From NCBI GenBank assembly GCA_947034885.2, contig OX344756.2, positions 21,373,489 to 21,437,488 of the forward strand: 64,000 bases of DNA. The letters are read 5' to 3'. Source of the stretch: Thuidium tamariscinum (Eukaryota > Streptophyta > Bryopsida > Hypnales > Thuidiaceae). The notes under the pieces were generated by a model. That model ran no database searches. It saw only the letters and a program-made list of their open reading frames with translations, and had not been told where the DNA came from. The translations under genes were made by a program, and so were the position numbers. This document shows, in pieces, positions 1 through 64,000 of this stretch (its first letter is position 1; each line of letters begins with the position of its first letter).

Positions 1-3000
1 AGGGCCGTCTCTACCAAGTCGGTGAGTAGGAATATTTTCTTAGTTTTCTTTCTTTGTATCAATCGATCGATGCTTCGGCAGTTTCTTCCAATCTTTTCTG
101 GTGTTGGATTCTTTGAGGCTCGAGAGCTAGTTTGGTACGATGGGACGTGAGCTGGTGATGCCGATGTTCGATTTTATTCGACTTCATTTGTGGTTGGTTT
201 TGTAGAGTATGCATTCAAAGCCGTGAAGGCTGCTGGAATTACGTCCATCGGCGTTCGCGGCAAGGACTCTGTGTGCTTTGTCACGCAGAAGAAAGTGCCG
301 GTGAGTTGGAAAGACATTTGTCGATTAGGGTTTGGGAGTGTTGGGAAGAATCCCTAATTTCTAGTTCAGTGATAATTTCAATGGATAGATTTGTTTTCCG
401 AAAACGCTGGTTCAGATTTGATGGCCATGTTTTGACTGCGGTATAGTAGAATGTTGTGTTCGTATATTTTTTACGAAGGTCGGTAACTCGACTTTCAAGA
501 AGCTGATTGTGAGTCTTGCTGATCTTGTTCAAAGAGTTCAGGCATTCATAAGCGTCGTAGTTCCCCGAACCGCGCTCAGGATACAGTGTTCGTTATACCA
601 GCGATGAAGTCAGCACTTACGCTTTTATTATTGAACTATTGGCTTAAGGAATATTGTAAGACTCAATCTGATCGTAATTTCCGATTGGAAGTGAAAATTT
701 TGTTGAACAAGACGGCGCGCACATCAAGACGAATCCACTTTCAATATCCCGAGACTAACACGCATTGTGTGCCAGCGAAAGCCAATATCAGCATTCAAAG
801 TTTCACTAAGTACCGTAGTCAGCTGGTGATTTCAGCACGTCTCTGTACACATTGTAGTAATGGGTGAGCGAATTAGTTCATGGTCATGATGCTATATGTT
901 GCGTGATCTGGTTTGCAGGACAAATTGCTCGATCAGACGAGTGTGACTCATCTTTTTCCTATCACCAAGTACATTGGTCTTCTTGCTACTGGCATGACTG
1001 GTGAGTCATGCTCTCTCTATTTGAACCTCAGGACGATACGAGCAATGCAAAGTGTGCATTCCAGGGGTCTCCTATTATTATTTAAGAAGTTTCTCTGAAA
1101 GATGAGTTGTCTACCTTACGCCAATTCATGCTTCTAGTTTTACCCCTAAGTGCGCAAGCTAAAAATAATAAGTCCACATTAGAGAGCTCACAGTCGATTG
1201 CAGTACCTTTCAAAGCAAATTTCTATGTAGAGAATGTTTTCTGTTTGGAAATTATTGGGACAGTTTGTTACGTTGCATTGTGATTCATTTCAATTCCTCC
1301 AGAAATGCAAACAGACACTTTTGGTCACTTTTGGCGATCTAGGCAACGTAGGGAAAATAACTCTTTGGGGTTTCCTGTCGTGAAATTCTCCAGCTGATGC
1401 GAGATCATTGGTAAGTAATGCTCGAAATGAGGCAGCTGAGTTCAAATTTAAGTTGGGTTACGAGATACCTGTCGACTACCTGGCAAAGAGGTACGATCCA
1501 TGACCGCTCGGAGGGTTTGTGCAACTTGTTCCACATGTTTTAAAACTCGCACAAATTTGCATTTCTTCATCCTCGTTTCAGTGCTTTTTCTTAGGAAGTG
1601 GTAATGAAAAGGGAACATCCTTAATTTAGTCCAGGAATGGCATGTGTGTGATGTACTAAGATAATTACAAGTCTTAGTCGTTTTAGGGTAATAATTTCTG
1701 TGAAGAAGTTGCACCTGATACAATCTCAGGCATGATGTAGTATGCTTCTCTTTAGTGCATACTACATCACGCCTGCTCTAACAATCCCATGCTAAGCGTG
1801 CGTCTTTACTCTTGGTCTACAATATAAGCTTCTTCTATTTGTAGCTTTCTGCTTTTTTATGATATTCTTGCATTAATGTGAAATCTGGTGGATTGTCTTT
1901 GAGAACAGGATTGCGGACAAGTCACAAGTTTATACCCAGCATGCATACATGCGACCACTCGGTGTTTGTAAGCATCCTCTTTGTTTTGTGGTGAATTTCT
2001 TTTGTTTGTATGATGGTGTAGCAAATGAGAGTACTATGGCAGACGGTTTCTTCTTTCAGAGGAGTCTGGCCGTGTAGTCCAGCACCCTAAATATGGAAGT
2101 TTGAGCGAGTTGGGGTCATCAACTTTTTGACTCGTGTCAAAGTCATTAGTCTTGTCAGTAATGAGCCGTACCTGGTGACGAAGCATTGACAATAGTGTTT
2201 GACAGTTACGATCACAAGTTTTCTGTGAGTGAAGGAGAGTTTCGGGTTGGGCAGGGTTACTATAGACATCGTAGCATCCTTCCTGTTTTGTGCTCCAAGT
2301 CGTTACTTATGCTTTTCTGTGGTGCCTTGCAGCTGCTATGCTTATTGGCATTGATGACGAGCGAGGTCCACAGTTGTTCAAATGTGACCCGGCTGGTCAT
2401 TACTTTGGCTTCAAGGTCTGTGTGTACTTGGTGTTTGTATTGTTGAAGTCTTTGTATACAGATCCTTTCCAGTTTAATTTGTTGAATTGAGTGCTTGAAG
2501 TTATTTAGCCTTGTATTAGTCCTTGTTGTCTGTTGCTGCTAATTATCTTCTTCATTTATATCGCGTTGACGGTGGCAGAAGCTGTAGGTTACCGTCGTCC
2601 TGGAGCCTGATTGCGAGGATTCTGTTCTTAGTTCCTGCCTAACTTTGTGTTTGCAATGAGTACAGGCTACCAGCTCTGGCTCGAAGGAGCAAGAAGCCGT
2701 GAATTTCTTGGAAAAGAAGATCAAGAACAATCCCCAACTTTCCTACGAGGAAACTGTGCAAGTATGTCCGTGGCTTTACGTTTGTTTTGTACACCTTGGG
2801 TTCGATCTTTGTAGACTTTAGGCCATCTTTTTCTAGAAAACTCTTTGATGTTGACATTTTGTTTGTATCTGTGGGGTTCACCAGACTGCAATTTCTGCCT
2901 TGCAATCGATTCTTTTGGAGGACTTCAAGCCCACTGAAATCGAGGTACCTATTTTTCGTTCCTTGCAGTAATATGTTGGATTTGAGCACCAGATATCATT

Positions 3001-3621
3001 AAGTGCCACCATATCTGAAATTTTCATAATGTAGTCTCCATTTTTGGAATACCTGGGGGTCTCTGAATAAGTATCTAAGCCAATCATAATTTTACTTTAC
3101 AATTGGCCTCAACAGTTGTGCAGTAACCAACTACATTTTGTACTTTTGCGTATAAGTAATAATTTGGTTTAAAACATACCTATATTAATAGATGACAATA
3201 ACACTTGTAAGCGCAATTGCAATAGAACTACCAAAAACTTTTCTAAACAACTTGAATTTTAGAGGTCTGATTGTCTCCAGATTAACTGAGGCTGAGGATG
3301 GATTTTAAAAGATTCCCAAGGATGAATGAATGAATGAATGAATGGTTGTGAGATCAACAAATGGATCAATGATGCTGAATCGCCTGTTCGTACGTCTTCC
3401 ACTAGTGCAGCTTTTGAATGAATTAGGTAGTGTTTCAAACTTTCGTAACTCTCTTCTAATCATTTATATGGCTTAGCATATTGCTCACTTTGGAGTGCTG
3501 ATTTCGTATTTGTGTTTCATTTTATCAGGTTGGAGTAGTTAGTGCTGGCAAACCAGAATTCCGTGTTTTAACAACAGAGGAGATTGACGAGCACCTGACA
3601 GCCATCAGTGAGCGCGATTAG
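1..3621 (+). CDS. PSMA6: 20S proteasome subunit alpha type-6 (alpha-1), 5' end cut off by window
   Basis: Spliced CDS with exons 1-21, 206-300, 919-1000, 1394-1490, 1909-1967, 2333-2415, 2666-2761, 2885-2944 and 3529-3621, all with GT-AG borders and matching phase. It yields 227 residues; the family is about 246, so only about 19 N-terminal residues (with the start codon) lie outside. Recognisable stretches include [69 protein letters not shown] and the C-terminal [14 protein letters not shown]. The product is a structural, non-catalytic subunit of the outer alpha ring of the 20S core, which gates entry and docks the 19S cap in cytosol and nucleus. Exon 4 reads VSN where the family usually has VQQ, because the codons spell a perfect donor-like gtaagtaat. 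No upstream promoter is visible. Confidence 0.97.
3321..3344. repeat. (ATGA)n microsatellite in PSMA6 intron 8
   Basis: About six tandem GAAT/ATGA units inside the last intron of the proteasome gene. Simple low-complexity repeat; no function inferred. Confidence 0.9.
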
Positions 3622-4180
3622 AAACCGAGGGTAATGACTGTGACCTGAGTTTGCGCTGGAATTCAACATTGATGAGTATCCTTCTAGGTCTGTAGTGGTT
3701 GGTCACACTGGAGATGGTTGGTACATACATCTAGGAAGTTAATGTTCATTTTAAGATTACTGTTAACAGCTTTGAATTCTGCCCTCAGGTTTAACAAGGG
3801 TTTCTTTTTCAGAGCATGAAGCTTAGATCATCTTCACTACATTCAGGGTCTACAAGTGGGTTGAGACTGCATTTTGCCTGTTAATAAGTGGTTGTACAGA
3901 TCTAGGATTCTGAAGGTTGATAAGTTGTGGTCTTGTGGATGATCTCAAACCTAATTGCAAGGTTCAACAGCCGTTCTCTTGAGATGAAGTAGATTCCTCT
4001 TATGTTTCTTCATTATGATGACGTAGCTTCTTCATTATGTTCAAATGGCTTTCTCGTCTAAACTCTATTTGATTCCATGCTAGAAAATTTTACAGACTGA
4101 AATCGTCAAGCAATTTGGTAATTTGGGGTGTCGTGAATTGTTAGGTCATTTTTAACCACGGGGGTGCACACTTTCGTCCG
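3622..4180 (+). other. 3' flank / probable 3' UTR of PSMA6
   Basis: No coding potential is seen after the TAG stop at 3619-3621. The sequence is moderately T-rich and probably holds the 3' UTR, but I cannot place the poly(A) site; the AATAAA-like string near 4290 already lies in a dispersed repeat. Confidence 0.4.
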
Positions 4181-4440
4181 GGGCTTTTTTTTTTGGCTTT
4201 TTGGTGCCAGTTTGCACCAGAAAAAATAATTTGGCTATAAAACATCCAAAAAATGCCTAAAAGCTTGGATGAAATCGCCAGATAACTTTGAAATAAAGAA
4301 AAATATTAGATGAATTTGCCTAAATTTGGATGAAAATCATACTATACATCCAAAAAATGGATGAATGTTGCAATTCAGAGCATTCCAATAACATTTTATG
4401 TTGCCATCGTGGCTATTCTTCAAAAATGAAAAAAAAAGCC
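4180..4440. repeat. Dispersed repeat, second copy at about 24060-24330
   Basis: Begins with a run ggctttttttttttggcttt and continues through alternating motifs such as acatccaaaaaatg, gatgaatttgcc and ttttatgttgccat. The same order of motifs, at high identity and in the same orientation, recurs in DRC5 intron 5 (24060-24330). Weaker relatives with gatgaaaaagt-type motifs occur at 46170-46290 and 48950-49080. No open frame and no obvious terminal repeats. Confidence 0.75.
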
Positions 4441-4858
4441 CTGCTTTCATCAATCACCAACAAGCAGCAGCGATCCCAGAACAGAAATGGGGTATTTCGC
4501 CAGAAGCTCATGTATACGATACCTTTTAGAGTATTTTTGACCCGTATATTTGTATGTAGAATCAGCGCCATAAAAAGCACTTTTAAATGTAGTTTCTTGT
4601 ATACATGGACTTTTTGCAGTAAGGTAAAAGTTGCGACAAGTTCCAAACTTCTGTACAGCACAGAAAGCTATATCTGCTTGCAATTATAGTTCAAAGTGCT
4701 CAATGTTGTGATAAAGTTTGGCAAAATTGCGATATTGATGTACAAGGTTGTAAATTTGAAGTCTGAAAGTTTCAAAATGTCATATATATTACAATTGCTT
4801 ACGGGTTACATGTGCAAAGATCAAGTACACTAAAAGACTAAAATACAATCCTAACAAT

Positions 4859-4912
4859 TCATTGACGAGGGAATTGAACCCTCTTGAACTGCCCGATTTG
4901 CAGTGTCAATGA
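4859..4912 (-). other. tRNA-like three-stem structure lacking a D arm (possible tRNA-Cys relic)
   Basis: On the minus strand, TCATTGAC and GTCAATGA form an 8-bp outer stem. They enclose ACTGC/GCAGT (5 bp, 7-nt loop AAATCGG) and GAGGG/CCCTC (5 bp, 7-nt loop TTCAATT, an eukaryotic B-box-like GGTTCAATTCC). The stem lengths and loop sizes are those of acceptor, anticodon and T arms, but no D arm exists. The middle loop lacks U33, so it is unlikely to be a working tRNA. The string CACTGCAAATC resembles the anticodon region of tRNA-Cys(GCA). Most likely a decayed tRNA or tRNA-derived repeat. Confidence 0.35.
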
Positions 4913-5392
4913 TCTGCACAAAACAAAGCACACAAGCCACATTAGAGGGGTTAGTACAAAAAAAATCAGACCACCGCGTTCATGTTGTCCACTACAGCTT
5001 CAGCCAGTGGACGCACCGCAGCTCCACCCAACGCCCAATGGGCTGACCTCAGCGCCAGCCAGTGATTAAGTTCACATTCACGTCCATGTTCTGCTGGCTC
5101 TCCTCCGCACTTCAAAGCAAATGGGCAAGTTGCAAACTGTGCCAGATTGCTGAATTTAAATCTTCGGTGAAGGCCAACCACAGAGCACTAACTGAGTAAC
5201 TAATTTGAACTGCAAGACTATCTAATCTCATGAAAACTAAAGAATCCAAGATTCACTGAAAAGAATGATTGAAGGATACTGCTTCCCCAGCGCTGTCACT
5301 CCTAATTAAGCATCCCCTTGCCATCCAAGCTTAACAGCACCTTTCTACGACTCAATTGCCTCCTAATAAGGGAAATTTTCGAGAGAAAAATA

Positions 5393-7694
5393 CTACTGGC
5401 CAAACATGCGCACAACAAGGGGCAAATGCTTCCCTAACCTATTTCTATGACAAGATTTGAGAAATTTGAGAGTAGAGAAGCATCTCTCATCCTCAACTGA
5501 CCCCAACACCAAACAACATCCAATTTCAGCAAGTCTAAAGTACTCCGAGATTAGCTTACGTAAATGCAAGGATAAGTCCAATTTCCGCCATAGCTTGATG
5601 ACTGGATTCACCTGAAAAGGGGGGCCACATGTTGCCTGAGCATGAGCTTTCATGGTTACCTTAAACAATCCAGCTTGATTGTCAAGATTGGATGTTGAAA
5701 GCATTTTAGACACAGTAAATGGGCTTCCTTGACCCAATGGTTGCCCTTTGTCAAGGACTTTAGATGAAGCATAAAATTTCTTAAGCACCGCCAAATGGTG
5801 GGGAAAACTCTCATCTGCACCTTCCTGGCGCTAGTACTGGGGATAGATTATCCCAAATGCGTCCAAAAGATCTTGTTGGGCGAACCTCCGGTCCAACTTG
5901 TCACACAAGCATTGAGCCATCTCTGTAAAATTCAGGAAGTTAGTAAAAATGAACAAAGACAAATTGACAAAGTAATACCGCTCAAAGGCAGTCAGAATCT
6001 CCAATAGGCGAAGCCACATCGAACAGTGGAAAAGAAGAGTACTGCAGGCATATCAAAGAACCCCAAACAATGTTAGAAATCCACTTAGGTAACTCATTCA
6101 ACTAATCAGCTCCATCTGCCGCAATTAACTGTGGATTAACTCATTCAGGTTGATCTCCGCCACTTAAGTTACGATCAACTCACTCAGCTAGTCAACTCAA
6201 TCTACTTCGATCTGACGCAGGGAACTGAAGCCACAGTTCACGGCAAAAAAAATGGGAAATTGAAGTTAATCTCATGTTATAGATGTGAAATGAACTAACA
6301 AAAAAAATTGGAAGCTTAATATCAATTCAGTATCATATACTCATATTAACAAAAAAAAATGGGAAACTTAATGTCAATTCAGCTTTATACATACTCACAT
6401 AAAGCAAAAAAATTGGAAGCTGAATGTCAATCCAACATTGCAAGGTTTTCAAAAAAGATTAAACATTCAAACAATACAAAACCAAAAATGAAAGAGGATT
6501 GGAAATGAAAAAACTTACCTGTAAATTGCCGCTCAACATTGTCTTAAATTCTATTGAATTCTTCTTGAGTCACAAAGATGTGATTCCGTGTCTACTTGTC
6601 ATGGCAGTGGCCATACACTTGTGATTTTTCAAAATCGAACAGCAAGTGTGAAATGCCTGAGACCCCGTTAGTAGCCGCCAAGATAAAGGGACATCAGGGC
6701 AAGACAGCGAGACAAGCTCGGTATACCTCTGGAAGTCAGCTTTGGAATAAGCTGTTGCAGAGTCTAGAAACATGCGAGTCAGTTCTCCCTGGCAGAGTTT
6801 CACAACCTCCAAAAAATCACAAATGAAAATATCACGGGATTGGGACAACTTCATTAAACTGTGCACAGTATTCACTAAGGGAATGAAGCAAGCTAGGGAG
6901 AGGAGCAACTCCACATCAGACAACAAATCAAAATTTTCAGCAGCCCCAAGTTGCGGCTTGTGACTAGGGACGGAGGTCATATCAATCCCCATCTTTATTA
7001 AGAGCGTGCGATACTCAGACATAATCCGAGTAGCGGGGCTCTTCATAGAAATCCATCTGGTTTCAATGTTCCGTAACATCTTGTTATCTTTAGTTTCTAT
7101 GAGATCAGCGAGTCTTTGTAGCTCAACGTGACGGCGGTTACTGCGACAGAAATAAGCATAAACAGACTGAAACAAAGTCTCAAGTTGGGCGATCATCAGA
7201 AATTTCGACAACGTCTCAACAACAAGGTTCAAATGGTGACTTACACAACTGGCACCAATGAGAAACGGGGCCCATTTCTCACGGATCTGGGTTGTCACAC
7301 CCGTTTTTGTGCCTTGGAACGTACTCACTCCATCAACACCGAAACAGACCAACTTACAAGCAATTTCTTCACGAGTTAAGCCACCCTCACCCAACAATGC
7401 GTGCATGATAACATCAGTCAAATGAGTTGCAGTTCCATTTTCAGAAACACAAGAGAGGTGCAGAAGATGAGGCACTCTCTCCCAACTCTGCATGGCATAA
7501 ACGTGGACACCAACCCAACTTGTATTGTCCACAACTGTGACTTCATCAGCACTAATTGAAATTATGTTTGCAGCCTGGACAATACCTTTCAGAGCAGCAA
7601 GAACAGATGCATGCAAGTGCACCACATTCAAACACCTCGAAGGAGGGAAAGAGTTTTCAAAACTCAACATGCACTCATGAAAACCGAAGCACTG
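5393..7694 (-). pseudogene. hAT-superfamily transposase (ZNF862/DUF4371-like), disrupted
   Basis: The largest frame (6570-7670) carries the RNase-H-fold core: first Asp in ISADEVTVVDNTSW, second in FGVDGVSTFQGTKTGV, the CVSHHLNL Cys-His motif, then NIETRWISM and SRDIFICDF. The C-terminal part (5393-5950) has the hAT dimerisation segment with the third acidic residue in LGSVEDERCFSTLKFLKS. In-frame damage is visible: TAG at 5831-5833 where YPQYW is expected, a frameshift near 6600, and TAG (6592-6594) and TAA (6544-6546) in the following frame. A donor at 6518 (ACAG|GTAAGT) and a TACTAAC branch point (5939-5945, minus strand) show remnants of introns. The N-terminal zinc finger is not found; a stop lies just upstream of 7694. 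This was a cut-and-paste transposase or a domesticated relative; it now appears non-functional. Confidence 0.9.
6244..6436. repeat. Tandem repeat, about 51-56 bp x 3.5, in the transposase intron
   Basis: Units start at about 6244, 6300, 6351 and 6406, each with an A-run followed by ttggaag or atgggaa, then cttaatgtcaattcag and a TA-rich tail. It lies between the two conserved coding blocks of the hAT pseudogene, so it probably expanded inside an intron. Confidence 0.8.
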
Positions 7695-8190
7695 ATCTCA
7701 AGAGCGACAACGAAGAAGGAACGGCAGCGATTATGAAGGAGCGTTAATCACCATTAAGACTAACGAGGAGCATCAGCAAGAGCATTAACGCTAAACACAA
7801 AACTGCAGCTTCAGAAGCTTGTGCTACAATGCCAGGGTTTTGGCAGGCTCCCCCAAACCCTAGGCGCGCTACTTCAGACCGTTTGATGCAGCCGCCGTGC
7901 TCCAACATCGACGGACAGGGGCACTCCACGGCGATTGGATGAAAAGTTGTTAGCGCGTCGATGCTATCCATCAGTTGGATGATGAGAGAGATTTGTGATG
8001 AACGATCCCCGCACCTTGGAGATTTGGCTCAAAATCTCCTGAGGAGAGACATTTCTCCTTTGTACATTTCGCACATGTCTTTTTTTGGTAGAAAAACTAT
8101 GCATTTTAGCCAGTTTTGAGATTGTTGACAAGCAGTGATCCTAGAACTAATTTATAGAATTTAGTGTAATATGCTACCTAGTTTAGGGGA
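7695..8190. other. Upstream flank of the hAT relic
   Basis: A moderately GC-rich stretch (7740-8000) with short open frames that show no family resemblance. It could hold the lost N-terminus or end of the hAT element, but I found no matching terminal inverted repeats. Confidence 0.3.
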
Positions 8191-8194
8191 TTTA

Positions 8195-8420
8195 GTGCAA
8201 TTTGCTACCTTCAAGATAAATAAGCATCAACTTTGGCTATCTTGAGAGAAAGTGGCATTAAAAAAATTAGAAATGAAAGGTTTTGTAAGTTGTAAGGGAT
8301 AATTGGGGGTACTTATACCCATAACTAACAACAGAGATGCTAATTCCAATGTAGAGTAAGTAACAAATTGGCTATCAAATTCTATTGGTTGTTGAAATCT
8401 TAGCTAAAATTTAATTTTTT
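8195..8420. repeat. Dispersed repeat shared with 46855-47045
   Basis: The segment starting gtgcaatttgctacctt, aagcatcaactttggctatc and running to ggctatcaaattctattggt recurs in order at 46855-47045 in the same orientation. Non-coding. Confidence 0.7.
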
Positions 8421-11400
8421 CAAGGATTTTTTCCTATAGAGATTTAGCTATTGAAAATTTTTAGTAGCAATGGAGTGAAATTTAGCCAGTTTTGTGAAAG
8501 CTGCCAACAAGGTAGAAGCACCATTTGTCAACTATGCCAAGTACCAAATCTGTAGGGTGTACTCTTTCTAGCTTTAAGTTGGAAATCAAGCTTGGATTGT
8601 GTGTTTTTTGTCCTTTTCAAGGTTGGATCTAATAAGGTTATTGTATGTGTAGGTTAGTTTTGGTATGAACTTGCCAAAATATTTTAATTTTAACAATTTG
8701 ACAGTTCGGCATACAAATTATAATTTTTAAATTTTCAGTAGTCTATAAGGATATTCCTAATTGTGGATTGATTCTATCTATTCATGCCTAAATGTGTTCC
8801 TTTTTCTAATTTTTCTCAATAACAATTTTTTCAGATTTTTAGAAATAGACAAATAGTTGTAAATAATTTTCTAAATTTTGGCATCTTCCAAATTTTCCCG
8901 AGTCATTTACAAAACTAACCTACACATATGGTATGGCACATGTCTTGAAGTAAGGGAAAGGTATCCATAGTCAATCTCTTGACTGTTTTTCAAGTAGACC
9001 TTGAGCAATATGAAGCAAGTGAAATTTTTGCCAAGTAGTAACATAAAAAATTTGGAATCTACAAATTTTTGTAGGATTTTTTTTCCTCCAAAATTAAAAT
9101 ACTATGATTTTTGGAATCTAAAATGTTGTCTAGACTAGTAGCCAATGTTTAGATTTCCAATTCCAATCATAGACTAAGTACTTTCCCATTCACTACTTCC
9201 TACTTTCTTATTTGCTACCTTGGGAGATGTAGCATGATTTTATTGGCCCAACCTTGAAATGGAGGAAAAAACTCATTCCAAACTTTGATTGAAAATATGT
9301 TACAGCCTTGGTTGGAAATAGTTCCTTTTTGTAGGTTGGATATAGGTCCCTAGTCAGGAATGGATACTTCTATCTTAATAGGAAAAAAAGTAGGAAGTAG
9401 TGAGTGAGAAAGTAATTCTTGAATGATTGGAATTAGAAGACTCAATATATTGATTGTTGGTAAAGACTATTTTTAGGCTTTCAAAATTTTTAGAATTTTC
9501 AATTTTGGAACTAAAATTATGAGAAATTTGCAATCTCCCTATTTCCTATCCTTCATTATGGGGAAAATTTCCACCACCTTATACTATTCATGATTTGCTC
9601 CAAAATTGCTTAAATGATTAGCTATTGGTTCCTCCAACTTATGTAAGAACCATCTTCACTAAGCTATAAAGTAACTTTACTAAAAATTGATGAACCCTAC
9701 TTGTTGATCCCTACTTTTGAAGGAAAATTGTACAAGGACATCCAAATAGTGAGCATTAGGACAAGTGTAAGGTAGAGTTGAAGATCATTTTAGGCAGTGA
9801 ATGGTTCTTTTCATAGTACTTTGGAGGTGGTGACTTTGCAAGTGGTTGATTTTGGGTACACTTTCTTTTGTTTTAACTATGACATGTTTCTTCTCTATGA
9901 TATGTTTTGATGTGACTAGTGTCATTTTTTAATGTGCATCAAATGGATTTGGCATCACCTATATGACAAAGCATGCTACACCTTGCATCTTTAGTAATTT
10001 GTAAGAAATTCACAATCTTCCAAAAATTATAGAACTACTTGCATTTTATTTCATAGTCCATCAATGTATGAAAATTGTTCATTTTCTAGAACATATTGGT
10101 TATGTACCAAAGCTTATTCAAACAATTTTAGGTGTAGTTGTCTTATAGGTATATATGAAGTGGGCTCAAAGTTTTGTGTAGAGTGAATCCTTTAAGAACT
10201 TTAAGGATATTACTATAAGTATCTCATAGATGACCCCTTCTATTAGAGTATGGAAATATAAAATGCACCTATTTGTTCAAAAAATGAATCATTTTTTAAT
10301 TGTATATTACACATCTTAGCTCATCCATCATTTCTTGCCTAGCTCATCTCCAAAGATTGGTCTCTTATTTGGATTGGTGGGATTCAAAATAGGACAAGTC
10401 TAAAAAATTGTTTAGAAGGAGGAGTTTTCTTTTTGAATTAAACATTAAAGTTCAATACGACTATCTAAAGATACATAAAAAAAACTTAACCTTCCAATTG
10501 GAGGCTTAAAAGACTTAAGGTTCCTCTTTGACTTTGTCTAGGTTTATTCATGTAAGGCATAAATATGCTAATTTTAATTTTCTAAGGAATTTTCATGAAA
10601 TCAAGTGCTCTTTACCAAAGCATTCAAGAATTTGTTGAAATTTCAATTTCTACTCGTTTTATTGTACTTGTGGTGTTTTGACTAAGTTTGTTTTCAACTA
10701 ACTTACAATTAAGAATGATTTAGGTATTTCAAAGAATAGATAATTATTCAATGCATTTTATACAAAAAATACTAAGTTTGTAGGGCATTTTGAGGGTATT
10801 TGTATTAAATGTTTTATCATAGAAATTGTAAATCTAATCTATAAGTTGTTATATTTTTAGAATTTGTTTATTCATAGGACTTGTTGCACCTCATTTTATA
10901 AAGAGATTGAAAATTATACAACAATTTCAATTGCCAAGTTACATGATAAAATGAGTCTAGACAATATCATAGGTGGGAGTTGCATAGATCATCTAACAAG
11001 TAAATTTTGTTTTTAAGGATATCTATTAAAATAAAGATTAAATTATGTTAATAAGGGTTCTATTGTTTTTTGTACTACTTGTCATGTTCAATTGAAGGTT
11101 TCAAGGTCTTGTTTTTAGGCTAAGAGATGTTGGTGCCAAGAATTTTTGCACAAATGCTTGAAGCCAAAAATCATTAAATTTTTTAATTAGTTTTTAATTC
11201 AAATTCTTTAGCCATTTATTTGTGATTTTATTGAAAATATAGAATACTTTTGAAATATTGACTATCAATTTGGAAAATGAACCTTGAAACAAATTAGATC
11301 ATCTTACACTAGTTGCCAATTCTCCTATACATGCATTGCTTTGAACTATGCATCATGGGGAATTTGGATACAATTAAAAAGTCCTTAATTTTTCAACACT

Positions 11401-11639
11401 TATCTTCATAAGTTCCATTAATTACTTGATTCCTTCAACCCTCTCATTAGTTGTTCATAAATCTTGATGTTTATTTTTATTAATAGAATTATTAGCTAAA
11501 ATAGTTTAGACCTAAAGATTGCCATTCATAAATTGAAAGATACTCAATTCTTTCTAGGCTTAGAGTTTAGTTGTGCAACTCTAAAATTCCATTATATTTG
11601 CTACTACTTCAAAATTCTATTATTTTTTTAACAATATAG
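8421..11639. other. AT-rich intergenic stretch with one imperfect palindrome
   Basis: No convincing coding exon on either strand. An inverted repeat spans 9157-9437: the left arm holds ccaattccaatcat and ttcactacttcctacttt, and the right arm has their complements (aaagtaggaagtagtgag and atgattggaatta), the mark of an old fold-back or MITE. The rest shows nothing I can name. Confidence 0.5.
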
Positions 11640-11980
11640 TATATAGGAGTGAATCCAAGAAACATTAGCATCATTGGCATTAAAGTAGGGGGTCCATAAA
11701 TTGAGCATCTAAAGGATGGAACTAAATTAGGGGAGGCAAAACATCTTGAATATTTTTCAGCAAATTTTTCTTGAAAGACAAGTGGAATTGACATCTAATA
11801 CAAGTTGTTTCATATTTTTTTGACCTTTGTGAAATTAGTTATTAAAGTTTGAAGTTAAAATGGCATAGGGCTCTAAAATGGAGCACCTCCTAAAATGTAA
11901 ATTGTTTATACAATGTTGAAGGCTATGCAAAAGCAACAAAAAGTGTACATTTTAGTAGGTGCTCCATTCTAGAGCATTTA
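11640..11980. repeat. Dispersed repeat with a 106-bp inverted repeat at one end
   Basis: An inverted repeat occupies 11870-11975 (gctctaaaatggagcacct ... aggtgctccattctagagc). The adjoining 11660-11870 segment (caaaacatcttgaatattt, gacaagtggaattgacatct) recurs inverted at 25250-25440 and directly at 27690-27850. In DRC5 intron 6 the copy again sits beside a related inverted repeat (25143-25253), so the two parts probably move as one element. Confidence 0.65.
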
Positions 11981-12260
11981 AGCACTTTTAGAACTTCCTA
12001 CCTTAGTTCATTTCACAACCTCCATTGAGTAAGCTTTAACAAATTCCATACAATTGTGGCTAAAAAAATGTGTATAAGTTAAAAGTGGATTTGTCTCATC
12101 ATTGCCACATTTCTGTTTGCATTGACTTCTTCATCCGCATAAAGGAAGAGTGTCACTCATGAGTTCAAAATGAAAATATATAGATTAGTTCATTCTTATA
12201 GCAAATTATTTATAGAAGAAGAGAATTTAAATGCAAATTAAATTCAATCTTGAGTGACGA

Positions 12261-12362
12261 TATTGTCACAAGATTCAATCTTGAATGACTCAATTTTTGC
12301 AGATGTGCAGATGTGAAAAAATTGAGTCATTCAAGATTGAATGACTCAATCTTGTGACAATA
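12261..12362. repeat. 102-bp imperfect palindrome (MITE-like hairpin)
   Basis: Arms tattgtcacaagatt and aatcttgtgacaata close a hairpin; an inner pair, aatcttgaatgactcaattt, is also complementary across a loop containing gcagatgtgcagatgtg. No coding content. Confidence 0.85.
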
Positions 12363-12756
12363 TTAGAACATGAAAAAATATTTGAATAATTGAATTTGCA
12401 TCAACTCAAGCATATTAATAAGTGTCAATCATGAACTTTCTTTCTTTGACACCTCATTTCAAACAAAATGATTGACTCTAAAGATTTGTTTGAAAACACC
12501 CTTTAAACCCTTAAGTCCCATTGTCTTCTTAAGAAATATAAGGCAGAGGTTCCTATGACCTCTATTTTGAGTGAAACTTTAGAAACTTTATCTTAAATAG
12601 AAATTTTCATTTGTTTTGTTGAAATATAGTTTCTATTACCTTCAATTGGTGCCCGAGAACAAAAAATGTACTCCGAGAAGTTTAAAAATGAACTTGGTGG
12701 GCACACAAAAAAATAGCAAAAATTCAAAATTCAAATTTCAAATTTTCTTCCTAAAA

Positions 12757-12814
12757 CATCATCATCATTATCATCATTATTATTACTACTACTACTACTA
12801 CTACTTCTTCTTTT
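12757..12814. repeat. Compound trinucleotide microsatellite
   Basis: Runs of ATC, ATT and ACT units in direct succession, ending in CTT units. Confidence 0.95.
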
Positions 12815-14029
12815 GATAACAAATGGAGAACCATTGCATTAAAAATTAGAACCAAAAACAGCCAAGCCAAAGGTTTGATAAATGAAGTGAATAGAGTTAA
12901 GAACCCTAAACAAAAGGAGATTAACAAGAGAATTCAACAAAAAAAACAAGTAAAGAGACCCATCCTTGACCCACCTAATGCTATCACCTTCTCTACAAAT
13001 TAACACTAAGGAGAAGATCCAAACGTGATCAAATTGACACTAATAATGGGCACTGTGATAGGGATGGTTGTGGATTGCATGTTGTGTTCTAAATATTGTA
13101 ACCCTACGATTGTCTATAATTGCGTCCCATAGTGCTCTATGAATGAGATGCGTCAAAACTTGGTTGTTACATATAATCCGACAAATGAAGATTAGTCCAA
13201 GCAACTTTCAATTTTCCACTCTATTCTATCATTTTTTTTCCATTCAAAGAATTTTGCATAATATAGAATACAATTGCCATTTTAAGCCTTACAAATAATT
13301 CTTATGTAATCTCAATTAAGCATACCAAAATTGAATTTTTTTAAATTCTATCTTTAGAATTTTAGGAAAGTCAATCTCTATGGTTTTATATTATGATTTA
13401 TTGAAAATAATTGATGATAATTTTTTGAATTTGATTGCATAGATATGTAAGAAACATCAATATGCACATCTTTTATGTTAAAAAACATCCCATTAAATCA
13501 CAAGCATATGATCTATGAGGTATTCAATGTAGGTTGTTATTCAATCAAAATTTGTAAAATAGATATTTCTATATATTTAGTAAGCTTTATCAATATAATT
13601 GTACCATCAGACCTAGTCTTTAAAAGACACATTGATGACCATAGAAATCATCCCTTTGTTTAGCATATAAATTATTGCCTTTAAAAAATTACAAAATCAC
13701 ACATTATAAGTCAAACTATTGTAGAATACCCCCCTTTTTTACAACAAAATTTCAAAGATGAATGATTGCATTTACATTTTCCTACTAGAAGGATTCTCCA
13801 TCATCCATTGAATGAAATGTTGTTGGCAACATTGAAGGATAAAAAGCACAAGCATAATAATAGTGTACGGGTCAAATAGAAAAATCTAGTTAGCATCTAT
13901 AAATATTTTTATTACAAAAAGTGATAAAATGAAGAATCACATTGAACACTTCATAGATGATATTTTCAATACTTAAATCCTAAAGGAACAAATGGCATTT
14001 TTTTGGACAACATATTGATTTTGCACATC
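12815..14029. other. AT-rich intergenic stretch
   Basis: No recognisable gene. The patch at about 13735-13800 (acaacaaaatttcaaagatgaa ... catcatccattgaa) resembles one arm of the fold-back element at 36012-36329 and the fragment at 24975-25050, so it is an old element remnant. Confidence 0.4.
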
Positions 14030-14033
14030 TTCA

Positions 14034-15717
14034 CCCCTAAAGCTGTAAGCTGCGTTTTTTGGCAACATAGCAATTTCAGGTAGCTCACTACAAATGGAGT
14101 TTTTATTTTTTTTCTTTGAAATTCTTACATAAGATGTGCTCAAGAAGTATCTTTAAGGCCCAACAATTTTCATAAATTCTGACTTTGTGGTTAAAAAGTA
14201 ATGGCATGATATGTTGTTTTCTTTACTCAGTGGACAGTCCAAGCAGGTGAAAAAACTTCTTTAACCCCTAAAGCCCTGAACAACCTTTTTTCAGATTATA
14301 ATTTTTTGGGGCAGCTCACTACAAATGGAGTTTTTGTTTGTTTTCTTTGAAATTTTGATACAATGTGTGCCCGAGGAGTAGCTTTAAGGCCCGACAATTT
14401 TCATAACTTTTGACTTCACGGTTAAAAAGTTATGGCAGGATATGTTGTTTTCTTTACTCAACGGGCAGACCGGGCAGCTGAAAAAACTTCTTCAAAAAAA
14501 CTTTTTTTTAAAAGTGAAATTTCAAATTGGTTCTTTAGGTTTATACAGACATGGGAAGATTTGAATCAATCCATTTTGATCAATGAATCAAAAGTTATGA
14601 AGATTTTGAGTTTGGGGTAGTTTGCGGCCAGTTACAGAATCTCTACAGTACAAAAAAAGTTTGAAATTCTTCATTTAATTCAATTTTTCATATTTTTGGA
14701 AAAAAATTAAAAAAAAAGGTGTAGATTGTTTATTACAACATTTTAACCATTGGGATTGAAAATTTTCAATTCCATGAATAAAATGTTCACAATTTAGTAT
14801 TTTGGCTCATTTTTTACTTCTTTCTACTTACTTATTTTTTCCTATATGTTGTACAATTCCAAATGGTTTGAAATTTTTTGAGAATGTAGCCAACTTGCAT
14901 TGAAGTATGAATTCAAAGAAAAACCACCATTTTGAATTTTCCCACAAATGTGGCCTTGTGAAGTGCAGCTGCCCGGATTTTCGCAGGGATAAAAAAACAA
15001 TTTTTGTCAATTCAAATGCTTATATCTTGCAATCTACATGGTGGAAATTTCTGAAATTTTTTCCACATGTTTACAAACCACCTTACTACAAGATCCTATG
15101 GTTTTATGAGTCAAAAATGTGTTTTAAAAAAAAAAATTGCACTTGTATTAGAAATGGCAGTTTTGGAGCATTTTTGGTGAAAACATAGTTAAGAACCTTT
15201 AAGGGTTAAGAAACTTCTTTTTTGAAAAGTTCAATTTCAAATTGATTCTTTAATTTTAAACAGACATGGAAAGCTTTGAATTATTCCATTTGGATTAAGG
15301 AGTCAAAAGTTATGAGGAATTTTAGTTTGCGGGTAGATATGGTTTTCAAAGACTCCATACCTACCTACAAACTAAAATTCCTCATAACTTTTGACTCCTT
15401 AATCTAAATGGAATGATTCAAAGATTCTTATGCCTCTATAAACCTAAAGAACCTATTTGAAATTTCACATTTTAAAAAAAAGTTTTTTTAAAGAAGTTTA
15501 TTCAGCTGCCCGAATTGCGTATCGAGTAAAGAAAACAACATATCATGCCATAACTTTTTAACCACAAAGTCAAAAGTTATGAAAGTTGTTGGGCCTTAAA
15601 GCTACTCCTTGGTCACCTCTTGTATAAAAATTTCAAATAAAAAAATAAAAACTTTATTTGTAGTGAGCTGTCTAAAATCACTATGTTGCCAAAAAACACA
15701 ACTCAAGGCTTTAGGGG
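14034..15717. mobile_element. Fold-back element with TTAA-type ends, split by a nested element
   Basis: The left end is CCCCTAAAGCTG at 14034 (flank TTCA, a decayed TTAA) and the right end is CTTTAGGGG followed by TTAA at 15718-15721. Removing the nested insert (14265-15206 plus one TTAA) leaves about 738 bp whose two halves are complementary, with a hinge near 15330 (actaaaattcctcataact versus agttatgaggaattttagt). A full relative lies at 20918-21670. Non-autonomous; no protein encoded. Confidence 0.85.
14265..15206 (-). mobile_element. 942-bp non-autonomous element nested in the fold-back, TTAA duplicated
   Basis: Flanked by TTAA at 14261-14264 and 15207-15210. Ends are CCCCTAAAGCCC and CCTTTAAGGG, a short imperfect terminal inverted repeat. 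Joining the flanks restores the host reading gaaaaaacttcTTTAAGAAACTTC with a single TTAA, which matches the uninterrupted arm of related copies. One end resembles the fold-back arms; the middle and other end recur in pieces at 17036-17666, 18700-18860, 28860-29100, 45449-46020 and 61867-62410. Assigned minus because its best match, 45449-46020, reads the other way. Confidence 0.85.
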
Positions 15718-15721
15718 TTAA

Positions 15722-17035
15722 TATGCACAAATAAAATTTATTTATTTTCCTTTGAAAATTATTTTTTATAGAGGAGTAGATTTAAACCCCCCAAAGCCCT
15801 AAGGGACGAAAAGCGTCCTCATAGTTTTGAAGCTCAATTCAAAGTGTTGTAACTTTGCATTTGATGTCCAAATTTAGTGACACTTCTTGGAAAACTTTTG
15901 CTGTAAAATTGTTGGATTAATACAAGATGCAATGATTTTTTTGTATCCATTTGATGTTCACAGGTTCAATTTGAGTTTACAAAATTGCAATTTGATGGCT
16001 ACAACTTTGGAAGCTTGTATCTTTTTCTTTTAATGTTCATTTTAAATAAAATTGTTATGTTATATTTATGGCAAATTTCGTTAAAATGGCGGTATTCCAA
16101 ATGCCATTTTCAGATTGTACGGTCTGAACTGAAAACCAACATCTGGGACTAGTATAGATTTCCAAACATCTAGGACAGATATAGATTTCTAAAATCTATG
16201 ACAAGTTTAGATTTTAGACTGTACGGTCTGGAACATCTTAGACAGGTGTAGATTTTATAAATCTACAACCCATATAGATTTCAAAAACGTATGACAATTT
16301 TACATTTCAGACCACACGGTTTGAATTGTCCAAAGTGCCAAACTAATGGAATACTGCAGTTTTGACGAAATTTGCTATGTTTCATCTAATGTTCATTTTA
16401 AATGAAATTTGTTGGGTTATATTTCCATTAAAGTCTAGTTATTGTGGTGAAATTTTCATGTCAATCCAAGTTGTTTCATAGTTTGAGAACAAATCAAAGT
16501 ACAAAATCCAATCATTTTTGGATTACAATGAACTTCAATTAGGCTTTTTTTTTCTTCATCTAGTGTCCATTTCTAATTTTAATTTTTTTTAAAGTTGTGC
16601 ATAATAGTCTACTTTGTGAACTTAAAATTTCATATCAATCCAAAAAGTTATAAGTAAACTAATAGCATTTTAGTAGAAGGAGGTTCAACCATAGATGTAT
16701 TTCTTACAACTATTTTTGAAATGCATTTTGCAAATACAATGAGTCAATTGAATGATTTTTTCTTGCACCAATGTGTCTATATGCTAGTTTTGAAGCACTT
16801 TATAGTTAAATTTTTTTCTTTGAGTAGGTTTAAACATCAAACTTGACCTCCAAATGTATTTCTAGAAAAAACTTAGCATTGATATTCAATACAAAAACAT
16901 TTCAATCTTGCAATCTATATGCAAAATATCTCCAAATTTGATTCATTTCATCTAAAGCACATATACTATAAGATTGTACAATTGATATTTCTATACCTTA
17001 GTGACATTTAGACCTATAGCACTTCATTTCTACAA
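15722..17035. other. AT-rich spacer containing an inverted-repeat element (16085-16361)
   Basis: At 16071-16375 the ends gcaaatttcgTTAAAATGGC and its complement frame a 277-bp interior with short repeats (tctaggacagatatagattt). TTAA at 16081-16084 and TTGA at 16362-16365 sit at the borders. A smaller relative lies in the bZIP-like gene at 33555-33680. No genes are seen in the remainder. Confidence 0.6.
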
Positions 17036-17138
17036 GGCCAAAAAAAGTATTTGGGTCAATTCAAATGCTCGTATCTTGTAATCCATATGGTAGAAAGTTT
17101 TGAAAGTTTTGAAAGTTTTTCCTCATCTTCTCAAACTA

Positions 17139-17538
17139 AGGTAGAACCACCTGTAACCAATCATTTAAGGTATTTTAGGCATGATCTAATGTAGTGCAAA
17201 GCAAAACAAATATTTTCAAAGGTGTAAAGATAAAAATGATGGGGATTCCAAAAATTTTGGTAATTTTATCACATGAATTGAAATTACTATGAATTTTAGA
17301 AGGCATAAAGTGTACTTGACCAAATGCCAATTTGTGGAGTCTTCTAATTTCGATCATGCAAAAAACTACTTTTTTACTCACTTTTTTCTACTTTTTTGCA
17401 CACTACTTTGCAACATGTGCCATGAACTTTTAGTCCCAACTTTAAAAATGAGAAAAAAACTCATTCTAGCCTTGGTTGGAAATACGTCCATCAAAAGGTT
17501 GGCTATGGAGAGCCGATTGGTTATAGGTGGTTCTACCT
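17139..17538. mobile_element. 400-bp Tc1/mariner-like (Stowaway-type) MITE, copy 1
   Basis: A 27-bp near-perfect terminal inverted repeat begins AGGTAGAACCACCTGTAACC, with flanking TA dinucleotides at 17137-17138 and 17539-17540. It interrupts another repeat: the sister copy at about 61990 reads actagc across the same point, whereas here it reads acTA[element]TAgc, showing precise TA duplication. Other copies are at 48043-48439 and 52021-52400. Confidence 0.88.
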
Positions 17539-17540
17539 TA

Positions 17541-18327
17541 GCATACTACAAGATCCTATGGTTACATGTGACTAAAAATAATATTTTTCAAATATTTGGT
17601 AATTGTGTTAGAAATGGCAGTTTTGGATTTCTTTTGGTAAAAACACAGTCAAGAAACTTTCGGGGTTATTTAACTCAATTTTCATATTTTTGAAAAAATT
17701 AATTAATTGGGTAGAGTTTGTTTATTACAACATTGTGATCATTGGAATTGACAATTTTTCAATTCCATAACAAAAATTTTAACAATATGATATTTTGAAT
17801 AATTCTCTACTTCTATTTATCAATGTGCGATACCAATATTGATATCAAACTTGATGTTTGTTCATATTTTATTGTCCAAACCAACAACCATTGATGGTAA
17901 TTATGACAAAAAGACCTATAATAAAGGTATTTACAATATAGTTTCACTATAAATATAGATATTTTCTATACTAAAGGCATTTATATTATAGTTATATAGT
18001 TTTTTAGGTTCAAAGGCTCAATACTTTAGCTCACATAGTAGCAACCCTCTTCTTTCTACCTAGTATTTTTTTCCTATATGTTGTGACAATTCCAAATGTT
18101 TTGAAAATTTTTAAGCATATAGTTGAATTGCCTTGACGAATGAATCCAAAAATTTATTACCATTTTTGACATTACCACCATATTTTTCATACAAACATGA
18201 CCTTATGAAGTGTAGTTGTTTGGTTTTGTAGGGCTAAAAATAGGATTATTGTCAATTCAAATCATCTATATAGGCTATTTTGTTATTAATTGGTGATAAA
18301 TTTACTTACTTTAATTGCATAGATATA
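17541..18327. other. Fragment of the TTAA element family, then AT-rich spacer
   Basis: 17541-17666 continues the host repeat interrupted by the MITE and ends in a decayed terminus (tttcgggg|TTAT). 17670-17800 resembles the interior of the 14265-15206 element. Nothing else identifiable. Confidence 0.5.
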
Positions 18328-18599
18328 AGGTGAATACACCTAAAAGTGCCACTTTTTGGTACTGTGCCTAGTAACTATTACTGGTCTGATCAAATTTTCA
18401 TATGGTCTTCTTGGCAAGTGAAAGGACATTCCAATGCACCAAAACACGCAGCATTTGGATACAATATGCAAAAGTTATTAAGGTTCAAAGTCTATTTCTA
18501 AAAGCGCTCCAGCCAAATAGGTACATAATGGAATTCAGAAATGTATAGCAACTATAGATGGCACTTTTAGGTGAGGTGCAATTTTAGGTGTACCCACTT
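18328..18599. mobile_element. 272-bp TA-flanked MITE, sister of 47085-47357
   Basis: Terminal inverted repeats AGGTGAATACACCTAAAA and AAGTGGGTACACCTAAAA, with TA on each side (18326-18327, 18600-18601). The interior includes ttggatacaatatgcaaaag, which recurs inverted in the 273-bp copy at 47085-47357. Tc1/mariner-type by TA target and short terminal repeat. Confidence 0.8.
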
Positions 18600-18601
18600 T
18601 A

Positions 18602-19739
18602 GATATGTAGGAAAATCCATATACACATATACACAATTTTCATATTACTCCATAATAAGCACCCCATTAATTCTTATATGTTTTTGACTATGTTTTCACC
18701 AAAAATGCTCCTAAATTACTATCTCTAGCACAAATACCAAATCTTTGAAAAAAAAATTGGACATATGTGACTATAGGATCTTGTTGTACCCTGATCTCAA
18801 ATATATGGAAAAAATTTCAAAAATTTCCACCATGTAGATTGTAATATGTTCAAATAATTATAAAATATATGAAAATTTCTACAATTTATTTAGTGTAATA
18901 GTTGAAGCTTTCTTTAATTCTAATTTTTTTGGTTGTGGTTTTCATACTATGACTTTGGCCATGGATACAATTGTAGATTGACTTTTTGATCATTTCATGA
19001 TTTTAGTCATGTGCATTTACACCTAGTATATCCTATATTCATTGATTAAAAAAAATGGATACACAATATTTAAAATATTACCTAAACCTATTCTAATATA
19101 AAGGTCATCATTGGAACTTAATTAGCCCTTTCACGAGAGCTAACAAGTTTTACTTATCCAATTTAGACAAGTTTGGAGAAGTTTAATGTCTATATTTACT
19201 TAAATTATACTCCTTACATTATTTATTCCAATGTTGTATTTCAGTTCCTAAATGCAATAGTAATACATCAATGTGGCTACTATTTCCTATATTCTCTCTA
19301 ATGATATGTCATGCTCCTATATTATGAAGCCTTGTGACAACAATTCAATTTTTATATCTTGGTTATTGTAGTCAATATTATAAAGACATGAACTCTTGGA
19401 GTGAAAATTCAACAAACCAAAGAATTATTTTTTATGTTTGCATAATTGTTGAGTATCATCCATGCATCTATGATTTTGTTATCTATTTATGATTATATTA
19501 CTCACTTTTCTATCATACAAATAGGTTGTATCATTTTTTTTAATTGGAAAAAAAATGGACAAAAGTGATGCTAAATTGACAATATCAATTTTTTTTAATA
19601 TGCTTTTTATCATGAATGCAATTCTTCATTAAATGAATATTGGAAATCAAGATTCAAGAGATAATTGTTATTACAAAGTAACTTTGGAGATATCTTGAGT
19701 ATATAATTCAAACAATGTAAATTGATAATTACTATTATA
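18602..19739. other. 5' flank of DRC5
   Basis: AT-rich; 18700-18860 is a fragment of the TTAA element family. The DRC5 promoter should be within this stretch, but I see no convincing core element. Confidence 0.35.
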
Positions 19740-22700
19740 ATGGCGGATGGAACAAAGCATGAAGATGGGGAAAAAAACCAAGAAGAAAAGAAAAAAATTA
19801 AACTAGAAAAAACACCTCCACCTCCATTACTAAAGACCAAAGAAGAAGTATGGAAGGAAGGTGTACCAATACCTCCTTTCTACTTTCAACCAACATTAGT
19901 AGATATGCTTGTGCCCATCAAAGCAATAAATTATAAAGATTATCCTTATTTTGGTGACATGCCATTAGACATCAGAGAACGTATTGTTGGATTGTTGCCA
20001 ATCGATTTACCGTTGGAACTTGTTTCTGATGTGAGGTGATCGTTCTTAATCACTTAAATTTTTGCATTGCTTTTTTTATCTATAAATAATGATGCAATAC
20101 ATTGATTGGTTTTTCTATATAATTTGAATTACTATAGAAGTTTCAAAATAGTAATAGTAAAACTATTATTATAAAAAAAATATGCTTATAAATTACCATT
20201 AAGAGTTTGCTTTGGTTTGACACTATTTTTTTCTAGATATGTCAAAAATAATAAAATTGTAATTGGACTTTAAAAAAATTATATTTTGATAACTAATGTT
20301 TGATGTATGTAGTTGATTATAGAAGAGAGCTATTGGAAGCAGAGATCTCTTCCAAGGTGGAGGAATTGCGATGTTGCTTGTCATGGAGATTCATGGAAAC
20401 AATTATATTTTGAGCGCAACTTGAATGATTTTCTTGAAAGGTTTAAAAATGCTAAGTTCTTCATGATTATGAGCTTTATTATCTCTATTGGAGTATTTCT
20501 ATTTAATGATCAATAAAATTTGAACTTAATAATATGTAATATAAAATATATATTTATTGTATTTTTTTAATTCATTTTCTTTTATAAAAAGTTTATGTTG
20601 ATCATATACTTGCATTCTTAGCTATGAATTGACTAAAGATTGGGAAGAAGATTTACGAGACTTAATGAAGTTGAGTGCACCATATGTGCATACTATTAAT
20701 GTTTGTAAATTTCCCTCTCATATGCAATTACTCATCATAAATGAGGAATTTAAATCGTAAGTTCAAGCAATACAATTCTCATGATTTGATGATACTTTAA
20801 TTTAACAAAAATACAATGAATGAGTTTAGATTTTGAATTTTTTTGAAATTAAATTTGAAAATTAAATTAATGTTTTGTGACACAAATATAAAATAATATA
20901 TGATTGCAGTATATTAACCCCTAAATGCAAAAATTGTGTTTTTTGGCAGCATAGCAATTTTGGGGCTTTGGGCAGCTCACTATAGGTGGAATTTTTTGTT
21001 TTTTTTCTTTGAAATTTTTATATAAGATGTGACCAAGGAGTATCTTTAAGGTTCAATAATTTTCATAATTTTTGACTCTATGGTTAAAAAGTTATTGCAT
21101 GATATGTGATTTTTGTTGATTAGCAGGCAACATGTGCAGTTCAAAAAACATCTTTTTAAAAATACTTTTTAAGGAAATTAAAATTTGAAATTGATTCTCT
21201 AGATTTATACAAGCATGGGAAGCTTTTAATCATTCCATTTGGATTGATAAGACGAAAGTCATGAGGAATTTTGGTTTGTGGGTAGGAATGGTTTTCAAAG
21301 ACTTCATACTTGTGCATGAACTAAAATTCTTCATGACTTTCATCTGATTAATCCAAATGGAATTATTCAAATTTTCCCATGTCTGTATAAACCTAAAGAA
21401 TCAATTTCAAATTTTAGTTTTAAAAAAAAGTGTTTTTTAAAGAAGTTTTTTGAGCTACACAAGCTGCCCACTAAGCAACAAAAATCACATATTATGCAAT
21501 AACTTTTTAACCACAAAGTCAAAAGTTATAAAAATTGTTGGGCCTTAAAACTACTCCTTGAGCACATCTTATGTGAAAATTTCAAAGAAAAAAATAAAAC
21601 CTCCACCACCTGTAGTGAACTGCCCAAAATTACTATGTTGCCAAAAAAACATAGTTTTTGCATTTAGGAGTTAAGTCATATTATTTACAAGGTGATATGA
21701 TAAGAACTTAAAGTAATACTAGTAATAAAGATTTTTTTGTACCCATCACATTTCAAATTCACTATATTTTGTCATTTCACAGACAAAGTTGTTTTTAGTC
21801 ATTCACTTCTATAATTTAGTCATGTCAATGACCATAAATTGCAGGAACTTATGTACACTAAAGATTGAATATGGAAAACCCAATGTTGGCATGAATTATG
21901 ATATTAAAGACTTTGGAATGCTAAACTCTGATTGTGTATCAATGACATATTTTTGTTCAGTGACACAGACACTCACTGAACTCAATTTATCATCTAATTT
22001 ATTGAAAGATCATCATGTATGCCATCATTTTCCTCCATTGTTTATTTTCCAATGTGTTAATAGCAAACTTGCTAATTTAAATGCAAATTATTTCTTAATT
22101 TCCATGGTCACAATTTATGTCTCATTTTCATCCACACAATTCTTCATTTCATTCCTTTTTGTTTAAATTATGATAGCTAACATCCAAGCATCTTATTAAC
22201 CCAAGAAGAATGCAACCCTGCTATGACTTAGATAGTTATCAAAGTACTCCAATTATTAGATCAATAGCTGCATTCTTTGTTTCTACAATGAAGTCATCCA
22301 TTAGACTTTTTATCTTTGTAGGCTTCCTTCAGGGTTAAAGAAACCTTGCATCTTGATGAAACTTTATTGCATTCAAATGGGCTTCATTTGATATATAAAA
22401 TTGAAGAGTATTTTAACAATTCAGAATTTTTAAGAAAAAAAAAATGATGCCAACTGTAGTGATTTTGTGAACAAAAAAAATTATAATTTGCAGGTGAAAA
22501 CACTTGTGGATGGAATGGTAAAAAATCCTACAATTGTGAATTTGGATCTTTCACACAACATGATTGGTGATGCTGGATGTTCATATCTTGCTAAACTTCT
22601 GGATGCAAAGAACTGTGTGCTTTTATTCCTCAACCTTTGCAACAATCAAATTAAAAAACTTGGTAAAATCTAATTTCAAATCTTTTATTATGTGGCATTT

Positions 22701-25700
22701 TATTATCAATTACTCCATACATGTTATTGTATTTTTCACTACAAAAAAATAAGGGAATAAATGACTTGTCCATAGAGTCATTGTGGACAATAGTGACTGC
22801 AAAATGACTACAAAATGACTTTTTTGTGACTATTGTTGTTCACAATGACTCTTATGGACAAGTCATTTATTCCCTTGTTTTTTTGTAGTGTTTTGTATTG
22901 TATACATTGCTATGTAAATTTGAGTTAACCATGAAGGACAAATGTTGCTTGAATGGAATGGACATTGAATGTTTGGATAGGGTCATGCAAAATCAATTGG
23001 AATGGATATTTTTGAAATTTTGATATCTAAAATTTTATACCAAAATTGACTTTGTAGGAAAGAATTTTTTTTTAATGAGGCACTTTTGTGAAGGTTTTTG
23101 TTGCCTGGAAAAATTTAGGCAATTTAGGTAGTTTGAGCATTTTTTATATTAAATACCTCATCTACTTGTGAATTTTTTTTTTGTAAATGACATGATACAA
23201 TTTACAATTAAGAAAAAGCTCAAAAGTTCATAGTCTAAGAGGAGTGAAACTTTGTAAGCTACCATAGTTGTAGGGCAAGGTCACCAAAATATAATTCTAA
23301 AAGTAAATGCCAAAGTTTTAGGGAAATAATTTTTTTTAAAACACAAAAATATGGTATGGTGAAAAAAAAAAAATTGCCAAACAAAACTTATGGTATATTG
23401 GGTAATTTTGAAAACAACATTATTTTCTTCTAATTTTGAATGTGAATATTTTTCAATCTACATCGTCAAAGATTTTCTTTAAAGGTTTCTACATATTTTA
23501 AATGTTTGTCTCTATCTTTTTACTATTCATATTTCAAAAAATCAAATCCTTCAATGCAAAAAGAATCATCAAGTAATGGTTAGTATATTCCTCATTTGGT
23601 ATTGCAAGGTAATCTAGAGTAAGGTAGATCTCTTACTCCTTTTGAAATTTGCAAGCAAACACTTAACAAGATGTATTACTCAATGAGTCAATGCTATACA
23701 AACTCAATTTTGAGTGGAGCAAAAATCTCATTTTAAGAGGGCTTAAAGTGTGTTGAACTTATTTGACAAGAATGAAAAACTTTTGCATTAACTTCAAACA
23801 ATATAATCTTTCAATTTATGAGATAAAATGGGCTCAAATTCTTTACACAAATTGTCCTACCAATCTAATACATTTGTGTAAAATTTGAATCCAAAAAAGT
23901 TATAATCTTCATTTTTATCAAGTGCACCAAAAAATGATAGTTTTTGACAATTTCACTTTAAAAAACAACCTCTGTCTAGTAAAGGTTGAAATACTACTCT
24001 AGAAATGTGCATTTCATGTAACAAATTTACCATTGCATGTGGAATTTCAAAGGAATATTTCCAGGGCTCTTTTTTTGGCTTTTTGGTGCTAGTTTGCTAA
24101 AAAACATCCAAAAATGATCTTGCTAAAAAACATCCAAAAAAATGCCTAAAAACTTGGATGAAATCACCATACAACTTTGAAATAAAGAAAAATATTAGAT
24201 GAATTTGCCTACATTTGGATGAAAGCCATACTATACATCCAAAAAATGGATGAACATTGCAATTCAGAGCATCCTTATAACATTTTATGTTGCCACTGTG
24301 GCTATTCTCCAAAAATGCAAAAAAAAGTCCTGAATGTTTCAAAATAAAAACAAAAGTGTCTTTGTTATGACAATGAAACTGCATCAAAGGTAACATATAT
24401 CAAATTGTTGCATTAACAATAAAGACAATGTTTCTGAAATAAAAGACTATTGCAGGTACCCGAGCCATAGGATATTCTTTATCAGCCAATAAAAGTTTAT
24501 TGTCATTAAATTTACGGCTAAATGACCTAGGAGATTATGGTGGTCACCGCATATTTGACTACATGATGGACAATCAAGTCATTCGGGTTAACCCTTAAGC
24601 GTCTCAATCCTTTTTTGAATTTTTGCACATTTTCATTTATAGCTTTGTACAGATATATCATTTTCCAGAATTTAATGAATTTGGTCATTAAAGAAGATTG
24701 TCTTTTTTAGATTCAAGTATTACATTTGACAAATGAGAGGTTAAGTGGATGAAATAGGGCCTTGAAGCCCTCTATTCATCGTCCAGAATATGGACGTCGG
24801 TGTGCTTTAGGGTTAAGGATATATTTAAAACTTTCATTTATTTCTTACTTTACAATACCTCAACCCCAGAAAGACAGGTTGGGCGCCATGGAAATTGGCT
24901 TTTTTGGGACCATGTCATTCATTTGCTTTAAAAAAGCCAAGAGTATTCATTGACGGTCAAATTACTGTGCAAGACCTCCCCTTCTCACACAAAATTTCAA
25001 GGATGAACATTTGTACTTTTGTCCTGTATATAAGAATTCTTTGTCATCCATTGTTTATGTAGTGTCCAGAGTGTCCATATGGGGTTAAAGGATTTTAAGT
25101 TTTAAGGTAATTAAGGTAGAAGGCTTTTTTAAATGGAGCGGGTTTTAAAATGGTGCCCTACCTTAAATGTACAATATTGTACATGTTGCTTTTTCATAGC
25201 CTTTAGTAGTGTATTGACAGTGTACCAATTTTAGCTAGGGCACCATTTTAGAGTCTTATGTTCTTTCAACTTCAAAATTTGATAACTAATTCAACAAATC
25301 TGTAAAAAATACAAAAAAAACTTGAGTTAGATGTCAATTCCATTTGTCTTTCAATGAAAATATACTGAAAAATATTTCAAGATGTTTCACCTCTCCAAAA
25401 TTCAATTTCAGCCCTTAGATGGGTGATTACTGAGCCTTCTACCTTACGCTTAAAATCACTCATATAAGCAATTCAGTATGGTTCCCATTGATATATTAGA
25501 AACTTTTTGTGGAGCCTTGTTGGTAGTCAAAAGGGTATTCCAGATTCTCTTGGAATGCATTTTGTGGATATAATATGAATAAACTATGAATATTCAAAGT
25601 GCTGAAAATTAGGTGTTTCGAAAGCTGACTGTAAACTCTCATGAATGATGGAAATATGTTTTAGACAAAAATCTAGAGAGTGTGGTTCTACAAAGCGGTC

Positions 25701-26379
25701 AAAATTAAGTGTAAGGTAGGGGGCTGTAAAAGCGACCCTGTCTCTAAAAGTGATCTCGTAGATTTTGCCTCTAACATGTACCAGAAGTGTACATTTCAGG
25801 AGGGGTTGCTTTTAGAAACCACTGTGTTTTCAACTTCAAAAATCCATTACTAATTCCGTGAAGGTCCAAAAAATATGAAACGACTTAAATTCACTTCCAT
25901 GGTCATCAATCTAATGTAAAGTGCTGAATGGACTTTCAATGCAGAGATTGAGTATGTCAGCAACAGGGTTCACAGCCGAAGGAGTGGAAGCATTAGCAAA
26001 ATTGCTCCATTTACCGCAATCTGAGCTTGTGCACCTTGATATTTCAGCCAATCCAGGCATTGGGGCTGCAGGAGGGCAACTGATCTACACGGGGCTTTTA
26101 GCCCAAAAGAAAATGAAAGAGTTATATGTGAAGAAATGTGGCATTGGAGCAGAGTTGGAGGCTAAATTTGAGGCTTTGCTAATGGCCCGCAAATTTGACG
26201 AAGAAGACTTATTCTTAGAGGAAGAGAAGAAGAAAGAAGAAGAGGAAAAGAAAAAGAAAGAAGAGGAAGAGAAGAGGAAGGATAGTCTTGATGCTAGGGC
26301 TAGTGTGAATGTAGAGTCTGTTGGAGATAGTTCACTTGACAAGGGTAATGAGAAAAAGGAATTGGATGATAAAGCATGA
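19740..26379 (+). CDS. DRC5: Dynein regulatory complex subunit 5 (TCTE1), LRR protein of the flagellar axoneme
   Basis: Seven exons: 19740-20030, 20313-20440, 20622-20756, 21845-22016, 22494-22662, 24456-24586 and 25945-26379. Phases agree throughout and give 486 residues, close to animal TCTE1 (about 500). The start is the first ATG (MADGTKHEDG); residues 1-45 are charged and proline-rich. Diagnostic segments follow: LPIDLPLELVSD, ESYWKQRS, RNCDVACHGDSWKQLYFERN and VGMNYDIKDFGM. Leucine-rich repeats run from about residue 190 (LTELNLSSNLL, IVNLDLSHNMIGD, FLNLCNNQI, LLSLNLRLNDLGD, LVHLDISANPGIG). A Lys/Glu-rich probable coiled coil occupies about 425-486. The nexin-dynein regulatory complex links doublets and tunes dynein, so in plants this gene should act only in flagellated sperm. 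Introns 3, 5 and 6 are loaded with mobile elements. Confidence 0.93.
20918..21670. mobile_element. 753-bp fold-back element in DRC5 intron 3
   Basis: Flanked by TTAA at 20914-20917 and 21671-21674; ends are CCCCTAAATGCAAAAA and TTTTTGCATTTAGGAG. The two arms, about 375 bp each, are complementary nearly end to end, with a hinge near 21300. A transcript through the intron would fold into a long hairpin. Same family as 14034-15717. Confidence 0.9.
22737..22890. mobile_element. 154-bp CACTA-type MITE in DRC5 intron 5
   Basis: Ends are CACTACAAAAAAATAAGGGA and its complement (TCCCTTGTTTTTTTGTAGTG), flanked by TTT on both sides (a possible 3-bp duplication, ambiguous in a T run). The arms pair for about 60 bp through gaataaatgacttgtccata. 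CACTACAA-type termini and 3-bp duplications are typical of CACTA/EnSpm elements. Confidence 0.85.
24060..24330. repeat. Dispersed repeat, copy of 4180-4440
   Basis: Same motif order as the copy downstream of PSMA6 (aaacatccaaaaa, gatgaatttgcctac, ccaaaaaatggatgaa, acattttatgttgcca). It lies in DRC5 intron 5, just before exon 6. Confidence 0.75.
24592..24812. mobile_element. 221-bp TTAA-flanked MITE at the DRC5 intron 6 donor
   Basis: TTAA at 24588-24591 and 24813-24816; ends CCCTTAAGCGTC and GTGCTTTAGGG. The left TTAA begins at intron position +2, so the T of the GT donor belongs to the target-site copy. A further TTAA-adjacent terminus of the same kind (CATATGGGG|TTAA) follows at 25081-25088, together with an arm resembling the 35975 element. 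Confidence 0.8.
25143..25440. repeat. Inverted copy of the 11640-11980 dispersed repeat, in DRC5 intron 6
   Basis: Inverted repeat 25143-25253 (ttttaaaatggtgccctac ... agggcaccattttagag), followed by the reverse complement of the 11660-11870 body (caattccatttgtctttcaa, tttcaagatgtttc). A weaker third copy, 25700-25910, reaches almost to the final exon. Confidence 0.65.
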
Positions 26380-26580
26380 GATAAAAGATAGTTTGGAGGA
26401 AATGTCACTAACTAGGTTACGCAAACCTAATCACCAACCCACCCACCCACAAATCTCCTTGTATAACAATTCACTTCTACTAAGTGATTGCAAAAAAATT
26501 CAGCATTTCTACTAAATTTTAACATTAAGATAATTATTAAAAAAACTATAATTCTCCCAAAACAGGTGTATAATTGACTA

Positions 26581-27266
26581 TAGGGTCATTGCAAGAAACA
26601 CATGTTGATTTTGTTGTGTTTTGCAACAATACTCATAATTTTTTTCAAAATTATTATAAAATTAGAAAACTAAATTTTTTTAATTTAAAAAATATAATGT
26701 ATACACCTTTAATATGAAGGTTTTCACCAAAGGAAATGGATAGAAAATTTTTCTAAGTAGGAGAATTTGAAAAGTGCCAAATCTCAAGAAAATAGGTGCT
26801 TTGATTCAAAAATTAGGGAAAAATAGTAAAAATAAGTAAATACAAAAAATGAAAAGTGACCATTTGCAATGACTTTATAGAGATGGTCAATCACCAAAAA
26901 AAACACCAAAATCATATTTTATATGTTTCAAAATACAAGCAGAAATACCTCCACACCACATAAAATTGACTATTTTTGAAAATCCTTCCTTGGAAACTTA
27001 GAAGTCTACTAGAAGACCATTTCATCCAAATTTCATCACAAAATCATAAAAAAAAGGTATTTCCTAGTACTAAAAACCCTAAATTGCAAAGTGTGACATT
27101 CAATTGAGGTCTATTTTTGGATAGTAAAATATTTTTGAAAACTATGAAAAAATTACGGAAGATGTATGATAGTTATGAAGACTCTTCTTATAAATCTTGA
27201 GTCATTTCGAGCCAAAACACAAAAATTATGGCTAAAATAGTACAAGTGTTTCTTGCAATGACCCTA
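26581..27266. mobile_element. 686-bp TA-flanked element, TIR TAGGGTCATTGCAAGAAACA
   Basis: Perfect terminal inverted repeats of about 20 bp (TAGGGTCATTGCAAGAAACA and its complement) with TA on each side. It starts about 200 bp after the DRC5 stop codon. A related 744-bp copy lies at 58349-59092 and fragments at 29470-29660, 32250-32340 and 53690-53890. No transposase, so non-autonomous. Confidence 0.82.
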
Positions 27267-27689
27267 TAGTAGATCGTTCTCTCTCTTTTATTATACAATT
27301 TTTCTTGAATTTTCTTCAATAAATATTGATTAGATTTTTTTTTCAAGACATAAATCTTCCACCTAAATAGATACTTGAGCCTTTAGAAGTAAAGTTGTAG
27401 AGCCATGGAAGGCAAGTGTGAACAAATTTCAAGGTGTCTAAGGGCAAAAGGATTTTATGGATTATGGCACCTTGATTTGTAGAAATACAATGATACTTTA
27501 CCTTTATTCTACCCTACATTCATTTTAAACTCAAGAATCTAGGCAAGAGCATGATGTCTCTTTATTTTTGCACAACATAGTCAATAAATCGTGTAACTTT
27601 TTAATTGTTTTTAAAAGAAATGAACTTATAGAATTGAGTTGAACAAAATTAAGTTTAGAATAAGAAGGTCCACAAATCAATCTTTTAAG

Positions 27690-27890
27690 GGTTAGAATTG
27701 AATTTTAGAGATGTAGAACATCTTTAAATGTTTTTTAGTAAATTTTTCTCAAGAGGCAAGTAGAATAGGCATCTAACCCAAGTCATTTAATATTTTTTGA
27801 AGCTTTTTGAAATTAGTTACAAATTTTTGAAGTTCACAAAAAAATGGTCATCTGTGGTCATCAAAAGCAATACCCTTCTAAAATGTGCAA
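27690..27890. repeat. Third copy of the 11640-11980 dispersed repeat
   Basis: Contains tagagatgtagaacatcttt, gcaagtagaataggcatcta and ttttgaaattagttac in the same order as 11700-11850, same orientation. Confidence 0.6.
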
Positions 27891-28389
27891 ATTTGGTACA
27901 TTGAAGAAAACAAAATATACCTCTAAATCATGTTTGCTTTAGAGCCTTGTTGGAATTTGAATTGTTTTCCTTAATCCTCAAAAATCAATGACTTGAATGG
28001 CCCTTTAGAATTTGCACTACATGAATTTCAATGCATAAGTTTACTTTGGGCATTCATGAGATTACAAAGCAACACTTATGCCTTGTCAAGACATCAAGAT
28101 ACAAAAAAATCTCACAAATTGGTTGATATTTTTTTGTATTTTTGTTGCATACTTTCCATTTTAGGGTCCAAGCCATTTGAGTTTGCAACCTCATAGCTAA
28201 TGCATTAATGCTCTAATTCTCTTCATATTGGTTTTATATGAAGCACATGAAGACGCTCTAATTGCGTTATTCTTTGAGATTTTTGTGATCAAATGTATTT
28301 TGAACAATATTAGACCGAGAGTGCAAAAATCAACGAAAAAGTGGTCAACCGGTCTTTAAAGGGTTAATCATGGATTATTGGAATTAGAA
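27891..28389. other. AT-rich spacer ending in a TTAA-type terminus
   Basis: No gene seen. The string ggtctttaaaggg|TTAA near 28353-28366 looks like a lone right terminus of the TTAA element group. Confidence 0.35.
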
Positions 28390-28429
28390 GTTTGTTTGTA
28401 TGTCCTATTCTATTTTTTTTAATTATTAA

Positions 28430-28765
28430 GACTAATAAGAAGATAATTGACCTCAATATTTTTCTTAATCCAATTTACTTTATTTCTATTGTTTTCAAGG
28501 GTGGTAAGAAGATAATTGGCCTACATACTTCTCATAATCCAATTTATTTTTCTTCACTTGGTTTAAGAGGGGGGAGGAGTAAGAAGGTACTCAACCTCCC
28601 TAATCTCCCTACACTAATTTATTTTACTTCTCTTGTATTTTGGGTGGTAAGAAGGTAATCTACCTCTATATTTCTCTTAATTCTATTTATTTATTTATCT
28701 CACTTGATTCAAGGAGGAGGAATAAAAAGGTAGTTTGCCTCTATACTTCCTTTATTCTAATTCAA
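28430..28765. repeat. Tandem array, about 72 bp x 4.5
   Basis: Units begin with aagaagataattgacctc-like text at about 28436, 28506, 28581, 28650 and 28725, each followed by an aatccaatttatttt segment and a purine-rich ggtggtaag/ggaggagg block. The array keeps one frame open by chance; I do not regard it as coding. Confidence 0.8.
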
Positions 28766-28859
28766 CAAGAAATATTTTATATAAATACTTGAAAAATAAT
28801 AATAAGTGAAAAAATAGAGAATGATCCAATTACTCAATCATTAAAATTTAGTTATAGTA

Positions 28860-30190
28860 TTGAAAAATTCCAATCCCAATGGTTGTAATATTGCAAAGAA
28901 CAATGTACATTAAATGGTTTTAATTTTTTTCAAAAATATTTAAAATTGAGTTAAATGAGGAACTTCAAAGTTTATTTTAGAATAGAAATTCTATAAGTGC
29001 CTACAAACTAAAATTCCTCTTTCTGATTTTCATCTCAATAATTGAAATGGAATGTTTTAAAATCTTTCTATGTATGTACAACTCTAAATAAACAATTTCA
29101 AATGTTTACTTCTCAAATTTGGTACACAAAAAAATGACATTGTATACTTGGTAAAAAATGAATTACAAGATGTCTTTGTTGGACAACATTTTTGGCATAG
29201 GTAGGACAACTTAAACCATATTAGAATATACCATATTAGAAAACAACACTCCCATTGTGCACAATTTTTGAACATTGAAGACAGTTCTTAGGTCATTCTT
29301 TTGGTGAAATCTCTTCACCATCAACTCTTTTCAAATGTTTAAATTTTAGTCTTTTTTTTTTTAAATTCTATTTTTTATAAATTAAAGTGCAAAATTACAT
29401 TGATACTTTGTAACTACTTTCATAAGATTTTGCACTTTTCTAGTTCACCTACTAAAAGAAATTTTCTACACTTTTCCTTTGTAGGGTACCTTCTTCTTAA
29501 AGATATATATATATATACATAACATACTTTTTACTTCGAAGAAAAACTATTTTCCTAATTTTAAAGTACTCCCAAAGACAAAAATCAATATTGTAAAATA
29601 TGCTATGGTTTTTAATATCCTTTCTTGCAATGATTCACCAAATTACAAACAATAGGCACTATAATTGGCTTTAAAAGGATAATTTTAATCATTTCGTTTG
29701 TCCCTCCTTCTTTTTTCATTCCAAATGCCAATGAAACATAATGCCAATTTAAATCTAAAAAGGATAAATATTCAACTTTTGAAGTTTGACTATTCTATAA
29801 AAAAAAGTCTAGGCTATTTAGTAGTAAAGGAGTAAAAAATGACCCCAATTTGGCTTCATTCTGATTTTGTTTCATTGAAAAAAATTGAGCCCTCAAAGGA
29901 GTTGCTTCCATTTGAAGAGTCTTCCTCAATGGAACTTGTAATCCTTTTGAAAGACTATGATTGGTTACTATTCATCACCAATGATGAATAGTAACCACAA
30001 TAACATAATACTATTTTAAAAATTAATTTATCTTTGGAATGAAAAATATTAAGAATAATTTTAAAAATTAGAAAACCACATGATGATGTGGTTGCACTAA
30101 TGCCATATCAAATTTGAAAACTTTATAAATTTTCATTTCAATTAATATAAATTTTTTCAAATTTTTTCAATATATATTTTAAAAATTATT
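28860..30190. other. Degraded element fragments, AT-rich
   Basis: 28860-29100 matches the interior and hinge text of the TTAA element family (caatcccaatggttgtaat, ctacaaactaaaattcctc). 29470-29660 matches the TAGGGTCATTGC family. No coding exon identified. Confidence 0.45.
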
Positions 30191-31480
30191 TTATTGGACT
30201 ATCACGCAATTTTTAAGCCTTATAGTTTACTTGTTGCAACCCAAATGACACTTCACAGTACAAAACAATTCAACGGGTTCACCACAATCCACTCACAATA
30301 TTACTTAGGTCACAAACTACCTAACACTACACATGCAAGTTTAGTCTGTATTTCCAATTCATTTACTAAGTCTCAGTCATTGAGACTATTAGCACACACT
30401 CCCTTGGTGATACTAGACATGTCACTTGGTATCATAGGATGGAATTTTTATGTTATTGTGCAAGGACTTGTAGAAATACTAGTCACCATGGTCCTAATCA
30501 CCCTTGAGTATCACCCCACTCCATGCTAACCCATTTTGCATTTGCTACCTTCAAATCATAGCTAACTAGGACTCACAACTTGGGATACATCCAAGAAGGC
30601 CTAGCAAGGAGCACAACTTCACCAACCGGTGTCACAGAACATACATACATGTGTTCCGTGGTGCCTTGGAGCAATGGTGAAGTTACATCACAAATCTTGA
30701 GTCACCAAGACTTACCACAGCTTCAAAAGGGAGTGAGGAGGGGGAACAAACCCTCCTATAGTACTCTCTATGGTTCCCCCTAGGGGAGTCCTCAAACACC
30801 CTTGGGTTTTTAAAAACTACCCGTTCCTAATTGAAATTGTCAAGTTATCTCTCCATTTGGACTCTTGAGCTTCCAAACAATGTAACTTTGTGCTCAAAGC
30901 TCTACATTTCACACACAAGCCCATTTGTGCAACAAATAAATGTCAATGAACTACTCAATTATCCCATTTGAATTAGTTCTTGCAAAGTTATGGCCCTCAA
31001 AAGATTTGGGTTCATTAGAGGAGGCATCATGCCTTCACCAAGGCTCTTCTTTTTGCCAAAACCTTTGACTCATGGCTTAGAACCTTGTTATGCTTCTCAT
31101 TATAACTTCCTTACATTCATATCTTTCCAAACATATACTTCATGCTATATTTCCTTGAAGGATTCATTAGAAACCCCTTATTTCTAGCCTTCAAGTGCCT
31201 CACTATCACTGACTTTGAATAGCCATAATTTTTAACCTTACAAGTCCAAATCACATGTTTTGGGGACAATTGAAAGCATCTTCTCAAGATATTTCCAAAC
31301 ATGTATTGGTATATATCCAATTTCCTTAAATCAAAGGCACTATTGTGCCCTATTTGATAGAGAGTTCTTCATTTTTCCATTCTAGTCTATTGCAACATTT
31401 GGTAAGTCACCTCCAAGCCCCCCTGGCTTACTAGGGCACTTTAGACACCCTATGGAAATCCCAATAGAGATAGAGGTGAG
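30191..31480. other. Less AT-rich block of unknown nature
   Basis: Composition differs from the surroundings (30230-30800 richer in C and A), with several short open frames but no protein family I recognise. It may be a degraded retrotransposon or its LTR, but I see no primer-binding site, polypurine tract or paired LTR inside the window. Confidence 0.25.
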
Positions 31481-32800
31481 ACATTACTAGTCAAATTTTT
31501 TTTAATTTTTAATTTTTTTAATTTTATTTTTTTCATCCAATATTCTCTAATCATTTCCTACTATTTAGCACTTACAAACCCTTTGAGACCTCATTTCTCC
31601 CAAATGGATCCATGAATATTAATCAACTTTGTTATAATCTTTAAATTTTCCATTAATAAAAATATTTTGATAGTTCAGACACTATTAGGCTATTGGAATG
31701 TTTTGAAATTTGTTAAACCATCTTATTAACATAAAAAATTAACCTAATTTTTAGTGAGATTTTATTGCAATCAAGATAATTTTTAGAAATTTCTCATCAT
31801 AAGTTTATGCAATTGACCACTTAGAAAAGAATCTTTTATAAGTAAAACAATCTAGAAATTTTTATGAAAACTCTCATGGAATTTTGCAAAAGATGTGCAA
31901 ATTTTTATTTTTATTTTGGATGGTAGTAAAAAAAGAATGAAATTCAACTACCTTCCTCAACTATTAGTATTCAATTAATCTTTTATACAAATAGAAATCT
32001 TGGCAAACCAATTTTTTCATTGAATTTTTAGTATAATTTCAAGTCTAAAATACCATCCTCTGGCTATAGATGCCCTCTTACAGCTTGTCTTAGGTTTCTT
32101 CTACTTGCAAGCTAATAATTGGAATGTTTACTAAATTTGAAATTTGATTTGAGAATTGAAACCTATTCTTGAAATTTGGCTAAGGTTTCTTACTTGGCCG
32201 TATTTGGACCAATTTAGTCATGTTTTGTCACATATGTAGTAGGTTTAGGGTCATTGCAAGAAACATTGTGCAATTTTTCTAGCATTTTTTCTAGTATATT
32301 TTTTTTAGTATATTCTTGCAAGAAACATTGTGCAATTCTTTTCTAGCAGTTTATTGAATGCATGTAAGAATTTCTTTCATTCACTCACATTATTGACCTT
32401 TAATTTCTATTACATCTAAGGCAATAGAAAGGATAGAGATCTTGCCACTCCCTTTTAGGATTTTGACAAATCTCTTGCAATTCTTGTGTGCCTTCTTTAT
32501 AGCCGAATCTTGTTGGATCAAGGGACAATTGAAACCCAAAATTTTTTGTCATGTCAATTGCCCCTTGAAATGGCCCCAAAAGACAGTCAAGGTGCTCAAT
32601 TGCTAGTAAGCATCTCAATTCCTATTCCTTATATGACTTCCAATCCTTCCACATTATTGTTGCATGTCCAAGGAAATATATGACAAATTGTAGATGCAAT
32701 AAAATGTGGATGCACGAGGAAAATTGGAAGAAGTTGGAGTTGGCAAGTGCAATGCGGGTAGAGGAATTTCTCTACAAAGATAAAGTGGAGCGTCTGCAAC
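31481..32800. other. AT-rich intergenic stretch
   Basis: Nothing identifiable except a TAGGGTCATTGC-family terminus at about 32247-32270, with its gcaagaaacattgtgcaatt segment duplicated 70 bp later. Confidence 0.4.
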
Positions 32801-33011
32801 CCTAAAGCCAAGCACACATCAGACACGCAAGAAAAAGAATGGGAAGAAACTCTAAGAAAAAGAAGCAACATCAGGAGGCTGTTGAAAAAGTGGACCACGC
32901 TAACGAAGAGCATCATTGAAGCGACCCGCAGACGTCTCTTTGAAGGAGTGGAGAAACCTGTCATCAGCCTCACTCCGTTTTCTTCTGGCGAGGACGCCTC
33001 CGAGAATCCCG

Positions 33012-34061
33012 ATGGGTGGATCCGGGGCGATGGGAAGCCAACGGAAGCGGCTGGAGTTTCTATCCGCACTGAGGCACTTCAACTCAAGCATTCAAGAGTT
33101 GGCATCTCCAGTGGGATACTATTCTCTCCAACGCAAGGTTTCTCATCCAAATATGGAGAAGTGTCTCTGCTCAGTGGTGTCCGTTTGGTGATGGAAAGAG
33201 CGTTTGGTGATGGAACAAACAAGACAAGTTGTGCATGATAAGGTTTGTGATTGCTAATACTAAAGTCTTTTTAATTGTCTCCTAGTAGACTGAAATCTTG
33301 TTAATTGTGTTACTCTTTGTGCTAACGTAAAATTCCGGCTTCTAGTGAATTGATAGAATCTACTTGTTTGTTATGGCAGGTGAAGCAACTTGAATTCTTG
33401 CAAGAGGTCAAGACAAAGATGGAGTCGCACATTTATGATTTGGAAGGACTTGTGGCGTCTCAAACTCAAGCACTCCAAATGTCATAGGTAATGAAATAAG
33501 GAGTGTAGGTAGTGAAAAGTTTTTAGATAGCTAAAATAACCAATATTTCGTTAAAATGGCATATTCCACAATCTTTGTGCTTTTTCTCTTTAGACCATGC
33601 CGTTTGAAATCTATATTATTTCTAGACTTTAGGACTAAAGAAGAAATTGAATGGAAAAATGGCAGATATCATATGCTATTTTAACAAAACTTCCCATCTA
33701 TGCATCTTTTCATGTTGCATGTTGCTTTTTTCTTTTTCCCATCTAGCGCTCTTTCATGTGATTTGTTCACGCTCAGACCGAAAACGCTCTACTGCAGCAA
33801 CGAATTACAAGTCTACACTCCGAGCCTCTTGGGGTTGGGGTTAGCTTGGCTCCCGGCCTGATTCGATCGGCTAGTGAGAGCTCATTGTATTCCATGGGGC
33901 GTGGTATAGAGCTACGCGATCATTTGTCGCTCCTTCCCGCAGCGGGACCGAAAACAGACTCAGACGACGACTGGTTCAGCCTTGTGCCCAGTCCCCGCCC
34001 GGAATTGTCAATTTTCTTCTTCCGAAACTTGGGTGGACACACTCGCATCGTGTATTGGTAG
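33012..34061 (+). pseudogene. bZIP-like leucine-zipper relic (tentative)
   Basis: Three candidate exons: 33012-33137 (from ATG), 33380-33487 and 33777-34061. Exon 2 starts after a good acceptor and encodes VKQLEFLQEVKTKMESHIYD and onward; exon 3 starts TENALLQQRITSL. Joined, they give a heptad series (L, M, L, Q, S, L, L every seven residues) and the QxEN..L..R motif of plant bZIP zippers. However, exon 2 ends in ATG TCA TAG|gtaatg, an in-frame stop exactly where a Gln would keep the heptads in register, and the usual basic region (N-x7-R) is not evident before QRK at the end of exon 1. Exon 3 is Ser-rich with an acidic SDDDW patch. If functional, it would be a 77-residue protein ending at the TAG; I think it is decayed. 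Confidence 0.4.
33555..33680. mobile_element. 126-bp TTAA-flanked MITE in the bZIP-like gene
   Basis: TTAA at 33551-33554 and 33681-33684; terminal repeats AATGGCATATTCC and AATAGCATATGATA. Related to the 277-bp element at 16085-16361, which shares the TTAA plus AATGGC start. Confidence 0.6.
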
Positions 34062-34233
34062 GCCTGCAACCATCGACACACTATTGAGGTCAATCTGGCA
34101 GACATAGTTTGAGAACACGTATCGATCTTGCATATATACACAGTCATTTTTCGAGTAATACCATCCATCTTGCATATCGATCTTCTAAATGTCTATCTTA
34201 CATATTCACAGATCCTCACGTGATTACGTGTAG

Positions 34234-35561
34234 TTAGAATTCTTTAGCATGTGGTTCCTGATTGTCATCAATATCAGGAGAAGTAGATCTGACCTCCTTG
34301 GAACGCATGAAGAGATTTTCGCGGCTCATGTCGAGGAAGCGCTTGGTTTGGCCCTGGTCGATCAGTTTGTCGAATTGCCTCATGGCACAGCACTTGTTCA
34401 CGACGGCTAATGCATTCTCTAACTCCGCTTTCAAGGCGTCAAAAACCTCCCTGCCTATCCACACCCACCCAAGTCGATCATGACTTAATTATTCTCACCA
34501 GTCTTGATCACAGGGAGCTCATATTGGGTTCCCGGTGTTAATTCCCGGTTTATTCCCGGTGAGTCCCATATTTCCCTGTGTATGAGTCGTTGCGACATGT
34601 GTCCAAATTTCCTGTAAATAGTAAAGTTTTTACAGGTGTTAACTATTGAAGTTCAGTGGGAAATGTGGGACTCAATGGGAAAGAACACCGGGAGATCCCT
34701 GTGCGATCTTGCAATTCTATGCCGATCACTGCAGTCCCATTGGGTCTTGGCCCATTTTGCTTTTTTCAGACCTGATGAGAGGGTTTACGCAGGGTGTGAA
34801 AAACTCTGCCAAATTTCTGTTTGTGCTCTGCGTGGGCTTAATTCCTGGCATGAGCCCCTTCCCTTGCAGTCAAGTTGTGGAACAGGAAGTCTGAAGACAG
34901 ATCGTCGATCTTGACCTTCTCAAACAACTGGAGAGACTAATTAGACCTAAATTAGCTGTGAAGAATATTGATTATGATTAGCTTTGATCATGATTCTGAA
35001 GGCAGAGGTCATCTTGCTTTCCAGGAACCAAGGATGCATCATTTGGAAAGGCATCATTTCAACAGATTGATGAATTTACCGAAGAGATTAGACCTAATTA
35101 GCTGGGAAGACAGGTCGTCGATCTTGACCTAATCACATGCAGTGCGCTCTTCAGCAACTGAAGAGATTAATTAGATCTAATTTGCTGTGAAGGACACTGA
35201 TTATGGTTAATTAGCTTTTATTATGACTCTGAAGACAGAGATCGTCTTGATTTTCCAGGAACGAAAGGATCCATTTGGGAAGCGTGCGTGAGTGTAAGAA
35301 TGGCGAACTCCCAAGCATAAACACTACAGCAAGATGGGGATTGAATTGGAGAAGCAGCCCCAATGAATCGTACTCTGCGCCCGGGACTTCACACAGATTA
35401 GGGTTCCGTCGCTGCAGCGCTTCCACCAGCGTGGGCCACAACTTGCAAACCACGAGCGTGATGTCGTGGCAGTGCGTGCGGTAAGCGCGAGTCCGCAACT
35501 GCGACCAGTAGATGGACTCCATCAGATTCACGCACTTCTGCACCACGTCCACGACTTCCAT
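34234..35561 (-). CDS. Truncated MCAfunc/HeLo-like helical-domain protein (tentative)
   Basis: Two exons on the minus strand: 35395-35561 (ATG at 35561) and 34234-34450. The junction is phase-consistent (CT|gtgtga ... ggcag|G) and reads NPNLEVFDALKAELENALAV. The roughly 128-residue product has helical segments with the spacing of the plant N-terminal four-helix domain found in MCA channels and some kinases: a His/Cys-containing helix (THCHDITLVVCKLWPTLVEA), then ALKAELENALAVVNKC and a basic KLIDQGQTKRF stretch. The normal continuation (third and fourth helices, kinase or PLAC8 region) is absent; a donor at 34293 could lead to an exon I did not find. The intron carries a tandem duplication and a hairpin. 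Could be a pseudogene. Confidence 0.38.
34511..34708. repeat. 198-bp inverted-repeat element (MITE-like)
   Basis: Arms: cacagggagctc...gttcccggtgtt and aacaccgggagatccctgtg; inner pair ggtgagtcccatatttccc and gggaaatgtgggactcaatg. The CAGGG/CCCTG ends suggest a hAT-type MITE, but I could not confirm an 8-bp duplication. Lies in the intron of the helical-domain gene. Confidence 0.65.
34921..35282. repeat. Tandem duplication, about 135-bp core repeated after about 230 bp
   Basis: 34921-35057 and 35151-35282 share, in order, actg(g/a)agagattaatta, ttagctgtgaag, gattatg(a/g)tta, tctgaag(g/a)cagag and ttccaggaac(c/g)aa. The second copy abuts exon 1 of the minus-strand gene, so it may have spread from there. 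Confidence 0.7.
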
Positions 35562-35970
35562 CTCGGCAGCACTCACTGAAAGAAAGCTTCCACACACACC
35601 AGGATTCGATTCCAAGCTCCTTTAGACAGAACATACAAACGTGTTGCTGCTAAGTCACTGCAACCTGAAACCATTGATGAACTCCAAGACAAATTTTCTG
35701 TCTTCAAAAGTCACGCCTCCGGAGGTGGAATGGGAGCTAGTTGGGGACACACCACTTTGAGAGAAGCCTCTTGTTTGACCGTGTTTGAAGAGGTTTCATG
35801 TTTGAAGAATTCTTGGGCCGAAGAGGTCCGTTGAGCGTGCTTGAAGAGGTCTGAAGAAATTTTAGGGAGTTATGGGTTGCGTGCTTGCCCGTGTTTTAAG
35901 AGGTTCCAAGCTTGAGGAAATCATAGGCAGTTATGGGTGCTTGCATGCATTTTGGACGACTTGATTTTCA
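35282..35970. other. Exon 1 of the helical-domain gene and its upstream side
   Basis: Upstream of 35561 (toward higher coordinates) there is a degenerate repeat of gtgtttgaagaggtttcatg-like text (35760-35940, three to four copies). No other gene seen. Confidence 0.4.
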
Positions 35971-35974
35971 TTAA

Positions 35975-36345
35975 CCCTTGAATGGCGACACAAACATTTG
36001 GTGTCCTATAGATGACACAAAATCTTTCTATGTGGGACAAAAGCGGAGCTATTCATTCTTAGAATTTTATGTGGAAAGTGGAGATCTTCTACAATAGTTA
36101 GAATTCCAATGAGTGCTTTCGGATTTTTTGGAACATGTGATTTCACCCTTAATAGGCCAGATTAATGACAATGGCAATGATTCATTTTGATACCATTAGA
36201 ATCAATGGTTAAGAAAATTCAAAAGCACTCATTGAAAGTCTAAGTATTGTAGAAGATGTCCCCTATTCACACAAAATTCTAAGAATGAATAGTTGCAGTT
36301 TTGTCCCACACAAAAAGACTCTTTGTCATCCATCCAACAAGAAAC
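35975..36345. mobile_element. Fold-back element with one TTAA-type end
   Basis: The left end CCCTTGAATGGC is preceded by TTAA (35971-35974). Inverted arms 36012-36118 and 36220-36329 share tgtgggacaaaa, attcattcttagaattttat, atcttctacaat and aatgagtgctttc. The right terminus is decayed. Single-arm relatives occur at 13735-13800 and 24975-25085. Confidence 0.75.
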
Positions 36346-36966
36346 GTGTGTATTTGTCTGCATATGTTACTGTAAATGGCTCGTAAGATGATCACAAAAT
36401 AGAGGGCCAATTTACGCTGTGGATCCTATACTCACATGGAAGTACAGGTAGGAAAAATCCATCAAATTGCTTTCTCCAACATTGAGCACGTCCCAAATTC
36501 TTAAAGAGCATTTCTTAATCTAATTTGGCAGCCTAGAAGTAAGAAGAGCAAGGTCTGACAAACGTCAAAAAAACAATAACAAGCTCTGGAGACAATACGT
36601 AAGTTACACAACTCTTGCACTTCGTTACCCCCCTAAACCAGACAAGCACAAGGAGACATCAATTCAATAAATCAGTTGGAGGGCAATGGGTAGATTTATT
36701 TGAGCAAGAACCAAAGGGAGTAAGTTCAGTTCAGTTGTATGAGGTGGAACGCCCCCTCCATTGCAGATCGATAACTCTATTGTGTGTAGGGAGCATATTA
36801 TCACTGGCAGAAGGGGCAAAGTGGAAAAGATGCTAGCCACACCTTATTATGGTGCTCTCAAGTTGTGCCAATTTAAAGACTCTGGGTAGTAATTTAGTAG
36901 GATTGATATCACTATTGAAATGGATAATGGTACATGTCTAGCAACTGACTATATACATCAAAAATT
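36346..36966. other. 3' side of the NDL-family gene
   Basis: No coding signal with family resemblance. It should contain the 3' UTR of the minus-strand gene; no polyadenylation signal is convincing. Confidence 0.35.
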
Positions 36967-39900
36967 TCACACTTGGGAAGCCACACGCGTCTTAATAGGC
37001 TTCAGTTTCAGTCCAAGGCTTTCTGGAGACAGGAGTTCAGCAGCCATACACAGAGGACTCAAGGGGCTCTTGGGGCTGGACGACAAAGAGACGAGTGGCC
37101 GTTGATAGAACGCGTAGCCGGTGAGGAACAGATCAATTGGCACTAGCATATCTTGTGGTCTCTCTTCTGTGACGAGAGACCCACCTCCTTCAACCTGCGA
37201 TTTAGAGCGTTTAATTGAGATTGGTTGGGAACTGACTTCTGCAACTTGGTTACCCATGGTTCCCCAAAACGACTACCGACATATTTTGAAATTTTGAATG
37301 TGTAGGTTACACCTCCATGATTTGTGACAAGGTCAGATTAAATTTCTGAGTATGTTGCAGCAAAAATGAAAGAAATGAAAGAAAATGCGGTTTATTATAG
37401 AGCCAGAAGTGGCTTGACATGGCGGCATGTCACCTTTATTCTCACCTCTATCAACGCATTGTATCGTCGGTTCATAGCCTCGCTTATGTGCAGAGCATCC
37501 CGGTGGAAAGGTGACTGGTCACCAACGAGTATCAATGTTCGGCACTTCAGTTTCTTCAAGCTCTCCGTCAAATCCCGCCGCTGGTGAATCGCTTCCAGGT
37601 AATGCATTACATTTCTGCTGCGTCTCTCATTGATGGACTGCACGATTGACCAAGGACAGTCACAAATGAGTACCAAAGAAAACCAACACTTGCAACACAA
37701 ACAATTCACCCTTGCAAATTCAGATCTTAATTTCCTCCGTGGTGTACATTGGATTATTATAAATTTCCTTTTATGTGAAGTTTGTTTATTGTCTCTACCA
37801 CAGGCGGAGCAAGAGTTCAAAAGTGTACTGTACAAAGCTTGGGTGCCAAATTAAGGCACAAGAAAAAGCAATTGTATCATGTTAGGGCCATATGTCTAAT
37901 GGAGTTATGGCATATGGATGTAGGAACAGTGAATTTAAAAGTAGTCAAATAGCGTTTTGAAATTTTCAAGCGTAACTTGGACTGTGAGGATTGCATTGTG
38001 GATTGAGACAATAGCAATAAGCCGCTTGTACTACGTATTAACTTTACATTATGTAAAATCAACTTACTTGGCGAATGGTCGTAAGCGCTTCTGTTCCTCC
38101 AACTGAAGCTGCTGCGTCACGAACTTCCTGAAAAAAGTGAAAAAAAATTTCGAGTCATGGTACTTCCTTGAAGAAAATGGTCATCACCTCATTTGAACCC
38201 GACTATTCTGTGCCGAGAATGATTAAACCAAGTTGGGATACTCACCAAACTGAAATATCGTTGAAGCAACATTTCCTTGACAAACCCAGTCATGCCGCAG
38301 AAATAAAGAAGGTTCATCAGGGCCTGAAATAATAGTAACAACAACAATTGCCACAAAGTGAGTGGAGGGAGAGCAGCTGACCCTACATAGCATACACCAA
38401 ACATGAATTTTTTCTCGAAATGCAAAAAAAAAGTATCAAAACTCAAAACCACTAGGTGGAATGTGATTGAAGGACCTGATTGTGCAGCCATTCAGTCCAC
38501 GATGGGCTTCGAGCAAGTGGTGACACCAAGATCAGCCCTAATGCACGGTCATTGTGCTTGCACTGCACACCACCAATAGTAAAGGTTTCGTTTCAGTCTT
38601 CAGTCTTAATCTTCTAGTTCTTGTAAAAAATGTTGACGCTCATACTCAATACTCAGTTGTCAGAAATTTAAGGCCACGGGGTACTGTACTCCGTTCAAAA
38701 ACTGGGACAGGTATAGTTCTATGTTTTGTGCACATGCTAAAGAGCTTTGCCAAAATCACAGAAAGCTACAGTTAAAAATGAATGTTTTGCAAACAGTACT
38801 GATAGCTGTACTTCTCAGGGTGGGTTTGCACTTCCCAGACAAGACAAGACTATTTAGAACCCAGTGAGCAAGACATTAGAAAACGAATAGGCTAAGTTGG
38901 ACTCAGATATCTCTAATCATTTTATAGTCAAAAACTATTGGAGCATTCCTAGCATGGTCAACACGACTAAAAATATAAAATCTGCTACCATGGACGTAAA
39001 CATGCCATATTTCCAATTACTGCAAAATTTCTGGTGCCGTGGTCCAAAGTCCAAAGTGAAAAGACAAAAAAAGACTAATTGTCAACTATTGATCAATCAC
39101 ATTACTGAATTTCCCAAAAAACATGATTGAAATGCCTTGTCTTCGAGGCTCTTGTTTAGGGAAATGGAAACTCCAATTCTCATGTTCTAAACCATTGCAG
39201 ACAATTATATATGTGAACGAAGCGAGTACCGCAAATAGACTGAGGATGTAGGCTCCACCAGAGACTCCCAAACCGATCACCTCATCCAGTCTGCAATTCA
39301 CGGAAGGACCACAATCAAAACCTCAAAGCTAACAACTATTGAGTGATTCTTCCTCTGCTCCTGATGCACACAAGGAGTGAAAGTACCCTCAACCCTCATT
39401 TTTATTAAGCCAGAGCATTTGAGTCATGTTGTGCTCGCATCTGGTTGGACAACTTCCCATATGTTCCAAGTTGTGACACGTGTAGAAGACCATTTTGTAC
39501 CCCCGAGGACTTGAAATTGGTATTCGAGAGAGATGAGTGGAGAGATAAATGGAAGCGGAATGTACTTACTGGAAGTAATCCAGGACCTCTGCCACTTGAT
39601 CCGCTAAGTCATCAACGGACAAGGTGGCTTGCTCAGGAGTGAGATCAAGAGCTCCAATCTGATCCATGAAAAGGACTCCATTAATTATCAGAATCTAGCT
39701 AAAAAATTCACAGAAGTTTCAAAGAAACGTGCCTCGCAGAAAACCACAAGTGGCAATTGTTTCCTGGAGTGAAAAACAAATCAACCTAGTCTAAAAGACC
39801 GAGAGTGAAGAGATTAAGTGACCCCTCACCTCGTGGCCAGGGGGCTGGATATGGAAAATGCAAAAATTGTGGAAGAGCACTGAGGAAGCGTCGGGGCAAG

Positions 39901-40788
39901 AAAGTAATCCCTCAAAGCAAGAGAAAGCTGTACATGCAGACAAACGACAGTCAGATCTCAATTTCTAAGCGACTGTGCTACGAGAGGCTGTCCCTGGAGC
40001 ACTTGCCCTCGCTTTTCACTCAAACGAAGGTCCTACTCAAACTTCCTCACATTCACTGTAGATTTTGTCAATCCAAAGTCACCTACCTTCGGTCCAGACC
40101 CCAAAACAGACAGGCTCACAGATATTGGAGTGCAAGACTAGCATTCTGCAATAAGAGGTCAATCACAAACAAGACTTCAAATATAGTCGGGGTTGTCACA
40201 ATTCCAGATTTTAAGCATGATCCAAATCCAGCCAAGCAATTATTTTGAGAATTTCAAGACCCACGATCAGTGATTGTTGTATTGGTTTCAATTGGTTTGC
40301 AATCTTACAATTGAGTCCAACGTCAGGGTATGTGACAAGTGCAGGCTTGTCTTGATCTCCACACACCGTGACTGAAATGTGGCCGAATGAGGTCGGCACC
40401 CAAAACTCCTGCATGCCCACAACACAAACAAACTCATCAGGAAAACCTCTAAATCCAGTGAGCATCACTAACACCTCTGAGTACATTATCTTCATAGAAC
40501 ATGCACTCTACTCATCACAGCAATCCGTGGACTCCAGAAGCACAGAGCCAGCTACAAAGATCGAAACCGTCTATAGTCCATACCAGTGGTTCCAAAGGTG
40601 ACTTCTCAAATACACCAGGCTGCTGGTGAATTTCAATGTTTTCACACAGGTATTCACATTCTTGCAGAGCTCTATAAACGAGAAATCGGGTTGTTAAGCT
40701 TAAGAACTGCTGCTGTATGTGTACATACCTGTCCACCCCACGGCGCAATGTCCATCTCCAACGCAATAGAATCACACCCCTCCTCCAT
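36967..40788 (-). CDS. NDL: NDRG-family alpha/beta-hydrolase-fold protein (N-myc downregulated-like, plant NDL)
   Basis: Ten exons: 40729-40788, 40309-40408, 39830-39927, 39570-39658, 39230-39290, 38476-38562, 38246-38323, 38068-38127, 37446-37637 and 36967-37194. All borders are GT-AG and phases agree; the product is 350 residues, the plant NDL length. Family landmarks in order: [121 protein letters not shown] and the tail [17 protein letters not shown] with [11 protein letters not shown]. Arabidopsis NDL proteins bind the G-protein beta-gamma dimer and affect auxin transport; the fold is generally held to be non-enzymatic. Here, however, the elbow reads G-V-S126-G-G with a serine at the nucleophile position. 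The region upstream of the start holds tandem arrays (40981-42291). Confidence 0.96.
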
Positions 40789-40980
40789 TAGTATCTTAGC
40801 CTCCTTGCAAACACTCAACTCGTCCACTACATCACATACTGCACCACTCAATCTTCACCTCCAATTCGCTTTTCTCAATCTAATGCTCGATCGATATGGG
40901 CGTGCACACCAAAAACCAGTCCTGGCGATGTAATTCTCTGATGAAATTGGTAATGAAATTTTTGAGAGAAAGGATTTCAG

Positions 40981-41857
40981 GATCGCGACTAAATGATAAG
41001 ATACGAGAAATTGGAAGTGCGAGAGTGCGAAACTGCGACGCTACAACAACGATCGGTGAGTGCCGGAGTCGTGTCGATCGAGCTCTGTTTCTAAAGATAC
41101 TTTTTCGCCCTTGGAGGAACCAGTATGGAATCGCAATCGAACAATGGGAACGAGAATTTGGAGAGCGAAACTGCGGAACTGTAATTCTACAACAACGAAC
41201 GGCGATTGCAATTAATGTGTCTAGCGTGCTCTGTTTCTAATGAAAAATTTCGATCATTGGGAGACTCGTTTCGTGATCGCAATTGAATGATAGGTAAGTA
41301 GGAATTGTAGTGCGAAAATTTCGAAACTGCTCGTCGATTTCAATTGATGTGTCTATCGTGCTCTATTCCCAATGAAAATTTTCGGTCTTTTCAGAGACTC
41401 GTTTTGCGATCGCAATTGAGTGATAAGTAACTAGGAATTGAAGCGCGAAACTCCGAAACTGCAAAACTTCAACAACAAACGGCAATTGCCAGTGTCGGAT
41501 CTACCGTGCTCTGTTTCTAAAGGAAATTTTCCACTCTTCGAAAGACTCGTTTTGCGATCGCAACTGACTGATGAGAAACAAAGAATTCAGAGTGCGAAAG
41601 TGCGAAAGTGCAATGCTACTACAACGACCAGCGATTGCACGTTGTTCAGTCTACCGTGCTCTACATGAAATGAAATTTCCTGGTCTTTCAGACACTCGTT
41701 TTGCGACCGCAATTGAATGATTGGAAACAACATTTGGAGTGCCAAAGTGAAAACTCGAAAGCTCCGGCAATCAACTTCCCCAACTACGATCGCTTCCCTC
41801 GTGCCGCCGACAGTGCTCTGTTTCTACAGATAATTTCTCCTCGACGAACGCGTTTTG
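40981..41857. repeat. Tandem array with about 147-bp period, six copies, upstream of NDL
   Basis: Units start with GATCGCAATTGA-like text at 40981, 41128, 41275, 41408, 41556 and 41705, giving spacings of 147, 147, 133, 148 and 149. Each unit continues with agtgcgaaa, ctacaacaacga, gcgattgca, cgtgctctgtttct and ends agactcgttttgc. Copies are diverged but colinear. The array begins about 190 bp before the NDL start codon, so it occupies the promoter or 5' leader region. Not coding. Confidence 0.88.
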
Positions 41858-42014
41858 GAATTGAAACCGCCTCCACTGCGGGAAACCAAAAAATCTGCTG
41901 AGGCGGTAAGTAGAAATTGGAAGACACGCAGATGCAACGGGCGAATAATAGGAACGCAAGCGCCGTCGGCTCCGTGTGATGGCATTTTCCGCGAGAGTGG
42001 GAGGGAGGGAAGTG

Positions 42015-42291
42015 GGTCCCGGAGTTTCCGACCTAGTAACTTTCCGACCTACCAGATGACTGCAACCGACTTGGGAACCCACACGGTCTGTGCTGTGCCT
42101 TAATGCCTTTGAGCTGGTTGGTCTCGGAGTTTGCGACCTTGTGACTTTCCGACCTGCCCGACGACTGCGACCGACTAGGGAACCCACACGGTCTGTGCTG
42201 TGCTTTCGCTCTGGTTGGTCCCCGAGTTTGCGACCTTGTGAATTTGCGACCTGCTAGGCGAGAGCGACCGACTCGGAAGACCCACACGGTC
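42015..42291. repeat. Tandem array, about 100 bp x 3, farther upstream of NDL
   Basis: Units begin GGTCCCGGAGTTT at 42015, 42120 and 42217. Each has gcgacctngtgactttccga, cgaccgact and acccacacggtctgtgctgt. GC-rich relative to the window; separate in sequence from the 147-bp array. Confidence 0.88.
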
Positions 42292-42562
42292 GTTGAGGCG
42301 CTATTGCGGCTCGTGCTTTGGGGTTCAAGAACTGAACGGGACTGCGTGTACGGACGAATATCCGTGCGAATCGAGTGGATAGTTAAACAAAATAAAAATA
42401 ATGGGGGGAGTTGGTAAGGAGGGAAAATGATTGGGAGTTATGAGGGGGCTAGGAAATCTTTTTTTGTCAATTAATGTGCTCACCCAACAATATGAATCGA
42501 ATTTTATTGTCCCCTACAGATCCGCTCTTTTCCCATTTTCTGTTTTCTACTGTTTGGGTTTA

Positions 42563-43495
42563 GCACATGAAGGACCATAGACTTTTTAGGGGAAAAAAAC
42601 ACTCAAAACTGCCAATTCTATTGCAAAGAGTAAAAAAATTTGAAAATTGTTTTTTCTTTCACATCTACTCATAAAATCTGACACCTTAATAGTATGAACA
42701 TTTGCAGAGTATATTTCAGAAACTTTGACAACACAAATTTGAAGATATTTGTGTTTTTAAGTAAAGAAAACAAGTTTTTTTGGCACCTACGCCTTGATTA
42801 TTTGATTTTAAACCTCCATAACTTAATTTTTAGAACTATAGAATTTTTGGGTTTTAATATTTGTTGTAAATAATTGAATTGAGAGTTTAGAAAAAAAAAA
42901 TCTATATAAAAAAAAGAAAAGAAAATTTTATTTTCATATTGAAAAAAATTGTTTAGTAGAAGTAGGTACAAGATAGAAGGAAATTGAAATTATTAGTATC
43001 TTTAAGATGGAATTGAAACACACTAATCCCAATGATGAGATTGTTCAACTAAGCAAACTAAACTATGGGGATTTTTTTTTAAATTATAAAAATTGAGTTC
43101 AAAGATAAATTCAACACACTATTTTCTAAAGTAGTTGCTATGATTGCTTGTAAAATAAGATGGTCTACAACTTTCACATCACCTATCTAAATGGAATAAA
43201 TCAATGTTTTCTATATAGACAAAAATATAATCTATGAGAAAATAAATCATAAATTTAAAAAAAATTTAAAAAAATTTGAATCTTCTTAACTACCTAGTGT
43301 TCCTTGTTTAGGATTTATTTGACGTAACTTTTGCTCCTATGCATCAAATGAAAGTTAATATTTCAAAAATTACGTTCTCAAAAAGCTAATGTATTTTTCT
43401 ATTTTGAGAAAAAATATCAAAAATCTTAACAAAAATAAAGACCATACTACCATAGGTACTTGTTAGAAACCTAAGGAACAATGGTCCTTTAGGGC
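42563..43495 (+). mobile_element. 933-bp TTAA-type element, sister of 62415-63334
   Basis: Terminal inverted repeat AAGGACCATAGAC (left) against CCTAAAGGACCATTGTTCC (complement of the right end); flanks TTTA and TTAA. The interior is colinear with 62415-63334 (actgccaattctat, gagtaaaaaa, gaagtaggtac(a/g)agatag, gcactaatcc). No open frame of note; non-autonomous. Confidence 0.82.
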
Positions 43496-43499
43496 TTAA

Positions 43500-45444
43500 T
43501 GTCTTTTGCTAGGTGTTGCTTGAAAAAATAGGTTTAAAAGTATTGAAATTAATTCAAGTACTAGGACCTACAATAACAACACAAAGTTGTACTCAAAGTA
43601 CAACTTTTAAAATTATAAAAATGTGCTAAGTGCACTAATATGGAAATTTTCAATATTTTAGATTAAATCAATAGAATGTGGTTGACATTTTTTAATATTA
43701 TCTCATAATTGTGTAATTGTCATCCAAGTTTCAAACTTTTTTGTTTTTCATTTTAAATTGTATTTGAGTGTTGATTTTATAAGTTTATTACATGGCTATG
43801 CATTTAGCATAAAGTCTCTTTTAGTTTTGTAAGAAATTGTAAATTTTACTATTTTTTTGATAATAATTGAAAATGATTTGTTAAATATATCACATTTACA
43901 ATCCAATCAATTTAAAATTTCTTCAAGAGATACAAGTAGGAATGAAGAATACGATGAAAAATTTTAAGTATTAACTTAATTTTTACACTTACAATACCAT
44001 TGACAATGAATTTTAATACAATTATAATTAATGATGAAATTTAGCCTTATATAAGATTTATATAATTAATTGATGAAATTTCAATCACATGAATATAAAT
44101 ATTTTTCTTATAGATGTTGGTATTTTCATATTTAGTAGGAAAACCAAATTATTGTGATTTTTTGAAGTGCAAAGTATACATATCATTATATTTTGTAGAA
44201 TAAATAATTGAATAATATAGAAATTTGACCCAAAGCAAAGGTTAAAATGAATAAATATATTTTTCATTTTAGATTTGAATATCATTTCTAAATATAAAAA
44301 ATGAAAATGATAGACACACAAATTAGGCATTTGGTAGTCTCAATCGCAATACTCATTAAAATTTTAGATTCTTCCAATATTTTACATTGGAATACAAATG
44401 AAATTTGTTAAGCTTCCATTTTTTAGCTCAAGTCAGCTAATAAAGAAATAAACTTGATAAAAAAATGACATTATAAATAAACTTGTTTAGTACACATAAA
44501 TTTGTCATGTTGTTTTATTATAATATGTGCTTGAATTAGGTGTTGTTATCCTAGTGCCCTTAAATCCTAAAATACAATTTAATTCTTAGTAGGACAGCCT
44601 AGAGAGTCTGGTATGAAATTTTAGGACATGGGCATAAATAATTGAGTAGGTCATGAATTAAATAAATGAGAGTAGCCATTCTACCAAGGCAAGGAAACAA
44701 AGGATTTTTTGCTCATGTATTGTTCTCTACTACTCTCTCCACATAGGCAATGTCTTTGGATTCACATGATCCAACTTCTTAATCAAACGATTTGTTATGT
44801 GCAAATTAAGAAATTTGAAATGTATTGCACCAATAAAACACATGTTATCTTTGTGCAAGTACAATTACAATAACAATAAGCCCACTGAATCAAGGAACCA
44901 TTGACTAGTCCATTAACAATTTTGATTATTCCAATACAAAAATGCCCAAAGAATCAAAATATATTTTTAAGTTTCAAAGCATATACACTCAAATTATCAT
45001 GTAGTTGACAGAGGTCCTTTGCATCCAAAGTATAGATAAGAGACTAAGATGAAATGATCATGATTGATTTACACAAGGGATTATTCCTTCATATGCGATT
45101 ATATTCTTGGAATTTCTATAGTAATTAAGTGAGGTTACATCATGTGTTTAGAATGTCAAGAAAATACATGCTTAGAATATGTAGGATTTTCTTTTGACAT
45201 CTAATGAGAACCACAAAATAAATTAAAATAGTGCAAACCATGCTTAATTACTTACTTAATCGATTTTAGTTACAATAATTACCTTCATAACAACCTTTTT
45301 TTCTTACACAATAGAGACAAATTGCATCTTTTCAAAAAAAATATCTACATTTTTTCATTTAAAAGGAGTGTTGCTATTATGTGAGGATAAGAGTGTAAGC
45401 CCATCAGCTTAGAAAATTCTATACCTATGGTATAAGTGTCATTA
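43500..45444. other. AT-rich intergenic stretch
   Basis: No gene, repeat array or transposon end that I can support on either strand. Confidence 0.45.
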
Positions 45445-45448
45445 TTAA

Positions 45449-46020
45449 CCCTTAAATGGTTTTGACTATATTTTGGAGTGGTGAAAATGACAATTTTGGA
45501 GTGTTTATTTATGGAATTGAAAAATGCAATCCCAATAATTAAAATATTGTAGTAAAAATCTACAACTATTGTTTTTATTTATTTTTTCCAAAATATTAAG
45601 AATTGAATTAAATAAAGGACTTCAAAAAAAATTTGTAGTGTAGAGATTCTATAATGAGCTGCAAACTACCCCAGACTAAAGATCTTCATAACTTTTGACT
45701 CATTGATCAGAATGGAATGATTCAAATCTTTCTACTTAAATAAAAATATAATAAATCAATTTGAGATTTTTATTTATTAAAAAAATAATTCTTAAAGAAT
45801 TTTTTTCTACTACTAAAATTGCTCGTTGAGTAATGAAAACTTCATATCTTATAAGAACTTTTTAATTATGTAGTCAAAGCTATGAAATTTGTTGGGCCTG
45901 GAAGCTACTCCTTAGGCACATGTGTGAAAATATTAAAGGAAAAGAATAAAATGTCCATTTGTAATGAGCTGCTTGAAATTGCTATGTTGCCAAAAAAAAC
46001 TCAATTTGGACATTGAGGGG
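45449..46020 (+). mobile_element. 572-bp TTAA-flanked element
   Basis: TTAA at 45445-45448 and 46021-46024; ends CCCTTAAATGG and ACATTGAGGGG. The left portion matches the 15206 end of the nested 942-bp element, and the right portion matches the fold-back arm (gttgggcctggaagctactc, attgctatgttgccaaaaaa). A shorter, complete-looking member of the same family. Confidence 0.85.
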
Positions 46021-46159
46021 TTAAAGAAACCTTCTAAAATTATAGTGTATTCATATTATAGATATTTATATTATAGGTGTTTACATTGTAAGTACCTTCA
46101 ATGGGTGTAGTATATATACTTATATATACACTCAAAGCTCATATAGTAATCCCGTTGAT

Positions 46160-46430
46160 TTAAAAGTAAACTTTTATAGCCATAAATTTTTCATTTCTAC
46201 TTAAAATATAGATGAAGTTGTCAAATTTAGATGAAAAAGTACATGGATGCAATTGAAAAGTGTTTTTTGGGCCAAAAGATGAGTGAATATAGATCAAAAT
46301 TTCGATGTAATTGCTATCCCAACACTTCCTCAAAAGTAATTTTCTTAAATTTATTTCATTTGAAAGCCTTGCTTTGGCACCATAGTCTGGAAGTAACTTA
46401 GTGATTGTTGCAAGTTGAATGTTTTCCATC
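46160..46430. repeat. Dispersed repeat related to 48940-49080
   Basis: Shares tttcatttct, agatgaagttgtcaaattt, gatgaaaaagt and catgaat/catggat steps with 48940-49080, and more weakly with 4200-4400. Confidence 0.55.
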
Positions 46431-47084
46431 ATCTAACTTATCTACAAGAAAAATCAATGCACCACGACGGTACCATATGACACCATGCTAGTGTGAATGG
46501 GGTGGCATGGGATTGATTATGGTTGGGGAAGTGATGGGAGGACACTAAATCCTGCATTCAAACTGGGCCCTACAGGAGCATATTTACCCTGGGGAAAATG
46601 CAGGAATTTTCTATTTTTTTGGAAATAATTCTTTTGCAAATTCTGAATTCTTATTTGCAATTAGGAACCCCAAATTTGCTAAGGTGAGGACTTGAACTTA
46701 CCTAGACATAGCCCAAAAATAGGAAGCTTTTTTACTTTTACCTCTAGAGAACCCAGAAATTATCCTGTGGAGTCCAATTCAAATGGAGGATTTAGTGTCT
46801 TGCGAAGTGATGAAGAAAGAAGGTTGCATCCAGTGATCTCAAAACTGTTTTTAGTGCAATATGCTACCTTTCAAGATAAACAAGCATCAATTTTGGCTAT
46901 CTTAAGGTGAGTAGTAGCAAAACAAAATAGAAAAGAATAGAATTTTGCAAGTTGAAAGACAAAACTAACTAAACATATGCTAATTCTACTATAGAAGAAG
47001 TTGCAAATTGGCTATCAAATTTGACTGTTTGTTGTAATTTTGACTAAAATGGTTCCATTAAAGGTCCTTTTTTACAATGTAATA
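46431..47084. other. Spacer with a more GC-rich patch (46440-46600)
   Basis: The patch (ccacgacggtaccatatgac, gggccctacaggagcatat) has no recognisable coding sequence. 46855-47045 is the partner of the dispersed repeat at 8195-8420. Confidence 0.4.
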
Positions 47085-47357
47085 AGGTAGGTACACCCAA
47101 AATGGCACCCTACCTTAAAGCCCCATCTACAATGTGCATACATTTTCAAAATCGGTTATGTACCTAGACTATAGATGGCACTTTCAGAAACTGACTTTGA
47201 CCGTTACTAACTTTTGCATACGGTATCCAAATCCTCTGTTCTTTGGTGCGTTGGAACATGCTTTCACTCGCCAACAAGACTGCATGAAAATCTGAACAGC
47301 ATGATAACAGGAACTAGGCACAGTAAGAATAAGTGGCTTTTTTAGATGTACCCACCT
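47085..47357. mobile_element. 273-bp MITE, inverted sister of 18328-18599
   Basis: Ends AGGTAGGTACACCCAAAATG and AGGTGGGTACATCTAAAA; left flank TA, right flank CA. The interior contains cttttgcatacggtatccaa, the inverted equivalent of the 18.4-kb copy. A diverged fragment of the family lies at 54775-54970. Confidence 0.78.
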
Positions 47358-48042
47358 CAGTAGCACAAGGATTTTTTGGGTAGAAACCGAGCAAAATTTA
47401 GCCAGTTTTGAAAACACTGGTTGCATCCCCGTCTGTACCTTTTTCTTCAAGCCTCCGTCAGCATGTGCCTTCCCCCTCCTTCAATTTTTATCAGTTTTCT
47501 CATCATCCACTGAGATTCGTGGAACTGGTTCCTGGGCAGACCTCCTGCTGACACTAGGGGGTGGTCAAGGACAAAATGGATGATATAAGGTAGAAGCACC
47601 TAAAACAGACACTTCCCCTGGATCTCTTGATTCTTGAGGGTGCTTGGAGAGGAAAATGACATGCATTTGCGAGGAAATGGTTTAGGAGACCAAGAGAATT
47701 AGTTTCATATTTTTCTGAGTTTGTATGAATACAATATGAATTTTTGAAAACAATTGTGTAGATGCACCTACTGTGAACACCTGGCTAACACCAAAGTGGG
47801 CACAAAAACACTCAAAAGTGACACACTCTAACCTTGGATCCTATGTCGATGATTGGCCACTTTTGGGAAGAGTGACAACTTCTTGGAACCTCATTTGTCT
47901 ACTTTAAAACCCCACATGTCTTCTTTGAGGTCACTTGCACTTGAGTTTAGGTTCTTTTCTAGGTGTCCATGAATGACTAGTGTTCCATTTGGGTGCTTCT
48001 ACCTTTGTGGGCGGGGCTATGCAAACGCAAACATGTGTAGTA
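47358..48042. other. Spacer of unknown content
   Basis: Mixed composition with some GC-richer text (47440-47600). Short frames only; no family resemblance. Confidence 0.35.
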
Positions 48043-48439
48043 AGGTGGAACCACCTGTAACTAATCATTCAAGGTATTTTAGACAATATCTGGTGTAGTG
48101 TAAGGCAAAGCAAATTTTTTATAGGTACAATGATAGAAATGATGGGGATTGCCAAAACTTTGAAAATTGTTTTGTTTGAATTGAAATTACTATGAACTGT
48201 GAAAGGTAAAAAGTGTACCAATCCATTACCATTTTGTGGACTCTTCTAATTTTGATTACACAAAAGCTACTTTTTTACACACTTGTTTCTACTTTCTTCC
48301 ACACTACTTTGGAACATGTGCCATGAACTTTTAGTCCTAACTTTGAAAAGGAGGAAAAAACACATTCTAGCCTTGGTTGAAAATATATCCATTGATAGGT
48401 TGGCTATTGGATGTAAGTTGATTATGCGTGGTTCTTCTA
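48043..48439. mobile_element. Tc1/mariner-like MITE, copy 2
   Basis: Colinear with 17139-17538 over its whole length at high identity (gtgccatgaacttttagtcc, tctagccttggttg). The left end AGGTGGAACCACCTGTAAC is preceded by TA; the right end is slightly decayed (GGTTCTTCT). Confidence 0.85.
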
Positions 48440-49468
48440 TAGCCACTACTACAATTAGTTGCAAGTGAAGTAAACTAAATAACACCATTACAAGTACACT
48501 TAATAGGTGTTTTAAGGGGACAAAAAAATAATGGGACTTATCAAAAGAAAATTGTAGACAATGTGGACATTTATTTGATGAACTCTCTTTGATTATTTCA
48601 TGCATGTTTTACATTAGTGAATCGACCCATGAGAAAGCTCACATGTGGTCTAAATTTACCATGTAGGTCTTTTTGTGTCTTGTTACCTTGGTCTAAACAT
48701 CAAAACTTAGACCATGCTAGCTTCTTTTAGCCAATGTATATGATTTGGGCTCTTTTTTTTATTCACATATTTTTTTAATTATTTTAAGTTTAATCCTTTC
48801 ATTAATATTTACACCAATAGAGATTGTCAACATCACCTAAAAAAAACTAAAAAAAACTAACATTCAAGTTATCAACCCCTTTTTTTTGCACCATGGTGTC
48901 AAATTGCACCATTTCAAAATAAATATCTATTTTTTGCCAGATAAAAGTAATCTTTTTTTCTATAATTTTTTTCATTTCTCTTCAAAATGCAGATAAAATT
49001 TTCAAATTTGGATGAAAAAGTGCATGAATATAACTAAAAAGTGATTTTTGGTCAAAGAATGGATGGATGTAAAAACAACAGTGCTAGTATATGAATATGA
49101 AAGTGTGAGCATGTAAGCCCTGAGTATATATATAAGTATGTATCATGCAACCATTGAAAGTGTTTATAACATAAATACCTATAATATAGGTACTTATAGC
49201 ATATATATACTATTAACATAGAAGGTTAAGTCTATAATATGAACACTTATATCATAGGTGTATAGTCTTCTAGGCTCATAGGCTCACACTTTTATGCTCA
49301 TATAATAGCAACCCTCAATGTAGAAATACAAAGCTTCACCAATTTTTAAGTGATCACCATCTTGGTACTTTCTCAAAAACTATTTTAAAAAAAGGGCTAG
49401 AAATGATACAATTTGATGAGGAAAGGAATTAGAAAAAATTTCTTGATTGAATTCTTATTTGAATGTAG
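48440..49468. other. AT-rich spacer
   Basis: 48940-49080 is a dispersed-repeat copy (see 46160-46430); 49090-49310 has many short TATA/ATAG stretches. No gene. Confidence 0.4.
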
Positions 49469-50752
49469 AGTGGGGTACCAATCAAAATGTCGTTTTTGAA
49501 TTCGCAGTGAGAAAATTTTTAGTACTTCCAACTTTGAAAGCCTCCCGAGAGCTCAAAAATTGATATTTTACCACAAAATTTTTACCACAACATCATCTTT
49601 AAGTTGATTATATGTATGCCAGATTTTAAGTACAAAAAGCTCACCAAAAAAAAGTTATTCAAAATCTACCAACATGGGTAGTGGTGAGAAACATTTCACT
49701 ACTTTCAACTTTGACACCTTCCTAAGGATTGAGTTTTTTTTCTTTTGCCATGAAATTTTTGTCATGAAACAAAATTTATGTTTTTAATATGTATAAAAAA
49801 TTTCAAGATAAAAGAATTTTTATTAAGAAGATATTTGAAATCTCCTAACAGGTGTAGTTTTGAGAAAATTTACACAATTGCCAACTTTGACACCCTCCCA
49901 AGGGTTGAGAAATTGGTTTTTTACCATGAATGTTCTTTTGTGAAGTCATCTCTATGTTGATAATATGTTCTCCAAATTTCAAATTCAAATGAATTACCAA
50001 AAAAAAGATATACAAAATCTCCCAACATGTGTAGTTGTGAGGAGGAGTTTTTGAGCCCTTAGTATAGTGTTTTTTTGTCTATTTAACAATTTCATGTTAA
50101 CAAATGAGAAATTTCATGTTAAATAGACAAATTTTCAGCCCTCGGGAGGGTGTCAAAGTCGGCAATAGTGAAAATTTTCTCACAACTACACATGTTGGGG
50201 GATTTTGTATATCTTTTTTTTGATAATTCATTTAAACTTGAAATTTGGAGAACATATTATGAACATAGAAATGACTTCACAAAAGAACATTTATGGTAAA
50301 AAATCAATTTCTCAACCCTTGGGAGGGTGTCAAAGTTGGCAATTGTGTAAATTTTCTCAAAACTACACCTGTTAGGAGATTTCAAATATCTTCTTAATAA
50401 AAATTTATTTTACCTTTAAATTTTTTATACATATTAAAAACATAGAGTTTATTTCATGAAAAAAATTCCATGGCAAAAGAAAAAAAACTCAATCCTTAGG
50501 AAGGTGTCAAAGTTGAAAGTAGTGAAATGTTTCTCACCACTACCCATGTTGGTAGATTTTGAATAACTTTTTTTTGGTGAGCTTTTTGTACTTGAAATCT
50601 GGCATACATATAATCAACTTAAAGATGATGTTGTGGTAAAAATTTCGTGGTAAAATATCAATTTTTGAGCTCTCAAAAGGCTTTCAAAGTTGGCAGTACT
50701 AAAATTTTTCTCACTGTGAATTCAAAAACGACATTTTGATTGGTACCCCACT
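49469..50752. mobile_element. 1.28-kb fold-back palindrome built of about 176-bp modules
   Basis: The outer ends AGTGGGGTACCAATCAAAAT and its exact complement are joined by two long complementary arms (49469-50102, 50103-50752). The hinge is a hairpin, TTTGTCTATTTAACA...TGTTAAATAGACAAA (50074-50131). Within each arm the text aactttgaaag/aactttgacacc recurs at 49530, 49706 and 49882, a 176-bp spacing, followed each time by a block with tttaccacaa or ttgccatga and then aaatctnccaacatgngtag. No protein coding. Resembles fold-back transposons whose termini are made of subrepeats. Confidence 0.85.
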
Positions 50753-52020
50753 GTACACCAATATTAGCATTGAATGTAATATTAGTGACAAATGCCTTGG
50801 TAATACACTTGTATGAATGCCAACTTATAGCAATAATATTTGGTTCCTATCTTATGGGGTTGAGGACATTAATTTGTCAAATTGGTAAGGGTGCAAATTT
50901 ATCACTACAATTAGACTTCTATTATTTTGGAGATGTATACACTAAAATTTCAACCTACACTAATTTAAATTAGTGTGTCTTTGATAAATTAGTGTCTCAT
51001 GCACTTATAGTACAAGTCAACCTACATTCAAGTTTGTTGTGGAGGTAGTAGTAACACACTAACCTCAAAATAAGGCGGACTACAACACTAAAAAACAAAC
51101 TACAAAAGTTGAAATTAAAATTATAATATGCTCTTTTCCCATTGATTTTTTTTTGGTATTAATGAAAAGCTTAGGTACATTCCATTTGGATTGTTTTGTG
51201 GGCAATCATAGCCTCTAAAGTCTTGGAAAAAAAAACATCAAGAAAAGTTTACCATATGGTTCAAGAAAAGTGTAGTATAAGAACCTATGATTGGTTAGAT
51301 TCTAAGAAAGTTATTTGTTTCATTTTTTCAACAAACACATTAGAAATGGCAATTTTGGGTGATTTTTTACCAAGACATAGCATTGGGACTTTAGAGGATA
51401 AGTATGGCTAGTGCTTGCATTGCTTGATAGTTGTCGTTTCCATTTAAGCAAAAATGAGCATAAATAGCTTGCTCTAGGAACAATGTGCTAGTCAATGCAA
51501 GGATCTGTGGTTGAAGTTCTTGGAAAATTGGTGCAAGGTGATTATTGCACACTTCATTACCGTAGGTGAAGTGGCCAATGAAAGGAGATAATATGTTTCA
51601 TTTTTTCTTCTTATAGTAAATATTATTGTGTATAATTATAGATAGTGTAGTTTTCTAAACTTAATGCAAATGATTCTTTAAATATTAATTACATGGATGC
51701 ATAAGAACTTGTATATAGAAATGATAGAATAAAGTGTATGGTATTTTTAACTTAAGAAACTACACTCTCTACAATTATATACAGTAATACTTACTATGAG
51801 AAGAGATCCTTGAAAACATCATTGTGATAGTGATTTTGGTTCACTCAACTATGAACTCACCCATTTGTCAAATCACATTTGTTAACTTCAATTGATTATT
51901 TGGCACAAAATGATGACCTTAACCACAAAGCATGGCCATGTGGAAGGTGGTGAAAATCATCTAATACTAAAGGGAAAAAATCATTGAAGTCATTTACAAA
52001 GTAAATTTGACTACAAATTA
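50753..52020. other. AT-rich intergenic stretch
   Basis: No gene or element end that I can support. Confidence 0.4.
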
Positions 52021-52400
52021 AGGTAGAATTACCAATAATGGATAACTTAAGCATTTTAGCATGTAAGATGTCAAAAATTCACTTTGAAATTAAACTCAAT
52101 ATGCACAAACATAAGGATGAAGAACAATACAAAAAAATAAAAACAAAAATTCCTCAAAAATGAATATTTATTCAATATAAATGCAAATTTTTCATTAGGA
52201 TCCATTGTAGTTTTATAAACTCACCTATAGTTAGCTTTGGCACTTCTCCCTAAGTAATAAAGAAAGAGAGATGATTAGATGAAAAGATATATTAGGAAAT
52301 ATTTTTCAATAAATAGTGTATCTAATAGTTGTCTACAATAGTTTAGCCTATGACTATGAAGCCTTTAAAGACGGGTTGTCCAAAATAGGTATTCCTACCT
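52021..52400. mobile_element. 380-bp Tc1/mariner-like MITE, diverged copy 3
   Basis: Ends AGGTAGAATTACC and (complement) AGGTAGGAATACC, with TA at 52019-52020 and 52401-52402. Similar length to the 17139 and 48043 copies, but the interior is much diverged. Confidence 0.7.
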
Positions 52401-52954
52401 TAGTTTTTGTAAAAATTAGTCCAAAGCACTTAGTGATATTTTCATCTTGTACTAGTACTTTAAGAACATAGTGACTATGGTAAATTAGTGTCACATTCAT
52501 TACAATAAGCTTAATGGGATAAATAAATGCAATGCATTATTAGATGGTAGGCCATTGTTTAAATCAATGAAATTGATTTTGAGGTTGTATCCATGTCCCA
52601 ACAAGGCTTTCATATGTCCAACACTATAGACAAGATAAATCCAAATTGGATTATTTTTAGCTTTTTGAAAGATCAACTTCATGTTGACTACATCAGATGA
52701 GCAACACCTCTACTAGACAAGCAAATGCTAGAAAAAAATGGATTTTTTTGCAATTATAGTTTACAATTTGTTTTGTAGTTGTATGAGACGTTTGCAATTG
52801 GGTGACAATCTAGAGACCACAATTGGAGTAGACAAGTTGCACTAGTTCCAAAGTAGTTGCAAAGGTCTACAACATTGTTACTCATGTAATAGCCTACATA
52901 GAAGTGTGTCAATGAACTCTTCTAATGTGGTTGCTAAGGTGGAACTTATTTGTA

Positions 52955-53055
52955 TATGACCTCATGTACAACTTGTTTAGGACTTATATGCAACTTATTT
53001 GCAACTTGTTTGGGGTTTATTTGCATCTTGTTTGCAACTTATTTACAACTTGTTT
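52955..53055. repeat. Short degenerate tandem repeat (gcaacttgttt)n
   Basis: Repeated 11-12 bp units gcaacttgttt/gcaacttattt with interspersed variants over about 100 bp. Confidence 0.8.
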
Positions 53056-55963
53056 GTATCATATAGATTCATAGATTTTGAAATTTTGCTCTTAATAATT
53101 GTAGGGTTTACGATTTCAAGTCTATCTTCTTTTTTAGATTTACCAAATCTATAAAAAATTGAAACTTGAAATATCTACAGATTTTTATTGATTATAAAAA
53201 TTTACAAATTATAGGATTCTATAAGTTGTAGAAATCTACAAAGTGTAAAATCTACAAAATGTAGAAATATAAGAAATTCATTATCGAAATTCATTATCAA
53301 AATGCATTACACAAGATGATAAGAATGCTATAATTTATAATTCTTATACGTTCAACTTCATGGAACTCTTGACAATTGATATGGAGCAATGAATATAAGA
53401 CTTAATACTAATTGCAATCTAGTCATTCCTAATGTAATAAACTTTTTGTTAGTGTTCAAAGGAATTTCAAAAATAACTAATTGTATGTTGTGTAGAAGTC
53501 CACAAAGTGAGCCTCTTTTAGCTTCCATTTTGAAACATCTAAGAAATTATTTTGGTGGGTTTTTTTGGGATGACCATCTCTATAAAATTATTTCAAATTG
53601 GTCCTTTTTATTTTCTTTATTGAAACTTTTTCCTTTTTTATATTAATTAAAACATTGAAGTATTTATTTTCTTGAAATTTGGTACTTTTCTAGTTCCCCT
53701 ATCTAAAGAGTATTTTTACAAATTTCCTTTGGTGGTTACCTTTGTCATAAAGGTGAATACATTGGTCATATTTAAAAAAAATTCAAAAACGTTGTTTTCC
53801 TAATTTTAAAGTATTATAGAAAAATTCATGAGTATTGTGGCAAAATGCAACAAATAGTATAGGTACTTCTTGCAATCGCCCAAAGGGCTTTTGAAAAATA
53901 TGGCAAAGCTCAATATCAATGACAAATTCTACATAAATGTACTTGGAATTGAAGATAGTTACACCATGTATCCAAAAGCTCAAATCATTAAAAATACTAG
54001 AAAACTTTTTTTTTAAAATGTGATGAGTTTATCAATCCAAAGTTTACAAGTTTACAAACTATCCTTTGCTAAAGTACAATTTGATTTATTGGTAATGTCT
54101 CTTGAAGCTAAAATACCATTGAAAAATATGAACCCAGTATTTGAAGTTAAGTCTTTTGAAAACAACATCTTTTGAAGTTCATTTCAATCCAAGAAAAGAA
54201 CCGATCAACAACATATAGGGTTACATAAGTTTGCAAATTCAATTATAGATATTCAAAAAATGTACATATATGGCAATTACAACTTTTCCAATCTTTAGTT
54301 CACAAAATTGCAAGTTGCTAAACTTAAATCCTTTGAATTTAGAAATGGTGCAATTTTCAATTCAAAAATTTACAAGTTGAGGGATTGTGAATTGTGCTAG
54401 GTGCACAACTCACAAGTCAACCAATGGCACCAATTCAAGTATGAAAGACCTATTTGAATTTTCGATATCTAGATTCCTAAGAAATAAAGACTATTTCAAC
54501 TAGAGGTTAATAAGAGTGAGCTTTAAACATGTTGTGCTCAAGTGAAAATATTATCACATTCAAATATTCAAGCATCCAAAAGCTACAAGTCCTACATGTG
54601 ATAAATTTTTGAAATTCAAGAATAAAAGGCTTAAAAGATGAATCTAGGACCCCATAAGTTACAATTATCTTTCTATAGAAAGTAGGATCTCCAAAGCTCT
54701 ACTTTCTTCAATTTATAGATCATAATTACCATTATATATTAGACTTTTTATGTTTTCTTATTGTCACCTAGAAGGGAATTCTAATGCACCCAAAAATGTT
54801 TCATTTCAATATTCTAAGCAAATTAAAGATGAAAAAAATTCAAAGTTTTTTTGGAAGATGTTATAGAATCACTTCTTCATTGGAAATACACATTAGTTAA
54901 TTGGATGTACATCTACTAGAGATGGTGCTTTTGGATTAGGGACAAATTTGGAATTTTCTACCTAATGTTACAAGTAGGGAGTAGAAGATTTCTAATACGT
55001 AAAGTATCAAACCATGAAACAAGTGTATATTAAATTTTTTGTCAGTCAATATAATATATATATATATATATACTTAATTTATTAACTTTTGGGGTGTTTC
55101 AACACATAGCAAGGTGTTTTCACAAAAGAATTACAAACATTAATATCATGGACCATTTTTCTTTGAAGATCTCGAAAAGGGATGCAATTTTTGTTATATG
55201 CATGAGCTTTTAACCTTATCTACACCCTATATCCTCAACTTAAAAAATTTGTAAAATTTTATTTGAACACCAAAAAATCATGATTGAACTCTTGTTGAGT
55301 TTATTTGTAGTCTTTTATGGAAAAAAATGGTCACTTGAACACCAAGATAGCGGGGCTTGAAAAAGGTATGCACATCCTTGGAAGAAAAATGTAAACAAAC
55401 AATTGAGATTCCATCAACATTGATGAATTTCAAGACCATTCAAGTCATAGATTCCTAAGAGATGTAAGCTTTTGTTCATCTAAGGGGATAATTTTTAGCA
55501 ACCATTTATGTAATTATGTACAACGTCTATTGCTAAACTAACAACCATCACCCTCAACTTTAGCTTTCTCCTTAAATTTTAGATTTTTCTTTAGATAAAA
55601 ATCATTGATAAGGTGTCTTATTTCCAATCCACTATTTAGGCAATTAGCATATGTTGAACACAGTTGCTTAATGTTGGTGAAGCTAAATGACATGAACAAA
55701 ATTACGTAGCTTGGAAAAAACCATTGAAAATACTATGTGCAAGTTACAAAATGTTATGTACATTACAATTACAAAATCAAGGTCTTCATCCTAACTTTAA
55801 TTCCATCTAATTCTACAAATTCCTATTTCATCAACCTTTGCAATGCTTTCAAGCCTCTAATTTGATTCAACAAATGTGATGGAACAATTCTCCTTAATTG
55901 ACCGTTGAAAGCTCATATAACTTCAAAAGTTTTACATTGAAGTCAAGTCTATCCCCATTCATC
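53056..55963. other. AT-rich intergenic stretch with (TA)n at 55051-55072
   Basis: Includes short tacaaa/tagaaatct-type low-complexity text (53100-53280), a TAGGGTCATTGC-family fragment (53690-53890), a MITE fragment (54775-54970) and a TA microsatellite. No gene before the SRP54-like exon 2. Confidence 0.45.
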
Positions 55964-56523
55964 TCATAGCCTTTTTAACTTGTGGTTATTGGCATATCTT
56001 GAGACTTTGTTGAATTCCTCTAACATCTCCTTGACATCCTCCACACTATTACCAGATGCTCTTGCTACTTGAAGGATTCTTGATGCATTGTTCATTAATA
56101 ATTTGTTGCCTGGACTATCGAGCTCTACAAAAAAAATAGTAACAAGATTAGAAATGAGTTAAAACAAAGTAAGTTGCAATGTTTAATTTTTTCAACAATT
56201 GATTAGCTAAACTTCAATCCAAATTTATTGGAAAATCATTCAAAAAAGGAAATTGGAATCAATAAAGTACCTTCATTTGTCATAGAATCCATCATTGAAA
56301 GATATTTTGGTTTTGTAGCGCGCAATCTTTGAAGCATTTTGAGTTGCCCAAGCATAAGTAAGACTTCTTCAAGACCCTCATTGAGGAATATTTTCTTAAA
56401 ATACATGCGCAATGTCACTTTGCTGTCACTCTGGGTGCCACTCATATTTTGGACAACTCCAACTTGTTGTTCCATTGGCATTTTTTCTTCAATTGTTTTC
56501 TTTGAACTCAACCAATTACCCAT
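55964..56523 (-). CDS. SRP54 M-domain-only protein (signal recognition particle 54-kDa-like, lacking NG domain)
   Basis: Two exons: 56271-56523 (ATG at 56523) and 55964-56124. The join, GAA G|gtactt ... tgtag|AG, reads MMDSMTNEELDSPGNK, which reproduces the plant SRP54 motif MMDSMT(D/N)EELDS. The product is 137 residues. Residues 1-35 match nothing; 36-84 (VTLRMYFKKIFLNEGLEE..., KPKYLSMMDSMTNE) follow the start of the M domain; 85-137 contain SRILQVARASG, the counterpart of the RNA-binding SRIxRIARGSG, and DVKEMLEEFNK. The GTPase NG domain, over 300 residues, is missing. In SRP54 the M domain binds the signal peptide and helix 8 of SRP RNA. Changes of R to L/Q and G to A in the RNA-binding motif suggest reduced function. 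Either a small paralogue or a decaying retro/duplicate fragment; the retained intron argues against retroposition. Confidence 0.72.
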
Positions 56524-58348
56524 ATTTGGTTTGAAATATAATTAAATAAAAAAAAATTGAAGATTCGAAAATCTCAATTTTTGAAATTGATTCTTTTATT
56601 TTTATTTTTTTAAACTATTTGAAAAGCGATACTTGATTAAAGAATATATATATAAAACAAATATATGAAAATAAACATATAAATAGAAATTATAAATATT
56701 TATATTTATATTTTTTTAATACATTTATAGAACTATTTTAAATTTAGAAAAGATAAAATAAAAGACAAAAGTAAAAGGTACATGCCTTGAAGTAGGTCTT
56801 TTTTTGGTTTTTCTTGGTTCAATACTTACTAGTTTGAGACTTTAAGTCTCTAGAGATTTTGAAGTTGTAATAATCCAAGTGAAAAACTCACCAATCATAC
56901 GCAATGAAAAATCTATTGCAAAAGCAATCCCCTCTGGCTAGAGAAACATCATTATATTAGCAAAACAAAATCCTAAAACTTTTACATTGACTTTTTGTGT
57001 TGTTTTTAGTGTTGCCCAATGAAATGTGCAACATGTTTTAGGGATTAGAGTGGCAAAACTTTTGCTTTTGAGCACCAAATCACTAATTGACTAAAAATTT
57101 TATATTTCCAAAAAGCAAAAAGAAGCTACAAGAAATCACAATGAAAATCGAGACTATTTTATGAGCCTATCCAAACTTCATTTTGTCCCCTAAAGAGACA
57201 ATGGATTTTTAGCTTGGGTGGGTCACTTCCCGCATTTTAAAAACCACGTGTAGCATAATATAGCATGGACTTTATTGTTTCAAGGTAAATTTTATAAAGG
57301 ATTTACAAATAAAGTAGGGGACTTTCAAAGTCAAAGATGCATTATAAATAAAATAGGTAACTAAAAAGTCTCAAGTATTAAAAAATTTTACATATAATTT
57401 AAGGACTAGAGATTAAGATCTTGGAAATTGTATTTAGTAGGGTCAGTTTTATTTAGAGTTGGTTGTACAGAGGAGTTAGAGTATAAATATGGTAAATGAT
57501 GTTTGCATAGTTGGTTGTACGAAGTATAAAGGTGTTACACAATGTTTGCATAGCTAGCTGTTGTATTGTACTAAATAATAGACCTTGGATGGAAGAAAAT
57601 AGGGGCAATAGAGATGTAGCTAAAGATGTGTGGATGGACCTTGAGCTTCAAGTCAAGGTTATGTAAACTTTCCATTGCGATTTGTATCTCACTTTTCAAA
57701 GCATTACAATTTTTATAAACCATGATTCTATTGTTTTCCTTTCATGTATTGTCAAACTGTGTTTTTCATACATTGTAGAGGTTCTTGTACATTCAATTTT
57801 TGGATTTTTGTGTATTGCAAGTGGTAAAATTGTCATACTAGTTCACTTGACTAAATTCTATATACAAAAAAGGTTGTGACAATGGAAAAGAATATTGAGC
57901 AAAGTAATTAAATATCTCAACTTTTCATGCAAATTTCCTTTATCTTCTCTTTAATCTTCTTGATTTTAACTTTCTCTTCAATTCATTTTTTCTCCTTATA
58001 AAGAAAATACCCTACAAAAAAATATTTTCACCTACAAAATATAAGTGAGTATAGGGTGCCATAATATAGGACATTTTCACAAATTATGTAATTATAGGGG
58101 ACCATTTATTTGAGCCTTCGAGGTAAATAGCCCCCCAAAAAATACCCCCTTGTCGCACGGGTGTGTGTGTGTGTATGAAATATACAAAGAGTGACCCACC
58201 CAAGATTTTTAGGGCAATAAAAGATGCACAAAATGATTCATGAAATTGATGAGTAAAATTCTTCCCTTTCCATTTTGTTCCATTTTGTTCTAGCACTACC
58301 ACATGTTGTATTGAGCCACTCAAAGTGCCATCAAACTTGTTTCATGAG
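56524..58348. other. Upstream side of the SRP54-like gene, AT-rich
   Basis: No other gene. 58155-58174 is a short (GT)n run. A lone tttgtcccctaaagagacaatgg-like string near 57180 resembles the terminal text of the 62415-63334 element. Confidence 0.4.
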
Positions 58349-59092
58349 TAGGGTCATAGCAAAAAACATTGCACATTTTTGTAGCCTTTTTGCAATACTC
58401 TTTTTTTTCTTTGGGAGTGCTTTGAAATTAGAAAAACAATTTTAAGGAAAAGTGAAAAACATGTTTTGTATATATACCTTAAGAAGTAGGTACCCTAGAT
58501 AAAGAAAAGCATTGAAAAAATCTCTAAGTAGGAAAGCTAGAAAAGTGTGAAATCTCATGAGGATTGGTACTTTCACATTTTAATTTGTAAAAAACAAGAA
58601 AACCAATTCTTAAAAAAACTAAAAACTAAAAATTGGACATTTGGAAAGAGTTGGCATGTTGATGAGATTTCACGAAAAGGGTGATCTTAGAACCATCTTC
58701 AATGTTCAAAAATTGTGCGCAATGGGAGTTCTATTTGTACTCATGTGGAGGATATGAAATAACATATTTACAAATTTCATTTGAAAGTTACATGTTTTTC
58801 ACCTATGCAAATAGACCATCAAAATTTTGTCTACAAATCATTAAATTTGGACACTCATAACGTAGTGAAACTATAAACTACACTTTGTGATAGCTCAACA
58901 AAAATGATTCTTAAATACAAAGTGATTTTTTTTACTCTTGAAAAATAAGGGATATCATTACCATAAAGTTAGATATCTTCAATAAAAATTCCATGTTCAT
59001 TGGACTTGTGCTCCTAAAGTTATAGTGGACAACAAAAAAAATGACCCACATTGTGACAAGAAACATGACCGTTGTTTCTTGCAATGACCCGA
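58349..59092. mobile_element. 744-bp TA-type element, sister of 26581-27266
   Basis: Left end TAGGGTCATAGCAAAAAACA, right end TTGTTTCTTGCAATGACCC. The interior shares taagtaggaaagctagaaa-like and gtgaaatctcatgag-like segments with the copy next to DRC5. Non-autonomous. Confidence 0.78.
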
Positions 59093-60060
59093 TATCCAAA
59101 TTTCTTCAAAATCTATTGTGGTGATGGTTATTCCATGATAGCTATGCCATTGCAAAGTATTTAGAGAAGCTTAGTGATTACAACAACAAGAGAGTATAGG
59201 TTTTGTTTATTAATTTCCAAAAAAAATGGAAGCAAGTATAGGTTTTGTTTATAAGTTAATTTTTCAAAAAAATTGGAAGCAAGGAGTACCGGGCATCCGG
59301 CTGGTTACATGTTCAATCAACTACCTTGTGATGGAGCTTGAAGGCAATGTTTGAGAACTCCCGGTCAGTTAAGTTAGTTGGTGGAATTGGGAAAAAAAAT
59401 GAGTTGTAATTTTTTTTAAACTGTAAAAAAATCAGTGAAGAAATCTACATATTTTCTACTTTGATAAAAAAAAATGAAAAAAAGAAAAGAGGATTAGGCA
59501 CTTGGAAAATTAGTTCAATATGGGAATTATAGGAAAATAGTTAGTAAAACTCAAGAAAATAATCCAACCATTTAGTGACATGTGAAAAGTGACAGGAATT
59601 CAAACTTTTGAGTTTTGAATTCTTTCAGGTTGTGTAAATTGTTGGATGAAGGAATCCAAACAAGGTAGTTGCACCTAAAGTTGAATTTATGGAAGTTGAC
59701 TTCTCTACTTGAATGGAAAATAAATAACCAAAGGTGAATATTCAAAATGATGTTGAGTAGATGAAGAATTACAATAGGATGGAGCTAGGATCATTTTGGA
59801 TAATGAATGGGTTCATTTATAGGAATTTGGAGTTAGTGACTTTGTAATTTCCATCGGTTAAAGAAGGTAGTTTTGGGTCATTTTTCTTCAACCTAACACC
59901 TGTAGTATATTCTTCTGATGCTCTATGGAGTTTCTTTTTCAAATTTCTTTTTCAAATTCTAGTTTGGGAAGAAGACTATGTTCTAGCTACAATCTCTCTT
60001 TTTGAGGAGCATTCGGTACTCATCGTGCTATTCAAGAAAGTGTTAACTTGTTTCTTCAAT
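59093..60060. other. AT-rich spacer
   Basis: Short local duplication agtataggttttgtttat at about 59194 and 59232; otherwise nothing identifiable. Confidence 0.4.
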
Positions 60061-60187
60061 GACATTGACCGATAAGTTTCAAAACCAAGCCAACTTGCCT
60101 CCTCATTGACATTGACCAATAAGTTTCAAAACCAAGCTAACTTGCTTTCTCATTGGCATTGATCAATAAGTTTCAACACCAAGCTAA
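60061..60187. repeat. Tandem repeat, 47 bp x 2.7
   Basis: Units at 60061, 60108 and 60155: gacattgaccaataagtttc, aaaaccaagctaacttgc, cttctcatt. It directly abuts the inverted-repeat element at 60188. Confidence 0.9.
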
Positions 60188-60356
60188 GGGGCATTTCACA
60201 TTACAACCGTCCAAGTCAAGAGACCATCGATTCCACCAATCAAATGTTAGAAACCATGATTTCCACCAATCAGATGTTAGAAGCCATGATTTCCACCAAT
60301 CAGATTTGAGAAAACCATGACCTCTCGACTTGGACAGCTGTAGTGTGAAACACTCC
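60188..60356. mobile_element. 169-bp MITE-like element with internal 30-bp tandem repeat
   Basis: Terminal inverted repeats of about 34 bp: GGGGCATTTCACATTACAAC with CGTCCAAGTC against GGAGTGTTTCACACTACAGC with TGTCCAAGTC. The interior is three copies of atttccaccaatcagatgtt plus agaagccatg. Target duplication not resolved. Confidence 0.78.
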
Positions 60357-60491
60357 TAACTCGTTGATGTTCCTCTCGTTGATAAGTATCAAAATGAAAG
60401 CTCAACCGAGTTTCCACGGAAGTCTGTACTCAGTCCCTCAAGGGTTAACTTATGTTAGTTAAATTGTATCCGTGCAAGCAAGCGAGCAACA

Positions 60492-60848
60492 TCATCCAAC
60501 ATCATCAAAGTTACAGCAACAGGCCACCATCAATGAAAACAAACAAACCCAATTGTAAAGGAAAAGTTTGTGAGTCCGTCCAAAGCGGGCGTAACATACG
60601 GTAAGCAACGAAGCGATGAACCCAACGTCCCTGCTTTGTATTAATCTCATGTGCGACAACGTTGGGTGAAATGTCAAGTCCGACACGCACAGTGAGGCCG
60701 CAGCATTCACTCGTAAACCACATGTTGTTGCCTGCACCAAAGTTGACAGCTTCCTAACTGAATTCACATCACCTTGACACACCCACACCCACCCAAAACT
60801 TGCAGAAATTGTTGCGGAAATACAGTGGAAACACCCAAAACCGTCCAA
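60492..60848 (-). other. Unidentified open stretch, possible exon
   Basis: Two overlapping minus-strand frames are open here (60492-60848 and 60511-60723) in a locally GC-richer patch. One reads SDLTFHPTLSHMRLIQSRDV, the other GLTVRVGLDISPNVVAHEIN. A candidate acceptor (tgcag) lies near 60728 on the minus strand. I recognise neither protein. It may be an exon of an unknown gene or part of a retrotransposon relic. Confidence 0.25.
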
Positions 60849-60856
60849 ATAAGGAA

Positions 60857-61866
60857 TTCAGTATAGTTGGAGGCAATGTTTTCTGAAAATGATATTTTTC
60901 TAGTCTTAGCAAGTGAAAATCATGAATATTAAAAAAAAAATTAGATTTTTCGGATACAATATGTAATGTCTACAAATTTTCAAAGTGTTGGCTCCCTAGA
61001 CCTGTGGAATCGTCCTGTAGGTGCCCCCAAAACTGAACCCTGCGAAAATCAGCACTTAGCCTACCAAATTTCCCTATGTGTCCTTCAGTTGTGTCAACAA
61101 ATTACAATCATACATGTGGCGAACACATTAAGGGAAGTCTACTGACCCATTTGGGTGAATCTACAGTCCATTGCAAGGAACAGGTGCGGGGATGGGTGTT
61201 TTGCCCTTATGTTTTTAACCTCTGAAAGGACAAAGGCACATTTTGAACTAAAATTGTAAAAAAAATATCACTTTTTAGGGCAATAAGAGAAAGATGTGTT
61301 TTGGATTTGTTTTGTTTTTGAAACCCAACTGTAAAAATTTGTATGAGACTGTTGCGGGAATGTGTGGAAAAAAATTTAGAAACTTTGGTTGCAAAGATTG
61401 AAAGATTATGTTACACCAGCTTTAGAGAAAGTCAGCGAACTAATGTGAGAGTAGTGCTATCGGACTTACATGGAGGTGTAGGTTGGTGCTATTGTTTGGG
61501 AGCTTGCTATAGTTGTTTAAGTTGTACTTAAACTTACCAATAGATAGTGTGGCGTGTGCTCATGCTTCAATCAAAATCAAAGTAAAAGTAATTTTCTAAT
61601 ATTTTAATCCATTAAAACTTTGAAATTAAATAATTTTCTTATCATGAGTCTAAATGCCACGAAACTAAGCTCATGCAGCCCTCCTTGCCAACAACTTTCC
61701 AATAGTACCAAGAACGTGATTAGGGATGTACGATTCGAGAAATCTCAATGTAACAGACAAATAAAAAAATAAAAAATAGTATGTCTTTAGGTATAGATCA
61801 TATCTTGTATTTGTAGTCTTATATAGGAATATAGTGTTAGAGTTGGAACTTGTAATGTATACCAAA
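60857..61866. other. Spacer without identified genes
   Basis: Mixed AT-rich text; a short plus-strand frame at 61343-61531 has no family resemblance and no splice context that I can support. Confidence 0.35.
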
Positions 61867-62410
61867 CCCTAAATGTTTTTTTAATGTATTTTGATTTTTT
61901 TTAAATGCTCAAAACTACCACTTCTAGTACAAGTACCAAATTTTAGAAGAAAAACATTTTCGGACTTATGTAACCATAGAATCTTGTAGTATGCTAGTTT
62001 GAAATATGTAGAAATATTTTAGAAATTTCCATCTTGTGGGCATTTGGAAGATATTAGCATTTGAATCGACAAAAATCTTTGTTTTGGAGCCTTGCAAGAT
62101 ATAGGGCAATTGCAATTCCATATGCTTTAAAAAATGTCCTTGTTGGTGGTGCTTTTTTGGATTTGTAATTCAAGTTAAACTTAAAATTTTTCAAATCATT
62201 TGGAAATGTACAACATATAGAAAAAAATAGTATTACTAAGTAGAAAAAAGTAGAGAAAAATTCATTATACTAAAACATTGATAACTCAATTATAGAACAA
62301 AAAAATGCCAATCCCAATGGTTATAATGTTGTAGTAAATAATCTAAACCCTGAAATTTTATTTTATTTCAAAAAATATTGAAAATTGAGTTAAATAAAGA
62401 GATTCAATTT
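61867..62410 (+). mobile_element. 5' part of a TTAA-family element, cut by the 62415 insertion
   Basis: Starts CCCTAAATG after caaa (decayed TTAA) and follows the reverse complement of the 14265-15206 element: aaatgctcaaaactaccact, caccataga-like text, then gccaatcccaatggttataa and gagttaaataaagagattc. Near 61990 it preserves the uninterrupted site (atgctagtttg) that carries the mariner-type MITE in the 17-kb copy. It stops where the 62415 element begins; the remainder is not seen afterwards. Confidence 0.65.
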
Positions 62411-62414
62411 TGAA

Positions 62415-63334
62415 TCCCTAAAGAACCAAGCCCTGTTTTCTGCCCAAAAACACTAAAAACTGCCAATTCTATAGCAAAGAGTAAAAAACAATTAATTCAT
62501 TTTTTTTCACATCTAACCATAGGATCTTATACCTCACTAGTCTAAGATAGTGTGAAAAAAAATTCAAAATTTTTAACCGCACAAATTACAAGATATTTGC
62601 ATTTAAAGTAGGAAAAACAAGTTTTTTAGCACATTATGGGACTGGATTTTTTGACTTTGAACATTTTTAACTTAAAAATTTTGCACTTAAGAGTTTTGAA
62701 ATTTAATTATTTCTAGTAAAAAATTGAGTTGAGAATCTAGGGAAAAAAAATAAATTCAAAAAAACTTAATTTTCATTCTTAAAAAAATTGGTAAGTAGAA
62801 GTAGGTACGAGATAGAAGGAAAATCTAAAATATTAATATCTTTTAGATGGAATTAAAATGCACTAATCCTAATGGTGAGATTGTTCTAGCAAGTAAACTA
62901 AACCATGAAAATTTTGTTTTTTTGAAAAATTGCAAAAATTACATCCAGAAATGAATCCTACAAGTTATTTTTTTCAAGAAAATGCTCTAATTGCCCGAAA
63001 AACAAGAATGTCCATAACTTTCTCATAACAAATCCAAATAAAATGAATCAAAGCTTCCTAGATAGAAAAAAATATAATCTATAAGAAAAAAAATTCAAAA
63101 AAAAATTTCAAAATTTTTCTTTGCTGCCCAAACTGCCCGCCGTCCCCTGTTTTGAGGTTATTTGGGCATAACTTTTGTTCCCGGTCACCGATTGAAAAAA
63201 AATAATATCCCCACGAAGATATTCAATTTTTCTATCTTTAAAAAAAGTTTCAAAAAATTAGGAAAAAAATTCAACCCGTAGGTACATGCCCAAAATTGCA
63301 TTTGTCCCCCGAAGGGACAATGGTCCTTTAGGGG
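62415..63334 (+). mobile_element. 920-bp TTAA-type element, sister of 42563-43495
   Basis: Left end CCCTAAAGAACCAAGCCCTG (flank TGAA), right end GACAATGGTCCTTTAGGGG (flank TTAA at 63335-63338). Better preserved on the right than the 42.5-kb copy. Inserted in the 61867-62410 element. No open frame. Confidence 0.85.
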
Positions 63335-63338
63335 TTAA

Positions 63339-64000
63339 AGTACTAAATCCATAATTGCTTACAAAGTACAACTGAGAACTTTCATTTCATTAAATTATAT
63401 TATATGATAATTTTGTAACCATGAAAGCAGTTGCTTCATTTTGCTGTTAAAAATTATTGGAATTTTTATTTTTCACTTTATACAGATTCTCTTCTACATG
63501 CATTGAAAATTTCAGATTTTTTTGTAAATATTTGAAATCATCATGAATTTTTGAAGAAAAAACAAAGAAAATTATATTAAATATAAAATAAGTTCCAAAA
63601 ATTTGAAACTTTCATCACAATCTTATATATAGATTTAAAACATTAAGATGAAAACCAATTTTTTTGGTCAAAATAATTAGAAAATAAATAAATTATAGTA
63701 ATATGCCCAAAATTAAAATGGCTATAAAATACACAATTTTGGTCATTTAAAAAAATTAAAATTAGAATAGAAATTGCCCATAATAATATGTATTTCATTA
63801 TATGTCTATATATTCAAAAGAAATAATTTTAAAAGGCTAAAATTTAAATCAAGTGTAAAAGAGACATTCATTGTCAAATACACTAGAAAGTCATCTTTTA
63901 TGATATATGGATTTAGCATCTTCTTTTATAAAAAAATTATAATTATTCAATGAGGTTTTCCTACTACCAAATGATGGATAACATTCAAAGAAATCTACAA
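63339..64000. other. AT-rich intergenic stretch to window end
   Basis: No gene, array or element end that I can support. Confidence 0.45.

Follow-up and report, generated by a model that had tools for sequence, protein, structure and literature searches.

The nested arrangement at positions 14034-15717 of the window (the whole stretch of 64,000 nucleotides analysed here) raises the question of what kind of mobile element inserts itself into the tetranucleotide TTAA in this genome, and where the enzyme that moved it is encoded. The first-pass annotation of this DNA had read the locus as a piggyBac-like MITE family in a plant-lineage genome. We followed up this reading in the complete 363-Mb assembly, which consists of 19 contigs and carries the window on contig C8 (G000:C8:21373489-21437488). 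We conclude with high confidence that the insert is a non-autonomous piggyBac miniature and that a piggyBac transposase whose gene lies at another place in this genome inserted it into a TTAA within a related miniature.

The nested insert and its target

The insert reads CCCCTAAAGCCC...CCTTTAAGGG, has the termini CCCCTAAAG and CTTTAAGGG, is 97.0% identical to the majority sequence of 21 copies (the insert itself among them), and contains no stop-to-stop frame of 110 codons or more. TTAA abuts it on both sides, as the first-pass annotation had described (Table 1). Assignment to Stowaway or Tourist, which duplicate TA or the 3-bp TAA/TTA, was rejected because the four-base TTAA is found on both sides instead. 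The ends of the miniature, CCCCTAAAG...CTTTAGGGG, fit the CCY...RGG termini of piggyBac. TTAA by itself occupies 0.8% of the positions in the window, which is the background rate, and the longer pattern TTAACCCYTAA has 7 matches there compared to 0.12 expected, a number reached in none of 100 dinucleotide-preserving shuffles. The window contains no Rfam match at gathering scores and no tRNA detected by ARAGORN.

After excision of the insert and one TTAA, the outer fold-back is 739 bp long, and its left part aligns with its own other arm unbroken across the junction (82% over 513 columns), so that the arm is indeed continuous, as had been claimed. The outer element is flanked by TTCA on the left (14030-14033) and by TTAA on the right (15718-15721), i.e., by a single intact TTAA. 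The start of the insert is itself a copy of the host arm, with 80% identity over the shared 231 bp (direct repeat 14030-14260 and 14261-14491). From this shared sequence we read the locus as one family member having jumped into a sister element, and the insert and its target both belong to one piggyBac-derived group.

Table 1. Coordinates of the nested locus and of related elements in the window
Feature	Position	Strand	Remarks
Inserted non-autonomous piggyBac-type element	14265..15205	+	941 bp; typical family length about 944 bp
Left TTAA (target-site copy) flanking the insert	14261..14264	.	abuts insert start
Right TTAA (target-site copy) flanking the insert	15206..15209	.	abuts insert end
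Outer fold-back with long inverted arms, non-autonomous, interrupted	14034..15717	.	arms, flanks, full-length relatives L084, L085, L086, L087, L091
Right arm of outer fold-back	15355..15717	-	pairs I1-I5, 82-86% complementary (five longest)
Second fold-back copy	20918..21670	.	TTAA both sides (20914-20917, 21671-21674)
Miniature of another family, 221 bp	24592..24812	.	TTAA both sides
Related copy, 572 bp	45449..46020	.	TTAA both sides
Member of another abundant family, 920 bp	62415..63334	.	left TGAA, right TTAA; 40 scored of 7,399 first-look candidates

Other copies in the window

The initial observation was confirmed except for one of the other sites at which related copies had been named (42563). 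TTAA is present on both sides at 20918, 24592 and 45449 and on one side only at 62415 and 35975, no partner end being identified for the latter, and no TTAA-bounded terminus was found at 42563. When the miniature at 24592 was used as a query with its TTAA included, 35 of the 40 scored places (the window's own among them) matched end to end, out of 1,551 candidates. With the element at 62415 as the query, the alignment starts at query base 3 in 35 of the 39 other places scored, as would be expected if one base of the window's TGAA had changed.

The window also contains a frame at 25915-26376 whose leucine-rich repeat match narrowly misses the curated cut-off; it is possibly an exon of a host gene near the miniature at 24592. 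Minus-strand frames at 5396-7697 have the looks of a hAT-type transposase remnant; the smaller frame matches Dimer_Tnp_hAT at E 0.077, below the cut-off, and the larger one has no Pfam match. A repeated HSTDRVGS peptide is found in a minus-strand frame at 41774-42253.

Copies and TTAA flanks in the complete genome

A 491-base arm query yielded 5,806 first-look candidates, which are unconfirmed copies, and 40 of them were scored. Twenty family copies were fetched from the best-scoring places, a choice that favours well-preserved copies, and all 20 are full-length (921-947 bp). Together with the copy in the window they have a mean pairwise identity of 94.9% (range 92.1-97.4, calculated with rows L023 and L032 extending 17-27 bases beyond their 3' ends). 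TTAA flanks all 20 fetched copies on the 5' side and 18 of them on the 3' side (the exceptions are TTAT and ATAA), or 21/21 and 19/21 when the window's copy is included, and the surroundings of the copies are unrelated (mean ungapped identity 0.29 and 0.28 over 100 bp). With its many copies, uniform size and no transposase, the family of the insert is a MITE family, which at 944 bp exceeds most MITEs in length.

The genome-wide frequency of TTAA flanks, a check that the first-pass annotation had proposed, was obtained from complete whole-genome counts of two exact termini. The 15-mer terminus CCCCTAAAGCCCTGA occurs at 932 places and is directly preceded by TTAA at 867 of them (93.0%), and the 19-mer that forms the right terminus of the element at 62415-63334 occurs at 632 places, with TTAA in front at 584 (92.4%); TTAA is thus missing at 65/932 and 48/632 exact termini. 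The reversed control patterns of both termini occur at 0 places. We also observed facing pairs of TTAA-preceded CCCCTAAAGCCCTGA about 950 or about 750 bp apart (e.g., G000:C1:4317592-4318541), which may represent another symmetric subfamily in addition to the fold-back.

Empty sites

The proposed search for empty sites was run with a 262-base query made by joining the two flanks of the insert; it gave 69 matches from 40 scored of 3,835 candidates, and 53 of the matches span all 262 bases. Fold-back relatives do carry the site of the insert unoccupied: the insert is absent in all eight loci read, and the junction contains TTAA in seven and GTAA in one. Six loci share the junction CTTCTTTAA of the window. 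In L084 the TTAA is preceded by one T fewer, and in L090 it is replaced by GTAA. Five of the eight loci align as full-length fold-backs of 734-752 bp, namely L084, L086 and L091, with TTAA on both sides, and L085 (left ATAA) and L087 (right CTAA), with TTAA on one side. The remaining loci, L088, L089 and L090, have TTAA on the left and a right end that did not align as a terminus.

piggyBac transposase genes

A search with PF13843 (DDE_Tnp_1_7) found 659 first-look candidates; 116 were scored, all of them over the cut-off, and the matched stretch is free of in-frame stops in 74 and contains one in 42. The same family has no matches in any of 14 control genomes. The matches are spread over contigs C1-C10, nine of which have a known length, each at least 24 Mb, and stray contamination is unlikely because the transposase matches sit on contigs of this size. 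None of the 19 stretches that matched when viral contigs were scanned with the transposase alignment was a relative.

Five transposases were translated, with stop-to-stop frames of 630-1,023 codons. Residues D676, D781, D897 and C994, C997, C1008, C1013, C1017, H1022 are invariant in all five proteins; the three aspartates align with those of piggyBat, and the C-terminal Cys/His cluster is common to all five. We take D676, D781 and D897 to correspond to D268/D346/D447 of the T. ni transposase. A phmmer search of the PDB with P0001, the first of the five, matched the piggyBat transposase 9c0f (1.1e-27) and the transposase 6x67 (1.1e-22). Pairwise identity among the five is 36-44%, except for L018 and L094, which are 55% identical. 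A divergent transposase lineage (L015) is also seen between CCCTTAAATGACCCTGGGGAC-type termini adjoining TTAA (L041:868-1190, L042:192).

Elements that carry both a transposase and similar ends

The first-pass annotation had further proposed a search for a DDE_Tnp_1_7 gene with matching ends, and three elements have such a gene between ends that resemble those of the miniatures, although the resemblance (63-75%) falls short of identity. The element L094:1848-9412 (7,565 bp) has TTAA at both ends and a stop-free frame of 630 codons with a DDE_Tnp_1_7 match at 1.9e-78; L095:2616-9060 (6,445 bp) has TTAA on both sides and in-frame stops in the transposase match; and the L018 element (5,135 bp) has TTAA on both sides and a stop-free transposase. 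A second stop-free frame of 412 codons lies on the transposase strand at L094:7337-8572 and has no Pfam match up to E 0.1. The element L039:1943-7030 (5,088 bp, 1,023-codon frame) carries a transposase as well, and all four elements have CCC at both ends.

Ends were compared by using the first 210 and the last 190 bases of the miniature, with z calculated from 60 mononucleotide shuffles. The first 210 bp match the right end of L094 (71%, z 19.2) and that of L095 (63%, z 12.5). For the last 190 bp, similarity is 75% to the L018 element at its right end (z 14.4) and 70% to L095 at its left end (z 11.4). The match to L094 at its left end is weaker (z 6.5); the left terminus of L094, CCCCTAAAGGTTTT, is the same as the miniature's other terminus over 14 bp. 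The BLAST alignments stay in exact register with the terminus in L094 and L018 and are off by no more than 3 bases in L095. The fold-back resembles the right end of L094 with its first 210 bases as well (z 13.5). L039 serves as a negative control: its ends have z of at most 2.9 throughout in comparison with the miniatures and share the terminal bases alone. As judged from the ends, the miniatures look derived from the L094/L095/L018 group; the similarity to the 944-bp family is 63-75% throughout, and no element is a close match at both ends. Ten scored transposase places on C1 below 41.7 Mb were compared by eye with the exact CCCCTAAAGCCCTGA matches listed; none of them has one within 10 kb, and the smallest distance is about 15 kb.

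A family with signs of recent movement

L039 belongs to a family with ten other copies. Their frames are as long as that of L039, and all ten received an identical score, 0.2 bits lower than L039's. The sequenced ends of these ten copies equal those of L039 (1,286 of 1,286 bases on the right, 1,014 of 1,014 on the left), and TTAA is present on each side of all 11 copies in flanks that differ. Identical ends of 11 copies in different flanks point to recent movement of this family, which is distinct from the family of the miniatures.

Position L039:968 was considered as the left end of the L039 element and rejected, the ten other copies placing that end at L039:1943. The interval L039:900-1980 contains two occurrences of the flank GGTTAGGTTAGAAGC, both followed by TTAA and a CCC terminus (at 964 and 1939), as if two piggyBac-type ends had a duplicated target region in common.

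Mechanism and alternative explanations

The insertion most likely followed the usual piggyBac mechanism. The transposase would recognise a terminus of the CCCCTAAAG type together with subterminal sequence, would cut the miniature out, and would join it to a TTAA, which would leave TTAA on both sides. From the resemblance of the ends we infer that the L094/L095/L018 group, rather than another piggyBac group, probably moved the miniatures and that this group presumably is or was active. An unlikely but conceivable variant within the piggyBac explanation is that the miniatures come from the L094/L095/L018 group and were moved by another one, such as that of L039, through a short shared terminus. 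L039 represents the family with identical copies, and its right terminus CCCCTAAACGCC equals 12 bp of the terminus of a full-length miniature relative in L040 (81.6% over 952 columns); however, the subterminal sequence of the miniatures resembles L094, L095 and L018 and is unlike that of L039.

Explanations outside of piggyBac are far less probable. TTAA by itself names no superfamily, and the miniatures could in principle belong to Sola3 or another TTAA-specific superfamily, with the piggyBac genes being unrelated residents of the same genome. We consider this very improbable, given the terminal and subterminal likeness to elements bearing DDE_Tnp_1_7, a likeness that stops at the terminus, and given that the ends are CCC...GGG, as piggyBac ends are described in PMC2872659 and PMC10813416. 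That recombination or tandem duplication of the arms produced the nesting without transposition would agree with the insert opening with a copy of the surrounding arm (80% over 231 bp), but the insert is a complete family member with both of its ends found at 20 other places in unrelated flanks, has TTAA on both sides, and occupies a site that is empty in relatives, so this explanation is scarcely credible. Transposition by a piggyBac enzyme is the best explanation of the locus, and the initial reading of a piggyBac-like MITE is supported by the TTAA frequency, the empty sites and DDE_Tnp_1_7 in similar-ended elements.

Comparison with known systems

The elements share with the piggyBac superfamily (PF13843; 9c0f, 6x67) the TTAA target, the CCC...GGG ends, the DDE_Tnp_1_7 domain, the three aspartates and the C-terminal Cys/His cluster. 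They differ in that the host is a land plant, in the frame lengths (630-1,023 codons in five proteins) and in the element lengths (5.1-7.6 kb in four elements). The coral CMITEs (PMC2872659) likewise have TTAA and CC[C/T]T ends, are noncoding, and coexist with similar-ended piggyBac elements in the same genome; they are about 100 bp long, whereas family lengths in the present genome are 221 bp, about 740 bp for the fold-back and about 920-944 bp. The piggyBac-type MITEs of angiosperms resemble ours in having a plant host and a piggyBac classification, and differ in that no autonomous partner is named in the relevant passage of PMC10004981, while similar-ended elements bearing a transposase are present in this genome.

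Host lineage and earlier reports

That the genome is of plant lineage, as the first-pass annotation had assumed, is borne out by LEAFY and LHC proteins, whose sequences show the host to be a land plant. For LEAFY, a single place has two nearby stretches that match the C-terminal domain, the larger match having in-frame stops that we read as an intron. The LHC family has 49 matches and was also matched in one of the 14 control genomes (a cyanobacterium). In the PDB, a translated LHCII frame matches 8htu and 7xqp at 454 bits, second to one multi-domain LHC chain, with others starting at 431 bits. The host is probably a moss, 8htu and 7xqp being Physcomitrium structures and an aspartate, as found in one of the LEAFY stretches, being characteristic of mosses.

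The first-pass annotation had proposed that an active TTAA-specific transposase existed in a lineage where piggyBac is not commonly reported. Transposase genes are indeed present; the second part has to be amended, since piggyBac is not unreported in plants. A compilation names PiggyBac as one of the superfamilies shared by every group it covers, land plants among them (PMC4438587), a review lists it among angiosperm MITE superfamilies (PMC10004981), piggyBac-like elements are said to exist in plants (PMC8086355), and a fern repeat table gives 1,230 PiggyBac copies at 0.00% (PMC6890710). TTAA and CCC ends are given for piggyBac in PMC2872659 and PMC10813416. In PMC10619864, at least one of the two text matches is the word 'piggybacking'. 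In the open-access literature, no title or abstract among the matches listed concerns a native moss piggyBac.

The kind of transposon is therefore already known, and the host and the abundance are the news. The evidence does allow several divergent transposase lineages and several miniature families in one land-plant genome. We give about an even chance to the full reading of a land plant, probably a moss, in which piggyBac is an abundant DNA-transposon superfamily with several divergent transposase lineages and miniature families and at least one family that moved so recently that the sequenced ends of its copies cannot be told apart; it would possibly be the earliest description of a native piggyBac system still mobile in a plant.

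Widely used as a seamless tool for gene delivery, piggyBac would, if this reading is true, have a plant-native counterpart from a genome with more than 100 scored transposase matches, similar-ended miniatures and recently moved copies. The genome would also offer a natural setting for the entry, spread and silencing of piggyBac elements in land plants.
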